Assembly: GCA_032768795.1 (NCBI GenBank)
Contig: CP136496.1
Location: 2,232,001-2,296,000 of the forward strand
Source of the DNA: Tremella fuciformis
Taxonomy: Eukaryota > Basidiomycota > Tremellomycetes > Tremellales > Tremellaceae
DNA length: 64,000 bases
Direction: 5' to 3'
Below the pieces are notes generated by a model, which did no database searches, had not been told where the DNA came from, and saw only the letters and a list, made by a program, of their open reading frames with translations. The translations under genes and the position numbers were made by a program. Shown one piece after another: positions 1 to 64,000 of this stretch (the stretch's first letter is position 1; each line of letters begins with the position of its first letter).

Positions 1-822
1 ATTCCAAGCCATTGTATGATGTGATGTGTTCCGAGAAGTAGCCATGGCGACAGCGGGAGGCAAGGGTCGAGGGCAGTCATGCTTTGAGATGGGATTGTAT
101 GGCCGAAGCCAAGAGTGGCCTGGCTGGGTAGTAAAGAGGGCCAGATCAAGCAGTCGAATTGTACCGATATAGAGTCATCGTTTCAAGCAGGGTGTGTTGC
201 TGGTTTGGGTGTGCACGCAGCATACTTCGGGCTCTTGCGATTATGCTTGGGTGCCAAAGATGTATGAACAGCGGTATACGGAGCAGAGGCGAGGCATACA
301 GAGAGTCCAAGCCGATTGAGCCGTGGCTTCCGGCTATCCTCAACTCGGCGTACAGTAGTACACGGTCTTCGTCGAGATACCCTGAGACTGGGACGTGGGC
401 AAGAACTCCACCTGTTATTCGTGAGACGCTCTATCATTGGTTGATGACATTCCTCTTGGCGTCGGGGGACACGTACCCGGAAAACGCGGGGCTGTGGTAT
501 TCCGAGCGGTTGGGAGCGGCAGTTGGGATCAGCTGACCGAGAGATAAGAGACAGGCTTGGGCTGTGCGCCGTCATCAGTCCAGGGACTTTTGCGGCAGTG
601 GTACCCCTGACTGCTCGGGTTTTGCATTTCCTTCGTCGACCTTTCACTCTGCGTCGTCATCCGTCTCTCCTATCTCCAAAGAGAGTGACATTGTCCTCGA
701 ACATGTGTACTTAAAGGGCCGACGAGCCTGCCGTAGAGACAAGCCTCATTCTACGCTTCAACAGTCGCCCACTCCCTCAAGTTTTTCTCATCCAAGATCG
801 ACAACAGGCAACTGTGCACGGC
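1..822. other. intergenic region upstream of the amino-acid permease
   Basis: I see no recognisable gene here. The open frames on both strands have no family motif and overlap one another in several frames. A GATAAG hexamer lies at 543-548, about 275 bp before the permease start. It is a plausible binding site for a nitrogen GATA activator, but a single hexamer is weak evidence. Confidence 0.5.
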
Positions 823-2782
823 ATGTCTCTCGCAAGCGAGAAAGACATTGGGCAAGATGACAAAGATGTTGCCGAGGCCCAAACACAAGTGGTTGAGGTC
901 CTTACGGCTGAGGGCAAGGCTGCCTTGCACCATCAGGGCACCCGGCGTGACCTCAAGCCCCGCCATGTCCAGATGATCGCCATCAGCGGTGGCATCGGCA
1001 CTGGTCTCTTTGTGAGTGAGAACGGCCCAGCATCTCGGAAAGCCTCCAAGCTCTCTGATTTGTAGCTGACTTCATCTTGCAGATCGGTATAGGCACCTCG
1101 CTGCACCATGCGGGACCTCTCGGACTCCTCATTGGGTACTTCGGGTACGGCCTCATGGTACTCAGCACCTTCAACGCTCTCGGCGAGATGACCTGCTACC
1201 TGCCCGCTGACGGGTCTTTCATCCACTTCGCCAACCGGTTCGTCGACCCTTCATTCAGCTTCGCCCTCTCCGTCATCCTTGTCTACTCGGGATCGACCGT
1301 CGTCGCCGCAGAGGCCTCAGCGGTTGCAGGTCTGATCAATTATTGGGGGCCAAATGTCAACGAAGCCGTCTGGTGTCTCCTCGCTGTCCTGGTCATGACT
1401 GGTCTGGTCAGTTCTTCACGCTTGGCTAATCGACACATATGATTTCCAAGGCTGACACCTCAGAACGTCTTGGGCGTCAAGTGGTACGGCGAGGGCGAGT
1501 TCTACTTGTCGATCTTCAAGGTGCTCCTCATCCTCGGACTCAGTCTCTTCACTTGTGCGTCACATGAACCTATTAGGGGCGACGACTGACAATCTCTCCA
1601 GTCATCGCAATGCTGGGTGGCAATCCCGCTCACGACCGTTTCGGCTTCCGATACTGGAAAGATCCCGGACCGTTCGCCGAGTACATCGGCACGGGCGGTA
1701 TTGGCAAGTTCGCAGGCATGTGGAGCGTCCTCCTTCAGGCGGCCTACGCCTTTGGCGGTCCTGAACCCCTGTCCAACCTCGCTGCCGAGTCACAGGCGCC
1801 TCGACGAGTCCTTCCTCTGTTGTACAAACGTGTGACATACCGTCTTCTCAGCTTTTACGGTCTTGGCGCTCTGTGCGCAGGCATCTTGGTGAGTCGGCCC
1901 GTGCGGGAGTTCGTGTGCCAGCCGCCCACTGACCTAACAGGTGCCTTCCGATGACCCCGACCTCGGACTCTCTTTACCTGGAGCTGGATCATCGCCATTC
2001 GTCCTCGGTGCCGTGCGCCTCGGTATTCCCGTCTTGCCCAGTTTGATCAACGCCGCCCTGATCACCTCGGTCTTGTCCTGCGGCACCGAGCTCGCCTTCT
2101 CCACCTCTCGCGCCCTCTACGCCATGGCCCTGGCCGGCAATGCGCCCAAGGTCCTTACTCGCACTTGGCGCGGCATCCCCATCTGGGCCGTCCTCTGCGT
2201 CAACTCGGTGGGCTGCATATCGTTTCTCACCGCCTCGAACGGCTCGTCGACTGTCTTCAACTGGATAGTCAGTCTCTGCGGCACCGCAGGTCTCCTGAAT
2301 CAGGCCCTCTACCACATCATCTACATTCGATGGTGGAAGGCCACCCGGGTCCAGGGCATGGACCGCTCCAAGCTGCCATTTGTGCGACGCGGGCAGATCT
2401 ATATCTCGTATTGTATGGTGTTTGGCTTCCTCGTCATCCTCTTCGTTAGTGCACTCTCTTACCTCGCCCCTTCCCCCTTCTCCCTTCGCGTTGGGGACAT
2501 CCTGGGATGCATCAGGCTGACGAGCAGTTTAACGGGTGGGCTGTGTTCACAAAGGGCAACTGGAACATCACGGACTTCCTCTTATCCTACCTGACCATCC
2601 CCATCTACCTCACCGCCTTGATCGGACATAAGATCTACCGCAAGAACTGGAAGTGGATCCCGTCCGACCAGGTGGATTTGACGACAGGCGTCGCGGAGGT
2701 CGAGGCCTTGCCGATGAGGCTTCACGACGAGGTGGAGGATGGAACCTTCAGGTCGAAGGTCCTGAAGAAGGTCTGGGGGTAA
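823..2782 (+). CDS. amino-acid permease (APC superfamily, fungal AAT family)
   Basis: Six exons at 823-1011, 1083-1406, 1464-1554, 1602-1888, 1941-2444 and 2528-2782 give a continuous 549-residue frame with GT-AG introns. The first exon holds the family start of TM1 (ISGGIGTGLF). Later exons carry FGYGLMVLSTFNALGEMTCY, the AYAFGGPEPLSNLAAESQAPRR region, and the SALYAMA-like helix near residue 350. About twelve hydrophobic segments are expected, so the protein should sit in the plasma membrane and import amino acids with protons, as known for the family. The ATG at 823 is used because the upstream in-frame start codon is only a GTG. The substrate cannot be read from sequence. Its neighbours, an amine oxidase, an oxoprolinase and a second permease, fit nitrogen-source use. 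Confidence 0.9.
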
Positions 2783-3121
2783 GGCGCAGAATAAAGACGG
2801 ATCCGAGGGTGGTGGTGAGGATCAGCTTAGAGTTGTCAAGTCTAGTGTCTTGTCGGTCTGATAGAATGCCCCCTTTTGGCGACTGCGCGGTCGAACGTGA
2901 TGTCAAGTGTAGAGGCGAATGATTGAGCTTGCAGCAGAGGTTCTGCGATACACCGGTCGTATACATGGGTCGTATACATGCAATTTTATGAGGCTGCGAA
3001 ACATCCAAGAAGGCGCCCCAGGAAAAGGGCTTCCGATGATTGGATGACGCATATCTCCCGTAATCCCGACACCTGTCTCTTCGCTCTGTATTGTTCTTCA
3101 TCCCATTAGCAGCCGACCAGG
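2783..3121. other. intergenic spacer
   Basis: This 339-bp spacer separates the permease stop from the start of the Zn2Cys6 regulator. It contains a short tandem duplication of the string gtcgtatacatg near 2956-2982. I see no gene or clear promoter element. Confidence 0.5.
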
Positions 3122-5921
3122 ATGTCGAGCAGCAGGGGAGTCCGGCCGCGCGAGAGCAGCTCACCGTCCGAATCGCACAGCCCGTCGTCTTCGCACCAGA
3201 CCATCTCGGCCAGGAAGAACTGGCACGCCTCGCGAGCATGTGAACGATGTCGCAGCAGGTGGGTTAATCGGGTTTACGGATCAGCCATATGTCTCCCGAT
3301 CTCCCGCTCATGCTGCCCGTTCAGCTAGCCCCTGGCTGTCCATATCACCACATTACCTAGCTGACAGGTGTCGCAGGAAACAAAAATGCAATGGGCGTAA
3401 TCCGTGCTTGTCGTGTTCGGCAAGAGGGCTGAAATGTGCCTTTTCTACTCAGCCCGATGGGCGAAGTGCAGCATCAGCCAGAAGGCAGGATCTGGCGGCC
3501 CGGCAGGAGTCACTGGAGCACCTTCTGTCCCCTTCCAGGTCGGACATGGACATCACCGCTCTTGCGGCATCATCAAATACAACGTCTGAAAACCATGTGC
3601 AGCGACCCTCCGCAAATGAGGTGTTGCAAGCTCTGGTCGACGCAAATGTTCCTGGAACAACGACGGAGCCGAATAGCTTGGGCACTTTGAGTGGAAGTCA
3701 GCGGCCCGTGCTGTCTGCCCGCCGTGTACCACTGTCCGCGACCAGCGGTCATCGGCGTCTGTTCGAACGGCTAAGGGTTGGTGGAGCTGTCTCCAGTGCT
3801 GGAATGTTGGCTAAATTGAGCAGCGAGTCGGTCATGCGGGTCCGCTTGTACAGCATGGCGAAACTTCATTCTGGTCTCATGCAGACCAGGAGGATGGGGA
3901 GAGCGAGTCGACCGACAATGCACCGGCCGAAACATCCGTATCCCCCTTTCATGGGCTCCTGGGCGGTGATCCTGAGCACTGCGACTGGTCGCAGAACCTA
4001 CCGTCGTCGCTAAATATCGACCGTGCAACGCATGACCGTATCTTGAGTCATTTTGGCGCCTACCAAGCCAACTGGTGCTTCTTTGTCAATATGGCACGGT
4101 TCACTCGAGACATGGCCATCTGCAATGCCCGGTCGGACACGGATCGACGGCTCAAACGGACTCACTATTACTCGCCTTTACTTCACAATACCATCCTCTA
4201 CTTGGGAATGTATTTTGGGCGCAGGGAGTGGCCGGAGCTCATGCCGCAATATCGAGCTGTCTTCATGACGCACTGTATCGGGTTGATCGTGTCGGAGAGC
4301 CAGTCGCCCATGCTTAGCACGGTTCGAGGTTTGATCATACTCACAACGTAAGCGTTTCCACTGGTGTGTGGCTGCATGCGCCAACATACCCAGCGCGCTC
4401 AACGAGTCGCCGAATGGCAGCAGGATGTGTGGGTACACAATGGTCGGCCTCTATGTGGCCATGTCTCATGGGGTGAAGGGACTGCTCTGCCCATGTGGTT
4501 CGCGTCTGACGTGTCCAGATTGGTCTCAACGTGCCGTGCAATGGCTATGTGGAGCGAGGGGTGGTCACCGCGGAAGAGAAACAACTTCGCGATGCCACTT
4601 ACTGGACTGTGCATGTGGCGGACATGGTGCGTTACCTTGTCGGAAACCTTCTAACATCAGCTCCGAGCCATCTTCGCCGGGAGACCACCCTTGATGGGAG
4701 CTACTGCTGCCATCGATTGGCCAGTATGCGATCCGGCCGTAGACGACATCCCATGGGCATTTCCCGCTCATCCGCTGCACTCTTCGGCCAGTCTGGGGAT
4801 CACACTCAACGGACTCAAGTCTCGAAATGCCACGACGCTACACTGGTCGGCCCGGCTCAGTGCTCTGTACGGAGAGATAAGGGCCCTATTGTAGGCGGCC
4901 GATAGAGTACAACGTCGCCTGCGGTGGCTGACTCCTGACAGATATCCAAGCGGCGATGCCGAGCTCGCCCTCGATGACAGAATACACTCCTTATCTAGAA
5001 GATTGGACGACTGGAAAGCGAAACTGCCCGAGTCCATCCGATCTCCGGACTCCACGCCCCTCCCGCACATTCTATGCGTGCATATGATGTGTCAGCTCGT
5101 GACTATATTCCTCTTCCGACCATTCTACCTCGAGTCTAGACAGTCGCGGCCCTCGCCGGCAAGTCGTTGTGACGATGCTGCTCTCGAGATGATCAGGCTA
5201 TTGCGGGTGGGTCAGAGCCACGGAGCGAAGCCAGGCTGAACATGACCAGCTGTACGATCAGTATCATTCGGTCGTGAATGGGACAACGACCATGAGTGCG
5301 TCAGCGTGCTGACTCGCCTCCACAGGCTTCTGCTGAAAGGTGGCAGTAACCTTTACTTTCACACCGGTCACCATCCTGCTCATGCGCGCTGTGGAGAGGT
5401 ATCAACGTGGAGAAGATGCCACAATCGAGCAAAGGAACATACAGACTTTGGTGAGTTGAGTCAGAGCTTTTTTTGGGAGAGCTGTGACTTATTCTCCAGG
5501 CCGTCTTGATGAGAGAGCTTTGTAAGTGCCACTTCTGTACGTTTACATGCCAGCTGAGAACGCAGCACGGACGTGGTCTGACGCCGGCCGAGCCCTCCAT
5601 GTTGTCAAGATGTTGTGTTCGGAGTGGTTGCCCGGTGTCATTGACATTGAAGCCCTTGGCAAAGTGCCATCCGACCTGCCTAGAAAGCCGCCTTCCCAAG
5701 GCCCAGCAGACAACACTATCAACGGCATCCTTGATACCCAAACCAACGCCGGAATGCTTTTTACCAACGGGTGGCCATTTGCGGATATCGTCAGTCCTAC
5801 GACCATGGACATGTCCATATTCGACGCCAATCCCGGCATGCCCAACCTCGAAGGCGACCTGTTCACCATGCTGCGGGACGATCTGACGGGGTACATGGAC
5901 AGCTTGGCGGGCATAACATGA
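3122..5921 (+). CDS. Zn2Cys6 transcription factor with fungal-specific TF domain
   Basis: Eleven exons join in phase: 3122-3258, 3377-3776, 3824-4347, 4394-4472, 4519-4626, 4661-4890, 4942-5206, 5250-5295, 5347-5450, 5500-5521 and 5566-5921, giving 756 residues. The acceptor at 3376 was chosen over one 9 nt upstream because only it gives the canonical spacing CERCRSRKQKC, with further cysteines in NPCLSC and GLKC. The middle region (HYYSPLLHNTILYLGMYFG, then YTMVGLYVAMSHG) matches the fungal-specific transcription factor domain. The product should be a nuclear DNA-binding regulator. One intron (4627-4660) is only 34 nt. It lies between the permease and the oxoprolinase/amine oxidase pair, so it is a candidate local regulator; that is inference. 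Confidence 0.85.
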
Positions 5922-5966
5922 ATTTTTGATCGAATGCATGAACCTGACATATATGTATGCTTCTAT

Positions 5967-8900
5967 TCAACCAGTGTTCTGGATCTCCTCGTACAACGCC
6001 AGACTGCCGTTCGCGCGGCTGTTCTCCATGGTATAGCTCCCACCGTTCAGCATGGCCGCCGGCATGACCTGGAACCACTCCTCCTCTTCGGGCATGTCGG
6101 GCGACTTGCCGTACCCGCCGCCGCCTGCTGTGCAGATGACCAGCTGCTCGCCTGCCTTGAGCCTAACGGTCAGTCTCAGCCAACAAGTCAAATATGGCAA
6201 CTCACGAGAGCTCTTGTGAGGGGCGCAGCTTGAACAGCAGCAGCGAGCCATCCCCCCGCAGCTTGTTGATGTAGCTGGCACCACGACCGCCGTCACCGCC
6301 GCCTCCGAGACCCTTTGGCGGATTGACTCGTCGCTCGCCGGCGTGGCTGGCGTAGATGGGTACTCTTGCTTCGTACACGCGGAGCATCCCGTCTCCACCG
6401 CGGTACTGCCCAAGACCACCGGACCCTCGGCGGATACTGAATTCACGCAGGATGGCGGGAAAGCGGGTCTCCATGAGCTCGAGGTCGCCGATACGCGTGT
6501 TTGACATGTGGACGTGGATGCCCGTCTCCCCGTCCCACCCCGGACCAGCCCCAGATCCACCGCCGACTGTCGCGTCAGCGCTGAATGCCGTTTCTAGACG
6601 CGCACGGCGACGTACTCGTCTCTGCCCAGGTGTAATCTTTGTACATCAGATGCGTGTAGTTCATTGTTCCGTGCGATTGGGCGATGGCTTTGAGTGCTTT
6701 GAAGATGACGTCGACGCAGCGTTGAGTACCCTCGAGGTTGCTGGAATAAGCTTCCATGTCAGCTTGAAGGCAGCGTCCTTACCCGGAGAAGACGGCAGCC
6801 TCAGGGGGTGCATTGAGGCAGCAGCCCTCGGGCACGATGACCTGAAGCGGCGCGAGAACACCACCATTCATGGGCATGTCCGTGCCGGACAGCGTTCGGA
6901 GGCAGTACAGGATACTCGAGTAGACTGAACGTCAGACAAGACCGCGATCCGAGTGCGAAGATGGCTCACCGTTCGCCTTGGGGGCATTGTAGTTGAAGAA
7001 CACGCATGGCCCTGTACCCGTAAAATCGAACAAGCCCGTCCCGTCTTCCTGCACCGTAATGGATACCATCAGAGGAGTACCGTCGTCCCAGTAGTCGACC
7101 GCCTTGTGCACCTTGCCCGCATAGCGCTTCAACGTATTACGGACAGTTGCTTCGGCATTGTGGCGAACGGCACCCATGTAGTAGTGTACCACAGGCTTGG
7201 AAAACTCTTGGAAGAGTAGGTGAAGCTGGTTGATGCCCACGGCACACGCTGCCACCTGGGCTTTCAGGTCGGAAATGTTCCAGTCCAGCCGCCGGGGTGG
7301 GATGCAGTCGGGGTAATTGCCCGCTTTTGCGAAGATCGCCTCGACTTCCTCGAGGTTGAAGACGCCGTCTCGTACGAGGAACGTCGACTCGAAGGCTGCC
7401 CCTTCCTGAGATCTCTCTGTAATGGAGGGATTGGATGAGTTGCCACCAAGACCGCCAATGTCAGTATGGTGCCCCCGCGACGCGACCCAGAACACGATGT
7501 CGGTCCCGCTCTCTTCGAAGACCGGGGCAACAACCTGGCTCGTTAGCGTGTGGATTATCAAGTCGGTTGTTGCAAGACCTACGGTGATATCGGGGAGATG
7601 GTTTCCACCGGCTTCTGGCGTGTTGGTGACAATGTAATCTCCGGGTCGAAGCTCTCCTTTCCTGCGGTTGGCCTGGTAGATCACGGCGTACCTGGCATTA
7701 GCACCAGGCTTGAAGCTAGTGAGCGGCATACTGCATAGACCCCAGATGAGCCGGGATACTCGGGGCATTGGCAACGAGCTCCCCCGTAGGGTCGAAAAGC
7801 GCACATGAAAAGCTGTCGTTAGTGGACGCCTCTCCCGATCGGGCAGACGTACTCAAGCCTCTCTTTGATCTGCACCGAGACGGCGGTCTTTTGAAGCGCG
7901 CGGCACATCTGTTCGGCAATGCCCATGAATCGGTGACTGAAAATGGACAGCTGGATCGGATCCACCTTATCGGTGCTGATCTTGGGCTTGGGTCCAAGAC
8001 CAACATCGATGACCACATGAGACTTGAGGATCTTGGCGACGTTGGTGGAGTCGAGGACGATAGTCTGGGTTTTGTCGAGGATGATACCTGGTCCATGGAT
8101 CGTCTGTCCCGGAATTAGGTCGTTCAAGCGGTAGAGTGGCGCGTCAATCTGGTGTCCGATCTGCTCAAAGTAGACTTTGTTGGTGGCGAACGGGCGGGGC
8201 TCTTCGACGGTCACGGACTCTAGGGCCTTGAGCTCCTCAGCGTACGGCGAGGCGGATGTGCTCTGCGACGACTCGGACTGGAAGGTCGCCCGCACACGCA
8301 CGCTCTCGATGAGAATGGGCGCGTCGGACGTGAAGGCAAATTCTCGCTGGTGCAGCGCGGCGAAGGCCTTGGCGAAGTCGTTGTCTTCCGGCTGCTGCAC
8401 CATGATAGTGGTATCGGACCCAGCGTACTGTAAGTTCAGGTAGAACTCGTCCGCGATCTGCTCCTCGTACGCCCCTTGCTCGAGAAGGTCGTCATTTGCA
8501 CGCTTCTTGAGTGCCTCGAAGCGAGCCTGCACCTTCGGGAGTATCTCATCTCCAAGTGTGCCCGACAGGGGCTCGGAAACGTCAACGGCGAGGTCGGCAA
8601 GACCCATGCCGTATGCAGACAACACCGAAGAATATCTACGATCAGCAGACTTCTCGATCGACTTTGACAAGACGTACTTGTGCACGATGACGACGTGCAT
8701 CCCAAGCAGAGCAGCAAGAGCCGTAGCATGCTGCCCGCCTGCACCGCCGAAACAGCTCAAGTTATGGTCGCTAGTCATGAAGCCTCTTTGCTCCGTCAAG
8801 GCTCGAATGGGACGTGCCATGGCCGAGTTGGCGACATTGATAAAACCGCAGGCGACTTCATACGGCGTAAGAGAGGAACCAGACTCTCGATTGATGCGCT

Positions 8901-10564
8901 CAGTCAGTTGTTCAAACTTCTCGCGGACGATGTCGTAGTCCAGAGGCATATCTTCAGACGGGCCAAAGACTGCTCTAAGCTCAATCCATCAAGAAAGGGA
9001 CAGGCTCACTCCGGGGGAAGGAGTCGATATGAAGGCGACCGAGGAAAAGGTTGGCGTCGGTCACAGTCAAAGGCCCACCCTTCCTGCCAGTTAGCAAAGT
9101 CATATAGGTGACGGCTCACCTATAGCACGCTGGTCCTGGGTGAGCTCCGGCCGATTCGGGGCCAGCCGCGAAGAGACCGTTCTTGTAGGTCAGGATAGAG
9201 CCTCCCCCGGCAGCGACTGTGTTGATGTCCAGCTGGGGAGTTTGAATGATGACGCCGGCTGTAGTGGTCTCGAAGACATGCTCGTACTTGCCGCTGAATC
9301 GGGACACATCGGTAGACTTGGATGTCAGCAACGTCAAAGATTGGAGAGGGTTGCTGACCGTTCCACCCATATCGAAGCCTACGACCGGACACCCTTCCAG
9401 TGCATCATACGATGTCTTGGCGAATCCAACAACGCCGCCGGCAGGACCAGAAAGAATCGCACGCAGACCAGTGAAGGAATTCATCTCGGCCAGTGCGCCG
9501 TCCGACTGCATGAACGCCACCTGGCATCCCGCCAGGCTGTCCTTGAAGCCTTTTGCAAAGCTGGCCAGGTATCGCCGAACGACTGGGGTAAGGTAGGCGT
9601 CGGCAGAAGTCGACTGTCCCCGAGAGACAAAATTGACCTTGGCCTGCAACTCGGACGACACGCTGACGTTCGAGAAGTTGAGCTTGCGCGCGATCTCGGC
9701 AACCTGTTGCTCGTGCTCCGGCCAGAGGTATGAGTTGGCGAGGACGATGGCAACTGACCGGTACCCTTCGGCGTATAGATCTTTGAGATCCGCAGTGACC
9801 TTTGCGATGTCTGATGTCAGCCCACTCTCCCCATGCAGCTGTTCAGACACTCACTGACTGGCTCGAGCTCACGCACGAGTATACCGCTCTGGGTCATCAC
9901 AAGGCGGTCGCCATTCGGGGCGGTGGTGGCGCCGGGGACAATGAGCTCTGGCCATTCGGGCGTTATCCTCTCCTCCACTTCCACGGACTTGCCGTACAGA
10001 ACACCCCGCTGCGCGTCAGGACGGCAGCAGAGATTCGTGCTCACCTTTTTCACAGCGAGTTGGAAGAGGTAGGGACGGGTCTGTGTCCCAATCTCCAGCG
10101 CATCTCGGTGACCTTTCGTCTGCACATCAGCCTTCTGAGTCCCTGTTTTCTGTTGGGGGACCCTCACTATGAGCAGAGCGCACGCTTCTCCTTTCCGCTC
10201 CAACAAGGCATTCGTGGCGACTGTCGTCCCCATGCGAATGTACTCGATCGACGAAGTATCGATGAGGGTATTTCGCGGGATACTCTTGTTTTCGAACCAC
10301 TCGAGCACCCGGCGCACCCCTTCCGTCGGTGCATCGTCATAGCTGGAAATGAGCGCGCTCCCTTGTTGGAGGCAGGTCAGGATCACTTGGTCGGGTCGAC
10401 ACTCAGAAGCTTTACCAAGTAGTCGCCTTTGCTGTCCGAAGACGCGATGACATCCTGCGGGCTTTCAGTCTCACCCCTACGAGTGTGGGCACACCTACGC
10501 AGAAAGTGCCCCCTCTATCAATACAAATGCGGACTTTGTCCTTCGGCTTGATGGCGATAGGCAT
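5967..10564 (-). CDS. 5-oxoprolinase / hydantoinase-type enzyme (HydA-HydB fusion)
   Basis: A many-exon gene read right to left. It starts at the ATG at 10564 with [10 protein letters not shown], the N-terminal ATP-binding strand of the hydantoinase/oxoprolinase family. Then come [15 protein letters not shown] (near 10230), [11 protein letters not shown], an exon with [13 protein letters not shown] and GFDMGGT (9400-9850), [12 protein letters not shown] with HPGPACYR (9116-9240), and [13 protein letters not shown] near 8730. The HydB half starts at 7819-7900 (SVQIKERL) and continues with [17 protein letters not shown] and [12 protein letters not shown] (near 7460). The C-terminus has the GGGGYG motif. 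The full fused architecture of about 1,270 residues is that of ATP-dependent 5-oxoprolinase, which converts 5-oxoproline to glutamate in the cytosol. A related hydantoin substrate is possible. Exon edges were not all fixed. It is divergent from the amine oxidase. Confidence 0.88.
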
Positions 10565-10865
10565 GATGGTGAGACTCGGCACAGATGCAACAGCGACAGA
10601 TACGATACATATAATCACTTCTGGCTGTGCATACACCATGCTGATTCGGTTCCAGCCTCGGTCATGTGGGAATCCGACATATCCGAGCAGTCGTCAGGTG
10701 CGGGTATTGCATTTGCGATGGGAGAGGTATCGGGAAAGCACCCATTTCCCGATAAGCCCCCGTCAATCGCGATTGGGGCTTATCCCGCCGACAGAAGCAT
10801 GGGAGGGCGGGAGGAGATAAAGGTCATCTTGCATCGAATAGCCAGCCTTGTGACTGTAAGCGACT
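10565..10865. promoter_or_regulatory. divergent promoter with paired inverted GATAAG sites
   Basis: The 301 bp between the oxoprolinase (minus) and the amine oxidase (plus) hold a perfect 10-bp inverted repeat, GATAAGCCCC at 10751-10760 and GGGGCTTATC at 10775-10784. The spacer includes a second perfect palindrome, AATCGCGATT (10765-10774). A further AGATAA is at 10815-10820. Fungal nitrogen regulators of the AreA/Gat1 type bind HGATAR, often as pairs. A nitrogen-starvation switch for both flanking genes is an inference. Confidence 0.6.
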
Positions 10866-13240
10866 ATGGCAATCCAAGCTCTAGCCGAGCACGCTGCGTC
10901 GGCTCTGGGCACCTCAAAGCCCACTACTCCCATTTCCACGCACCCGCTCGACCCGCTCACGGCTACCGAGATACGGCTGGTCACCGGCTGCGTAGCCCAG
11001 CATGTCAAGTCCTTCGCGCCGGGCGTCTCGGTCTGGTTCAAGCTATGTACCCTACTCGAGCCTCCGAAGACTCTGCTCGTGCCGTATCTTGAGGCGTACC
11101 ACTCCGGTTTGAACACACCATCAGCCCCACCGCGGGCGGCCTCGGTGCTCGTTGCATTGCGGACAAAGGACGAGAAGCAGATAATCACCTCGCACAAGGA
11201 ATACAAGGTGGTGATCGTTGCCGGGACCCGGGCCGAAGTGGAGTCGTGCGTGGATATGCGCGCCGATGCACATGCCGCCATCGATGCCGACGAGATGCTC
11301 CTGGCGGAGCAGGTGGTAGTCAAGCTGCCGGGCGTTGTAGAAGCTGTCAATTCACTGGGACTGCCCGAGGGGAGCGAGATCGTCGCTGACCCGTGGTGCT
11401 ATGTGAGTTGCCTCGACCCAAGTTGATCTCCGCTAAGTTTCAGGGATGTGATACTGTAGATGACATGCCCCGCTACATCCAGTTCATGATGTATTACATC
11501 CCCCCGGAAGCCAAGGGCAAGCCAGACTGCAACTTCTACGCCTTCCCCCTGCCTTTCATCCCCACCATCACCAGCGCCGACATGCAGCTGGCAAAGCTCG
11601 AATGGACACCCATATCCGGCAATCAGACGGTTCAGGACTTGCCTGAGGGTCCCAGCTCCTTCCCATGGAACAAGCTCCAGCAAAATGAGTACGATCAGGA
11701 GCTGCAAGCGGCAACGGGAATCACCAAGCGGACCGACCTAAAGCCTCTAGAGGTCGTGCAGCGAGACGGACCTTCCTTCACAGTGGATGGCTGGGCGGTC
11801 TCTTGGCAGAAGTGGCAGTTCCGTGTGGGCTTCAACGTGAGTCCCAGGTTACCAGGTGTGACAACATCAGCTTACCTGGCGGCAGCACCGGGAGGGACTC
11901 ACTATCCACGATGTGCGATATGATGGACGCGACGTGTTCCATCGTCTCTCCGTCAGCGAGATGACAGTCCCCTACGGAGACCCAAGGGCACCGCTTCATC
12001 GGGCTCAGGCGTTCGATTTGGGCGATTTCGGCGCCGGCATGTGCGCCAACGAGCTCGACTTGGGATGCGACTGTGTTGGCCACATTCACTATTTCTCAGG
12101 AACCCTAGTGGACAGGCGCGGCGAGCCGGTGGATATGAAGAACGTGATATGTCTACACGAGCAGGACGAGGGGATCGGATGGAAGCACACGAACCATCGC
12201 ACGAAGAAGGCTAGCGTCACTAGGAATCGAGTTCTGGTCGTCCAGATGATCATCACAGTAGACAACTATGTCAGTGTCTCCCAAGCTATCCTGTCACAAG
12301 CTGACACGCCAGGAGTATATCTTTGCGTACAAGTTCGATCAGGCGGCCGGTGTACACATCGAAACTCGCGCAACCGGCATCCTGCACACCCACTCAATCA
12401 TGCCTGGCGAGCCTACTCCGCGCTGGGGAAACATCGTCTCTCCCGGTGTCTACGCACCCTACCACCAACACCTCTTCTGCCTGCGCATCGACCCCGCGAT
12501 CGACGGGCAACCCAACAGCGTCGTAGAGGAAGATAGTGTCCCAATGGACTTTGACGCTCTGCAACCCCCCCATGACAACTTATACGGCGTCGGGTATGTT
12601 GTGGAGAAGAGGACCATCCAGAAGTCTGGCTTCACCGATGCCGCCCCGGAGAAGAACCGAGTTTTCAAAGTGAGCTACTGTACCTGCATTGGATGCGGGA
12701 GCTGATAGGACAGATTGTCAATCCCAACAAGCGCAACCCCATCTCGGGCAACCTCGTCGGGTACAAGCTTGTGCCTGCGCCTTCGCAGCTCATCCTTGCG
12801 CATCCCGACTCGATCTGCTATCGACGCGCCGAATTTGCTGGCCATCATCTCTGGGTCACGTCTCACAAGGACGGAGAGCTGTTTGCCGGCGGGCACTACA
12901 CCCAGCAGAACAGAGGAAACGCCAACGGCGTCAAGACCTGGGCTGCGCGAGAGGACAACGTGGAAAATGCCGAGTGAGTCATTCTGGTTTTCTTGGCGTA
13001 GGTGATGTGCTGACTGTCCCAAGCCTGGTCGTCTGGCATACGTACGGCCTGACACACAATCCCCGTGTCGAGGACTTTCCCGTCATGCCGGCTGAGATCC
13101 ACACAATCTCGCTCAAGCCGTCCGACTTTTTCGACAAGTCGCCCGCCATCGACGTTCCGGCAAGCACACAGAAGGAGCACAAGAGTGTCCTCTTCACTGG
13201 TGACGCGGGGAAGTTGGCGAATGGGCAGTGCTGCAAGTAG
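10866..13240 (+). CDS. copper-containing primary-amine oxidase
   Basis: Six exons in phase (10866-11402, 11444-11836, 11886-12269, 12313-12669, 12714-12973, 13024-13240) give 715 residues, normal for the family. The protein oxidatively deaminates primary amines to aldehyde, ammonia and peroxide. The topaquinone site is N-Y-E-Y: the precursor tyrosine (Tyr438) is the last codon of exon 3 (12267-12269) and the following EY starts exon 4. The copper ligands are visible as HQH in exon 4 (YAPYHQHLF) and the histidine of THNPRVEDFPVMP in exon 6. FNHREGLTIHDVRYDGR also matches the family core. There is no signal peptide and the C-terminus is not an obvious peroxisomal signal. Ammonia release fits a nitrogen role beside the divergent oxoprolinase. 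Confidence 0.93.
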
Positions 13241-13592
13241 ATGGAGCATGCGGAGAAGCAGACCTAGCCACTGCCGATGTATTGATACATGCAGCAGGTG
13301 ATCAGTGAGGCAGACTGTATCTCAGCTGACTCTCCCGCGATCGCTACTGTTGGTGACCTTGGGAGAAGGCTGCGTAATTGGACACTGAGACTTCTCGTAC
13401 TCGACGTCTCATCCACCTATGCATCCTGTATCTCCGCCGTCAGACAACCGAGTAACCTCACGAACCGCAGGCCAGTCTGCAACGCTCTCAAGGGAAGATC
13501 TTTTTACTCGACGACACCGATCCCTCCCCCTCATGTCCGCCCTCCTCACTGTCTCGCAAGACGCTGCGCCTCTACCGCCATCCGCGTAGTCT
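13241..13592. other. convergent intergenic spacer
   Basis: This stretch separates the 3' ends of the amine oxidase and the minus-strand permease. I see no gene in it. It should contain both terminators, but I cannot place poly(A) signals with confidence. Confidence 0.5.
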
Positions 13593-15653
13593 TTAGTAGA
13601 TGTAGCGGAAGCGCACGTTCTCCTTGTCAGTCTTATCGTGCCACTCGTCGAGCATGGTATGCTGCTGCGCCTCCTCAGGGTGCTCCTCGAGGAACTTCTC
13701 CTTGGCGCGGTTCAGCGCGCGGACGGTGAAGAAGTAGGTAAGGATGAGCTGAACTATCAGCTTCTGAATGGTGGCGTCGGGAGCGAAGCGCTCACAGCGA
13801 TGCCGACGCAGTAGCTGACCAAAAAGGCAACAATGCCACTGTGATACGTGGGCGCCTCCTTGGCGAGGAAAGTCTTTGGGCCGCTGCGAGGGGTAAGCAA
13901 CGTCCCGACGCAAAGGTGCCAAGACGTACATTAGGTTGCCCACCAAGTAGCCGCAGTACGCGATGCCGTACACGGTGGTCTTCTTCGTGTAGCCACCCGT
14001 GTTGGCGTTAACGAGTGAGAGGCACACGACGTATGGCGGCCAGTACATGTAGATGAGGTAGACGCCTGCCAAGCTGCCAGATACTGCGACTTAGTCTTGC
14101 CACCCGCATGAACGAATCGGCTCACTGTTGGAGCGGGGCACAGTGGTAAGAACGATGGTTGCGATTATGGGAACCAGGGCGAAGGCGATGGCGGTGAAGC
14201 ATCGCTGTTGCGCTGGCAGATGAGCGGGACTCTGCATATGGGTGTGATGACTTACTCTTGTAGGCGATGGCAGCGGCGATCAGAGCGCCGATCCAGCTGA
14301 TAAAGCCTGTGGGAATATTAAGCAAGAGGGTGTTGGGGACGCTAAAGCTACCACATCGTGAGCTCCTCTCATCCACACCCATGGAGCAGCCCACCCGAGA
14401 CTGTTGATGATGATACTGTTGAATGTGCCGATCCCCGAGTCTGCAATGTCAGCACACCCCATTGGCCGCAGGGAGGTCGGCGAGACTCACTCGGGATGGA
14501 GAGACACAGATTGATCAGGAAGATCAACCAGGTCCGCAAATCGAGGACGGCCTCTTTGACCTGGTACAGCTTGTACACCTTATTTTCCACGCCCGTCCGG
14601 TTCTTGGACAGACGCTGGGTCGCAATTACGCGCTGGCGCTCAGTGAGCCAGCGCGCCGTCGTGGGCGAGTTCGGCAGCATGCCCAGCATAATGAAGCCGA
14701 GCACAAAGGTGATCCCGCCGAGGCAGATGTACTGAACCTTCCACGGCTTGACGGTCTTGACGTGGATAGCGCCGTCTTCGACCTCAGCTACCAGTCTTTC
14801 AGGCGATGCCTGACAATGCTTACACGAGATCAGGCCGTTGACGAGCGACGAGATGGTGTTGTAGCAGATCCCGACGCGATACACTTGCTCGTGTCGCTGG
14901 TACCACGACGTGAGCAGCAGAGACGTGGCCTGCGGCCGGTGAGCGGGCGAGTCAGGCGCGAGATATGTTCACTGACTGTGAAGGTGATCGACTCGAAGAA
15001 GCCCAGGATGAACCGCAGGGCGTAGAGGTCGCGGTAGTTCCTGCACGCGGCCATGCACATGGAGAGGGCGCTTTAGGCGTCAACTGTCAGACGGACAAAT
15101 CCCAGCGGGAGCTCACCCCAGATGATGACGTTGCAAGAGAAGACGGTGGCAGGCGGCAGGCGCTGGAAGAAGAACAGCGCCGGGAAGACGGTCGCAAGCT
15201 GGCCAAAGTAGATGATAGCGGACGACCCTGGTGCACGTGAGCAGAAGTGTCTCCACACTAAGCGGCGACTGACAAGAGTACTGAGTCCCGTTCATCTTAA
15301 GGTCTGTACGAATGCCCATGACCGAAGACGTCCCCAGCCCCACCTTGTCAGCGGCACCCATACTGCCCTGTGTTAGACATTGTCAATCGCTTGCTGCAAG
15401 GATAGAGTACTCACGTGAGCGCGAAGGCCAAAAGCGGAACGATGATTATATCGGCCTTGCGTACCACAGCCCTCTCTTCGGCGGCTGTCCAGGGCGCGAG
15501 GAGCTCGGCACCATCAGGACGCTGCCCGATGGCCGCGATGTATCGCCCGGCGACATCGTCGCCCTTATCAAGATGCTCGTTGGCGTCCGGGGGTAGTTCG
15601 TGGACGTCGACATCCGTCGCAAGCTTCTCGGATCGCGGCTCGACGTCGGACAT
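13593..15653 (-). CDS. Dal5-type MFS permease (anion:cation symporter family), copy 1
   Basis: The gene reads from the ATG at 15653 (MSDVEPRSEK) through several short exons to a stop at 13593-13595 after RFRYIY. Family marks are the start of TM1 (KADIIIVPLLAFALT), then GAADKVGLGTSSVMGI in the next exon, IIYFGQLATVFPALFFFQRLP, LRFILGFFESITFTV, LPNSPTTARWLTERQR before the central loop, and LVNANTGGYTKKT with AYCGYLVGN near the C-terminus. These match the fungal Dal5/allantoate-ureidosuccinate permease group, which imports carboxylate anions with protons at the plasma membrane. The real substrate is unknown. The gene at 58446-60210 is a close paralog with the same ends (FRYIY), the same GAxDKV block and similar introns. 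A TATATAA lies about 60 bp upstream at 15714-15720. Confidence 0.87.
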
Positions 15654-16372
15654 GCTGGCTGTGCGTGGCGGCGGTTAACTCTCATGCAGGGAACTCGTCG
15701 CCCATGAGCAAGCTATATAAGCATGAAGTGGGAGAGACAATGGGCTCTTCGGATTTGTGTCTGGGGCACATCGTAGCTTGGTGAGTCAATAGCCAATCAG
15801 GGTAAGGCGATACATATGCTTGTTGCGGTGACGGGATTGTCGGGATCTTCGGGTCTTTCGGATACGGTCCTTCATGGTTTCCGAGTGTAGTGCGCTGAAG
15901 GGGAATGAGGGGAGTGCAATCCCGGCGAGCTGGGAGCGCAGGCCCCCCGCACAGCAGAAGAGTATATGTCACCTCCTGCGTCGGCGGCTATTCTGGTAAC
16001 TACTCGTGCGTGTCTTACGTGAGTGGCGCCCGTCTCCGAGCACCTCATGACTCGCTGGTGTATTCTCTGACGAGTGAGGAAGAAGTCCCATACATTTGAT
16101 ACGTCCGTCTCCTACAGTCACATGGATGGCTCCTACTGTACCAAAGACCGCACACGCTTGCCTTCTGGAGATGCGGTTCACCGTTTGGCCCATGTTGCAT
16201 CGCGTAATTACTTCTACGCAGGATGCGATGCAGGGCACAGCCATAGAATGGGCCTCAGATGAAGAACAAAGTCTGTACTCAACAGCGATGTTTAGGTAGG
16301 GCGCTTGACATTCCTAGCAACGGTATTCCGTTCACCGCAATTGATGACATAGCCAGGTAGTTGGGCATTGCT
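15654..16372. promoter_or_regulatory. upstream region of permease copy 1
   Basis: A TATATAA at 15714-15720 lies about 60 bp upstream of the minus-strand ATG and is a likely TATA box. Paralog copy 2 has one at nearly the same distance. The rest of the stretch, up to the transporter relic at 16373, has no supported gene. Confidence 0.45.
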
Positions 16373-17197
16373 TCACTGAAGCTGCAATGACAGCACAGCA
16401 TGGAGATTGGCGATGCCCATGATTACTCCGAGGGAGCGAGGACCCATGCGCCGGTCGAAGATACCATGTCCCGTTTGGACATGGCGCGATGGAGCGGCAC
16501 CGCTATTGACCTCCGAGCGGTGAGCAGTAATCTTGCATCCCGCTGAGTGGTACGGTGAGAGCGAGGCCGACAAAGTGTCCATTGGCGCCACACTTTGACC
16601 GTGCTGCAGGTATTGGACAATCAACCCATAGCCTTGAGTCAAAGTTCGATGAGCACATCCACTCACACAAGATCCCCAGCAGGTACCCCGCCCAAGCGAC
16701 CGGGCGAACGATCTTGGCAAGCTTGTTGATCTGCCACAAGGCGATGGTGCCCAGCGTGACGCAGAACGAGCATGGAAGTAAGTATTTGGATGCCGCTTTG
16801 GAGCGGGATCACGCTATGAACTCCACAGAAGAATCTAGAATCAGTGAAAGTCATGTCTGTCGCTCAAGCACGTATACTGGCAAGTACTTTGCCGATACGA
16901 GGAAAGGAGTTGTGTGAAGCAAGGGTGCTAGTATGAAGAGTGCCGTCGTGCGATTACAGCGGGGCCGGGCGGGATGAGGGGATCACGCGAGGTCGTGCCG
17001 AAGTTGATGCCAGCAAGCAGGAAAAGAAGATTCCCAGCCATGAGAAGGCCGATCACTGCGAGCGATGCCCAACCCGCCTTTGCGGCAGTGATAAAGCCGG
17101 CAACGAGCAGGGGTACACCGCTCATGAGAAGGGCTAGCCAGTGAGAGTCAAAGCTGGCGAATAAGTCGACCCAAGTCAATCTTTTGCCGACGTTCAA
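16373..17197 (-). pseudogene. decayed MFS drug-type (DHA2-like) transporter fragment
   Basis: Three minus-strand blocks read in order like the second half of a DHA2 multidrug transporter. First, LTWVDLFASFDSHWLALLMS with AGWASLAVIGLLMAGNLLFL (16960-17197). Second, TIALWQINKLAKIVRPVAWAGYLLGIL (near 16670-16750). Third, AMSKRDMVSSTGAW and then RSLGVIMGIANLHAVLSLQLQ (16373-16490). The last two motifs are in different frames although they belong together in the family, so a frameshift separates them. The N-terminal half (six helices) is not found in the 800 bp upstream. I therefore call it a truncated, frameshifted relic. The family assignment rests on motif similarity read by eye. Confidence 0.5.
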
Positions 17198-18445
17198 GCC
17201 AATGGTCTAGCTGATTGCTACGCTCGGTCGGGTACAGATCAAATTGAAGGTTTTTCTCGGGATACTGGTGAGATTAGCTACAGCTGCACTGTTAGTACCG
17301 CCAGACACCGATGACAACATGGTGGAATGAGATAACTTAGAGGTGGCCTTGAGGTCTGAGAGCGGAGCGTGGATCTTGGAACGCGCATGGAGAAGCGGTG
17401 AGTTCGGGAAGAGCTCGTCAATCTCTTGCACAGTCTGCACCTGAAGATGAGGTCCTCCCGACGGGCCCGGGAGCTCGGACTGTGCCACCGGAAGAAGGGG
17501 GCCAGAGAGTGGGCAGACCCCAAGACGGTCCTCATCTGAACATCCGTCTCGTGCCGATGTTTGTTCGATGGCCACTCGCTCGCTTCCGACGGGCCCTGCT
17601 CTCAACTCCGTCGTTGTGCCCTGCAACGTACTTAGGATCCTCACTAGTGCCATCGCCGTGGCAAAGCCGCTCAGCTTGCTCACCGCCAACGTTGCTCGCC
17701 GCCGCCCTGGATAGCTTCCGCTTGCTCCTGCCTGCGAGGCAACTTAGGCTAGCTCGCTCGCTGCAGCTGACGTCCGCGATCCTTTTTACACCATGCCAGG
17801 GTCCGCCTGCCTCACGTCCACAGCCCCAGACCTCCTGCCGAATCGTGACGTCTGCCCTTGATAGATGGCGGCGAAAGACGTTGTGAAGCGAACAAGGATG
17901 GAGCCCATCGACCCTTAACCTCAAGCGTTGATATAAATTACACGTCCTGTGCAAGGGGATCGCAAGAGATTCGGAGTTGTTTATCGCTCACGGGCAGTTC
18001 GGCCGTCAACATGTTTGATTAGTCCTGACTCATACCTGACGTAAGTTACGTCAATCAGTCCTTGAAACGGCCCAATGGACGGATTCACGACGTTCGCAAC
18101 AACAGCACGTTCCTGTCGGCTTCCGTTTCAGTCCCAATGGACGGATCAGTCGTGCCATGGGATGGGATGGTCGGCAATACGTCATGCCTGCCAAGTGTTA
18201 CCAACCCATGATCGACGCCGAGAAGAAGAGGAACGTGCCGACTTTGTCCGGAAGTGATATGGACCATGAGTAGTGCAACGATTCCGTCGTTTGCCCACAC
18301 GCATCTGTAAGTTGTTCGGTTCTCGGTAGCTCAGTGGTCTGCTTGTTGGTGTCGTGTTGACACTCAGAGTTGAAACAAATAGAGGAGGGGGAGTCATGCT
18401 CCTTCCATCATCGCCCCTACACATCGCCCGATACGATCCATCGCC
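17198..18445. other. intergenic region with palindrome and direct repeats
   Basis: No supported gene. One minus-strand frame (17207-17689) is open but has no membrane helices or motif. At 18037-18053 lies TGACGTAA-G-TTACGTCA, a perfect palindrome built from two bZIP/ATF-CREB-type sites. The 14-mer cccaatggacggat occurs twice in direct orientation at 18071-18084 and 18133-18146. Both lie 300-410 bp before the secreted-protein gene that follows. Confidence 0.5.
18037..18053. promoter_or_regulatory. palindromic bZIP (ATF/CRE-like) site
   Basis: TGACGTAA and its reverse complement TTACGTCA flank a single G. Each half matches the TGACGTMA core bound by fungal ATF/CREB and Hac1/Atf1-class bZIP factors. 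The site is 393 bp upstream of the CPL1-like gene. Regulation of that gene is inference. Confidence 0.45.
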
Positions 18446-19618
18446 ATGCTCTCCAAGTCGCTCCTTTTCTTCGCCGCCGCCTCTCTCCTTGGCACGACCT
18501 TGGCTCTCACCGACGGACACGATCAAGTATGGGCGGGTTGTACGACTACTCTTCCGTCTGACGCGACGAGCATAGGGACTCAGAGCAGTGCAGCAGCTTG
18601 TGCGGTGAGCATTTGTTCCCTCATACTTCGTGGTACACCCGGGGAAATCTGCTGACCCTACCAGCTTGCTTGCCAGAACCAGAGCCCAGCGTACCAATAC
18701 GCCATTGCGCAACAGCCTTCCACCTCGTCCACCTCTGTCAATTGTTACTGCAGCAACACGGGTGTCGCCCTCGGTAACTACATTACCAACAACGAAGCTA
18801 CTTGTTTGGCAGACGCAGACTACTCGGTAAGTCGCACCGAGGGGTATGGTCTTTCATTGCTGACGGCCCACCTCAGCAATACGTCACCTCGGTCAATGGC
18901 AACTTCCTTCAGTGCAATGATGGTGGCTATAGCACCGCCTATACGGCGACCAGTTTCGTCGATTGCTTTGGCAAATGTGCCAGGAACGGTCCAGTGCTAT
19001 TCCACGTATGCGCCAACTTTTGCTTCCAGAGTACCGCAGCTGACCTAGTCCACAGGCTAACCGTATTGGCAGCACGAACTGTTACTGCACCTTCACGTAC
19101 TCAAGTGGCAGTCCGAACACGCAATGCACCAACACCGGCTACGTGAGTTCATGATCGCTGACATTGCCGTCGAGGCTAATGTGGACGTAGGCGTATGAAG
19201 TGACCGGCTCTTCCCCCTCCGGACTGGCAAGACGACACCGCTACGAGCAGCTCGCGTGGCAGCGACAGGCTCTTGCCCAGCTCTGCCCGTTCGGCCGTTC
19301 CGCATGCCGCACCTACCCGAACTCGCCGTCGTACGAGGTGCGTTTGAGACGACTGTCCGCAGATCTGGCTGATCCATGCGCAGTGCCTCGACACCACCTC
19401 GGAGCTCGAGTCCTGCGGCGGGTGCATGTATGGCGAGATGGTTCCGGAAAGCCGCGAGTTTTACACCGGCGACGCAGACGACTTCGTGGCCAACACGACC
19501 ACCGGTGTTGAGTGGGTAACATGTGTTCCAGAAGTGGTTTCATCGCTGACACCGACCCAGCTGCTCCGAGCTCGGTCGATTCATGACGTGCTCCAGCGGG
19601 ACATGCGTTTCAATCTAA
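18446..19618 (+). CDS. secreted cysteine-rich protein with CPL1-like domain
   Basis: Seven exons fit in phase (18446-18604, 18665-18826, 18877-19005, 19056-19142, 19191-19337, 19384-19511, 19561-19618) and give 289 residues. Residues 1-20 form a clear signal peptide (MLSKSLLFFAAASLLGTTLA). The middle is rich in cysteine and small polar residues (CYCSN, DCFGKCA, NCYCTFTYSSG). The C-terminal part carries the CPL1-like block: PSGLARR, CPFGRSAC, the CLDTTSELESCGGC signature, then GVDCSE and TCSSGTCV. The last splice (19512-19560) was chosen because it restores GVDC. The family is found in fungi; Cryptococcus Cpl1 is a secreted member. The protein should be exported; its function here is unknown. 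The exon 3/4 junction is the least certain. Confidence 0.78.
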
Positions 19619-19940
19619 GTGTTCCAGTTAGTAAGTATAATGGCCTGCCGCCAATTCACTCCCCCCACCTGCATACATTCTCCTAAAACGGACAATTCTC
19701 TCTCAACCCCGGCCCAAAACACCCAACATTCATTCTAAAAGGACAATTCTCTTTCGGGGTTATTTGCATGCATTGGTGATCCAATGAGAATAGGCCTGGT
19801 TCCACTTATTCGTGACTGCCATCAAGTCAAGTAAGAGACAAAGGTGGATGCAACGCAAGACATGTACAAGGAAGCAACCGGTAAACAGGGTACAACACCA
19901 TCCTCACCACAAAGTATTCGTATCATCTAGTCGTAAGATC
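19619..19940. other. 3' intergenic spacer
   Basis: No gene seen. A short sequence, ggacaattctct, is present twice (near 19690 and 19741). The spacer lies between the converging ends of the secreted-protein gene and the helicase. Confidence 0.45.
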
Positions 19941-22900
19941 TCATGTCATCATATCGTCCAATGTGCTCCGTGCCATTTCACCAGCGAGGAACATGACAGC
20001 CTCCTCTGGATCCCGCGCCTCATTGCGATTCAACGCAGATCTGGTCGGTCAGCACCAACTTCGTGCCACCTCGCTCCGGAGCAAGGCTACTCACTCTATA
20101 TGCGAGATGTACGCCCCGGTCATCTCTAGCTCGACTTCCGGACCGCGGTAGAGGTTGTTCCGAAGCATGATCTGCAAGAATCCGTTCCAATACGGATCGC
20201 CCTTCAGCAAGTTGGCATTCCCCACGACAACCAGTAACTCTTTCGCGCGCGTGATGGCAACGTTCATCCTAATGTCAGCATCGGGTTTCGCTGTCCTGAA
20301 GACAGAGCCCACCTTCGGCGCTCGTTATACAATCCCATATTGGCCGTTTTGTCTCCGGCCAGGAAGCGCTCAGACGACCGAACGCAGCTGACGATTGTCA
20401 CTCTGAACTCGCCCCCTTGATACGTCTCCACATTTCCCACATCGACATCCCCCAGATCGTGTTCTCGGAGCTTGGCACGCATACGCCACACCTGCTCTCT
20501 CCAGGGCGTAATGACCGCGATCTCCTTCTGGCGGATATCGGGGCACTCTTTGAGTAGTGACTGAATCAACGCCAAGACTTGTGCAATCTCTCCTGGATTC
20601 TGCCAAGACGAGCCTTCATCGATGCCCCTCTCGGGAGTCTCGCAACCCTGAAATAGGACCGGAATCCGCGGGTTGGGCAAGCGGGACCAGCGGACGAGGG
20701 AGACGTCACGAGCAGCGGGAATCAGGCTGTCGTGGTAGAACATCGCGGATGGAACCATTAGAATCGGGGCGATGGAGCGATAGTTCTGACATGTCAGCTG
20801 ACCCTAGTTCGGCCGATAGATCGAGGATGCTTACTCGAACGAGGTTTGTGTAGTGCGAAGGATGCATGTACGCCTCGCGTTGGAACAGGCGTTCGTATAG
20901 CGACACTTCGAGTTCTCCTTCCCTAGCAGCAGCCGAAGAGATGATCGGCCCGACTGGTCGTCAAATCATTGGATTGTGGGGGATGGAAACTAGTCACGCT
21001 GGTTCTTGTCTCCGCACAGTACGAGCACAGGTTCTTTCCCCTTGCACCCGTCAGGCAGATGAGCAGGAGCGACAACTGATATTGGGATCAGTGTCTCTGG
21101 CTCCGATGCTTGAGCGGCCTGGATGTCAGCTCCCCTTCGTATCTGCAATGAAGACTGACCTCATCGATGATCAGGTGCGTCCAGTGCGGGTCAATCTGCC
21201 CGGACTTAGTAGGGTGTATAGTGTTCGACACTTCCCACTCCCCTCTCATGGTAGAGTCATTACTCGCTCCCGCCTCGTTGAGTATCCGAGCGTCCTGCAT
21301 CCCGCAGACCACGACTGGGAACCGCATCAGTCGGTCAAAGGACGGAAGACCGAATTGGTCGTTCTCGATATGACAGTAGGGCAGAAGGCGGTCGTTGACT
21401 TCCAAAAACGTGCGGCTGGGGGCGTTCAGACGGAACATGCTCGCCGGAGAGAGCGTTTCGGCGAGCCGACGGGCGATGACGTCTGCTGCGGTGTTGGAGG
21501 GTGCGCATGCGAGAATGTGGGCGTGCGGATTGTGCTGTATGATCTGGAGGATCATTTCGACCAGTGTCTTCGTCTTGCCTACTCTATTAGCGTCGACTCC
21601 GTCGATAATAGCCTCGACGGACCAGTCTGACCGTCAGTCGAGCCGAGACGGGAAAAGAGGGAAACTCGCTCCTGGAGGGCCGCTTATGAGATACGGTATG
21701 CGATGATCCCGTTCCACCACTGCAGAGACGGCATCCCTCTGCTCTGCATTGAGATCCGAATCGACCCAAGGCATATCAAGACCATAGCCGTTCGATTGTG
21801 GATGGTGTCCAGGCGAAGCACCGGAGGGGAACAGCCATTGCCGAACGACGTCGTTGTCGTCTTTCATCGCCGCGACCATCTCGCGGACCTTGGCCATCAG
21901 CCGATTCTCAGAGTCTGGCGCACACGATCAGACGCTCACAGCATCCTGCATCGCGCAGGCCAGCGTCGCCGAGACTTTGAACTCGACCTGATAATGTGAC
22001 TCCCAGTCGATCCCCATCTTCGGCAACACAGCATCGAGCGCCCGCAGATACGGCGAGCGAATGTATACCCAGCCTCTAGCCTTCATCATCCCTACCACCT
22101 CCGCCTCTGCCGCCGTATCGCTCGCAACCTTATGGTCCGGATACAATCCGCGCAGGACCAGCCTATCTCCGATGTTAAGGCGGGGCGAGTCTTCTCGTAC
22201 TCCAGGTATGTGGATACGGTATGTACCTCTGCCGATGTCCTGCAGTCGTAGTGGTGCCTGATAGAGTGTCGCAGCGGAGGCGTTCTCCATCTCTGCCAGC
22301 AGGTAGTACGAAAGAAGGGAGGAGAACTGGGTAGCGTAGAGGTCGGGATCTGTTTCCGCCAGAGCAGAGTCGAGAGCCTGGGGTGGAAGGTTGGTTGGCG
22401 GATGAGACAGTACCGAGGGATGGACGAGGCTGAGGTCGGGCCGGGCGGCATGAGTCATGGAGAGAAATGTGGGTGCGTAGTCGTCCGGCGGGAAACCGGG
22501 AGGAGCAGGCAAGGTCAATAGCTCGGCAAGCGGGGGCAACTCCTTGAGCCATTGCGGGGTGTATATGGTGGCCTACGGTATGAGCACGTCCCCCACAGCA
22601 GACAACCAGTTGAGAAGGAGGAGAAGATGTGAGGATCGTACTCACGTAGATATCCAGTACCGGCTTGTTCAGCTCATCCACCGCCTCTGGGGGTTTTGCC
22701 GTCTGAGGACCTCCCAATTGAGGGAAGGCATCGTCATACTCCTCGGACTGCTGAGAAGGCATCAAGAACACCTCGCTGGCGTAGATAGTCTGGTCCCGCT
22801 TCCCACCGGCGCGCTTCGGCCGCTTGAGCTTGGCCGCAGTGCTGGACGAGGACGAAGCTGAGCGCTGCCCCTCCGGAGATCTGATCACCACCCCCTTTGG

Positions 22901-23155
22901 TCGCCAGGCCAGCTGGGTGAGAGGGTTGTGCGTGAACGGATGTGACCTTGCCTCGTGAGGGGGGATGACGGAGTGCCATGCTGTGTCGATATAGCCGTTA
23001 CGAGGGGGCGCGGGGGAGGCGAAGGGGGTGGACGCAGGATGGCCGCCCCATGTCGGTAGGGGAGGAACAGGGAAGAGCCCGCTACCGTGGGATGTATATG
23101 CGTGAAACGGGGGTGCGTGGTAAGAAGGCGCATGCTGGGGGCGCTGGTGATGCAT
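19941..23155 (-). CDS. superfamily 1 RNA helicase, MOV10/UPF1-like
   Basis: Minus-strand gene from the ATG at 23155 to a stop at 19941-19943. The N-terminal 200 residues are proline-rich and disordered. A long exon (21928-22539) carries the pre-helicase region. Helicase motifs follow: LNAEQRDAVSAVV and SGPPG (near 21700), GKTKTLVEMIL, ILACAPSNTAADVI (motif Ia), IIDE-AAQASEPE across an intron (motif II, DEAAQ), LCGDKNQLGPI (III), NYRS (IV), VITPWREQVWRM, VGNVETYQGGEF (V) and FNVAITRAKELLVVVGN (VI). DEAAQ with NYRS fits the Upf1-like SF1B group, nearest to MOV10/SDE3. The last intron (20041-20094) extends the frame past an apparent stop into a terminal exon. Walker A is interrupted by an intron with unclear edges. 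An RNA-surveillance or silencing role is inference. Confidence 0.8.
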
Positions 23156-24331
23156 TGGCGGGTCGGACAAGAGAGCATGACAGTAGACTGATCAAGAGGA
23201 AGCTGATGAACAATGCGTGATGTGATGGTGTTAAGATGCGTGGCGGCGTGGCGGTGTGGCGGTGTGGCGGGAGCGTTTCGAGTATGGATTATGGAGTGCA
23301 GTTGCAATTGCTGACTCCATCTGATCCAAGTGTGCTCGACGCTCAATATTGTAGATGTAAAATACGCATTCACCGGTTACTGTGATGTCGGGAAGATGCA
23401 ACCTGAAGCCCGCCATTTAAAGGAGCAGAAGGGAAGTCCGGGCACGGTTGTCGTCCAAACAGCTTTCTGCACCGTAACAGACCTTACGTAGTCTCAACTC
23501 CTCTTAGTGTAGCCGCCGTACTCTGCAGCAAAAGACTTCCTGCTTCGATCCTCACTGTCGGATGCAGGTCTGCCGTCTGAATGCGCTCAACTCCATGGCG
23601 TGATTTCGCGGGATGACCTCGGCCCGAGTAGCTTGCCGCCCGGCTGTGCTGAGCCCGGGGGCCAGCCCTGCCGCAGGAGGACAGGCAAGCGTAGGGAAAA
23701 CCATCACAGTGAACGCGAGGGAGGGGATTGGGAGGCCGATCTGCGAGTATTGGACCTTCTGAGTCGACCGTCGTTCCACAAGACACCTCGACACGCTTCG
23801 ACACGCTACAGTAGGTACACAGGACCTGAAGGTCGCAGCGGCCAGAGACACGTTTAGCCGAGAAGCACAGTACTGGACGCTTCACAAGGGGAAAGCAAGC
23901 CAGGACCATCCATAAGGACACCGTTGCGTCTCGACAGACCTTGAACCACGGCCACGGCCGTGCCCGAAATTCCCAACTCGAGTTCGGCTCTGTGCCTTTT
24001 GAAACTTCATGTCGGCGTAGATATTAACTGGGGGCTTATGGTCTATGGATCTCCTATAGATCACTGGTAGAGTACAGTCGCTCAAGATGCAGTCGTGGCC
24101 CGCCAACACCTGGTTCTCCCCGTCTCCCAGTGCAACCGGGACGCTGACTCGGAATTGCCTCTTTCGGTAGGATTAAGCGAGGTTCAAAGCGAGCCAGAGC
24201 CTGACCTCTACTCTAGCCGAATAGACGACTCCCCAAGCGAATTAGGCGGTGGGCTACGAGGTGTCCAGCAGAGATGCTCGTGGGGATGATGAGTCTGGAC
24301 TGCGGCCCGAACTCGGCATGATCACCTTCTC
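23156..24331. other. intergenic region between helicase and E1-like gene
   Basis: About 1.2 kb without a supported gene. Several overlapping minus-strand frames at 23484-23921 show no motif and look like chance openings. A short repeated ggcggtgtggc string lies near 23240-23270. An N-terminal exon of the downstream E1-like gene may lie at about 24180-24240 (an LYSSRI stretch resembles the LYDRQIR start of E1 proteins), but I could not join it. Confidence 0.4.
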
Positions 24332-25585
24332 ATGTCCATCCCGAGATCAGCCAGGTTGCTGCTGGTAGGCCACAACTCGTGTGCACTGGACTGCATTCTG
24401 GCTCTGGCGAAGAGGGGAGCACAGCGCATCACTCTGCTCGACAATGCAGTCGTAGACGCGAATTTGGTACAGAGAGTTTCTTGGCTAGCCAGCAGAGATG
24501 TAGGGCTGGCGGCGTGTCAAGCCTTGCAAAAGTAGGCCTTACTCATCTGTCCCGGCGGATTACTCATGTCAGACGGGCAAGCGAATTCCTAAACGAAAGC
24601 GACACACAATGCCAGATCGATCTGGACACTAGAGCAAGTCACACCCTCTGTCAAGGGAGCGCTATCACTGACAGCAAGGATCCAACAGAGGTCTTGAAGG
24701 CCGAGCCTGCTTTCGGCGAACAGTTTGACATCGTCATCACAACCGACCAACCCCGGCCTGTGGAAGAATCATTCGGGGCCTCCCAATGGCACGGTGCGGT
24801 CACTCCAGATTATTCTTTGTTTTGGCGTACTGACGGCGATAGAGAGGTATTTGATTATCTCGCGTAACGATGGCTTCAACTCGAAGATGCGCAGCCAGTA
24901 TCGCATTCACACCGGTATGTTTGGACGTCTCGTCACCCTCTGCACTAAACCGGTAGTCACCGAAGAAGACGGGCACGAGATTCCCGGACGCGATCTCCAC
25001 GTACACCCGGAAGACCTGACAGCTGAAAAATGTCAAAGAGGTCAGTCTCCTGTGAAGAATGGAGGGCTACCACCATCCGTTGCAGACCACCAAACTGGCC
25101 CGAACGCTGACCGATACACAGTGGCGCATGCCATGCGCGACGCTTTCTCGTCCACGGCCTCTTCTGCCGAGCTCGGCTCCTTTCTCCTCCTTGTCGGGGC
25201 TGCTGCCCAAATCATTGAGTCTCATCACCAGCAGTCATCCGGCTCCCCGGAGTCCACCATACTTCAGGGCAGGGAAAGCGAAGTCCTCGCGCAGGCTCAG
25301 GAGCTGGTCGCCGATAGCGGCGTGGGCGCAACACCCGGCATCGAAGATATTCAGGTCATGTGAGTGACCTTTCAGCTCCCTTTGGTCCTGGATCTGTTTT
25401 ACCGAGACAATCGTCACTGAGCTCCCAGGTGCGAACGTGGATGGGGCGCGCACTCGTGGACGGCCAAGATCTTCGGAGAGATGATGGCACTGGAAGCGGC
25501 CAAGCTGCTTTCAAAGACAGGGCGACCTATCAACAGCGCGTCGATTGACCTGATGGCGCGGTCCAGTCTCAAGCACAAGGAGTAG
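24332..25585 (+). CDS. E1-like ThiF-fold protein, probably Aos1-type SUMO-activating subunit
   Basis: The first exon (24332 to about 24531) encodes SARLLLVGHNSCALDCILAL followed by GAQRITLLDNAVVDANL and the SRDVGLAACQALQK helix. This matches the Rossmann nucleotide fold of E1 proteins and aligns best with Aos1 (xVxxxDLxxxF...DVG...A). Later exons show FGEQFDIVITTD (the FDvVv strand after the cofactor site) and, at the end, AKIFGEMMALEAAKLLSKTGRPI, which resembles the Gxxxx-QEVIK helix of Aos1/Uba proteins. The junction ATG-TGC around 25362-25429 is a GT-AG intron. The glycine-rich loop (VGHNSCALD) is unusual for the family. Aos1 pairs with Uba2 to activate SUMO in the nucleus. The middle exons are uncertain, and a diverged homolog is possible. 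Confidence 0.55.
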
Positions 25586-26067
25586 TACCAAGCTGTCATG
25601 CATGATCCGTGCATTTATCTCTCGAATCCCAGCGTTTTTGGGATAAAATAACTGATCGGGTCTGCACTCGCTCAATCCACTGGGAGTTTGCTATTGCCAG
25701 CACTCACCTCTCGCCGATTCCTCTCAGCCTTGTTCCATGCGCCAAGCGCCAGGCGAGCAGAGGTGCGATATCGCACTCCGTCGCCAACCTTTCCAGGATG
25801 TCGCACGTTCGAAGTGTCACCTGAGCTGAACCGGCATTCTCGGCCACAGTGCAGGTCGCGACAGGCATGCCGAATAGGCAGGGGTCCTGAGGTGTGAAGG
25901 GGGTTGGCATTGCCTGATTAGCCTTCTCATCCTCTCCACGTGCGGCCTTCTGACGGATATGCATAGGTATAGTGAGGTTATGACCTCTGGCACCGGAGTT
26001 GAGTGGCATCAAGTATTGGTTGGCCTGCTCACTCCCTGCCCATTCCAGTCAGCCGAAGCTGCCTCGG
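25586..26067. other. intergenic spacer
   Basis: A minus-strand frame at 25704-26012 of about 100 codons is open, but it has no motif I recognise and no clear splice partners. It could be a small unknown gene. I see nothing else. Confidence 0.35.
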
Positions 26068-27051
26068 TCAAGCCGAGACACGTTGTTGCTTTTGAGCCTG
26101 CGATTGCGCCTCGCCTGCCTGATCGATAGCTTTAATCTCGGCGTCGCTCAGCACGATGTCGCCTCCAGCGATGTACGCCTCCATCCTCGCCAGTGACGAC
26201 GAGGTGGTGACAATAAGGACTCTAGCGCGAATCAGCTTACTACAATGGACGTAGTGGCTGGTAGAACCCTTTGCTCCTCGCCCAAGCCTGGAGTACGGCG
26301 CTCTCGTCCACGCCTCGGCTCGTCGCCATTGGACTCACCACGCCTACGATGTGCTCCCACCACTTCGTTACGGGCTGTATGGCGCCGTAGCCTTCCGTCT
26401 GGATCCCATGCTCTTTGTGAAACGCGAGCAAAGCCCGGGTGTTCGGGTCCGCGTACTCGAGAGGGTTGAATGAAATTTGATTCACAGCAGGGACAGTGTT
26501 TGTGCTCTCAAGGAGCACCTTGAGTTGATCGATATCAAAGCTGGTTCATCAGCACTGTCCTCCCGGGCTTTTGCCAAACGAGCTTCCCGACCCCGATAGA
26601 CCCCGCCAGTCCTTCGTCTCGTATTTGCTCCATTTCTCTCCACAGTGCAGGGATGTCATCATGCGGTAGACGAGGGAGATGGTTCGGTTGATGTATCATG
26701 TATAGGTCAACTTGTGTCACTCTTAGCTTCTCCAGTGATGTCCGGATGGATCGCGAAGCGGGGCCAATTCCCCACTTGGTGGTGATGAAGATGTCGCTTC
26801 GCGGCAGAGTGGAGATGCCCTCCCCGACGGCGTCTTCGTTGTCATACACTGCCGTATGAGCGAGCAAGAGAGAAAGCATCGAGGAAACACCGACCCTCGG
26901 AAGTGTCAAAGTGCCTGAAGCCCGCCTTGTATGCGTCTCTGATGCACGCAGGAAGGCTCTTTACCTTGTGACCCCCACCGCGGAAAGCGGAGCCGTACGC
27001 GATAGGGGGGATCGACCGAGCGTCGTTGAGCGTCAATGGCGTCCACGGCAT
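26068..27051 (-). CDS. aldo-keto reductase
   Basis: The ATG at 27051 starts PWTPLTLNDARSIPPIAYGS; an upstream in-frame start is only GTG. The catalytic tetrad of the family is visible across exons: Asp in GFRHFDTSE, Tyr in VYDNEDAVG, Lys in IFITTKWG and His in DLYMIHQP. The later part has AVNQISFNPLEY and TEGYGAIQP. A GT-AG intron near 26225-26271 joins ARSKG to VLIVTTSSSLARM, with IVLSDAEIKAIDQAGE close to the end. Without that splice the C-terminus would be cut short. The enzyme should reduce aldehydes or ketones with NADPH in the cytosol. The physiological substrate cannot be told. There is no obvious partner gene next to it. Confidence 0.85.
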
Positions 27052-27490
27052 CGGTCTGATATGCGCAGCTTTCGGGTGGGCGATGGAGTGAGAGGACACA
27101 GCTCGTGGTACCCCTTGATGGCTCGATGATCAAGTAGCAGCCATTGTCATGAACTAAGTTCTCCATTTAAGCTGCGGTGATGGGCATAGGGGTTGGTCTC
27201 GCTTAGGCCAGCTCTTAAGCGACAACCGAGTAAATGCCCGGTCATCCCCCTCATCGCCAGCCTCCGGTGCTTCGGGTCGCCCAGAGAGCCAGCAACCTAG
27301 CTGTAGAAACTACCCTCGTCATCTATGATCAACGAAGCTGAGTGTTTGGCCGACCCAGTTCAATTCATTGCCAGTGCTCGGAAACCTTTTGCTGTCTCCA
27401 TCCTAGGTCGCACGGTCTGGCGCCCTACCACAGTGATAGAAAGAGCGGAACAGCATCGATAGCCGGAGACGCCTATACCCCATTGGCAGA
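27052..27490. other. divergent intergenic region
   Basis: This 439-bp spacer should hold the promoters of the aldo-keto reductase (minus) and the UPF0303-like gene (plus). I could not identify a specific element. Confidence 0.4.
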
Positions 27491-28362
27491 ATGAGCAAAG
27501 TCACCGACTACAAGCTTGGAGATGGAGGGCTACTCGACTTGTTGAAGAAACAGGAGGAGGAGCTGCGATTCCCCGCCTTTGATGCTAGTATCGGTGAGTC
27601 CTGTCGCGCATGCGCTGCATATCACTTGTCGGTCTATCTGCAACCGACATTGGTAGTCTGTGCTGAGCAGCCAGCTAGGGCGCTCGGGGAGGCAATGCGA
27701 AAGCGTTTCCCGAAGGTAGCCCCCTCTCCCCAAGCTCAGCTCTACATCCAAATCCGAACTGCAGCAGCACGACCGACCAATCCGTTTGTCCTGTACTCTG
27801 CTCTGGCTTCAGGGACCCCAACCACTGGTGGCAACCCCGCAAACGATTTAGGCCTAGCGGCTGGCATAGCCTACCAGGTCGACTCCAAGGCGAATACGGT
27901 GGTATCGCATGGCGGCAGCACTCTGAGCGCCAAAGCGTTGTGAGTTGTTCAACCGATAATGAAAGCGAGGTCGCCTTTCGACCCTCTCTCACAAGGAGTC
28001 GTGAATGAGATCTGACTCGATAGCGCGACGATGATGGGATGGGAGGCCTCAGTCATGGGATTGAGCCCCCCAGAATACAACGTGAATGGTGGAGGTAAGC
28101 CGTTACCGAGTCTGAGGAACAACGTCGACCCCTTGCAGGTTTCCCCATACGACTGCGCAACTGTCCTTTCCCGGTGGGTATCATCCTCACCTCGGGCCAA
28201 CCAGATCTCCTTGACCATCAGTTCATCGCGAGTCTTTTTCACTGCACTCTGACATTTGCTAACGGGGCATTCAGGTCGATACGCTGGAGGAGTTCCTGCC
28301 AACTCTTTCGTGATACCGACATCGCGTCACCCGACAAGCATCGGTTCATATCCACGTTTTGA
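27491..28362 (+). CDS. UPF0303 / HbpS-like (GlcG family) protein
   Basis: Exon 1 gives LLDLLKKQEEELRFPAFDAS, matching the N-terminal LxxQExxLxFxxFD signature of UPF0303. The next exon starts near 27675 with ALGEAMRKRFP and runs through LYIQIRT, FVLYSALASGTP, and a C-terminal SHGGSTLSAKAL stretch. Then follow LGLSPPEY-NVNGGG, a GT-AG intron, and FPHTTAQLSFPVGIILTSGQP-LLDHQFI, which matches the GGaFPi...SGLpq.DDH core. Bacterial HbpS relatives bind or degrade haem-like ligands, but UPF0303 itself has no agreed role. Two C-terminal endings are possible: read-through to a stop at 28362, or a splice near 28230-28275. About 200 residues in either case. Confidence 0.7.
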
Positions 28363-28420
28363 TTGCAGATGACATTTCTGTTCGGAACGTGGCATGCATG
28401 AATGTACTCCATTTATCTTC

Positions 28421-28982
28421 TTAGCTGACAGTCGTTTCCACAGGCGCGAACCCCACGGTCAAGCCTTGCTTGGTTGGGTCACTGGCAGCAATGGCCTTTG
28501 GTAGGAAAGCTTTGTGGGCCTCGCACTGATCGTGGTAATAATCGCAGTCGTCCTTGGTGGCGAAGTGTATTGTGAAGACATGATCAAGGTCGAGGTACCA
28601 AGGGTAGAGCTTTTTGCTCGGACCGTGGTGCATGGCCTGGGCAATCGCAGTGGTGTAGTTCACGGGGCATAATCACGTAGCACGATGGTCGCAAGGGAAC
28701 CGTCGGAAGGCGAGGACAAGTGGGTACAGATCGTGGTTGAAAGAGAGAAAAGCGCAGGGTGAGCCCCATCTTGACCTCCTGACCATGACCGCAGTGACTC
28801 ACCATTATGCAGGGTCTCCCATCTCTCAAACTCTTGCTCTTGAGCGCCAGCAAAGAGTCTATAACATCCTGTCGGTCTTCTTCGCTCAATTCCGGGCGGA
28901 ATTTGAAGCCGACTTTGGCGTCAGTCGAGCCACACGGCCATGGTGTGGGCAGCCACCCACCAATGTGAATCCAACCGGGCAT
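28421..28982 (-). CDS. Dabb-domain (stress-responsive A/B barrel) protein
   Basis: The ATG at 28982 opens a 22-nt exon (MPGWIHI). After a 47-nt intron it joins VGFKFRPELSEEDRQDVIDSLLAL, the classic start of Dabb proteins. A longer intron (28637-28802) leads to the last exon with LDLDHVFTIHFATKDDCDYYH and the EAHKAFLP end, and a TAA at 28421-28423. The family forms small dimeric barrels of about 110 residues, some of them enzymes (for example in polyketide cyclisation), many unassigned. It converges with the UPF0303-like gene, leaving only a short gap. The 166-nt intron is long for this locus and may hide another exon. Confidence 0.7.
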
Positions 28983-29269
28983 GCTGATGGCGACAAGCTA
29001 TACGTATGAACAGTAACGCAGTGCTCCTTGAGCGACAAAGGCTCTGATGTGAGAGAGAGACATCAGGCCGTCATTGAGCTTCAACCCGATGTCGCTTGGG
29101 CATCGCTTAAGCTCGGCACCGTGTTTGATCTATCGGCTATGAGTAGTCGTGTAATTCACTACACCAGGCCGACTGGTGTTTTTCACCCCTCAAAGCACCC
29201 TCACCAAAGGTCAGGCTGTGAGTAGCCATTCCCAAACATTTGCAGTCTCTCCTCAGACGATCAGCGACC

Positions 29270-30862
29270 ATGGCCAAACCCGACCTCGTGACCCTTCCCT
29301 ATGGCAAAGTGCAAGGAACACCCTCGTCCACCTTTCCCTCTGTGATTTCCTTCCAAGGCATACCGTACGCTGCATCCACGTCTGGGGCCAATAGATGGCG
29401 ACCCCCCCAGCCTCCATCATCCTGGTCGGGAGTGCGCCTTTGCGATCGACCAGGCCCAGTCTGCCCACAAAAGGCGCCGCCCGGATTCTTCATGAATGAA
29501 AGCAGCGAGGACTGTCTCTCCGTCAACGTTCTCACACCCGCTTCCGACTCCGCCGAGAAACTACCCGTCTACGTCTGGATCTACGGCGGGCGATTCGCTT
29601 TCGGCACTGGAGCCGACCCGCAGTACGATGGGTCATACTTGGCCAGCCAGGGGATCGTTTTCGTCAGCATGAATTATCGCGTAGGGATGCTCGGGTTCTT
29701 GGCGCATCCCAAGCTCAGCAAAGAGTCTGAGTTTGGCTCGGGAAACTACGGGATTCTCGACCAGGTCTATGCCCTTCAGTGGGTTCGCAACCACATCCAC
29801 CTATTCGGCGGCGATCCTTCTCGCGTGACCATCGGAGGCCAGTCGGCCGGAGGGGCCTCGACCGCGTTGCACCTGTACTGCCCCCTGTCCCGAGGCCTAT
29901 TCCATGGTGCCATCGTGGAATCGGCACATCGCTACCCCCGCGACCCTTTGATCTCGGGCCTGGCTCCGTCTTATCGAACACTCGACAAGGCTGAGGCGCA
30001 AGGGCGAAGCCTGGTCGCGGAGAAAGTCGGCGACAAGGACGATATTGAAGCGATGCGACAACTTCCCGCAGAGGAGCTGCTCTTTGCCAACGGTCGAAAC
30101 GAGGATCAATGGGGCACCCCGCCCATCTTCCGGCCTGTGCTCGATGGCCACATCTTCCCCCTCACCTATAATGAATCCCTCGTTAGAGGAATTCAGGCGG
30201 ATGTGCCCTTGCTCACCGGCCACAATTGGGACGAAGGTGGAACCTACAACGACCCCGAGTTCTCGGCTGAGGATTTGGAGCTGTGCGGCCAAGAGAAGTT
30301 CGGCGAAGCCCTGTACCCGCGTTTCAAAGACTTGTATCCCGTCGAAAGTACTCCTCTGGAAGCCTGGAACGCAATGGCGAGGGATCACACGCGTACTACA
30401 CTCTCATTATTTGTCGACGAGTGGCACCGACATGCCTCTTCGACCGTGTGGCTATACCATTTCGCCCAACCGCCCCCGGCTATTCCTCGGTCCACTCCAG
30501 GGCCACCGCTCCATCCCGCCGCCAAGGGATACACCTATTCCAAGGGCCCGTTTGGTGCGGGAGTGTTCCATGGCGCTGAGCTCTTCTACGCCTTCAACAA
30601 CCTGTTCAACTTCCCAGAACGTCCTTGGACGGATGAGGATCGGCAAGCTGGTTTGGAGACGTCCGGGTATTGGCTTCAGTTCATAAAACATGGCGACCCG
30701 AACGGAAAAGGTCTACCGAGCTGGAAGGGCATTGACAAGTCGGAGCATGACGTGAGCACGGTAATGAGGTTGGGTAGAGGAACAGGTCCTTTCAACCTAG
30801 CGGACAAGCAAGGTAAAGTAGAACTGGCCATTGAGTATTTCCGGTCACAGGTGGCCTGGTAA
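29270..30862 (+). CDS. type-B carboxylesterase/lipase
   Basis: A single uninterrupted exon of 530 residues, notable in a region where nearly all genes are split. The start is the ATG at 29270 in an ACCATGG context; an upstream in-frame TTG is ignored. Family motifs in order are ISFQGIPYAAS, EDCLSVNVLTP, the oxyanion region VWIYGGRFAFG, NYRVGMLGF, the nucleophile elbow GGQSAGG (Ser near residue 205), the acid in NWDEGGTY, and the histidine in FHGAELFYAF. The canonical oxyanion HGGxF is here YGGRF. There is no clear signal peptide, so it is probably intracellular. It should hydrolyse carboxylic esters; the substrate is unknown. Lack of introns may point to transfer or retrocopy origin, but this is weak. 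Confidence 0.9.
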   Translation: MAKPDLVTLPYGKVQGTPSSTFPSVISFQGIPYAASTSGANRWRPPQPPSSWSGVRLCDRPGPVCPQKAPPGFFMNESSEDCLSVNVLTPASDSAEKLPVYVWIYGGRFAFGTGADPQYDGSYLASQGIVFVSMNYRVGMLGFLAHPKLSKESEFGSGNYGILDQVYALQWVRNHIHLFGGDPSRVTIGGQSAGGASTALHLYCPLSRGLFHGAIVESAHRYPRDPLISGLAPSYRTLDKAEAQGRSLVAEKVGDKDDIEAMRQLPAEELLFANGRNEDQWGTPPIFRPVLDGHIFPLTYNESLVRGIQADVPLLTGHNWDEGGTYNDPEFSAEDLELCGQEKFGEALYPRFKDLYPVESTPLEAWNAMARDHTRTTLSLFVDEWHRHASSTVWLYHFAQPPPAIPRSTPGPPLHPAAKGYTYSKGPFGAGVFHGAELFYAFNNLFNFPERPWTDEDRQAGLETSGYWLQFIKHGDPNGKGLPSWKGIDKSEHDVSTVMRLGRGTGPFNLADKQGKVELAIEYFRSQVAW

Positions 30863-31344
30863 CGTGGCGTTGCAGACATCATCGCATTCCGACCCGGCAC
30901 AACTTGAGCTCTTGAGATACAGTATGCATGCGTTTCCTATTCCCAGATTTGAGACTGGCCATCTCATCAGGCACACACCCCAGCTTCATCGAGAGGAGGC
31001 TGTGGGCCGGCTCTACCCATCGATATCGCTAAAAATTAGTTACAGCGGTCAAAGGGGCCTTCAGCAAGCCCGCAAACATCGCATATCAGATACGGCAAAA
31101 GACCCAAAGCTCGGCTCCCTAGCGACTCTCGGCCTTTCGGCCCGCTAAAACGTCTCGCATTAGCGAGTAGACGAGGTAGCCCTAGCCGGTGCGGCTAGGC
31201 GATAGGCTCCCTTAGCGAAACCCTCGATTGGGGCCAACGTCAAACTCCGGCAGCCGCTCGAGGGGGACTGCTATATGAACCCCCCACCCCCCGCGGGACC
31301 CCCTGCATTTGGGCGAGCAAGATACCTAGCGACCTCTGGACACG
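30863..31344. other. intergenic region, promoter side of the sugar transporter
   Basis: No gene seen. Around 31120-31220 the sequence is rich in short inverted cggcc/ggccg and gctag/ctagc strings. A TATATG at 31271-31276 is about 70 bp before the transporter ATG and may act as its TATA element. A run of C follows at 31280-31290. Confidence 0.4.
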
Positions 31345-33204
31345 ATGAGAGGCTTACGGGAACAATTCTCCGACTGCAGTCTCTACATGCTGTTCGTCTG
31401 TGCCTATGCTTCCCTCGGAGCGGTGTCTCAAGGATTTGACACAGCTTGGTTCGGTTTCATCCTCGGTGCGGATGCGTTCAACAATCACTACGGTTCACTC
31501 GCAACTACGGTGAATGGTGTCACCACACACTCCTTGACTACCAATGATTCGACCATTGCCACCGGCGTACCAGTGAGTCATCGGCAACGATCTGGGCGAC
31601 TGGGAGCTTCCTCTGACGACCAGATTCCCTTCGGCATGCTCGGCGGTCTGATCGTCTCGTATCCCATGGCCCGCTGGGGTCGACGAAAGTGCCAGTACCC
31701 GATCGCCCTCTCCTTGCTTCTCGGTGTAGTCATCGAGGCAGTCTCCACCATTCCAGCATCCTACGCCTGCTTTGTGGTCGGGAAATGCATCGTCTCTTTC
31801 GGCACGGGTCTCACGGCAGGATCGGTCTGCGTCTATCTCGCCGAATGCTGTCCGCCAAGCATCCGAGGGACAGCGATCTCGGTTTATACCAACATCCAAG
31901 CGGCCGGCAGTCTCCTTGGAGCACTCACCGTCTACTTTTCCCACACAATGACCTCGAGTGCATGCTGGCTCTTGCCCACATGTCTGCAAGCGGTGTTTCC
32001 ATTGCTTCTCCTGTCATTGACCCCGTTCATGCCCGAGTCCCCACGGTGGCTGGTGAGTACCTCGGTTTCGGTCGCTCTGAGACTCACGCCCAGGTTGAGC
32101 AAGGCAGGGTCGAGGAAGCAGAACAGGCGGTGCGAAAGCTGCGTAATTGGTCTGATGCCCAATGCCATGATGAAGTCATCGAGATCGCCTATGCACACAA
32201 AGAAGAACTTCGAGCCGCCCAACCAAGTGGCTGGACAGATCTCTTCAAAGGCAGTAATCGTGCTCGGACACTGGTCGCCATTGGAGGTCAATGCTTGCAG
32301 TGAGTGACAACCTACAGCTTTGGTGGGGCTCGGTTGACGCTTCGCAGAAGTGCTCAAGGGTTCCCTTATTGGATCTCCTACCTGGTTCTTCTTCTCATTC
32401 AGATGGGCTTTACGAATGGGGCATTAATCAACTTCATCGTCTTCGGCATCCTCTTCCTCGGATCGTTCTCCAACTACGTCACAGCCGACCGTTTCGGCCG
32501 TCGCTTCCTGCTCATCACTGGGTCCACTGCGATGGCCATCTGCACCATGGTAATCGGAGTTGTAGGTGCGATCGAAGCACAACCCAAAGGACATCTAGCG
32601 AACCTCGCCATCGCCGCAGTACTTCTCTACATGTCCTTCTACTCGGCGTCATGGAACACTATGGTGAGTGCACGGCCGGCGAGCGATGCAAAGAGGCTGA
32701 CACCCAACAAGCCCTACATGATCGCGTCCGAGATTCCCGCCCAGCACTTGCGCCACAAAACCCTTGCAGTATCCATCTTTTGCGGATTCTCCATCACGTT
32801 GGCGGTTGTTCTTGGTGGACCATACATAGCCAACACTGGGTACGGCAACCTCGGAGGCAAGATCGGATTGTAAGTAAAAGAGTCGACAGAAAGGGCCTGC
32901 TGACCGTCTCAGTGTGTGGATGGGATGCTGTATCATTGGCGCAAACTGGGCCTACTGGCTCGTTCCGGAACTCAAGGGGCGGAGTCTCGAAGAAATCGAC
33001 TACATGTACGACCTCGGGATCAAACCCAGGGCGTTCAAAAAGTGGGATTCGACCACAATGTTGGCGCAAAAGCATCAGGCTGCTCAGAAGGAGGGCTTTG
33101 ATCACAACGATGTGGCAGCCGATGCCATTCTGCACGAAGGGGATGGGCACGATGTTGCAGATCTGTCGGAGAAAGGATTAGACACCTACGTCGAGAACAG
33201 GTAG
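31345..33204 (+). CDS. MFS sugar transporter
   Basis: Exons include 31345-31572, 31624-32052, 32094-32298, about 32347-32662 and two 3' exons ending at the stop 33202-33204. Sugar-porter signatures are present: GMLGGLIVSYPMARWGRRKC in loop 2-3, GKCIVSFGTGL, YLAECCPPSIRGTAIS (the PESP-type RG motif), FMPESPRWL at the end of helix 6, DRFGRRFLLITGS after helix 8, SEIPAQHLRHKTLA, and LVPELKGRSLEEIDYMYD near the C-terminus. The acceptor at 32346 restores QSAQGFPYWISYL. The protein should be a 12-helix proton-sugar symporter or facilitator in the plasma membrane, nearest in style to fungal maltose/lactose/hexose porters. The sugar is not readable. Confidence 0.88.
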
Positions 33205-34347
33205 GGGTCACTTACCCTACGGGACTTGATTGTTGGTGGACTCCGGATCGAATGTTGGAGAAATGTTGCGCAGGAAAGATGTCGTCGTAGCTATGTTTTC
33301 CGCTTGGTACAGTATGCAGAGTTGAGGACTCTGGTCTCGTCAAAGTTTCGGGACTACTGGGTCCACTTGGCCAGCTCACAGGTGAATGGGCGACGATGGG
33401 CTAGGCTGAGAGTCTCGATGACATGATTGGCACAAGCGACACGACTACGGGCTCATTCCCAGGGCTCTCCACATCTCATTACAACGGCCCAGTATCAACC
33501 ACCGCTGCTTGTCCGCGCCACTGCCTCGGCGTCATCGCCCAATACCGCTAATCACCATCTCACGACCACGTCGCACTACGTCTCGTCACTACGGCGGCCA
33601 CGGGCACTCTACCACGGCCACGCCCCGTTGGTCAATGTCTCAGGACGGCTCAACCTCGGCTACCAGCCCCACGTCGTCGATCGTCATCACCTCTACATAC
33701 ATAGACAGCCCGCCAGACCGTAGAGTCAAGGACCTCGCGTCCTCAAAAAGACTGGATGCAAGCTAATCGAGAAACAAAGCTTGTGATACAAAATGATCGC
33801 TGTGGTAGTGTGGCAACCAACGTGCCCATGGAGATTCCAGCTGGCAAGCTACAGCCCCAAACGGTGAGCGCAGTGCGCCAGCATAGGATGTCGTTCATGC
33901 CTGACGCAGGCAAGCCCGGTAGCCCTCACAAATAGGAACAGTCAGTCCGTAGGCTCGCGACATTTCCTCCTCGACCCGGCCCCCTGCCTCCATATCCTGG
34001 GCGACGAGGCGGTTGCTTACTGCTTCCCGCGAGAATCTGGCATCAATACGAGCTGTTATAGATGGTTTCGAGACTCCTTCGGTTCATACTGTGTCCGGCT
34101 TGTCGCCCAGACTGAGCAGTCTCCCTGTCCATCCTGGAAGAGTCATCAGGTGTTACTGCTTTTGTTACAAGCCAAAATGTCGATCGGTGAAGGGCACTTC
34201 GAGGAAGGTAAGGGGGTGCATGAGGCATGTCGAGGAGGTGCTATTTGTCAAGTCGCCCACATGTATAAACGCCGCGAAGAGCCCAAAAAATACTCGAGAA
34301 CAAAGTCCAAGTGTCCATAAACCGTCCATATGTATCGTTCGCGGCGC
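33205..34347. other. intergenic region
   Basis: About 1.1 kb without a supported gene. One plus frame (33509-33766) is rich in Ser/Thr and could be a fragment of a low-complexity secreted protein, but it has no start context or splice support. Confidence 0.4.
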
Positions 34348-34901
34348 CTAATCGTAGGTGTCGCCATAGTAGAAGTTGCAGCAACCCGCCGTGTAGCCTT
34401 GTTGCGTGGACAAGTAAGAGCAGGAGTTGGCGTTGCCCCCAGAGTAGACGTAGGTGATGTAACCCGAAGCGGCGGTAAGACTGCTGGGACGGCTTGACTC
34501 ATAGAAAACGCATTCATTGGTCGCTAATTTGCGAACACGCAATCTGATGAGGGACGTCAACACGTCGTCTACAGGAGGAGCGGGAGGGAGGCGTGTGGCA
34601 GGACTTACTGTTATCGTTCAAACAGCTGGCACCACAATCGGTCGACGAAGCCGCAGTAGAGGTGGATTCCTGGAAGGAGATGAGCTCCGCACTTGACATT
34701 TTGAAACAACTCACATATGATCCGCCGCTGCCGGTGTAGCCCGCGTACTCTCCGGCTGTACTGGTCGAGGTTCGGTCTTGACTGTCTGCGCATCCAGTGA
34801 ACGGGGTGGAGCTCGTCTGCCGTTTGAAAGCACCAAACTCTCGGGCGTGTTCCCGCTGGAGAATCTCCTCCCGAGTTGCTTGCCTGATGGAGGTGGAGAG
34901 C

Positions 34902-35214
34902 TGTCAGGACTGTGGCACTGAGACTGTGGCGGAATGAGACAAGGCCAAGTGCCACACGGCCTGACTCAGCCAACCGCCCACTTGCCTCATCCGGGTGAAG
35001 TAGCCGAACTGCTAAATGCGGCACTCGGACTGTCTAGTATAGTTGAACGGTTTTCGAATACATATAGTAGACATTCGAGTAGAGAAGATCTCTAGTCGAA
35101 TGTATCTCTTGTACTCTCAGTCTACTTCTAGTAACCCTACTCGATTGCATACTCCCTGCGAGGCAACCTCGACTTCCCAGCTCGACGCGGACTATCCTAC
35201 GTCCGGTCTTGACA
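34902..35214 (+). repeat. 5' LTR of the Gypsy element
   Basis: 313 bp, TGTC...GACA. A TATA-like catatag at 35061-35067 is followed about 27-30 nt later by the predicted transcript start near 35093. A hairpin spans 35071-35103: arms acattcga/tcgaatgt and tagaga/tctcta with one mismatch between them. The right arm of this hairpin, 35093-35107, is perfectly complementary to the primer-binding site. Confidence 0.93.
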
Positions 35215-35216
35215 TT

Positions 35217-35231
35217 AGATACATTCGACTA
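35217..35231 (+). other. primer-binding site complementary to the LTR (self-priming)
   Basis: The 15-mer agatacattcgacta begins two bases after the 5' LTR, where an LTR retroelement carries its primer-binding site. It is the exact reverse complement of LTR positions 35093-35107. In Tf1 and sushi-type elements the 5' end of the RNA itself folds back onto the PBS and primes minus-strand synthesis. The placement here fits that model and I see no CCA-ending tRNA complement. Confidence 0.75.
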
Positions 35232-35262
35232 TACTTGCACTGAGTATTGCAAGTCGAGGAAC

Positions 35263-36537
35263 ATGAGTGCTTCCACTCGCCAACTACGGTCGCATGTCGA
35301 CCCGGACTCGGAGGACCTCGACACTCCTACGGAGGTTGAGGAACTCCGACGTCAGATACTCGAGCTTCGCCAAGCCAAGGAGCAGAGCGACTCGGCCCTA
35401 GCGGCCGCCCGTCTCGCATTGGCCGAACGGGCCACCCCGGCAACCACTCATCACACGGGAGCCGCGCAAGGTATACCCCTGGAAGAGATCACGGACACGG
35501 ATCTCGACCACGACCACTCGCCGCTCGAGTCCGCTCAGAGGATTTCGAACGCGACGAGATCCTTCAAGGTGAACCCCCCAGATGAATATCACGGTGACCG
35601 CGATAAGCTACCGCAATACATTACCCAGGTACGAATGTACCTTAGCATGCAAGGCGGTGGCCTGGACTCGCGGAGGCAAGTCATTTGGGCGGCATCCTAC
35701 CTACGGGGAAATGCCCTTCGTTGGTGGGAACCGTACTTCAACAGGCCGAAAATCGAACAACCCCTTTTTTGCTCCGACTTGGACCATTTCATTTCCGAGT
35801 TACAGGACATGTTCGGCGACCCGGATAGACACCGAATTGCGGTGCAGCGACTCAAGAAACTGTCGCAAACCCGCACGGTCTCAGAATACTATGCACGATT
35901 CCTGGCGATCTCAGCCGATGTGGAGTATGAGGACCGTAGCCTACGAGACATGTTCGAGTCGGGTCTGCGACCCGAGATCCGCCTGGCCATAGCGAATCGC
36001 GAGCACGAGCCCAGATCCCTAAAAGAGCTGGCGGACGTAGCGATTCGTCTCAATGTACAGCAGGACAGTGTCCGCAACAACTTGCTGCAGCGCGAGCCGG
36101 AGCGAGCTACCTCGAAAAGGTTCGGCGAGGCGCCGGCGACAACTCACTCTCGCGACCGCGCCGACAGACCTTCGAGGGACTACGTTCGATCCCCGAATCC
36201 GCCCTCTCGACCCCCGACCAACCAGAGATATCGGAAGGACGACGGGCACTCGAGGGGTAGGATCTCGCCCAGCGAAAGACAGCGACGGATGGACAAAAAC
36301 CTGTGTCTATACTGTGAGAGCCCGGATCACATTGTAGCCAACTGCCCCACGGCCCCGAAAACGCGAGCTCCTCGAAACAGCCCCGCATCGGGGGCGAACG
36401 CAGTCCGCCTCAATGGTATTAGACACGAATCACCGAATGCGAACGCCAACCTCGATCATACGAAATTCGACAAAGACGATTGGGAAAACAAGTTGGCGTA
36501 CCCCAGCCCCGCGGCGGCGAGGTACGCCTCAGCGTGA
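35263..36537 (+). CDS. Gag polyprotein with zinc knuckle
   Basis: 424 residues from the ATG at 35263 (MSASTRQ); an upstream TTG is not used. Residues 30-75 form a leucine/glutamate-rich coiled coil (VEELRRQILELRQAKEQ). The core has the retrotransposon Gag fold signature with ASYLRGNALRWWEPYF and SDLDHFISELQDMFGD, and later LKKLSQTRTVSEYYARF. A CCHC knuckle, CLYCESPDHIVANC, lies at about residues 347-360 and should bind the genomic RNA. The C-terminal 50 residues overlap pol. The protein forms the particle. The pol frame is -1 relative to gag. Confidence 0.93.
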   Translation: MSASTRQLRSHVDPDSEDLDTPTEVEELRRQILELRQAKEQSDSALAAARLALAERATPATTHHTGAAQGIPLEEITDTDLDHDHSPLESAQRISNATRSFKVNPPDEYHGDRDKLPQYITQVRMYLSMQGGGLDSRRQVIWAASYLRGNALRWWEPYFNRPKIEQPLFCSDLDHFISELQDMFGDPDRHRIAVQRLKKLSQTRTVSEYYARFLAISADVEYEDRSLRDMFESGLRPEIRLAIANREHEPRSLKELADVAIRLNVQQDSVRNNLLQREPERATSKRFGEAPATTHSRDRADRPSRDYVRSPNPPSRPPTNQRYRKDDGHSRGRISPSERQRRMDKNLCLYCESPDHIVANCPTAPKTRAPRNSPASGANAVRLNGIRHESPNANANLDHTKFDKDDWENKLAYPSPAAARYASA

Positions 36538-39500
36538 CCGCCACCTTCGCCGCACTCCCAATCTCGACGCCAGCTATTCCTGATACCCCAGACCTTTTCC
36601 ATATACCTGTCGCGATCGCAAACAAACAATCACTAGTCTCCCGAGCGCTGCTCGACACCGGGGCCTCCCGGAACTTTATAGAGAAAACCTACGCCATCGA
36701 GTCGAAACTCGAATTGCGCCCTTCTAGAATCAAACAGACCCTACGATTAGCGGATGGCTCCCGCAGCGCTATCGAACAAGAGGTTACCCTCACCCTCTTG
36801 CTAGGGGAAGGGTTCCAGCCTTACACAGCTACATTTCTGGTCGCCAGACTAGATGTGGGCCCCATCATCCTTGGGGCGCCATTCTTCAAAGAAGTCAAGC
36901 CAACGCTCGACTGGGATAACCTGGCCATTCAACCTCCTCCCTCGAGATCACACCAGGGCAAGTCGGGAAAACTAAAAGCAATCTCCCTCATCTCGGCCGA
37001 GGCATTCGAACAGATTACGGACGAACCCAAGGGGGCGATCTACCTACGAGCCATCTCCGTGGACCCACCTCGGATGGAGGAAGTGGTACCTACGGAATAC
37101 CACGAGTTCCTGGATGTCTTCTCGGAGTCGGAGGCCACCAAGCTACCTCCTCATAGGCCTTTCAACCACCGCATCCCGCTACTCGACGGCGCTGAGCCGA
37201 CATTCGGCCCGATCTACTCGCTGTCCGTGACCGAACAGGAGGCCCTCCGAGACTACTTGGATACGAACCTCAAGAAAGGCTTTATCGTACCTTCGGAGTC
37301 GCCAGCGGCCTCGCCAATTTTATTCGTAAAGAAGAAAGACGGATCCTTACGCCTCTGCGTGGACTACCGCAAGTTGAATAACATAACCGTCAAGAACCGT
37401 TATCCCCTACCGTTGATCGGAGATCTACTAGACCAACTCCGTGCGGCCACTATCTACTCAAAAATAGACCTACGTGGCGCGTACAACCTCCTCCGGATCG
37501 CCGCCGGGGAAGAATGGAAAACCGCATTCAGAACTCGGTTCGGGCTGTTCGAGTACCGAGTGATGCCATTCGGCCTCACGAATGCCCCAGCCTCATTCCA
37601 ACACTTGATGAACCACATATTCCGCGATGTGCTGGACATTTTCGTCATAGTCTATCTGGACGACATACTTATCTTCTCGAAGTCACGGAGCGAGCACGAG
37701 AGGCACGTCAAAGAAGTCCTACAACAACTGCGGAAATTCGAACTGTTCGCAAAACACGACAAGTGCCAGTTCCATACCGACTCCGTAGAGTTCCTGGGCT
37801 ACATCATCGACCCGAAGGGCGTATCGATGGACCCGAACAAGGTGCGAGCGGTGTCGGCATGGCCAGCACCTCGGAACGTCAAGGAAGTCCAATCCTTCCT
37901 GGGTTTTGCAAACTTCTATCGAAGGTTCATAGCAGGGTTCGCCAAGGTAGCTAAGCCACTGCACGAACTCACTCGGAAGTCGACCCCGTTCTCCTGGTCG
38001 GAACCGCACCAGGCGGCGTTCGACCTGCTCAAGACGAAAATGACGACCGGACCCGTCCTGAAACACTATGACCCAGACCAGGAATGCGTGGTAGAGACCG
38101 ACGCGTCCGATTTCGCGATCGGGGCAGTCATATCCCAGAAAGACGGGGAGAATGGGCTGCGCCCAGTCGCATATTCGAGTCGAGTCATGTCGCGAGCCGA
38201 GTTGAACTACCCGATACACGACAAGGAATTCTTGGCAATCGTGTACGCTTTCAAGGAATGGCGACACTACCTGGAAGGTGCCCGACACCGGACACAAGTG
38301 CTCACCGACCACCGCAGCCTGGAAACCTTCTTGTCAACCAAGCAACTGACCCGACGACAGGCACGATGGGCAGAGATGATGGCAGACTTCAACTTCGAGA
38401 TCTCCTATCGTTCGGGGAAGCAAAGTACTAAACCGGACGCCCTCAGTCGAAGACCGGATTACCTCCCCACCGACTCGACAGCCACGAGCCTGTCTCAGGA
38501 ACTCAACGGACACAATTTCCGACCGCTCCTGTCCTCAGAACAGTTGCTACTCTCCCTACAAGTACAGCTGCTGGGCAAGACGCCGTCCGACTTGTACGAA
38601 GGGGACGACGAGCTAGGATCATTGATCGCGGACGGAAAAGTAACCCAAGACACGCAAGGATACTATAGACACTCGAAAGCATACTACTGTCCCTCGAAGT
38701 CTCGGACAGAGGTCATCGAGGCACATCACGATATAGTCTCGGCCGGTCACCCTGGACCCCGAAAGACTTATCAGGCAATTAGGCAACACTGGTGGTGGCC
38801 GAACATCAAGACGGATGTAGAGAAATCTGCGGCGGAGTGCGAGAAGTGCCAAAGAAACAAGCCCTCGAGACAGAAACCGTACGGCCTCCTTCGACCGCTC
38901 GAACCGCCACTACGACCATGGGCAGACCTGTCTGTGGACTTCATAGTCGACCTGCCCACCTCGAATACCTACGACTCCATCATGGTTGTCGTGGATCGCT
39001 TCTCGAAGATGGCAGTATTCGCGCCCTGTCACAAGTCGATCACCGCTAAAGGAATGTCCGAAATCTTCACGGATAGAGTATATACTCGTTTCGGCATACC
39101 CGACAGCATAGTGTCGGATCGTGGGAGTCTGTTCGTATCCAAATTCTGGAAAGCCTTCTGCCAAGGCCTAGGAACCAACCTGCGCTACTCGACAGCATAC
39201 CACCCACAAACAGACGGACAAACCGAGAGAACGAACCAGTGGCTGGAACAGTACCTACGCAACTATGTGAACCTCGAACAAGACAATTGGGTGCCCCTAC
39301 TGCCGCACGCGGAGTTCTGCTACAATAGCACGCACCACGCCTCGCTGGGTATGAGCCCCCTGGAGGCCTACACCGGGAGAGCATATCGTACGACCCTAGT
39401 CGATCCGCCAGGAGACCTGTCCGACCTGCAAGTTCCAGCAGCCGCCGACCGGGTTCAGCAGCTAGAACAGCTGCACCATCGAATACGAGGGAACTTGCTC

Positions 39501-40076
39501 AGAGCCCAAGAAGGGTGGAAGAAGCAATATGATAAGCGTCGACGTACACCGGACTTCCAAGTAGGGGACAAAGTCTGGCTAAATGGCAAGAACTTGCGCA
39601 CGCTCCGTCCGACTAGGAAATTCGACCACCGTCACGTAGGACCGTACTCCATACTAGAAAGGATAAACGAGAACGCATATAAACTGGACCTGCCTCCGGA
39701 ATTGGTCGCCAATCGAGTTCACCCAGTCTTCAACGTAGAGCTCTTGTCGCACGTTCGTGGGGCTCGAGTCGAAGCGCAACCCGCGCTGGTCGCTCCGCCA
39801 CCAGCCCCACACACTAGCGAGGAGGAGCTTTACGAAGTCGAAGGGGTACTGAAACGAGCTCGACGATCCCGGGGTAAGGCAAGACAACTCGAGGACCAGG
39901 TCCTTGTGAAATGGAAGGGGTACCAACAACCGACCTGGCAACCAACAGACTCTCTAAAGAGAGACCCGCGGTTCGAGTCGTGGATGAAGGGCATCGAGGA
40001 CAGCCAAGTCGAACCCCTAGTATCCGATGCGAAACGCATAAGGCGCGCCCCGCGCTGGAGAACGGAGTCGGCATGA
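36480..40076 (+). CDS. Pol polyprotein (PR-RT-RH-IN-chromodomain)
   Basis: An open frame of up to 1,198 codons overlapping the end of gag by at least 58 nt in the -1 frame. There is no ATG near its start, so it is presumably made by frameshifting. Domains in order: aspartic protease (LLDTGAS, about residue 60); RT with LRLCVDYRKLNNITVKNRYP, MPFGLTNAPASFQ and the catalytic YLDD (near residue 394); RNase H with VVETDASDFAIGAVIS and LTDHRSL; integrase with the HHCC finger (HxxxxxGHxG... CEKCQ), core Asp residues in SVDFIVDLP and IVSDRGS, and Glu in DGQTERTNQ; GPY/F module (GPYSILERI); and a chromodomain (YEVEGVLK...VKWKGYQQPTWQP) at the C-terminus. The chromodomain marks the chromovirus clade and may guide insertion to marked chromatin. 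Confidence 0.95.
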   Translation: MGKQVGVPQPRGGEVRLSVTATFAALPISTPAIPDTPDLFHIPVAIANKQSLVSRALLDTGASRNFIEKTYAIESKLELRPSRIKQTLRLADGSRSAIEQEVTLTLLLGEGFQPYTATFLVARLDVGPIILGAPFFKEVKPTLDWDNLAIQPPPSRSHQGKSGKLKAISLISAEAFEQITDEPKGAIYLRAISVDPPRMEEVVPTEYHEFLDVFSESEATKLPPHRPFNHRIPLLDGAEPTFGPIYSLSVTEQEALRDYLDTNLKKGFIVPSESPAASPILFVKKKDGSLRLCVDYRKLNNITVKNRYPLPLIGDLLDQLRAATIYSKIDLRGAYNLLRIAAGEEWKTAFRTRFGLFEYRVMPFGLTNAPASFQHLMNHIFRDVLDIFVIVYLDDILIFSKSRSEHERHVKEVLQQLRKFELFAKHDKCQFHTDSVEFLGYIIDPKGVSMDPNKVRAVSAWPAPRNVKEVQSFLGFANFYRRFIAGFAKVAKPLHELTRKSTPFSWSEPHQAAFDLLKTKMTTGPVLKHYDPDQECVVETDASDFAIGAVISQKDGENGLRPVAYSSRVMSRAELNYPIHDKEFLAIVYAFKEWRHYLEGARHRTQVLTDHRSLETFLSTKQLTRRQARWAEMMADFNFEISYRSGKQSTKPDALSRRPDYLPTDSTATSLSQELNGHNFRPLLSSEQLLLSLQVQLLGKTPSDLYEGDDELGSLIADGKVTQDTQGYYRHSKAYYCPSKSRTEVIEAHHDIVSAGHPGPRKTYQAIRQHWWWPNIKTDVEKSAAECEKCQRNKPSRQKPYGLLRPLEPPLRPWADLSVDFIVDLPTSNTYDSIMVVVDRFSKMAVFAPCHKSITAKGMSEIFTDRVYTRFGIPDSIVSDRGSLFVSKFWKAFCQGLGTNLRYSTAYHPQTDGQTERTNQWLEQYLRNYVNLEQDNWVPLLPHAEFCYNSTHHASLGMSPLEAYTGRAYRTTLVDPPGDLSDLQVPAAADRVQQLEQLHHRIRGNLLRAQEGWKKQYDKRRRTPDFQVGDKVWLNGKNLRTLRPTRKFDHRHVGPYSILERINENAYKLDLPPELVANRVHPVFNVELLSHVRGARVEAQPALVAPPPAPHTSEEELYEVEGVLKRARRSRGKARQLEDQVLVKWKGYQQPTWQPTDSLKRDPRFESWMKGIEDSQVEPLVSDAKRIRRAPRWRTESA

Positions 40077-40108
40077 GGTCTCTGCATAAAATACAACCTG
40101 GACTACAA

Positions 40109-41788
40109 TCACTTGCGGCGGCCGCGCTTCGTCTTGAGGGCGCCAAGCGCGGCGCGCTGTGGCGCCTTCGCCTCACTGGCAGTCTTCTCCTTGGTCTGCA
40201 GTCGGGTCGTGCGGTGCGGGATGTCGGATTCCGACTCGAGGGACTCAGCTCGGGCAGACAGAAGTCGAGTAACCGAGTGGTGCCGGTCGGGAGACGAGTG
40301 AATGGAGGGCGCGGGCGAGTCCTCCAATAGCCGCTTCAAACCACCCCCACCGACCACCGAGGGACCCGCAACCCCCTCCTCAGCGCCTTCGGCCATCGCG
40401 TCGTCCAAAGAGCTCCAGTCGAGTGTAGACACCAACGGAGGATCACCCGAGTCTAGCAGAGCGACTTGAGACTCGCCGCGGAATGCAGTCCGGTTCAAAT
40501 GCTGCAAGTCAGATCTCGACAAGACCAAGACGAAATCCGACTACACTTACCTGATATTTGGAGTAATTGATTCTATAGATCTCCAAGATAGCATTACGGG
40601 CCAGACCGGGTTTCGCATCTGCAAGTAGAGCTGCCGCCTGGCGGTGAATTCCTGCGATAACACCCTTACGACGAACGACCTCGTCGGCAGGGAGGACGAG
40701 TTGAGCTCGGGGCCCAAGAGCGGTGTTGGGCAAAAGGGTGCAGTGTTTCGACTTGAGCATACACCCAAGACACCTATACGTCAGCGAAAATCGAGTACGG
40801 TAAGTCGAAAACATACTTCTGCGCCACATACCGCCTACCATCGACCTCCACAACCGGGCAGACGCAGAGTAGACCCGAGTAGCCCGACATGGGAGGGCGA
40901 TTATGGGACACACAGGCTGCACAACGCTCCGCCCCCATCAGGACGCCCCACGAGCCGGAGTCAAGCGCTTCGAGGATGTTCGACCCGGTATCCGCGGTGT
41001 CGCCAGTACGAGTCGAAATGTACGACTCGATCCACGAGTAGAAGGACTCGATCCTCGAGTCGTCGTGTCCAACGACCTCCGGTTCTTTCAGCGGGTACCG
41101 ATACACGCGATTCAGACGCTTGACCACCAACTCTTCGCCTTCAACCCTCGGGAACACCCCACTAGGAGTTCGACCTGCCTTGGTCGGCGAAGGAGTAGGG
41201 ATCGGCTGACCCGGGCTCGAGTCGGGGGCCGAGCCGAACAAGTCGCTCAGACCGACCTCAGTAGCCGAAGACACGACTTTGGCAGGCGGAGATGCGGCCT
41301 TAGGGAAGCCCAAAGGGCGATGAGCATGACCCTTTTGACTAGCCGGTGTCTCGGGAATGCTGCTCGAGCCGAAGGGTGGTTGACGAGAGATAGGAGAGGG
41401 ATCCAAGATGTGTTTCTTGGGTGAGAGACGACCGATGGGAGCAAGGGGAGCCTTGAAAGGCGATTGAATAGGCGGGAATACCGACTCAGCACGAGCAGGA
41501 GTCGACTTTACGGGAGAGGAACCCTAACAGCTTAACTCGAAGTCCGTCTACTGGCATTCGACTCACGGATTTATCCCTTTCTCGACGTAAAGCCGCCTTC
41601 CCCGCAGCAACCAGCTTGTCGACCTCAAACTTGAAAATGGCATTTTCGGGCTGCGCTTCGAGGTTCTCTCGAGCGGCCTGGAGTTGAATTCGATAGTCGT
41701 CCGCCGAGGCCGTACCGAGGTACGCCTCATCGTAGGCATCTTGTATGCCCTGCTCAACATTGAATCCGGCCAGCTCGTCGTCGACCAT
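40109..41788 (-). CDS. antisense spliced accessory gene inside the Gypsy element, unknown function
   Basis: Minus-strand gene between pol and the 3' LTR. Exons 41567-41788, 40817-41523, 40551-40773 and 40109-40501 are joined by three GT-AG introns of 43, 43 and 49 nt whose phases (0, 2, 0) all fit, giving 514 residues. The N-terminal 70 residues form an acidic/leucine coiled-coil-like segment. A proline/serine-rich linker follows (PIPTPSPTKAGRTP). Next comes a cysteine-rich centre: ERCAAC, LLCVCPVV, and CLGCMLKSKHC (CX2CX6C, like half of a Zn2Cys6 cluster). The tail is basic (TKRGRRK). I recognise no family. Pol and this gene converge with a 32-bp gap. Because it is antisense, its introns cannot be removed from the element's own sense genomic RNA, which explains how spliceosomal introns persist. 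A zinc-binding, nuclear protein is my best inference. Confidence 0.75.
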
Positions 41789-41989
41789 GATGAGAACAGT
41801 ACGAAAGACGACTCAAGGAAGACGAAGTCCGGACACAACAACCAGAACAACAACTTGCATGAAAGGGTAAACAACGGCGTCTCTCGGGCTTACGGGCGTG
41901 GCATCTACCTCAACGAACCGAACACACAGTGCCAAAGGACGCAACATCGAATAAAGGATGTCAACAACCGAGGATGTCGGGTCGACATC

Positions 41990-42003
41990 AAAGAAGAGGG
42001 GGG
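41990..42003 (+). other. polypurine tract of the Gypsy element
   Basis: The run aaagaagagggggg lies 4 bases before the 3' LTR, the usual position of the plus-strand primer. The exact RNase H cut sites cannot be given. Confidence 0.8.
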
Positions 42004-42007
42004 CGAC

Positions 42008-42320
42008 TGTCAGGACTGTGGCACTGAGACTGTGGCGGAATGAGACAAGGCCAAGTGCCACACGGCCTGACTCAGCCAACCGCCCACTTGCCTCATCCGG
42101 GTGAAGTAGCCGAACTGCTAAATGCGGCACTCGGACTGTCTAGTATAGTTGAACGGTTTTCGAATACATATAGTAGACATTCGAGTAGAGAAGATCTCTA
42201 GTCGAATGTATCTCTTGTACTCTCAGTCTACTTCTAGTAACCCTACTCGATTGCATACTCCCTGCGAGGCAACCTCGACTTCCCAGCTCGACGCGGACTA
42301 TCCTACGTCCGGTCTTGACA
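42008..42320 (+). repeat. 3' LTR of the Gypsy element
   Basis: Same 313 bp as the 5' LTR with no difference that I can find by eye. Its minus strand lies 219 bp before the ATG of the antisense gene, so it is the likely source of that gene's promoter. Confidence 0.93.
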
Positions 42321-42432
42321 TGAGCTTGGGCAACGACGGAGCGGGAGCTCTGCCTTTCTGTGGTCCTGCCATAGCAGGAGCGACGAGCGCGGCGAGTAGG
42401 GCGGCAGTAGACGCGAGAGGGAAGTAGACCAT

Positions 42433-43261
42433 AGCTGAGACTCCCGTCTAGAGATGAAGTCGTCCGGAGGGGGAAGAGGGGGGGAGTTGTTGACGAGCGA
42501 AGAGGAATGAATATCTGATGCGACCAGCCCTATGTATATACATTCTGACCTGTCTTGTACCCATCCTTCGTCGTCTTCTGCCACTTGGACATGGTTGTTG
42601 TTCCGCAGGGCAAGGTACTAAGCAGGGCCAGGTGAATGTATGACCTTGTCGATCAGCCGACGGTTGGCCGTTTCAGGGCAAACCTTGTTTACTCGGGATT
42701 ACACAACGGCTCATCGGATGGACCACGAGATCATCCCAAGGTTGTTGGAACATTCGGCACCCAGTTGCTTCGAAACGTTCCTCGTCTTCGAGAACAAGTC
42801 TCTCACAAGCGCGATGCTGCGGCGCCAAGACACCACGGCATAGAAGGCTCAAGTGCATGTTGCCAGCGTCAGTAGGGCACCCTGTAAAGTTCGGCTGGAA
42901 GGAGCCGAGACCGTCCAATGTGTTATGTATCGGGCAGTGACGACCCATCGCCATATCGTCGCGGCCACCCGCTACTCCGGACGCTATTTTAAGCACTCTG
43001 ATGCCATGTGCATACTGTTGGGCAGTGTGATGCTTGGCAGGTTTGTGCTCGGAGACGGCAGCAACATCGCCACGACAGACAAACACTCAAGTGAACAGTC
43101 ATCTCTTCGACGACGGGAGGAGACTCACTCTCCTGCTCAAGATCTTCCTGACGTCGCATTGCAAGAGCATCAAAGCCTAACTAAAGGACGGTTTCCTCAC
43201 GGCGTTGATAGCTCTCTAATCAAATTTTAACCTTGTTGCCCGCCTAGATTCTCTCAATCAT
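42433..43261. other. intergenic region right of the Gypsy insertion
   Basis: This stretch should contain the promoter of the split secreted-protein gene. On the minus strand, 42525-42545 has a tatatac stretch about 100 bp upstream of its ATG. Open frames at 42673-43086 and 42853-43230 show no motif. Confidence 0.4.
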
Positions 43262-43365
43262 TTACATCTCAAATTCCATCTCAAGCCTGTCGATGCCCAA
43301 CTCGCCTTCCCGTCCGACGCTATGCTCTGCCGCACGAATCGGGTAGCCCGCATTGGGCATCGAAA
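43262..43365 (-). pseudogene. relic of a sugar-transporter C-terminus
   Basis: Minus translation gives GYPIRAAEHSV, then GELGIDRLEME and a stop at 43262-43264. It matches the end of the functional transporter at 44967 (LQVRAAEHGVV, GEIGADKIEME, stop). No transporter sequence is seen further upstream. It is a remnant of a second copy, perhaps left by unequal exchange or partial duplication. Confidence 0.6.
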
Positions 43366-43569
43366 GGGTACTGTAGCCAGCTGGCATATTGACGCGCCTA
43401 TCTAGCCTGGCGATCCACGCTGAACAAACGGGCGCCTGTTTGTGGCGCGGCCCAGCAGATCAGTTGCTCAATCACCGTCAGCGACACCACTCTGACCCTC
43501 TACTTCTAGTCACCTCTTAGGTCACGACCTCGATCAATACTACACGGCATCCGGCTCCTACGTCCAAGT
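43366..43569. other. short spacer with start of a tandem duplication
   Basis: The stretch from about 43511 is the first copy of a 165-bp unit that recurs at 43676. The second copy lies inside the following open reading frame. Confidence 0.5.
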
Positions 43570-44736
43570 ATGCGCGTCTCGCAGAGCGGGACAGATGAGC
43601 CCCAGCCGACATCATCTGCTTCTTTGGCCGGTGGCGACCGTCCGCGACGCTATTTTGATTCTCTGCGTCGTCGATCACCTCTTAGGTCACGACTTCAATC
43701 ATTACTGCACAGCATCCGGCTCCTACGTCCAAGTATGCATGTCTCGCAGAGCGGGACAGACAAGCCCCAGCCGTCATCATCTGCTCCTTTGGCCGGTGGC
43801 GACGACAAGGGCGACGGCAAGGGCGACGGCAGCGGTGCAGATAGTGTACAGCAGGCCAGCACAAGCGCTGTTAAGCCTTCATTCCCGCCGAAACCGCGCG
43901 ATGCTTCACGCCTTTCGTCCCGTCCAGAACCCAGGGCTTTTATCGTCCCACGTGCATTTCTCGCTTCTCGACCATCGCAGGATCACCATATCCCCAACGA
44001 CTCTGCGCTCGATCCGGGTGATGGCAACAGCAAGGGCGATGGCAACGGCACAGATAGTGCTCCTCAGGCCAGCACAAGCGCTTCTCATCATCCTCCAGGG
44101 CCTCTATTCCCGCCGACTCCGTTCAAACCCGATCCTGCATGGCTTCCTGTGCCTATAGGACTCGGGCCTTCGCTTGCACCGGCCTCTTCCCCTTCTCGAG
44201 CATCGCAGGATCACGATTTACCAAACGACTCTGCGCTCAATCCGGTGACAAGCACCAAATCCGCCTCGAACCATCCCCACGGCCCTCTCCTCGCCACAAC
44301 GTTTTTCCGACCCTCCACGGGCACGGATAGCTTCCCTTCAAGGGAATCGCCACTCTTGCAGTACTGGGGCACAGGGCTACTCCGGGGGATTGCCCCGTAT
44401 CTCGAGACTTCCGGCCTGGTCCCATTATCTGCATTAACCATGATCGATCTTCGTCAGATCAAACATCCGGGACATGCCGCATGTGGAGGTCGCATGGGCG
44501 GCACCTCTCAGGTTGGAGACGAACCCTACTGGGTCATCAGCATCGGCGTTCGTCCGGGTTCCATGGACAGACGCGAGGCCGCTTATTTGGCTCTCGAACT
44601 TCGGCAGCACCTGGACTCGATTCTGGCGCCACTGTTACCACGAGGGGAGACCGAACTCGACTATAATCGGGACAAGCTCCATGTGGAGGTGAGAAACCAG
44701 GTCCCGGGAGGTTTGTTTGCCAACGGTGACGGATGA
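43570..44736 (+). CDS. repeat-rich hypothetical protein (388 aa)
   Basis: A single open exon from the ATG at 43570. The N-terminal 56 residues are repeated (VSQSGTDEPQPTSS / VSQSGTDKPQPSSS), matching a 165-bp tandem DNA duplication that is a multiple of three. A second set of repeats follows: acidic glycine runs (GDGKGDGSGAD, GDGNSKGDGNGTD), QASTSA, PPGPLFPP, and PNDSALDP / PNDSALNP. The C-terminal 130 residues are not repetitive and look folded: LLRGIAPYLETSGLVP, HPGHAACGGRMGG, YWVISIGVRPGS and AAYLALELRQHLDSILAPLLP. I know no family for this part. No signal peptide. The long open frame and in-frame repeats favour a real gene; the start could also be at residue 56. Confidence 0.55.
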   Translation: MRVSQSGTDEPQPTSSASLAGGDRPRRYFDSLRRRSPLRSRLQSLLHSIRLLRPSMHVSQSGTDKPQPSSSAPLAGGDDKGDGKGDGSGADSVQQASTSAVKPSFPPKPRDASRLSSRPEPRAFIVPRAFLASRPSQDHHIPNDSALDPGDGNSKGDGNGTDSAPQASTSASHHPPGPLFPPTPFKPDPAWLPVPIGLGPSLAPASSPSRASQDHDLPNDSALNPVTSTKSASNHPHGPLLATTFFRPSTGTDSFPSRESPLLQYWGTGLLRGIAPYLETSGLVPLSALTMIDLRQIKHPGHAACGGRMGGTSQVGDEPYWVISIGVRPGSMDRREAAYLALELRQHLDSILAPLLPRGETELDYNRDKLHVEVRNQVPGGLFANGDG

Positions 44737-44966
44737 TTGGGTCTACAGTACAAACGGAAGGAGCAGCCAAAGAGGGTAACCTTCTCAGATAATACTCAGT
44801 TAGAATCGCTTCACATGTAACTCAAGTCAGCTACTCCGCTTTGCCTACTCCGCATCGCCATCCGGACTCGTCCCGTCACCACCATCATGCATTACCACTG
44901 AAACCTGATGACCCTTTCCTTGCCCGCAGCACAACTTCCGTCCCTCATATCCACTCGCAACCTTAC

Positions 44967-46784
44967 CTAGACTCTCTCGACCGTCTCCATCTCAATCTTG
45001 TCCGCCCCGATCTCACCATTGCGTACGACACCGTGCTCCGCCGCCCGAACCTGCAGCTCGCCTTGAACATCCGAAGGATGCCATTTTGGGGACTGGATCG
45101 CGGAGACACGGTGTTCGAACAACAGATTGATCTCCTCGGGCGTGCGCCCCTTGCACTCGGGGATGAAGAAGTAGCCCCAGGCGGCGCCAAGCATGCAAAG
45201 GGATCCGAAGACTGCATTTCAGCGGGTTCGTACCCCATCGTCGGCTCGACTCACTGAACCCCACCTTACCGCCCAGGTATGAGGGAGCGTTGATGAGATA
45301 CGGAATGCTGAATGTGACACCGCAATTGCTGGCAAAGTTGACCCAGGTGCCTATGCGCTGCGTCTTGTCCCGAAGCTTCTGCTCAGATACCTCGGCGACC
45401 AATACCCAATTGCTCGGCGCCCAACCGATCGAGTATGACACCGCATAAACGACGACGCAGCCCACGATCCCCGCGTCGGCCTTGTGGACGCCAGACCCCT
45501 TCACTGTGCCCAGTCCGCCGATGGTGAGCATCATGATGCCCTGCATGAGGATGCCGCCGATCATGATGGGCCTTCTCCCCACCACGTCGAGCAGATACAT
45601 GGCGACCAGTGTGGCCACGAGCTGACAAGAGCTTGTGATCAACGTGAAATTGAAAGCGGGGAACGTGTTGAGCGACTTGACGAATACTGTGCCGTATTGA
45701 CTGTTCAGAGACTGCCCTCCCCACTGGAGGAAGAAGCATGTTCCGATCGTGATCATTGTTCGTCGGAGGGATCGGCCTTTGAACAGCTGGCTGTACGTCG
45801 ATGTCTCCATCTGGTCGTATGCCTGCAGTCCGAGCTTGATGAAGTCGAGCTCGGCTTCGATGGACTCGATGTCATTCTTGACGCGAAGACGTGTCAGAGC
45901 ACGGCGTGCCTTCTCCTCGTGCCCGTGGGCAAGGAGCCATCTTGGAGATTCGGGAACGAACCACACTGCCGAAGCGACCACAGTCGGTGCTAGGTAGAAC
46001 AAGGCCAGAGGAATTCGCCACGAGTTGTTCGACTTGATTGTAGACGTGAAATGACAGACGATACTCATCAAGAGCACTCCGACCGACTGGATGAGGTGAG
46101 ACTTGATGACACTGGAATCATGTAGAGTGTGACGTACGATAGACATCTGGTACGAGGCCACTGCGAACCCACGGATGGGAACGGGCATGATCTCGGACTG
46201 GAAAACGGTGATGACGGATAGCTCCATCCCCTACGAGGTGTAAGCCCTGTTCGACAGAAATGAGAGAGCCGACTTGCGGCGTAGATATAGTTCAAGCATC
46301 GCCCGGCCAGGATCTGGCCGTAGGTCTTGGAGGTGATGCACACGGTGGCGGACACCAGGGCGAACAGAGACATCGAAAACACGGTCCATCGGCGGCCGTA
46401 TCTCTCGGATATCATCGAGCCTATCAGACTCCCAAGGGCGAAGGTGAGGAACGGGAACCCTTTCCCTCAGTATACGTACAGCGCTCTCCAAGAGCGGACT
46501 GACCGTTCAGAAATGAAAGTCGGGTCGAGCCCAAGGAGCATGATCCTGCTTTGGTACATGTCCCACCAAACTGCTTGGCAAAGTGGTTCATCGCCTGGAC
46601 TTGACTGAACCCGGACTGGTCAAAGCCTGCCTCTTAGTACCTCATCGACGAACAGGCACGGGGAGAGACGCCTTCCCGTAGAGGACTCACCAAAGTTGGC
46701 CGACGAAAAGGTCAACAGACCAGAACATAGGAACAGCTGGAGATTGTAATTCTCGTAGATCCTCTTGGGCGAGAAGGAGGACAT
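44967..46784 (-). CDS. MFS sugar transporter
   Basis: ATG at 46784 (MSSFSPKRIYENYNLQLFLC), stop at 44967-44969. Short 5' exons are followed by a long exon (45240-46200). Motifs: GFPFLTFALGSLIGSMISERYGRRW (loop 2-3), LAGRCLNYIYAGMELSVITVFQSEIMPVPIRG, FVPESPRWLLAHGHEEKARRAL (end of the first half), LQWGGQSLNSQYGTVF, LLDVVGRRPIMIGG, and YSIGWAPSNWVLVAEVSEQKLRDKT near helix 10. This is the fungal sugar porter group closest to maltose/alpha-glucoside and related carriers. It should import a sugar across the plasma membrane. It is divergent from the Gfo/Idh oxidoreductase, sharing a 480-bp promoter, and lies in the same block as two sulfatases and a mannose-6-phosphate isomerase. Confidence 0.88.
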
Positions 46785-47263
46785 GGTGACGGCGACTATT
46801 TGGCTCCCCGGTATATGGTATCAGAGGGACGATGGTCTTCGTGATCTGGAGGGCGCTGGTGGGACCCCACGGGCCGTTTATATGTGGTTCGATGCTGTGG
46901 AGGGGTGCCACGACCCAATGATCTGGAATTGACTTCCAGAGAGGGGATCATTACATTCCCAAACGTCCCTCGCTCCCTTCGGACTCGATGATGCCTGTGT
47001 TGAGAGTCATGTTCGAGAGGGCGAACGTGATCTGGAAATGGGGTTTTCGGGCAATGAGAAGGCGAAAGTTCGGTCGGGGTCACGCATCGGTCTGCTCGCT
47101 CCGATCGGACAGGCTCGGTCTCGGAGCGAGGTCAGTGTTGGCTTCCGTAAAGTGATGTGTAACAATGTCGGCGCCGCCACTCGGTGTAGATGGTCATGCT
47201 GGAACGACTTGGCTGCCAGAAGGTATCGGTAGGACGGAAAGCTCCAACGCAAAGCGTCTCACG
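46785..47263. promoter_or_regulatory. divergent promoter of sugar transporter and oxidoreductase
   Basis: 479 bp between two diverging start codons. Near 47040-47130 the string tcggtc...gctcgctccgatcggacaggctcggtctcggagcgag contains inverted cgctccga/tcggagcg arms (about 47097 and 47128). Such CGG/CCG-flanked repeats are the kind of site bound by Zn2Cys6 dimers, one of which is encoded 4 kb away. The link is inference. Confidence 0.4.
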
Positions 47264-48939
47264 ATGACTAGGCCAGCGAGCGCACCAATCTCGACCCCTT
47301 TCAATGTCTTATACATAGGTGCCGGAGTGATCAACTTTGGGTCCCCAGCTCAGCCGTGGAACCATGTGAGCATAAAGGCGACCATCGTTTGGCGAGTGGA
47401 GCTGATAGGAGTAGAGCCTGCGGATTGAGCGGTGAGCACATCACTGAGCCCTCCGTGGTCTTACATCAGAAAGCTCGGCAACCGATTATGCGTCGTAGGG
47501 ATTGTCGAAATAAGGCCCGAGGTAGCTCAGGCAGTCATCGAGAAGAAGAGAAACGAAAAGGTCGACGGCTATGCCAGTACACTTGTCTTTGAGTCTATCC
47601 AACAGGCTGGAGAGGCACTTCGGAAAGACCCAGCCCGTGTGCCTCAGTGAGCTACGCGGGCATCTGAGAGCACTCATGCTGACGCCCGCACAGCCTGGCC
47701 GTAATCGGGACTCACCCGTCCACACGGGGATCGCTGGTATCGGGTAGAGATGCCGAAGTTCAACTCCTCAAGTTCTTCCCGCAGATCGCCATGCACATCG
47801 AAAAACCACTGTCTAGCGGAAGCGTACAAGAGGTAGAAGAGCTAGCCGCGGTCTTGCGGCAGAGGGGGACGGTGACCAGTGTCGGATACATGCTTCGTTA
47901 CCTCAAAGGTGAGACCCTGCGCTGCGAAGAGAAGTAGCGGAACTGACGTGGTCAGGTGTGCAAGAAATGAAGAGGGTGATCGCGGACAATGACTTGACGG
48001 TCATGGCTACCATCGCCCGATTCCTGATGGCTTAGTACGTGCCTGTGGTAAGCAGAGCCGGAGATAACATTCAGTCAGTTTGCGGGGCAGACACCGGCAC
48101 GCAAGGGGTTCTTCGACAAGACGGTACTACTGGGACGTGAGTTGCAACGAACGACAGTATCAACAGGCACAACGACTGAAGATCAGCCATTGTGGAACAA
48201 GCCACCCACATCTGTAAGCCCGGGCCTTGTCATGATGTGTAATTGAGACCAAGGCGACCTGTCCCGCTACTTCGCCCCGCCGATCGTTGCAAAGTCTTAT
48301 CAGGTCCACACCATCTGCCACGCCGAGGAAGCGGGTCATCTCTCCCAAATTGCACACGACGAAAGCACGATACTCCCCGAGAACAGGATTCCCCGCATGA
48401 CGACCGCCATTTGGAAGTACGAGAATGGCGCGTGTGGCACGCTCATCCATGGACTGACTCTACACGGTGCGAGGACTCCCCTGATCGCCCCCTTTCTGAC
48501 GGATCAGAAGGCGAGATCTCGGTCGAGCTGCTTGTCCTTGCGGACGGCTGGAGTCTGCGCTTGGTCAATCCGTACAATGTTCATCCCAGGCTGTTTGTGC
48601 GGCAACCAGGTGGCAGGATAGAGAGTGACTCATCCATGACATTTACCAGGTAACACTGTCACTGACTTTGCAGAGGAAATCGAGCTGGGCGATGACGACT
48701 GTTATTTCAGTCAATTCTCAGCCTTGATAGACGTGGTAGATGGCCTCGCCCCTCGCACGGTCATTCAGTCCAGCTTTGAGGATGCCCTGGAGTCATACAA
48801 AATGGTGCGTCTGGCCCACACCGTCCTTGGGTCTCAGCTGACTCTGGCGGACCTGGGATATCCGGCTGAAGGGAGAAGAAAACAGGGTATGAGCATCGGG
48901 TTGCTAGTCGTCTCTGACCCAGTGCAGCTGTACGCGTAG
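47264..48939 (+). CDS. Gfo/Idh/MocA-family NAD(P)-dependent oxidoreductase
   Basis: ATG at 47264, then the Rossmann start VLYIGAGVINFGSP and PWNH at the end of exon 1 (47365). A 17-nt microexon (47415-47431) encodes SLRIER and joins KLGNRLCVVGIVEIRPE. Later exons give LAVIGTHPSTRGS, FPQIAMHIEKPLSSG (the EKP motif that binds the nicotinamide and substrate), SVGYMLRYLKGV, ARFLMAY, IVEQATHICDLSRYF and VLADGWSLRLVNPYNVHPRLF. Introns are 40-50 nt and phases agree. The C-terminal end is uncertain: the frame is open to 48939 but an intron may begin near 48805. These enzymes oxidise or reduce sugars and inositols. With the divergent sugar porter it may process the imported sugar. Confidence 0.82.
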
Positions 48940-51456
<2,517 letters not shown>

Positions 51457-51527
51457 CCATTACATACTCTACAAAGTTGCACTTGCTATTGTGGTACATC
51501 ACGATCGAGACCTTCAAAGTCGGGGAG

Positions 51528-54422
51528 TCAAGACAATGTCGTCCAATTGAATGCGGTTACGGTCTCGCTGTTCTGACTGTTCACTGGCCTTTCCCGAATG
51601 TCGTCCTCACCGAAGGTCAGACCACCACTGTCTCCGAAGATCGAGCCAAAGGGATCGGGCTGACTCAGACCGAATGAATGGAGATCGAAGGGGAGCCAGT
51701 GGGCAGACGTATCGGACGGGTGGGGCACCTCATGGTTGAGAACAAAAGACTCGAGAGTGGCGGCTTCTCCGTGGCGTGGGTTGGCGCTCATTGTGAAGTC
51801 GGTGGTCGATGAGCTATGATTGTTCAGAGCCATGGTGAGCAGGTCCATTGGGTTGGGCACAGAGAGTTGTTGGTCGGTATTCTGCAAGGCGGAGAAGCTA
51901 GCCCACTGGTCGTTGGCCGTACTGTGCGACTGACGTAAGCAGAGAGTGCTGCTCAAGAGCTGACCCACCAGCACGCTTCCCTCCACTGTTTCGTTGATTA
52001 CCCCAGTGGCTGTCTTGGAACTGTACGACTGTGAGGGATGTGCGTTGGGCTGGGTGTCATCATCCTCCCATAACATCCGGACTGCCACCTACGGTCGAGT
52101 TTTGCGAACGCTGACTGGGGGAGCGTTCCTCATCCAGCTGAGGATGGTGCAAGTACCGACGCTGAAAGGGCATTTTCTGCAAGATGGGGCCAGCAGGCGG
52201 TGTGGTGGTCCCCACAGAGTGACTGACCCTGAGGCGTCAGTCCAGCCGATGATCCCCAGAAGATACATACAGCAGGTCTCCGCTCCACTCAGTGTCCACG
52301 ACAACGCCGTGCTTCCAGCAGAATCGGATGACGTCCCGTATCTGCGTGTCAGCTTGTCTTGCTCCGGTAGGTAGTCAAGGGGGGGACTGACAATGCGCCT
52401 TGCGTAGAAGAAGCATCTCGACGACCTACCAGCCACATTGATCATCGCCTCCAGACCCGTCACCAGTCTCCGTCGTTCCTGGTCATTCAGACGCTTCTGA
52501 AAGACCGCGAGATACGCCAGCTGATCTCGGGAAGCGTCGTATGCGAACATTGAGAAATGCCAATTGGGAGACTGATACTCGGGAAAACATTGATCGAGCA
52601 ACCGGAAACAGTCGACGATATTGCAGATGTGACGATATGCAGCCGCCTGGCTGCCAGAGAGCCAGTCTGCCGGAGCGCCAGATAGATCCTCTATACTAAG
52701 TGAAGCAATGTCTCTCCGCACGCGATAAGGAATGCTGATTCGGTAAAGGGATGCTGATAGTCGTTCGTACCATATGTGAATAGATACCAGGGCGTCGAGC
52801 TCGTGTACAGACTTTCTGCTGTACATGTTGTTGATGTTCAAGGCAAGCTCGGATGGCAGAGACGACCGCCATTGTGTCAACGCGGATCGTAGCCGGTAGT
52901 ACTCTGAGTTGTTCTCCCACGGCTTCACCGGGAACCGATCGAGATGGCGAGTGTAACTACCGATCAGACAACATATCCAGGCGAGGAGAGATTGCCGTTT
53001 AGCGAATCCCAACTCACTACAAGATGTCCCTCCTTAACAGCATCAGCCGGACATATCGTGCGGAAAGACCGTCGGATGGTGTGTGTAACACTGCGGGTGT
53101 CGATGTCTCGGATTCAGACAAAACTTGTGACATGCGCCGGGTCTTGACCGCTATGGACATGCTGTAGTTATACTCGGGAGACGGTAGGTCAAGTTTGGCG
53201 ACGACAGCTTTCGGCAGACCGTATTCACTGAAACCTCCGGATGCGAAGGCGTCTAGGCAGAACGCTGACCACATGATCCGTCTTCGGGCCTCTCGTTCGA
53301 GCCAATCCACAGATGCCGACTCTCCTTCGGTCGGAAGGCCTGCCGGCAAGGACTCTTCGTTGAAGCCCATGGCCATGGCCATCCGAGTGGCCATGCCGAC
53401 CAACATCCATCCCGAACCAATCCTGCCGGAACTGTACTCGTGATTGACGAGTATGACAAGAGCGGCGAGCTTGGAGATAGAGAAACGGTCCAAAGTCCGC
53501 ATGATACTAAGTTTGACTTCCTCGGCCCATTGGGCGGGCCGGGCACCGCCATCCGGGTGCAAGGGATCGGCGCTCGAGAGGAAACGGGCGGTAGCAGCGC
53601 ATATGATCCGTAGTAGAATAGGCGATGCGATCCCTTCTCTGATCTCCCGGTCTAGTCTGCCCCGATGAAGGAAGCTTGGGCCAATGTGATGCAGATGGGA
53701 GAAATACGCGTCGATATACACATTGAGGCGCTGTCGGGAAGAAAGCGGATCGTCGTTCTCGGTAAGGATTGCGGAAGTCGGGGGCGAGATCTGGTCAGCG
53801 GAATGAGGGTACAGAGGCGGTGGGATGGACCTGCTCTCCTTCATGCTGGCATCGTCTGTAGTAGCAGTTACTGTGATCCCCTGCTGGTCATCGAGGTGAC
53901 CAGAAAGAACGGACTGAACGACAGGATCAGAGTCTTCCGCGGACGAGTCGACTCGGCGTGACGTATGCTCGTCATACTCGCACTCAATGCCTTGAGCTCG
54001 GCACGGATCACAGATAGGGCGCTGCAAAGGACAGGTGCTATTTGTTTGTCGGCATGCTCGACAAGCACTGTCATCCGTTCGGCCAACAGGAGCCAATGGA
54101 CCTGTCAATAGGGTCGTAGAAGTGGAGTCGGGCGCAACGGCGTGATCATCCTCCATCGCTGTGCCTTCTCGCGTTGGATTACCGGACCTTCTCGCATCTG
54201 AAAGGTGTCGCGGCCATTTGCACTCAAGACCGAGCCTTGAGCAGTTCGAGCATACTCCAAGAGTCTCGTCGCACTTGACTTTTCGGGCTCGGCATGACAG
54301 GCAGCCTGCCCAGGTCAGTCGTGATTTACTAGTTCTCGATGTGGCTACGTACCTTTACGTGACCGAGTGATGGGTTGAGTCCTGGGGGCTTTACTAGGAC
54401 GCTGCGAGGGCGCCGATGTCAT
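51528..54422 (-). CDS. transcription factor with two tandem Zn2Cys6 clusters
   Basis: The start is placed at 54422 rather than the internal ATG at 54156, because a 47-nt intron (54306-54352, phase 1) joins a 70-nt first exon to a canonical cluster GCLSCRARKVKC...GVCSNCSRLGLEC. After about 50 residues comes a second cluster, CRACRQTNSTC...ICDPCRAQGIEC, with perfect cysteine spacing but without the usual basic patch. The middle region has the fungal TF domain (YFSHLHHIGPSFLHRGRL, LVNHEYSSGRIGSGWMLVGMATRMAMAMG and EREARRRIMWSAFCLDAF). The C-terminus is Ser/Gln/Asn-rich. About 880 residues, with introns near 53013 and in 52090-52440. It lies between the two sulfatase genes and is the natural candidate for cluster regulator (inference). 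Confidence 0.82.
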
Positions 54423-54678
54423 GCTAAAGCATGTGCGCGATCAAATCGGCATATGAGTAGAATCAGGTTCAAAATTGCGACGCAGCCGAGTTCAAGTGGC
54501 TCGCTTTAGACTCTGTCGTTCTGGATAAGACATGTCACTTATTTGGGCCGTTTGTCGTTCATCTCCTATATTATCCGTTTCTTTGAAAGCGCGCTCTCGT
54601 CGAGCAAGCGGTCGAAGCATAACGGCGCCGACCACCAGGGCAATGCATTCATGGCGAGGCTTTCGGGCCATAGCACCG

Positions 54679-56095
54679 TCACTCCACAAAAGCGCGATAA
54701 ACCTCCATTGTCCCACTCCACTGCACTGGTGTACCTGCGCCTATGAAGACAACGTCCCCTCGCACCAGCGCCAAGCTCCCTCCCGCATAGGCCTTTGAGC
54801 CCCGCCAAGATATCTCGCCACATCCGGAAGTGACCAGGCATATACTCGGTCCATCTACGGCCCGATGCTCCCCGTTCCCAAGCAGCGAGAGGCGCACCAC
54901 CGTGAACTCCTCTATAGGCGGGTCATATGATAGTCCATCGGTGCTGCACCCGAACGGGACCGGCTCTAGGCGCATGCGGGAACCTGGGCCCGAGTCGTAA
55001 GTGAGCATGTCAACGAGCGTCGGGATGTCGCAATGCAAGGGAGTGAGGCCACATCTTATGACATTGTTCGAGTTGGCCATGCATTCGATGATATCTGACA
55101 GTCAGTCAATGGCAGGTATGAGCGGTACATGAGGAGCTTGATCTCACCACCGGAGAGGTATGCATGGGGCTCGTTCGCCCCAAGGTAAGCTGCTTGGCCA
55201 GGGTTGAGCGAGACTATGTTGAAGAAGAAAACGCAAAGAACCCCGATGTCGGAGGGGTATTGCCGGTCGAGTGTGAGGATTATGTCCAACACATCTAGTT
55301 CAAGAGCTGACAAATGCGCTGCCAGTTGGCTGTCTTCATATCGCTTGACAAGGCTGGCGACGGCGGGGCGAATCACTTCTGAAGGGGTCTGGATGAAGGC
55401 GGCAAACAGGCTGCGGAGGTTGGCTTTGTTCGACTGTCGAGCCAAAGCATCGACAAGAGTATGCGGGAGGAATTGTAACTCGGGAACAACTTTCAAGAAG
55501 TGATTGATCTCCTCGACAGGCCGAAAGCCTAACATTCCCTTGAAGTCAGTGAGAGCGATCGCCATTTCCGGCTTGTGATTTGAGTCTACCAGCGTGAGAC
55601 TCTGAGTCATGTCCACAGCCACGCCTCACCGTTGTACATGATGGGGTCACGCTCGTGCAGGTTCCGCCCCAGAGCTTTGTCGGGGTGGGCCTGGATGCCG
55701 AGCGCTGTTCCCGGACTCAGCGCCTTGAACAAGAAAGGTAGTGATCCATCTTCCTCCTCGGGGAACTTCTTCCTGACTGGGCCCATGAGTTCTGGGTGGG
55801 AGGCAAGCCTCGACTTGAGGGTAGTACTTGGATCGTCCCACAGCCGAGAAGGGTTGGAAGGGTGCGTCCCCATCCATAGCTGATGTACAATCAGCAGCGC
55901 ATGGGTCGTCTATCTGGCCAAGAGTCGATACTTTTACTAACCTCTGCATAGGTGGTCTGCTCGTCCACTTGGAAATCAGGGATTGACTGCACGCACAGTT
56001 GAGCAACGAGGCTTGATGATCCTCGCTTGCCCCACTTGTACGTCTGGAAGTCGGGTATGATCTTGAACACCGGACTCGTCATCATACAAGGCAAG
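54679..56095 (-). CDS. PMI40: type I mannose-6-phosphate isomerase
   Basis: ATG at 56095 or 56092 (MMTSPVFKIIPDFQTYKWGKRG), stop 54679. Family marks: YKWGKRGSSS, LWMGTHPSNPS, LPFLFKALSPGTALGIQAHPDK (zinc and substrate site), DSNHKPEMAIALTDF (the NHKPE motif), and GANEPHAYLSG-ECMANSNNVIRCGLT, the GExxECMAxSDNVxRxGLT core. The enzyme is a zinc-dependent cytosolic isomerase of mannose-6-phosphate and fructose-6-phosphate. It normally serves mannosylation. Here it sits between a regulator and sulfatases, so it may be a second, catabolic copy. Whether another PMI exists elsewhere decides this. Confidence 0.9.
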
Positions 56096-56365
56096 CCTTG
56101 ACAAGCTGCAGTTGCAGTTGATACTTTGCTTGTATGCATACCTGTCTAATGATCCACACCTCCCTTCGCAGTATTGCCGAGGAGAGCGAGAAACACCTCG
56201 GCTGTCTCGGTCCCGCTTGAACCTCACCGGATAAGCGACTGTGCAGCATGTGTCGCTTCCGTGAGGGCAATTATGAACCTCTCCGAAAAGGATCCAAGCA
56301 GCCACCTTGTCGACGACGTTGTGCCGTCTGTGTGCGGCCTGTGACCTTGAGGACAAAAGAACAAC
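56096..56365. promoter_or_regulatory. divergent promoter of PMI and sulfatase 2
   Basis: 270 bp between two diverging ATGs (PMI on minus, sulfatase 2 on plus). I see no obvious TATA box. Sharing one promoter suggests joint control. Confidence 0.4.
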
Positions 56366-58270
56366 ATGACGCGCCCGAACATCCTCTTCATCATGTCGTG
56401 AGCGAGACACTTGGCTGAAGAGGTTCTCCTAGATTTGCTGATGTTAGTGACGACCACGCTGCCAAGGCCATCAGTGCGTATGGCGCGGGTATCAACCACA
56501 CGCCCAACCTCGACCGACTGGCCAAGGACGGTCAGATCTTCCACCATTGCTATGTGACAAACTCCATTTGCACACCCTCTCGTGCCACCATCCTCACCGG
56601 CACCCACAATCACGTTAATGCGGTAAGAACGCTGGCTAGCGAGATCGACACGAATCTGCCAAATGTTGCCAAGCATCTGCGGGCCCATGGTGGCTACCAG
56701 ACAGCGATGATTGGGAAATGGCATCTCGGCGAGGGAAAGGCCCACGAGCCGAGTGGATTTGACGAGTGGGAGGTTGTGCCGGGTGCGTCGCCTGTCTGAC
56801 AGCTCTTCATCTGAAAGTCAAAGCAAGAGACCGGGGTCTAATGAGCAGGCCAAGGTGTATACTACGATCCTACTTTCATCGGGCCGGACGGTTGTCACCG
56901 TGAAGAAGGCTACGTTACCGACATCATCACAGACAAAACTATCAAATTCATTTCCAACCGCGACAAGTCCCGCCCATTCTTCGCGATGTGTCATCACAAG
57001 GCTCCTCACCGACCCTGGGTGTGTGATACCAAGCACAAGGATCTGTACAAGGAGAAAATCACCGTCCCCGAGACGTTCACCGACGATTACATGAACCGGG
57101 CCAAGGCAGCCAGCGCGGCCAAGATGCGAGTCGAGATGGATATGACTTATGACGATCTGGGGTTGTGTCAGCCGGAAATCGGCAGTGCGGCTGGCCTCCT
57201 GATGGACGGTGGTGCTGGCGTCGCTTGGAGCGGGAGTAACGATGAAAGGAAGATTCCGGCCCCTCAGGACCCGCGAGGAATGCGACCATTGATCGACAAG
57301 GCTACTGGCGAGAACTTCTCGTTCGAGACGAGATCAGAGCTTGCCGAGTTCAAGTATCAGCGGTACATGCAGAGGTACCTGCGTACGCTTCAGTCAATCG
57401 ACGACAATGTCGGCAGACTGCTCGACTACTTGGACGGGGAGGGACTGAGTGAGAACACAATGGTGATCTACACGTCCGATCAGGGTTTCTTCCTTGGGTG
57501 AGTAGCTTCTTGGGCAGCAAGTCAGTCTGATGGTGTCACAGTGAGCACGGGTGGTTCGACAAGCGATTCATATATGAAGAGTCATTCATGATGCCGTAAG
57601 TTCGACAAGCTGCGACTCGAAGAGTTCGGCTTATTGCGCAGCTTCCTGGTCCGCGGTCCCGGTATACCCCAAGGCGTCAACAAAGACATAGTCTCCAATG
57701 TCGATTTTGCGCCCACTTGGCTCGAGTTTGCCGGTTTGAAGACTCCCTCGTACATGCAAGGGGAGAGCTTCCTCTCTTCACTGAAGACGTGTGGCGGTGG
57801 GCAATCGAAAGATGCGGTCGCGTACCATCGATACTGGATGCACCGAGAGTCGTTTCACAATGCCTATGTGGGTCCTTGCTCTCGTGAAACGAATGGCCGG
57901 GCGGGCAAGTGTACACACTGACATGAAGGCGCACTACGGCATCCGAGACAAGCGATACAAGCTCATCTTCTGGTACAATCAGGGTCTCGGTCTTCCAGCT
58001 ACGTTGCCGGGTGGAGAAAAAGGCGTAGACGACCAGGAATGGGAGCTTTTCGACTGCGAAGCAGACCCCATGGAGCTCTTCAATCTGTGGGGCGACGAGA
58101 AGTTCGCCGCAGTCAGTGAAAGAATGGTGCGTTTGCTGGAGCAGAAGATGGAGGACATTGGGGATCTGCCGGCGCACCCGACTGGAAAGAGCGTCCAGGA
58201 GCTGCTAGCTTTGTACGTCCCAGGTTCGGTTGACATGACCGCAGCCAAGGCGGAACAGCATAATCTGTAG
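56366..58270 (+). CDS. formylglycine sulfatase 2 (CTPSR type, bacterial-style)
   Basis: ATG at 56366; the first intron splits MTRPNILFIMS from DDHAAKAISAYG, both metal aspartates being in DD. The active-site block is TNSICTPSRATILTGTHNH with the Cys of CTPSR. Then [92 protein letters not shown] (metal Asp-Gln), FLVRGPGIPQG, and a C-terminal part with YGIRDKRYKLIFWYNQ and EWELFDCEADPMELFNLW. The [17 protein letters not shown] and ESFxxP signature is typical of bacterial S1 sulfatases acting on sulfated glycans. It is clearly not a duplicate of sulfatase 1. No signal peptide. Ancient transfer from bacteria is possible. Confidence 0.92.
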
Positions 58271-58445
58271 GTCGACCCCACCTCACGCATGTTGCAGGCG
58301 CCGTATCACTATCCATAAAGCATCTTCAGAACAACTTTGACTCGCCATTCTCGGATCGCTGGACCTCGCACTTACAAAACTTTCCCTCTTTGTCGAAGCC
58401 AAATCCGCTCACTCATCCACTTAACTCCTGACAAGTGATTTCTCG

Positions 58446-60210
58446 CTAGTAGATGTAGCGGAAACGAGCATTCTCCTTGTCGGTCTGGTCGTGCCATTCA
58501 TCGAGCAAAGTGTGTTCCTCAGCCTCGGCGGGGTGTTCGGCAAGATATTTCTCTTTGCGTCGGTTCAAAACTCGCACATTAATATAGTAAACACCGATTA
58601 GCTGTGATCAACACATTTTCCTTCGTGCAAATCATGTAGGTAATACTCACTGCCGTGGCGACGCAGTAGCTGACCAACATGGCAATGATACCCCCAGTGT
58701 ATTTCGGTGCTTGTTTAGCCAAAAAGGTCTGCGGAGCGCTGGACGTCAGCGAGGCTTGACATGGCAGGCCGACCTACACGAGCTGCCCGACGAGGTAGCC
58801 ACAATAGGCGACACCGTATACAATTGTCTTTTTGGTGTACCCACCCGTGTTGGCGTTGACGAGGGAGAGGACGACGACGTATGGCGCCCAATAACAGTAG
58901 ATGAGATAGATACCGGCGAGGCTGCCAGAGACGTTGCTTCTGGGAACGACGACGAGGACGATGTTGGCCGCAATGGCGATTAAACACCACCCAATGGCCA
59001 CGAAGCATCGTTGCTGAGACTTGAAGGCCATGAACGCGGCGATAAGCGTGGAGACCATACTGATCATGCCGGTAGGAATGTTCAACAGCAGGGTATTGGC
59101 GGAGGAGAAGCCGAGACCGTTGATAATGATACTGTTGAAGGTCCCAATGCCAGAGTCTTCGGTCAGCGCTGTGCCACCGGGCATAGACTGCAGTCGAAGT
59201 AGAAGAGGCGCGCAGAACACTTACTGGGGATGGCGAGAGCCATGTTAATGAAGAAGACCAACCAGGTCCGCAGATCGAGTACAGCCTCTTTGACATGGTA
59301 GCCCTTGAATACCTTGTTCTCCACACCCGTGCGGTTGCGAGCCAGTCTTTGGGTCGCGATGACTCGTTGTCGGAGAGTCAACCACCGGGCTGAGGTGGGC
59401 GAATTGGGTAAGAAAGCCATCATGAGGCATCCCCAGGCCAAGGTTATGGCTCCGATCATGAGATACTGAGCACGCCAGCGTTGGAGGGCGGTGACGTGCG
59501 AAGCCGCGAAAGAGAGGAGACCGTTGACTACAGAAGAGAACGTGTTGTAGGTGAAAGCGACACGGAACACTTGCTCTCGTCTGTTGTACCAGGGAAGTAA
59601 TGATCAGGGAGGCGGCCTGCTGTCAGTGACGATGGGCAATGAGACTCACAGTAAAGGTTATGGACTCGAATAGACCCAGGATGAACCGAACGGCGTAGAG
59701 ACCATGGTAGTTCTGACAAGCGGCGTGACACATGGAGATTATGCCCCATATAATGACGTTGCCAGCAAAGACGGTTCCTGGGGGGAACTTCTGGAAAAAG
59801 AACAAGGCGGGAAAGACGAAAGCAAGCTGTCCGAAGTATGTGATCGAAGAAGACCACGAGTACTGCTGCCCGACCAGGTGGAGATCGGTGCGGAGACCGA
59901 TTACCGCAGCGGTACCGATGGCGACCTTGTCGACGGCGCCCATCCTGCTGTCAACGGTCTGTAGATCAAGTCTCACTCACGTAAGAGCGAAAGCCATCAA
60001 GGGCAGGACAATCATATCGGCTTTTCGGAGTACTTTCTTCTCCTCTTCTTCAGTCCAAGGCGCAAGCAGCTCGGCAGCATCTGGACGTTCGGCAATGGAG
60101 GCTATGAAACGACCGGCCACATCGTCCGCCTTCCCGACATGCTCGTTCCGATCGACGGCAGGTAGTTCTTTGACGTCGGCCATGTCTTTCTCGGGATGAA
60201 CCTGGGACAT
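58446..60210 (-). CDS. Dal5-type MFS permease (anion:cation symporter family), copy 2
   Basis: ATG at 60210 (MSQVHPEKDM), stop 58446-58448 after FRYIY. The N-terminal KADMIVLPLMAFALT, GAVDKVAIGTAAVIGLRTDL, YFGQLAFVFPALFFFQKFP, RFILGLFESITFTV, LPNSPTSARWLTLRQR, EDSGIGTFNSIIINGLGF and LVNANTGGYTKKTIVYGVAYCGYLVGQ line up block by block with the permease at 13593-15653. The C-terminal coding sequence of the two genes is nearly the same at DNA level. The family imports carboxylate or other organic anions with protons. Next to sulfatases, a sulfated or acidic sugar, or choline sulfate-like anion, could be the substrate; this is inference. TTATATAA at 60258-60265 and GATAAG at 60277-60282 lie 50-70 bp upstream of the ATG. 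Confidence 0.88.
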
Positions 60211-60424
60211 CTTGGTGAGATGCTGGATTGGGGAACACGCATCAGGTGGGTAGTCAGTTATATAAGGCTCCACTGAGATAAGGCCCGTCGGGATCGTAGG
60301 TGTGGTCGGAAACGCAACAAGCTTGACTCCTGCCGTTATGGGGCCAGAGTCGGAATCATCGGCATCGTAGGTAGCAGGAGTTTGAGATGGGAAAGTCACG
60401 TGACCACTGGTGAACGGCAACAAG
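60211..60424. promoter_or_regulatory. promoter of permease copy 2
   Basis: TTATATAA at 60258-60265, about 48 bp upstream of the minus-strand ATG, is a likely TATA box. GATAAG at 60277-60282 may be a GATA-factor site. Copy 1 has its TATA element at a similar distance. Confidence 0.5.
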
Positions 60425-60525
60425 GCCAATTGTATTATTCCGGCAAGTAATTACATTTGCCCGGCAACTTGCTACAAGCTAATCTGACATCTAATCCGCA
60501 ATTCGGCTACATTAGAAAAGCAACT
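60425..60525 (+). repeat. 101-bp direct repeat, copy A
   Basis: This 101-bp stretch, from gccaattg to agcaact, is repeated without any difference at 61090-61190. It contains the left end of the MITE-like unit. Confidence 0.9.
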
Positions 60526-60799
60526 CTTATACATCCAGCCAGCAACTCTTTCAATACTGCATGCATGCATCTGAGACTCGGTCAAGCTGTTGCTAGGACC
60601 TCATATATGCATAAGAAGCTGTCAGAACACCAGATCGCTTCGTGCATGGACAGAGCTCTTTGAAGCTCTGAAATAGTGAAAGCGGTCATTAGGAAAGGGC
60701 CAAGCGGTCATTAGTGGACAAACTCAAATGCGATCAATAGTAAAGCATCCATAGGAAGGCTAATACGTTAGGGATCGCGCTTTCTAATCAGTGTTTGGC

Positions 60800-60925
60800 T
60801 CGATCGCTAATCTCTGATCGCATTCGCTGATCGCTAATCGCGTTCGCTAATCGCTAATCGCTGATCGCTAATGACATTAGGTTAGCGATCGGCGCTCGTA
60901 TTGCTTCTTTGCGAGCGATTAGCAA
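60800..60925. repeat. degenerate tandem repeat of tcgctaatcgc units
   Basis: Overlapping copies of cgctaatcgctgatcg and its reverse complement (gcgattagc, gttagcgatc) fill about 120 bp in the middle of the MITE-like unit. The sequence can form several hairpins. Confidence 0.7.
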
Positions 60926-61089
60926 TGCATAGTAATCATTGAGAGAGGCTTCAATCACCCTCCTAATCACACGCATGGATAACACATATCAGGAAAGTTG
61001 CTGGCTAGATGGGGTGTTAGGTATTACAAAGTTGCCGGTGAAATGGTATTAGTTGCCGGTAAATCCATACACGCCGGCAACAAGTGGAT

Positions 61090-61190
61090 GCCAATTGTAT
61101 TATTCCGGCAAGTAATTACATTTGCCCGGCAACTTGCTACAAGCTAATCTGACATCTAATCCGCAATTCGGCTACATTAGAAAAGCAACT
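61090..61190 (+). repeat. 101-bp direct repeat, copy B, interrupted by LTR insertion
   Basis: Identical to 60425-60525. Similarity to copy A ends exactly at the LTR border at 61191, so the second Gypsy element appears to have inserted into this copy. The last five bases, caact, are the predicted target duplication. Confidence 0.85.
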
Positions 61191-61275
61191 TGTCATGAAT
61201 CAACACTTAGGAGAAATAGTATTAGTATCAGGATCCAAGAAATAGAGTAAAGTCCGGACCTTAAGGGTAACAGTC

Positions 61276-61425
61276 GTAGAAGCTGCACAGAAGTTGCTCA
61301 GCACCTGCACAGCATCTGCTTAGAACCTGCGTAGCACTTACTTAGAACTTACTTAGCACTTGCTTAGAACCTGCTCAGCACCTGCGTAGCACCTGCTCAG
61401 CACCATTCGTAGAATCTGCCCAGCG
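61276..61425. repeat. degenerate ~10-bp tandem repeat in the LTR
   Basis: About 13 copies of a unit resembling acctgctcagc / acttacttag run head to tail. The block is downstream of the predicted transcript start on the minus strand. Confidence 0.7.
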
Positions 61426-62101
61426 CTCTGGGTGGCAAATTCATAGTTCTTAGCAATCTGGTGAAAGGGATATAAGCAGGCCTGTTTGCCGCTGAAGACC
61501 TTTTCCCCAGTTATGGATCAAAAGTCATTCCCTTGTCTCTCTTCCTAGTCCCAGTCCCCCAGTCCTCCAGACCACGTCCAGTGCAACCCTGCGCCATCAT
61601 TCTGTTACACAGAGAGGCAAGACAGCAGACAAGCCAGAGACTAGTCATTCCAGTTCCAGTCCAGTTTGCCACTCACAGTAGTGCGCTTCCAGTCAAGTCC
61701 TGCCTAGCTTTAGCTCCATCCGTCTGTCACGCTGGGGTCGGATGTACGAGGAGTGACCTTGAGGGTTGAGGGGGTAGTCTCTGACTTGTCTGAGCGAGAG
61801 TGACTGAGGGTACTGAGGTTGTTGGGTTGGAACCAACTGTGTGACTTTGTACAAGGAAGTACAAGATACATCGCTGAAGAAGAAAAGCAATGTCAAACGA
61901 ACTACAGGGTTTATATAGTCTACCTAGAGAAAATTACCTATATCACTGATATAGATTCGCCCGAAATCTCTATCTATTCTCATCATATCTCTCATATTTG
62001 CACGCTCTGCTCTGATGCCTTGTGATCTCCTATTCTCCTATATTCTCTTCTATTCTCATGCTCTAACAATGAGAATATAGGATATTCTCTATGAGACCGG
62101 T

Positions 62102-62226
62102 CTAGTTCTCTATGAGGATATGTTAGTTCTCTATGAGATATACTAGTTCTCAGTGAGAGTATGCTAGTTCTCAGTGAGAATATGCTAGTTCTCTGCGAGA
62201 ATAGGCTAGTTCTCGTTGAGAATATA
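62102..62226. repeat. 21-bp tandem repeat (about six copies) in the LTR
   Basis: Six units of about 21 bp built on ctagttctcagtgagaatatg. Each contains ttctc and gagaa arms that can form a small hairpin. It lies in the U3 part of the LTR, upstream of the TATA box, where enhancer repeats are common. Confidence 0.75.
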
Positions 62227-62260
62227 GCTTTTATTGCGAGTCATGACAGGAGCTCCCCCT

Positions 62261-64000
62261 CTAAGGGCGAAGTCCTCTGAGCCTGGATGATCTGCGTTCA
62301 GATCTTTTGGTGTTTGTTGAAGTCTGGCGGTGTGCTCTGGATGGAGGGAAATGGTGTTGGGGATCCTTGAGGTGTTGTCGATGGAATTTGTTGTAGGCCG
62401 TGGTGTCATGGACGTTTTCCCATGGTTCCCATGAGTTGTGGGCGCTTGAATAGTCTTTCCAGCTGACAAGGTAGTCATAACCGTTGTCTGGGCTGATTCG
62501 AGAGTCAAGGATTCTGTCAATGATGTATTCTTCTTGTCCATTGACTTCAATGCGTGGAGGTGGATCCTGTGGTTGCTGAGGATGTCCGTGGCGCATTGGT
62601 TCCAGAAGGTTGACGTGGAAGACTGGGTGAATGTTCATGGATGGTGGGAGGTCCAACTTAAATGCGAGAGGAGAGGATGTGGCCTCAATGATCTTGAACG
62701 GTCCAAGCATCCTTTGGTCGAGCTTGAGTGAGGGTCGAAGTGTTTGTATGTTCCTTCGATTCAGGAAGACCTGATCTCCTACTTTGAAGAGTGGTTGATC
62801 CTTGGCCTGGATTTCTTTGATTTTTCGATTATAGAACTTGGTGTAATGCTCTTGGGCGGCCTTGATATTATCGGAGAGCTGTTGGTGCAAGGAGTGTAAC
62901 TTTTCGAGGTGTGTCTGTGCTGCAGGAACCAATGATGTTGGAGGTGTTGTGGGATCATTTGGGTGGTACCCATAGTTGGCTTCAAAAGGAGTGAACTTGG
63001 TTGACGAGTGGACCGAGTTGTTGTAGCTGTATTCTGCCAGGTCCAAAAGGGATGACCAGTTGGCTTGGTCATAGTCACAAAATGACCGAAGGTAGTGTTC
63101 CAGAACTTGATTGACTCGTTCTGTTTGTCCATCGGATTGCGGATGAAAGGCCGTAGAGAAGTTTGGTGTAATGCCTAGTCCTTTGACAAATGACTTCCAG
63201 AATTGCGAGTTGAAGATTGATCCGCGGTCGGAAACAATGTTGTGGGGAAGTCCATGAAGTCTCCAAATGTTTTGTCGGAACATTGTTGCTAAGTTGGGCG
63301 CATCGAAGCCATCTTCTTTGAATGGGACAAAGTGGGCTTGTTTGGTGAAGCGGTCAACAAAGACCATAATTGAGTCGTAACCTCTCGATGACGGGAGCTT
63401 GACAATAGCATCCATAGAGATTGAGTGCCAAGGTTTGCTGGGTACTGGGAGCGGCTGAAGAGGTCCGTAGGGTTTGTGTCGAGGTATTTTGTTCCGTGCG
63501 CATGTGTGACATCCGTCCACATAGGTGTTGGTGAATTGTCGCATGCCAGGAAAGTAGTAGTGTCGAGCTAGAAGTTGATATGTCTTTTGTTGTCCAAAGT
63601 GTCCTGCGGTAGGGGTGTTATGACACTGGTGAAGTAGGTCGATTTTGAGATCCTGATTGTCTGGGACATAGACCTTTTGTTGGTATCGGATAATGTTGTC
63701 GTCAAGGCTGAAGTCTTTGATTTTTTCTTGGAGTGTGCTGGGAGCAGGTCGATCTGGATGACGCAGATAAGGCAAAAGCTCTTTAAGGATGGGGTCCTCA
63801 GGCTGAAGTTGCTCTATCTTAGTCATCAAGTCTGATTTTACTGGGATGTTGGGAGTGTCGGTAGGTGTGAGGGCTCCAATGATGAATTGCCCGGGTTTGA
63901 GGAGTGTATGTGGAGGTGCGTCTGCGGCTCTACTCCCCCCTTGAAGGTCTGACCTCCTGGTCAGGGCATCTGGTTTGCCCATCTTTTCTCCAGGTCGGTA
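62261..64000 (-). CDS. Pol polyprotein (integrase-chromodomain end) of a second Gypsy element, partial
   Basis: An open minus-strand frame from the right window edge to a stop at 62261. It starts within the region following RNase H (KPDALTRR). It then shows the integrase zinc finger (HNTPTAGHFGQQKTY...CHTCARNK), the core with SMDAIVKLP, VDRFTKQAHFVP, IVSDRGSIFNSQFW and PQSDGQTERVNQ, the GPF module (MLGPFKIIEA...HPVFHVNLLEP) and a chromodomain (EYIIDRILDSRI...YLVSWKDYSSAHNSWEPWENV). The amino acid sequence differs strongly from the element at 34.9-42.3 kb, so this is another chromovirus lineage. No stop interrupts the 580 codons seen. There is no antisense gene between this pol and its LTR. 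Confidence 0.93.
   Translation of the reverse strand, partial: YRPGEKMGKPDALTRRSDLQGGSRAADAPPHTLLKPGQFIIGALTPTDTPNIPVKSDLMTKIEQLQPEDPILKELLPYLRHPDRPAPSTLQEKIKDFSLDDNIIRYQQKVYVPDNQDLKIDLLHQCHNTPTAGHFGQQKTYQLLARHYYFPGMRQFTNTYVDGCHTCARNKIPRHKPYGPLQPLPVPSKPWHSISMDAIVKLPSSRGYDSIMVFVDRFTKQAHFVPFKEDGFDAPNLATMFRQNIWRLHGLPHNIVSDRGSIFNSQFWKSFVKGLGITPNFSTAFHPQSDGQTERVNQVLEHYLRSFCDYDQANWSSLLDLAEYSYNNSVHSSTKFTPFEANYGYHPNDPTTPPTSLVPAAQTHLEKLHSLHQQLSDNIKAAQEHYTKFYNRKIKEIQAKDQPLFKVGDQVFLNRRNIQTLRPSLKLDQRMLGPFKIIEATSSPLAFKLDLPPSMNIHPVFHVNLLEPMRHGHPQQPQDPPPRIEVNGQEEYIIDRILDSRISPDNGYDYLVSWKDYSSAHNSWEPWENVHDTTAYNKFHRQHLKDPQHHFPPSRAHRQTSTNTKRSERRSSRLRGLRP

Follow-up and report, generated by a model that had tools for sequence, protein, structure and literature searches.

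The window analysed here (the whole stretch of 64,000 nucleotides from Tremella fuciformis, located on contig C7 of a searched genome of 28.1 Mb in 11 contigs) contains a Gypsy retrotransposon of recent insertion which, in addition to gag and pol, has a third gene on the antisense strand. The antisense frame is a real gene under protein-level selection, as is evident from a dN/dS of 0.15 between two lineages of the element in conjunction with an exon indel of 3 nt and an intron indel of 7 nt. The gene, which is predicted to be transcribed and spliced, may specify a nuclear protein that binds NNTCGA words in its own element and keeps the chromatin of this element open; we regard this reading as a serious possibility, held with slightly less than even confidence.

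Structure of the Gypsy element and its antisense gene

The Gypsy family to which the window element belongs is referred to as family A, and the main features of this element are as follows:

34897..34901: 5' target-site duplication AGAGC, in which 4/5 bases agree with the 3' side
34902..35214, + strand: 5' LTR, 313 bp, TGTC...GACA, equal to the 3' LTR at 313/313 positions
35263..36537, + strand: gag, Retrotrans_gag, CCHC-knuckle-like
36423..40076, + strand: pol open frame, with RT, RNase H, INT, SH3 and a weak chromodomain
42008..42320, + strand: 3' LTR, 313 bp
42321..42325: 3' target-site duplication TGAGC

The order of the RT, RNase H and INT domains, together with the LTRs and gag, fits a chromovirus-like Ty3/Gypsy element. 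The start of pol overlaps gag in a different frame (36423 versus the gag end at 36537), and the DTGA found at this start is taken by us to be protease-like. The chromodomain of pol lies below the Pfam cut-off (Chromo, E 9.6e-4, 19.5 bits versus 25.1), and the named matches of this pol include proteins from Tremellales sp. and Trichosporon asahii. Among the 12 family A copies with both LTRs in view, the LTR pairs are identical in all 12 (inclusive of the divergent copy L054) and gag is intact in 12/12, pol (36540-40073) is without stops in 11 of the 12 copies examined, and exact 5-bp target-site duplications are present in nine, the remaining three being the window copy (4/5) and L053 and L054, where the two sides are unmatched.

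The antisense gene is located opposite gag-pol in the interval from the pol stop (40076) to the 3' LTR (42008), and the stop codons of pol and of this gene are 32 bases apart. Its parts, in the order in which they would be transcribed, are listed below:

41567..41788, - strand: exon 1, with the ATG at 41788
41524..41566, - strand: intron 1, 43 nt (50 nt in L051, L052 and L054), GTGAGT..TAG
40817..41523, - strand: exon 2, a P/S/T-rich stretch followed by the start of the cysteine module
40774..40816, - strand: intron 2, 43 nt, GTATGT..TAG
40551..40773, - strand: exon 3, the end of the cysteine module (CX2CX6C)
40502..40550, - strand: intron 3, 49 nt, GTAAGT..CAG, with an intron-like counterpart in the relic L056
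40109..40501, - strand: exon 4, an acidic stretch and a basic tail, with the stop at 40111-40109

The first-pass annotation of this DNA had described four exons, three GT-AG introns and a stop-free frame of 514 residues, and this description is exact: the joined exons comprise 1545 nt, corresponding to 514 codons and a TGA, with no internal stops. Branch-point-like words (TTAAG, CTGAC and CTGAC) start 11-12 nt upstream of the intron ends, and the transcription and splicing of the gene are predicted from sequence features. From its N-terminus, which is acidic, the encoded protein continues with a P/S/T-rich linker and a six-cysteine module and ends in a basic tail. The CX2C, CXC and CX2CX6C cysteines and the basic tail pointed out earlier are thus present, and 7/7 cysteines are conserved between the window copy and L054; a protein of this kind may bind zinc, and it may function in chromatin, in entry into the nucleus or in self-regulation.

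A profile search of the 514-residue protein, which the first-pass annotation had proposed, was carried out and it yielded no Pfam match above threshold. At the curated cut-off, no known Pfam domain was found in the A protein, in the proteins of the related families X and Y described below, or in the module, and this applies both to the known DNA-binding families and to Zn_clus, the Pfam family for Zn(II)2Cys6. A PDB search of the antisense protein gave marginal matches at most, and an AlphaFold model of exon 2 alone has a mean pLDDT of 44. There were also zero matches to the A antisense protein in a set of 5.8 billion proteins, in a search that reaches only proteins with common exact 5-residue words; this set does contain fungal proteins, as the search with pol showed. 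The possibility that the gene originated from a nested DNA transposon was considered and rejected, as the terminal inverted repeats flanking it are poor (longest pair 23 nt, 74%).

Conservation of the antisense gene among family A copies

A DNA search of the genome, in which the best candidates were scored, gave 19 matches representing 17 copies (2 of them split), so that at least 17 copies are present. The spliced frame is intact in 14/17 of the copies found, viz. the 12 close copies L039-L050, L051 and L054, and it is broken in L052 (20-nt insertion), L053 (206-nt deletion) and L055 (440-nt insertion). Introns 2 and 3 are kept in 17/17 copies and intron 1 in 16/17, its loss in L053 being due to the 206-nt deletion. 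Such retention is expected because antisense introns are not spliced from the sense RNA, and it bears out the earlier suggestion that introns survive retrotransposition when the gene is antisense. Of the A-type RTs listed (95-100% identity, n=16), 14 are at the normal distance in a gene-bearing copy, and the remaining two are 26-27 kb from a gene copy, from which they are presumably separated by nested insertions. The A copies L040 and L051 are apparently split by nested insertions of about 24-26 kb, as their A-type RTs are too distant by that much.

In the comparison of the window copy with L054, the antisense gene has a dN of 0.068 and a dS of 0.454, giving a dN/dS of 0.150, and the corresponding ratios for gag and pol are 0.081 and 0.075. 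The search for further copies and for a dN/dS below 1, by which the genuineness of the gene was to be judged according to the first-pass annotation, has therefore come out in favour of a genuine intron-containing gene on the antisense strand. For the control frames in the same pair of copies, the values are 1.65 and 2.40 (other forward frames) and 1.23, 2.29 and 0.28 (reverse frames). Coding on the sense strand was considered as the cause of the low dN/dS and rejected, as the reverse frame with the value of 0.28 holds 18 stops; in the other five divergent copy pairs this reverse frame shows a dN/dS of 0.20-0.43. The indels show a corresponding pattern. The sole true indel in the exons of L054 is a 3-nt deletion, and the 7-nt insertion shared by L051, L052 and L054 is wholly inside intron 1. 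Further, when 211 substitutions were placed randomly in simulations, the frame was stop-free in 36/5000 runs, and the number of amino-acid changes was at least 100 versus the 66 observed (2 of which are gap positions). Among the 10 young copies, the numbers of singleton and shared substitutions (antisense gene 12N/16S and 4N/10S; pol 20N/26S and 3N/7S; gag 4N/13S and 1N/3S) are too small to tell the two classes apart.

Two explanations that deny a role to the protein can be assessed from these results. If the spliced frame had arisen by chance, or were a functionless captured fragment of a host gene, then the absence of matches in the protein searches would be accounted for. However, the frame is kept in 14/17 copies and across a dS of 0.45, the simulation and the control frames contradict this explanation, and homologues of the gene occur in two other Gypsy families, so that its probability is regarded as negligible. 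Alternatively, it may be the antisense RNA rather than the protein that matters, e.g. by forming dsRNA with the genomic RNA and thereby limiting the element, and the entire antisense mRNA is by its position complementary to the element RNA. However, the dN/dS of 0.15 and the 3-nt exon and 7-nt intron indels point to selection at the level of the protein, which makes this explanation very improbable.

The two family A lineages, which are separated by a dS of about 0.45, both look recently mobile because their LTR pairs are identical, and the antisense gene is intact in both. Two side observations concern the divergence of other parts of the element. First, L054 (contig C9) and L039 differ by a dS of about 0.45 yet their LTRs are just 5.4% apart, which could reflect either constraint on the LTR or exchange between the lineages. 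Second, 14/135 intron sites differ between the window copy and L054, which is below the level of third codon positions (135/514), and this low divergence holds also outside the splice sites; the introns may be constrained by TCGA words or by size limits.

A conserved block upstream of the antisense gene

The region between the antisense ATG and the 3' LTR contains the following additional feature:

41877..42007, - strand: conserved upstream block and possible antisense promoter, the LTR end of which bears a polypurine-like tract

Within this block, 8/131 sites differ from L054, and in the segment adjoining the antisense ATG (41789-41876) 22/88 sites differ; the levels for comparison are 17/313 in the LTR and 135/514 at third codon positions. 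The simplest reading of this pattern is that the block would be a conserved antisense promoter lying beside a polypurine-like tract. It is also possible that the low divergence of 41877-42007 came about through exchange of 3' ends between the lineages.

Related antisense genes in other Gypsy families

The antisense gene had been viewed as a lone passenger of one element, and this view is not borne out, since homologous antisense genes are present in two further Gypsy families, X and Y. Pieces of other retrotransposons are joined to the copies L040, L051 and L055, and in L051 and L055 they include antisense ORFs with similar cysteines. The Gypsy family X is represented in L040 and L051; it encodes protease, RT, RNase H and INT-type domains as well as a chromodomain that exceeds the cut-off, and its pol is 38% identical to the A pol. 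The X antisense ORF (L051:944-1594, - strand) comes after the pol stop near 797 and is followed by a stretch, from L051:3427, which is presumed to be the X LTR because it recurs before gag in L040. Family Y is represented in L055, and its presumed 434-bp LTR also stands alone inside the A-type antisense gene of this copy. When the genome was searched at the protein level, 66 matches were obtained with the Y exon and 65 with the X exon, each set containing the other family, and these matches mostly show 50-56% identity across the module.

The arrangement of the Y gene was assessed from the Y-group RTs (46-48% identity to A) among the best 106 of 249 RT candidates scored. For 8/11 of the Y-group RTs listed, a Y gene in the opposite orientation is present, at 3.04-3.10 kb downstream from where the RT starts; among the remaining three, a same-strand Y gene is near one RT and no Y gene is listed near the other two. 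The same-strand pair (C1:7593775-7597897), which is unlike the eight opposite-strand pairs, is possibly a rearranged or nested copy. In family Y, a 40-nt GTGAGT..TAG intron links two ORFs in frame. For family X, the script that found the Y intron accepted no intron model, and GT..AG pairs are present at the matching place.

A comparison of the A module with the X/Y module using hhalign gave a probability of 90 and a score of 43.8, versus scores of at most 19.7 (all columns shuffled) and 20.5 (cysteines fixed) in shuffled controls of 100 runs each, and BLASTP of Y against five A copies gave E values of 8e-5 to 0.003. In an alignment of the module from six sequences, five cysteine columns are invariant and the sixth is lost only in the diverged Y copy L058. 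These similarities argue that the six-cysteine modules of A and X/Y are homologous. The cysteine spacing in X and Y is CX2CX6C..CX2CX4-5C, and the first half of the module is longer in A. The Zn(II)2Cys6 pattern consists of CX2CX6C, a linker and CX2CX6-8C.

Decayed pieces of the A-type gene are also held by two relics on contig C10. One of them (L056:4936-5504) has kept an intron-like stretch at the position of intron 3 and faces, on the opposite strand, pol remnants (5545-5921) that are about 40% identical to the A pol; the two converge as the gene and pol do in A, but in an element that is much older, which points to the arrangement being old. The other relic (L057:4750-4869) is a short gene piece only, and a search there for gag or pol matches gave zero. 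A different situation is seen in the Gypsy family whose 3' part occupies window positions 61191-64000. Its RT is 61% identical to A, and the distance from its pol stop to the LTR is 12 nt, so this family is without such an antisense gene.

A short word dispersed through the element

The DNA of the window element is rich in a short word, the distribution of which is given below:

34902..42320: 73 A[CGT]TCGA sites, dispersed over the LTRs, gag, pol, the antisense exons, and introns 1 and 2

The density of this word is 9.8 per kb in the element versus 1.8 in the rest of the window. When synonymous codons were shuffled, pol had 31 words versus 14.0 expected and the antisense gene 14 versus 5.7, with 0/300 shuffles reaching either count; a separate run of 200 shuffles gave 31 versus 14.2 for A pol (0/200 reaching it), and by the synonymous shuffle A gag shows no excess (4 versus 3.1). 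The word was first noticed in the same element in which it was tested, and when every 4-mer and 6-mer was ranked, without preselection, against the synonymous null, TCGA and ACTCGA came first. The non-coding DNA of A, which is outside that null, has 16 words versus 1.3 expected in 747 bases, these bases being part of the element where the word was first noticed. The two orientations of the A word occur 42 and 31 times, with 12 sites in both counts, a pattern that suits DNA better than RNA. Between the two lineages, 86/106 TCGA sites are kept, versus 19/35 for CCGG, 25/36 for GATC, 11/25 for AGCT, 16/29 for GCGC, 18/23 for CTAG and 10/14 for ACGT; CG-centred 4-mers are kept at 67% overall, and TCGA is the best kept, with CTAG and ACGT close.

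In family X the enriched word is C[CG]TCGA (gag-pol 28 versus 10.7, INT piece 11 versus 4.0; 0/200 shuffles reach these), and the A-type words there are not above the synonymous null (7 versus 6.9 and 4 versus 3.9). In the pieces presumed to be the LTRs of X and Y there are 9 and 13 C[CG]TCGA words, respectively (overlapping counts), the enrichment in Y resting on this LTR count, and the cysteine exons of X and Y show a small excess (8 versus 5.2 and 7 versus 2.9). The raw density of the A-type word is also somewhat raised, at 3.3-4.8 per kb versus 1.8, in pieces of X, Y and Copia. Genome-wide, triple clusters of CSTCGA number 1031/1038 per strand versus 29/28 for the reversed pattern, and those of the A-type word 106/100 versus 77/69 for the reversed control, a weak excess; 27/47 of the A-type cluster places listed on contig C1 are inside A copies, which account for 67 kb of 8.65 Mb. 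Outside the Gypsy families, a Copia element (RVT_2; L052:3792-7847) has an excess of both word types (TCGA 63 versus 39.7). The clusters of Copia flank a 1352-codon ORF and are about 4.7 kb apart, leaving little room for an accessory gene. Copia may make use of the antisense protein in trans, or a host factor may be what the word is for, and the presence of the word in an element that could hardly accommodate the gene makes the link between the antisense gene and the word suggestive only.

The significance of the word can accordingly be interpreted in different ways. A selected antisense accessory protein could act elsewhere, viz. in the nuclear import of the pre-integration complex, in the choice of target or in the export or packaging of RNA, with the TCGA words being unrelated to it. 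The evidence for conservation of the gene fits this explanation equally, a basic tail and a cysteine module would also suit roles in RNA binding or nuclear transport, and the presence of words in Copia is in keeping with it. However, the flavour of the word differs between A and X, as does the protein module, and the word is absent from the sole gene-less Gypsy family that was checked, i.e. the right-end family, which has no C[CG]TCGA in its LTR and no excess in pol and is also CpG-poorer. This explanation is considered plausible at a little under an even chance. If, on the other hand, the TCGA words are sites for a host factor (a silencer, an activator or a replication protein) in several families, which the antisense protein antagonises or recruits, then the sharing of C[CG]TCGA by X, Y (in the LTR) and the Copia family and the large number of CSTCGA clusters in the genome would be explained. 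However, the A flavour is unlike that of X, and six other long ORFs of the window, assumed to be host genes, show no excess of the word; an explanation of this kind is thought unlikely.

Comparison with known antisense genes and with VANC proteins

Several published systems resemble the family A gene in part. The first-pass annotation mentioned antisense ORFs in some plant Gypsy groups and knew of none spliced like this in a yeast; a fungal antisense precedent does exist, as Boty, a Gypsy element of Botrytis cinerea, carries the antisense gene brtn (PMC7264820, PMC8365987, PMC4227169). Like A, Boty is a fungal gag-pol element with an extra antisense gene between pol and the 3' LTR (PMC7264820); it differs in having an ascomycete host, and brtn is compared here by description only. 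In plants, antisense aORFs are reported for Grande (gene23), RIRE2, Retand (TRP28) and PvRetro13, of which the Grande protein is nuclear with its own promoter and TRP28 is a predicted DNA binder (PMC7264820; PMC11963269). The A gene differs from these in its three introns and six-cysteine module, and the A protein matches neither TRP28 nor SMC in Pfam. By position and conservation it is of the aORF-3R type, as it runs against gag-pol, occupies the stretch from pol to the 3' LTR, and is carried and conserved by most family A copies. The HBZ and APH-2 proteins of HTLV are, as may hold for the A product, regulatory proteins from a spliced antisense transcript from the 3' LTR (PMC3185765), whereas HTLV is a retrovirus and HBZ is a bZIP protein whose ATG is in a segment in the 3' LTR (PMC3185765), and no sequence relation is claimed.

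The closest working analogue would appear to be VANC, an anti-silencing protein of the VANDAL elements, in which, as may be the case for A, a protein encoded by a transposable element is paired with a dense short word specific to that element (PMC5735166, PMC10398659). The VANC words differ between related families, and those of VANC21 are mainly non-coding, with binding demonstrated by ChIP and EMSA (PMC5735166, PMC10398659). Family A differs from VANC21 in that its words span both coding and non-coding DNA of an LTR element and the binding is putative. In reviews, antisense accessory ORFs are catalogued for LTR retrotransposons with no function known for them (PMC7264820). Among the open-access papers listed in literature searches, none described splicing of an antisense gene in a Gypsy element of a fungus, or a cysteine-module family of such genes, and the accessible parts of PMC2864245, PMC3248453 and PMC5408684 contain no spliced antisense case.

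Proposed working and broader significance

In the reading put forward at the outset, transcription of the antisense gene would start at a promoter within or next to the 3' LTR, and three introns would be removed from the transcript. The product would be a nuclear accessory protein that binds DNA or chromatin and acts on its own element, with the cysteine module recognizing the NNTCGA words dispersed through that DNA. The bound protein could then keep the chromatin of the element open or transcribed, thus favouring the element by which it is encoded. A broader reading, which is doubtful in our estimation, is that a DNA-binding protein with six cysteines is specified by an antisense gene of old standing that is common to several Gypsy families, and that each family has been seeded throughout, also in its coding regions, with a binding word of its own (ANTCGA for A, C[CG]TCGA for X and Y), constituting a VANC-like system of sequence-specific self-recognition or anti-silencing which the gene-less Copia exploits in trans.

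The T. fuciformis genome provides a natural experiment in this regard, as it contains three Gypsy families with related antisense genes, one related family without such a gene and two A lineages at a dS of 0.45, and the word tracks the gene imperfectly. The function of an antisense gene of this kind thereby becomes testable with an assay as simple as one for binding. Should the protein prove to bind the word, then this would represent a self-recognition system of an LTR element, comparable to VANC in plants, and the dispersal of a short word through coding DNA would be explained.
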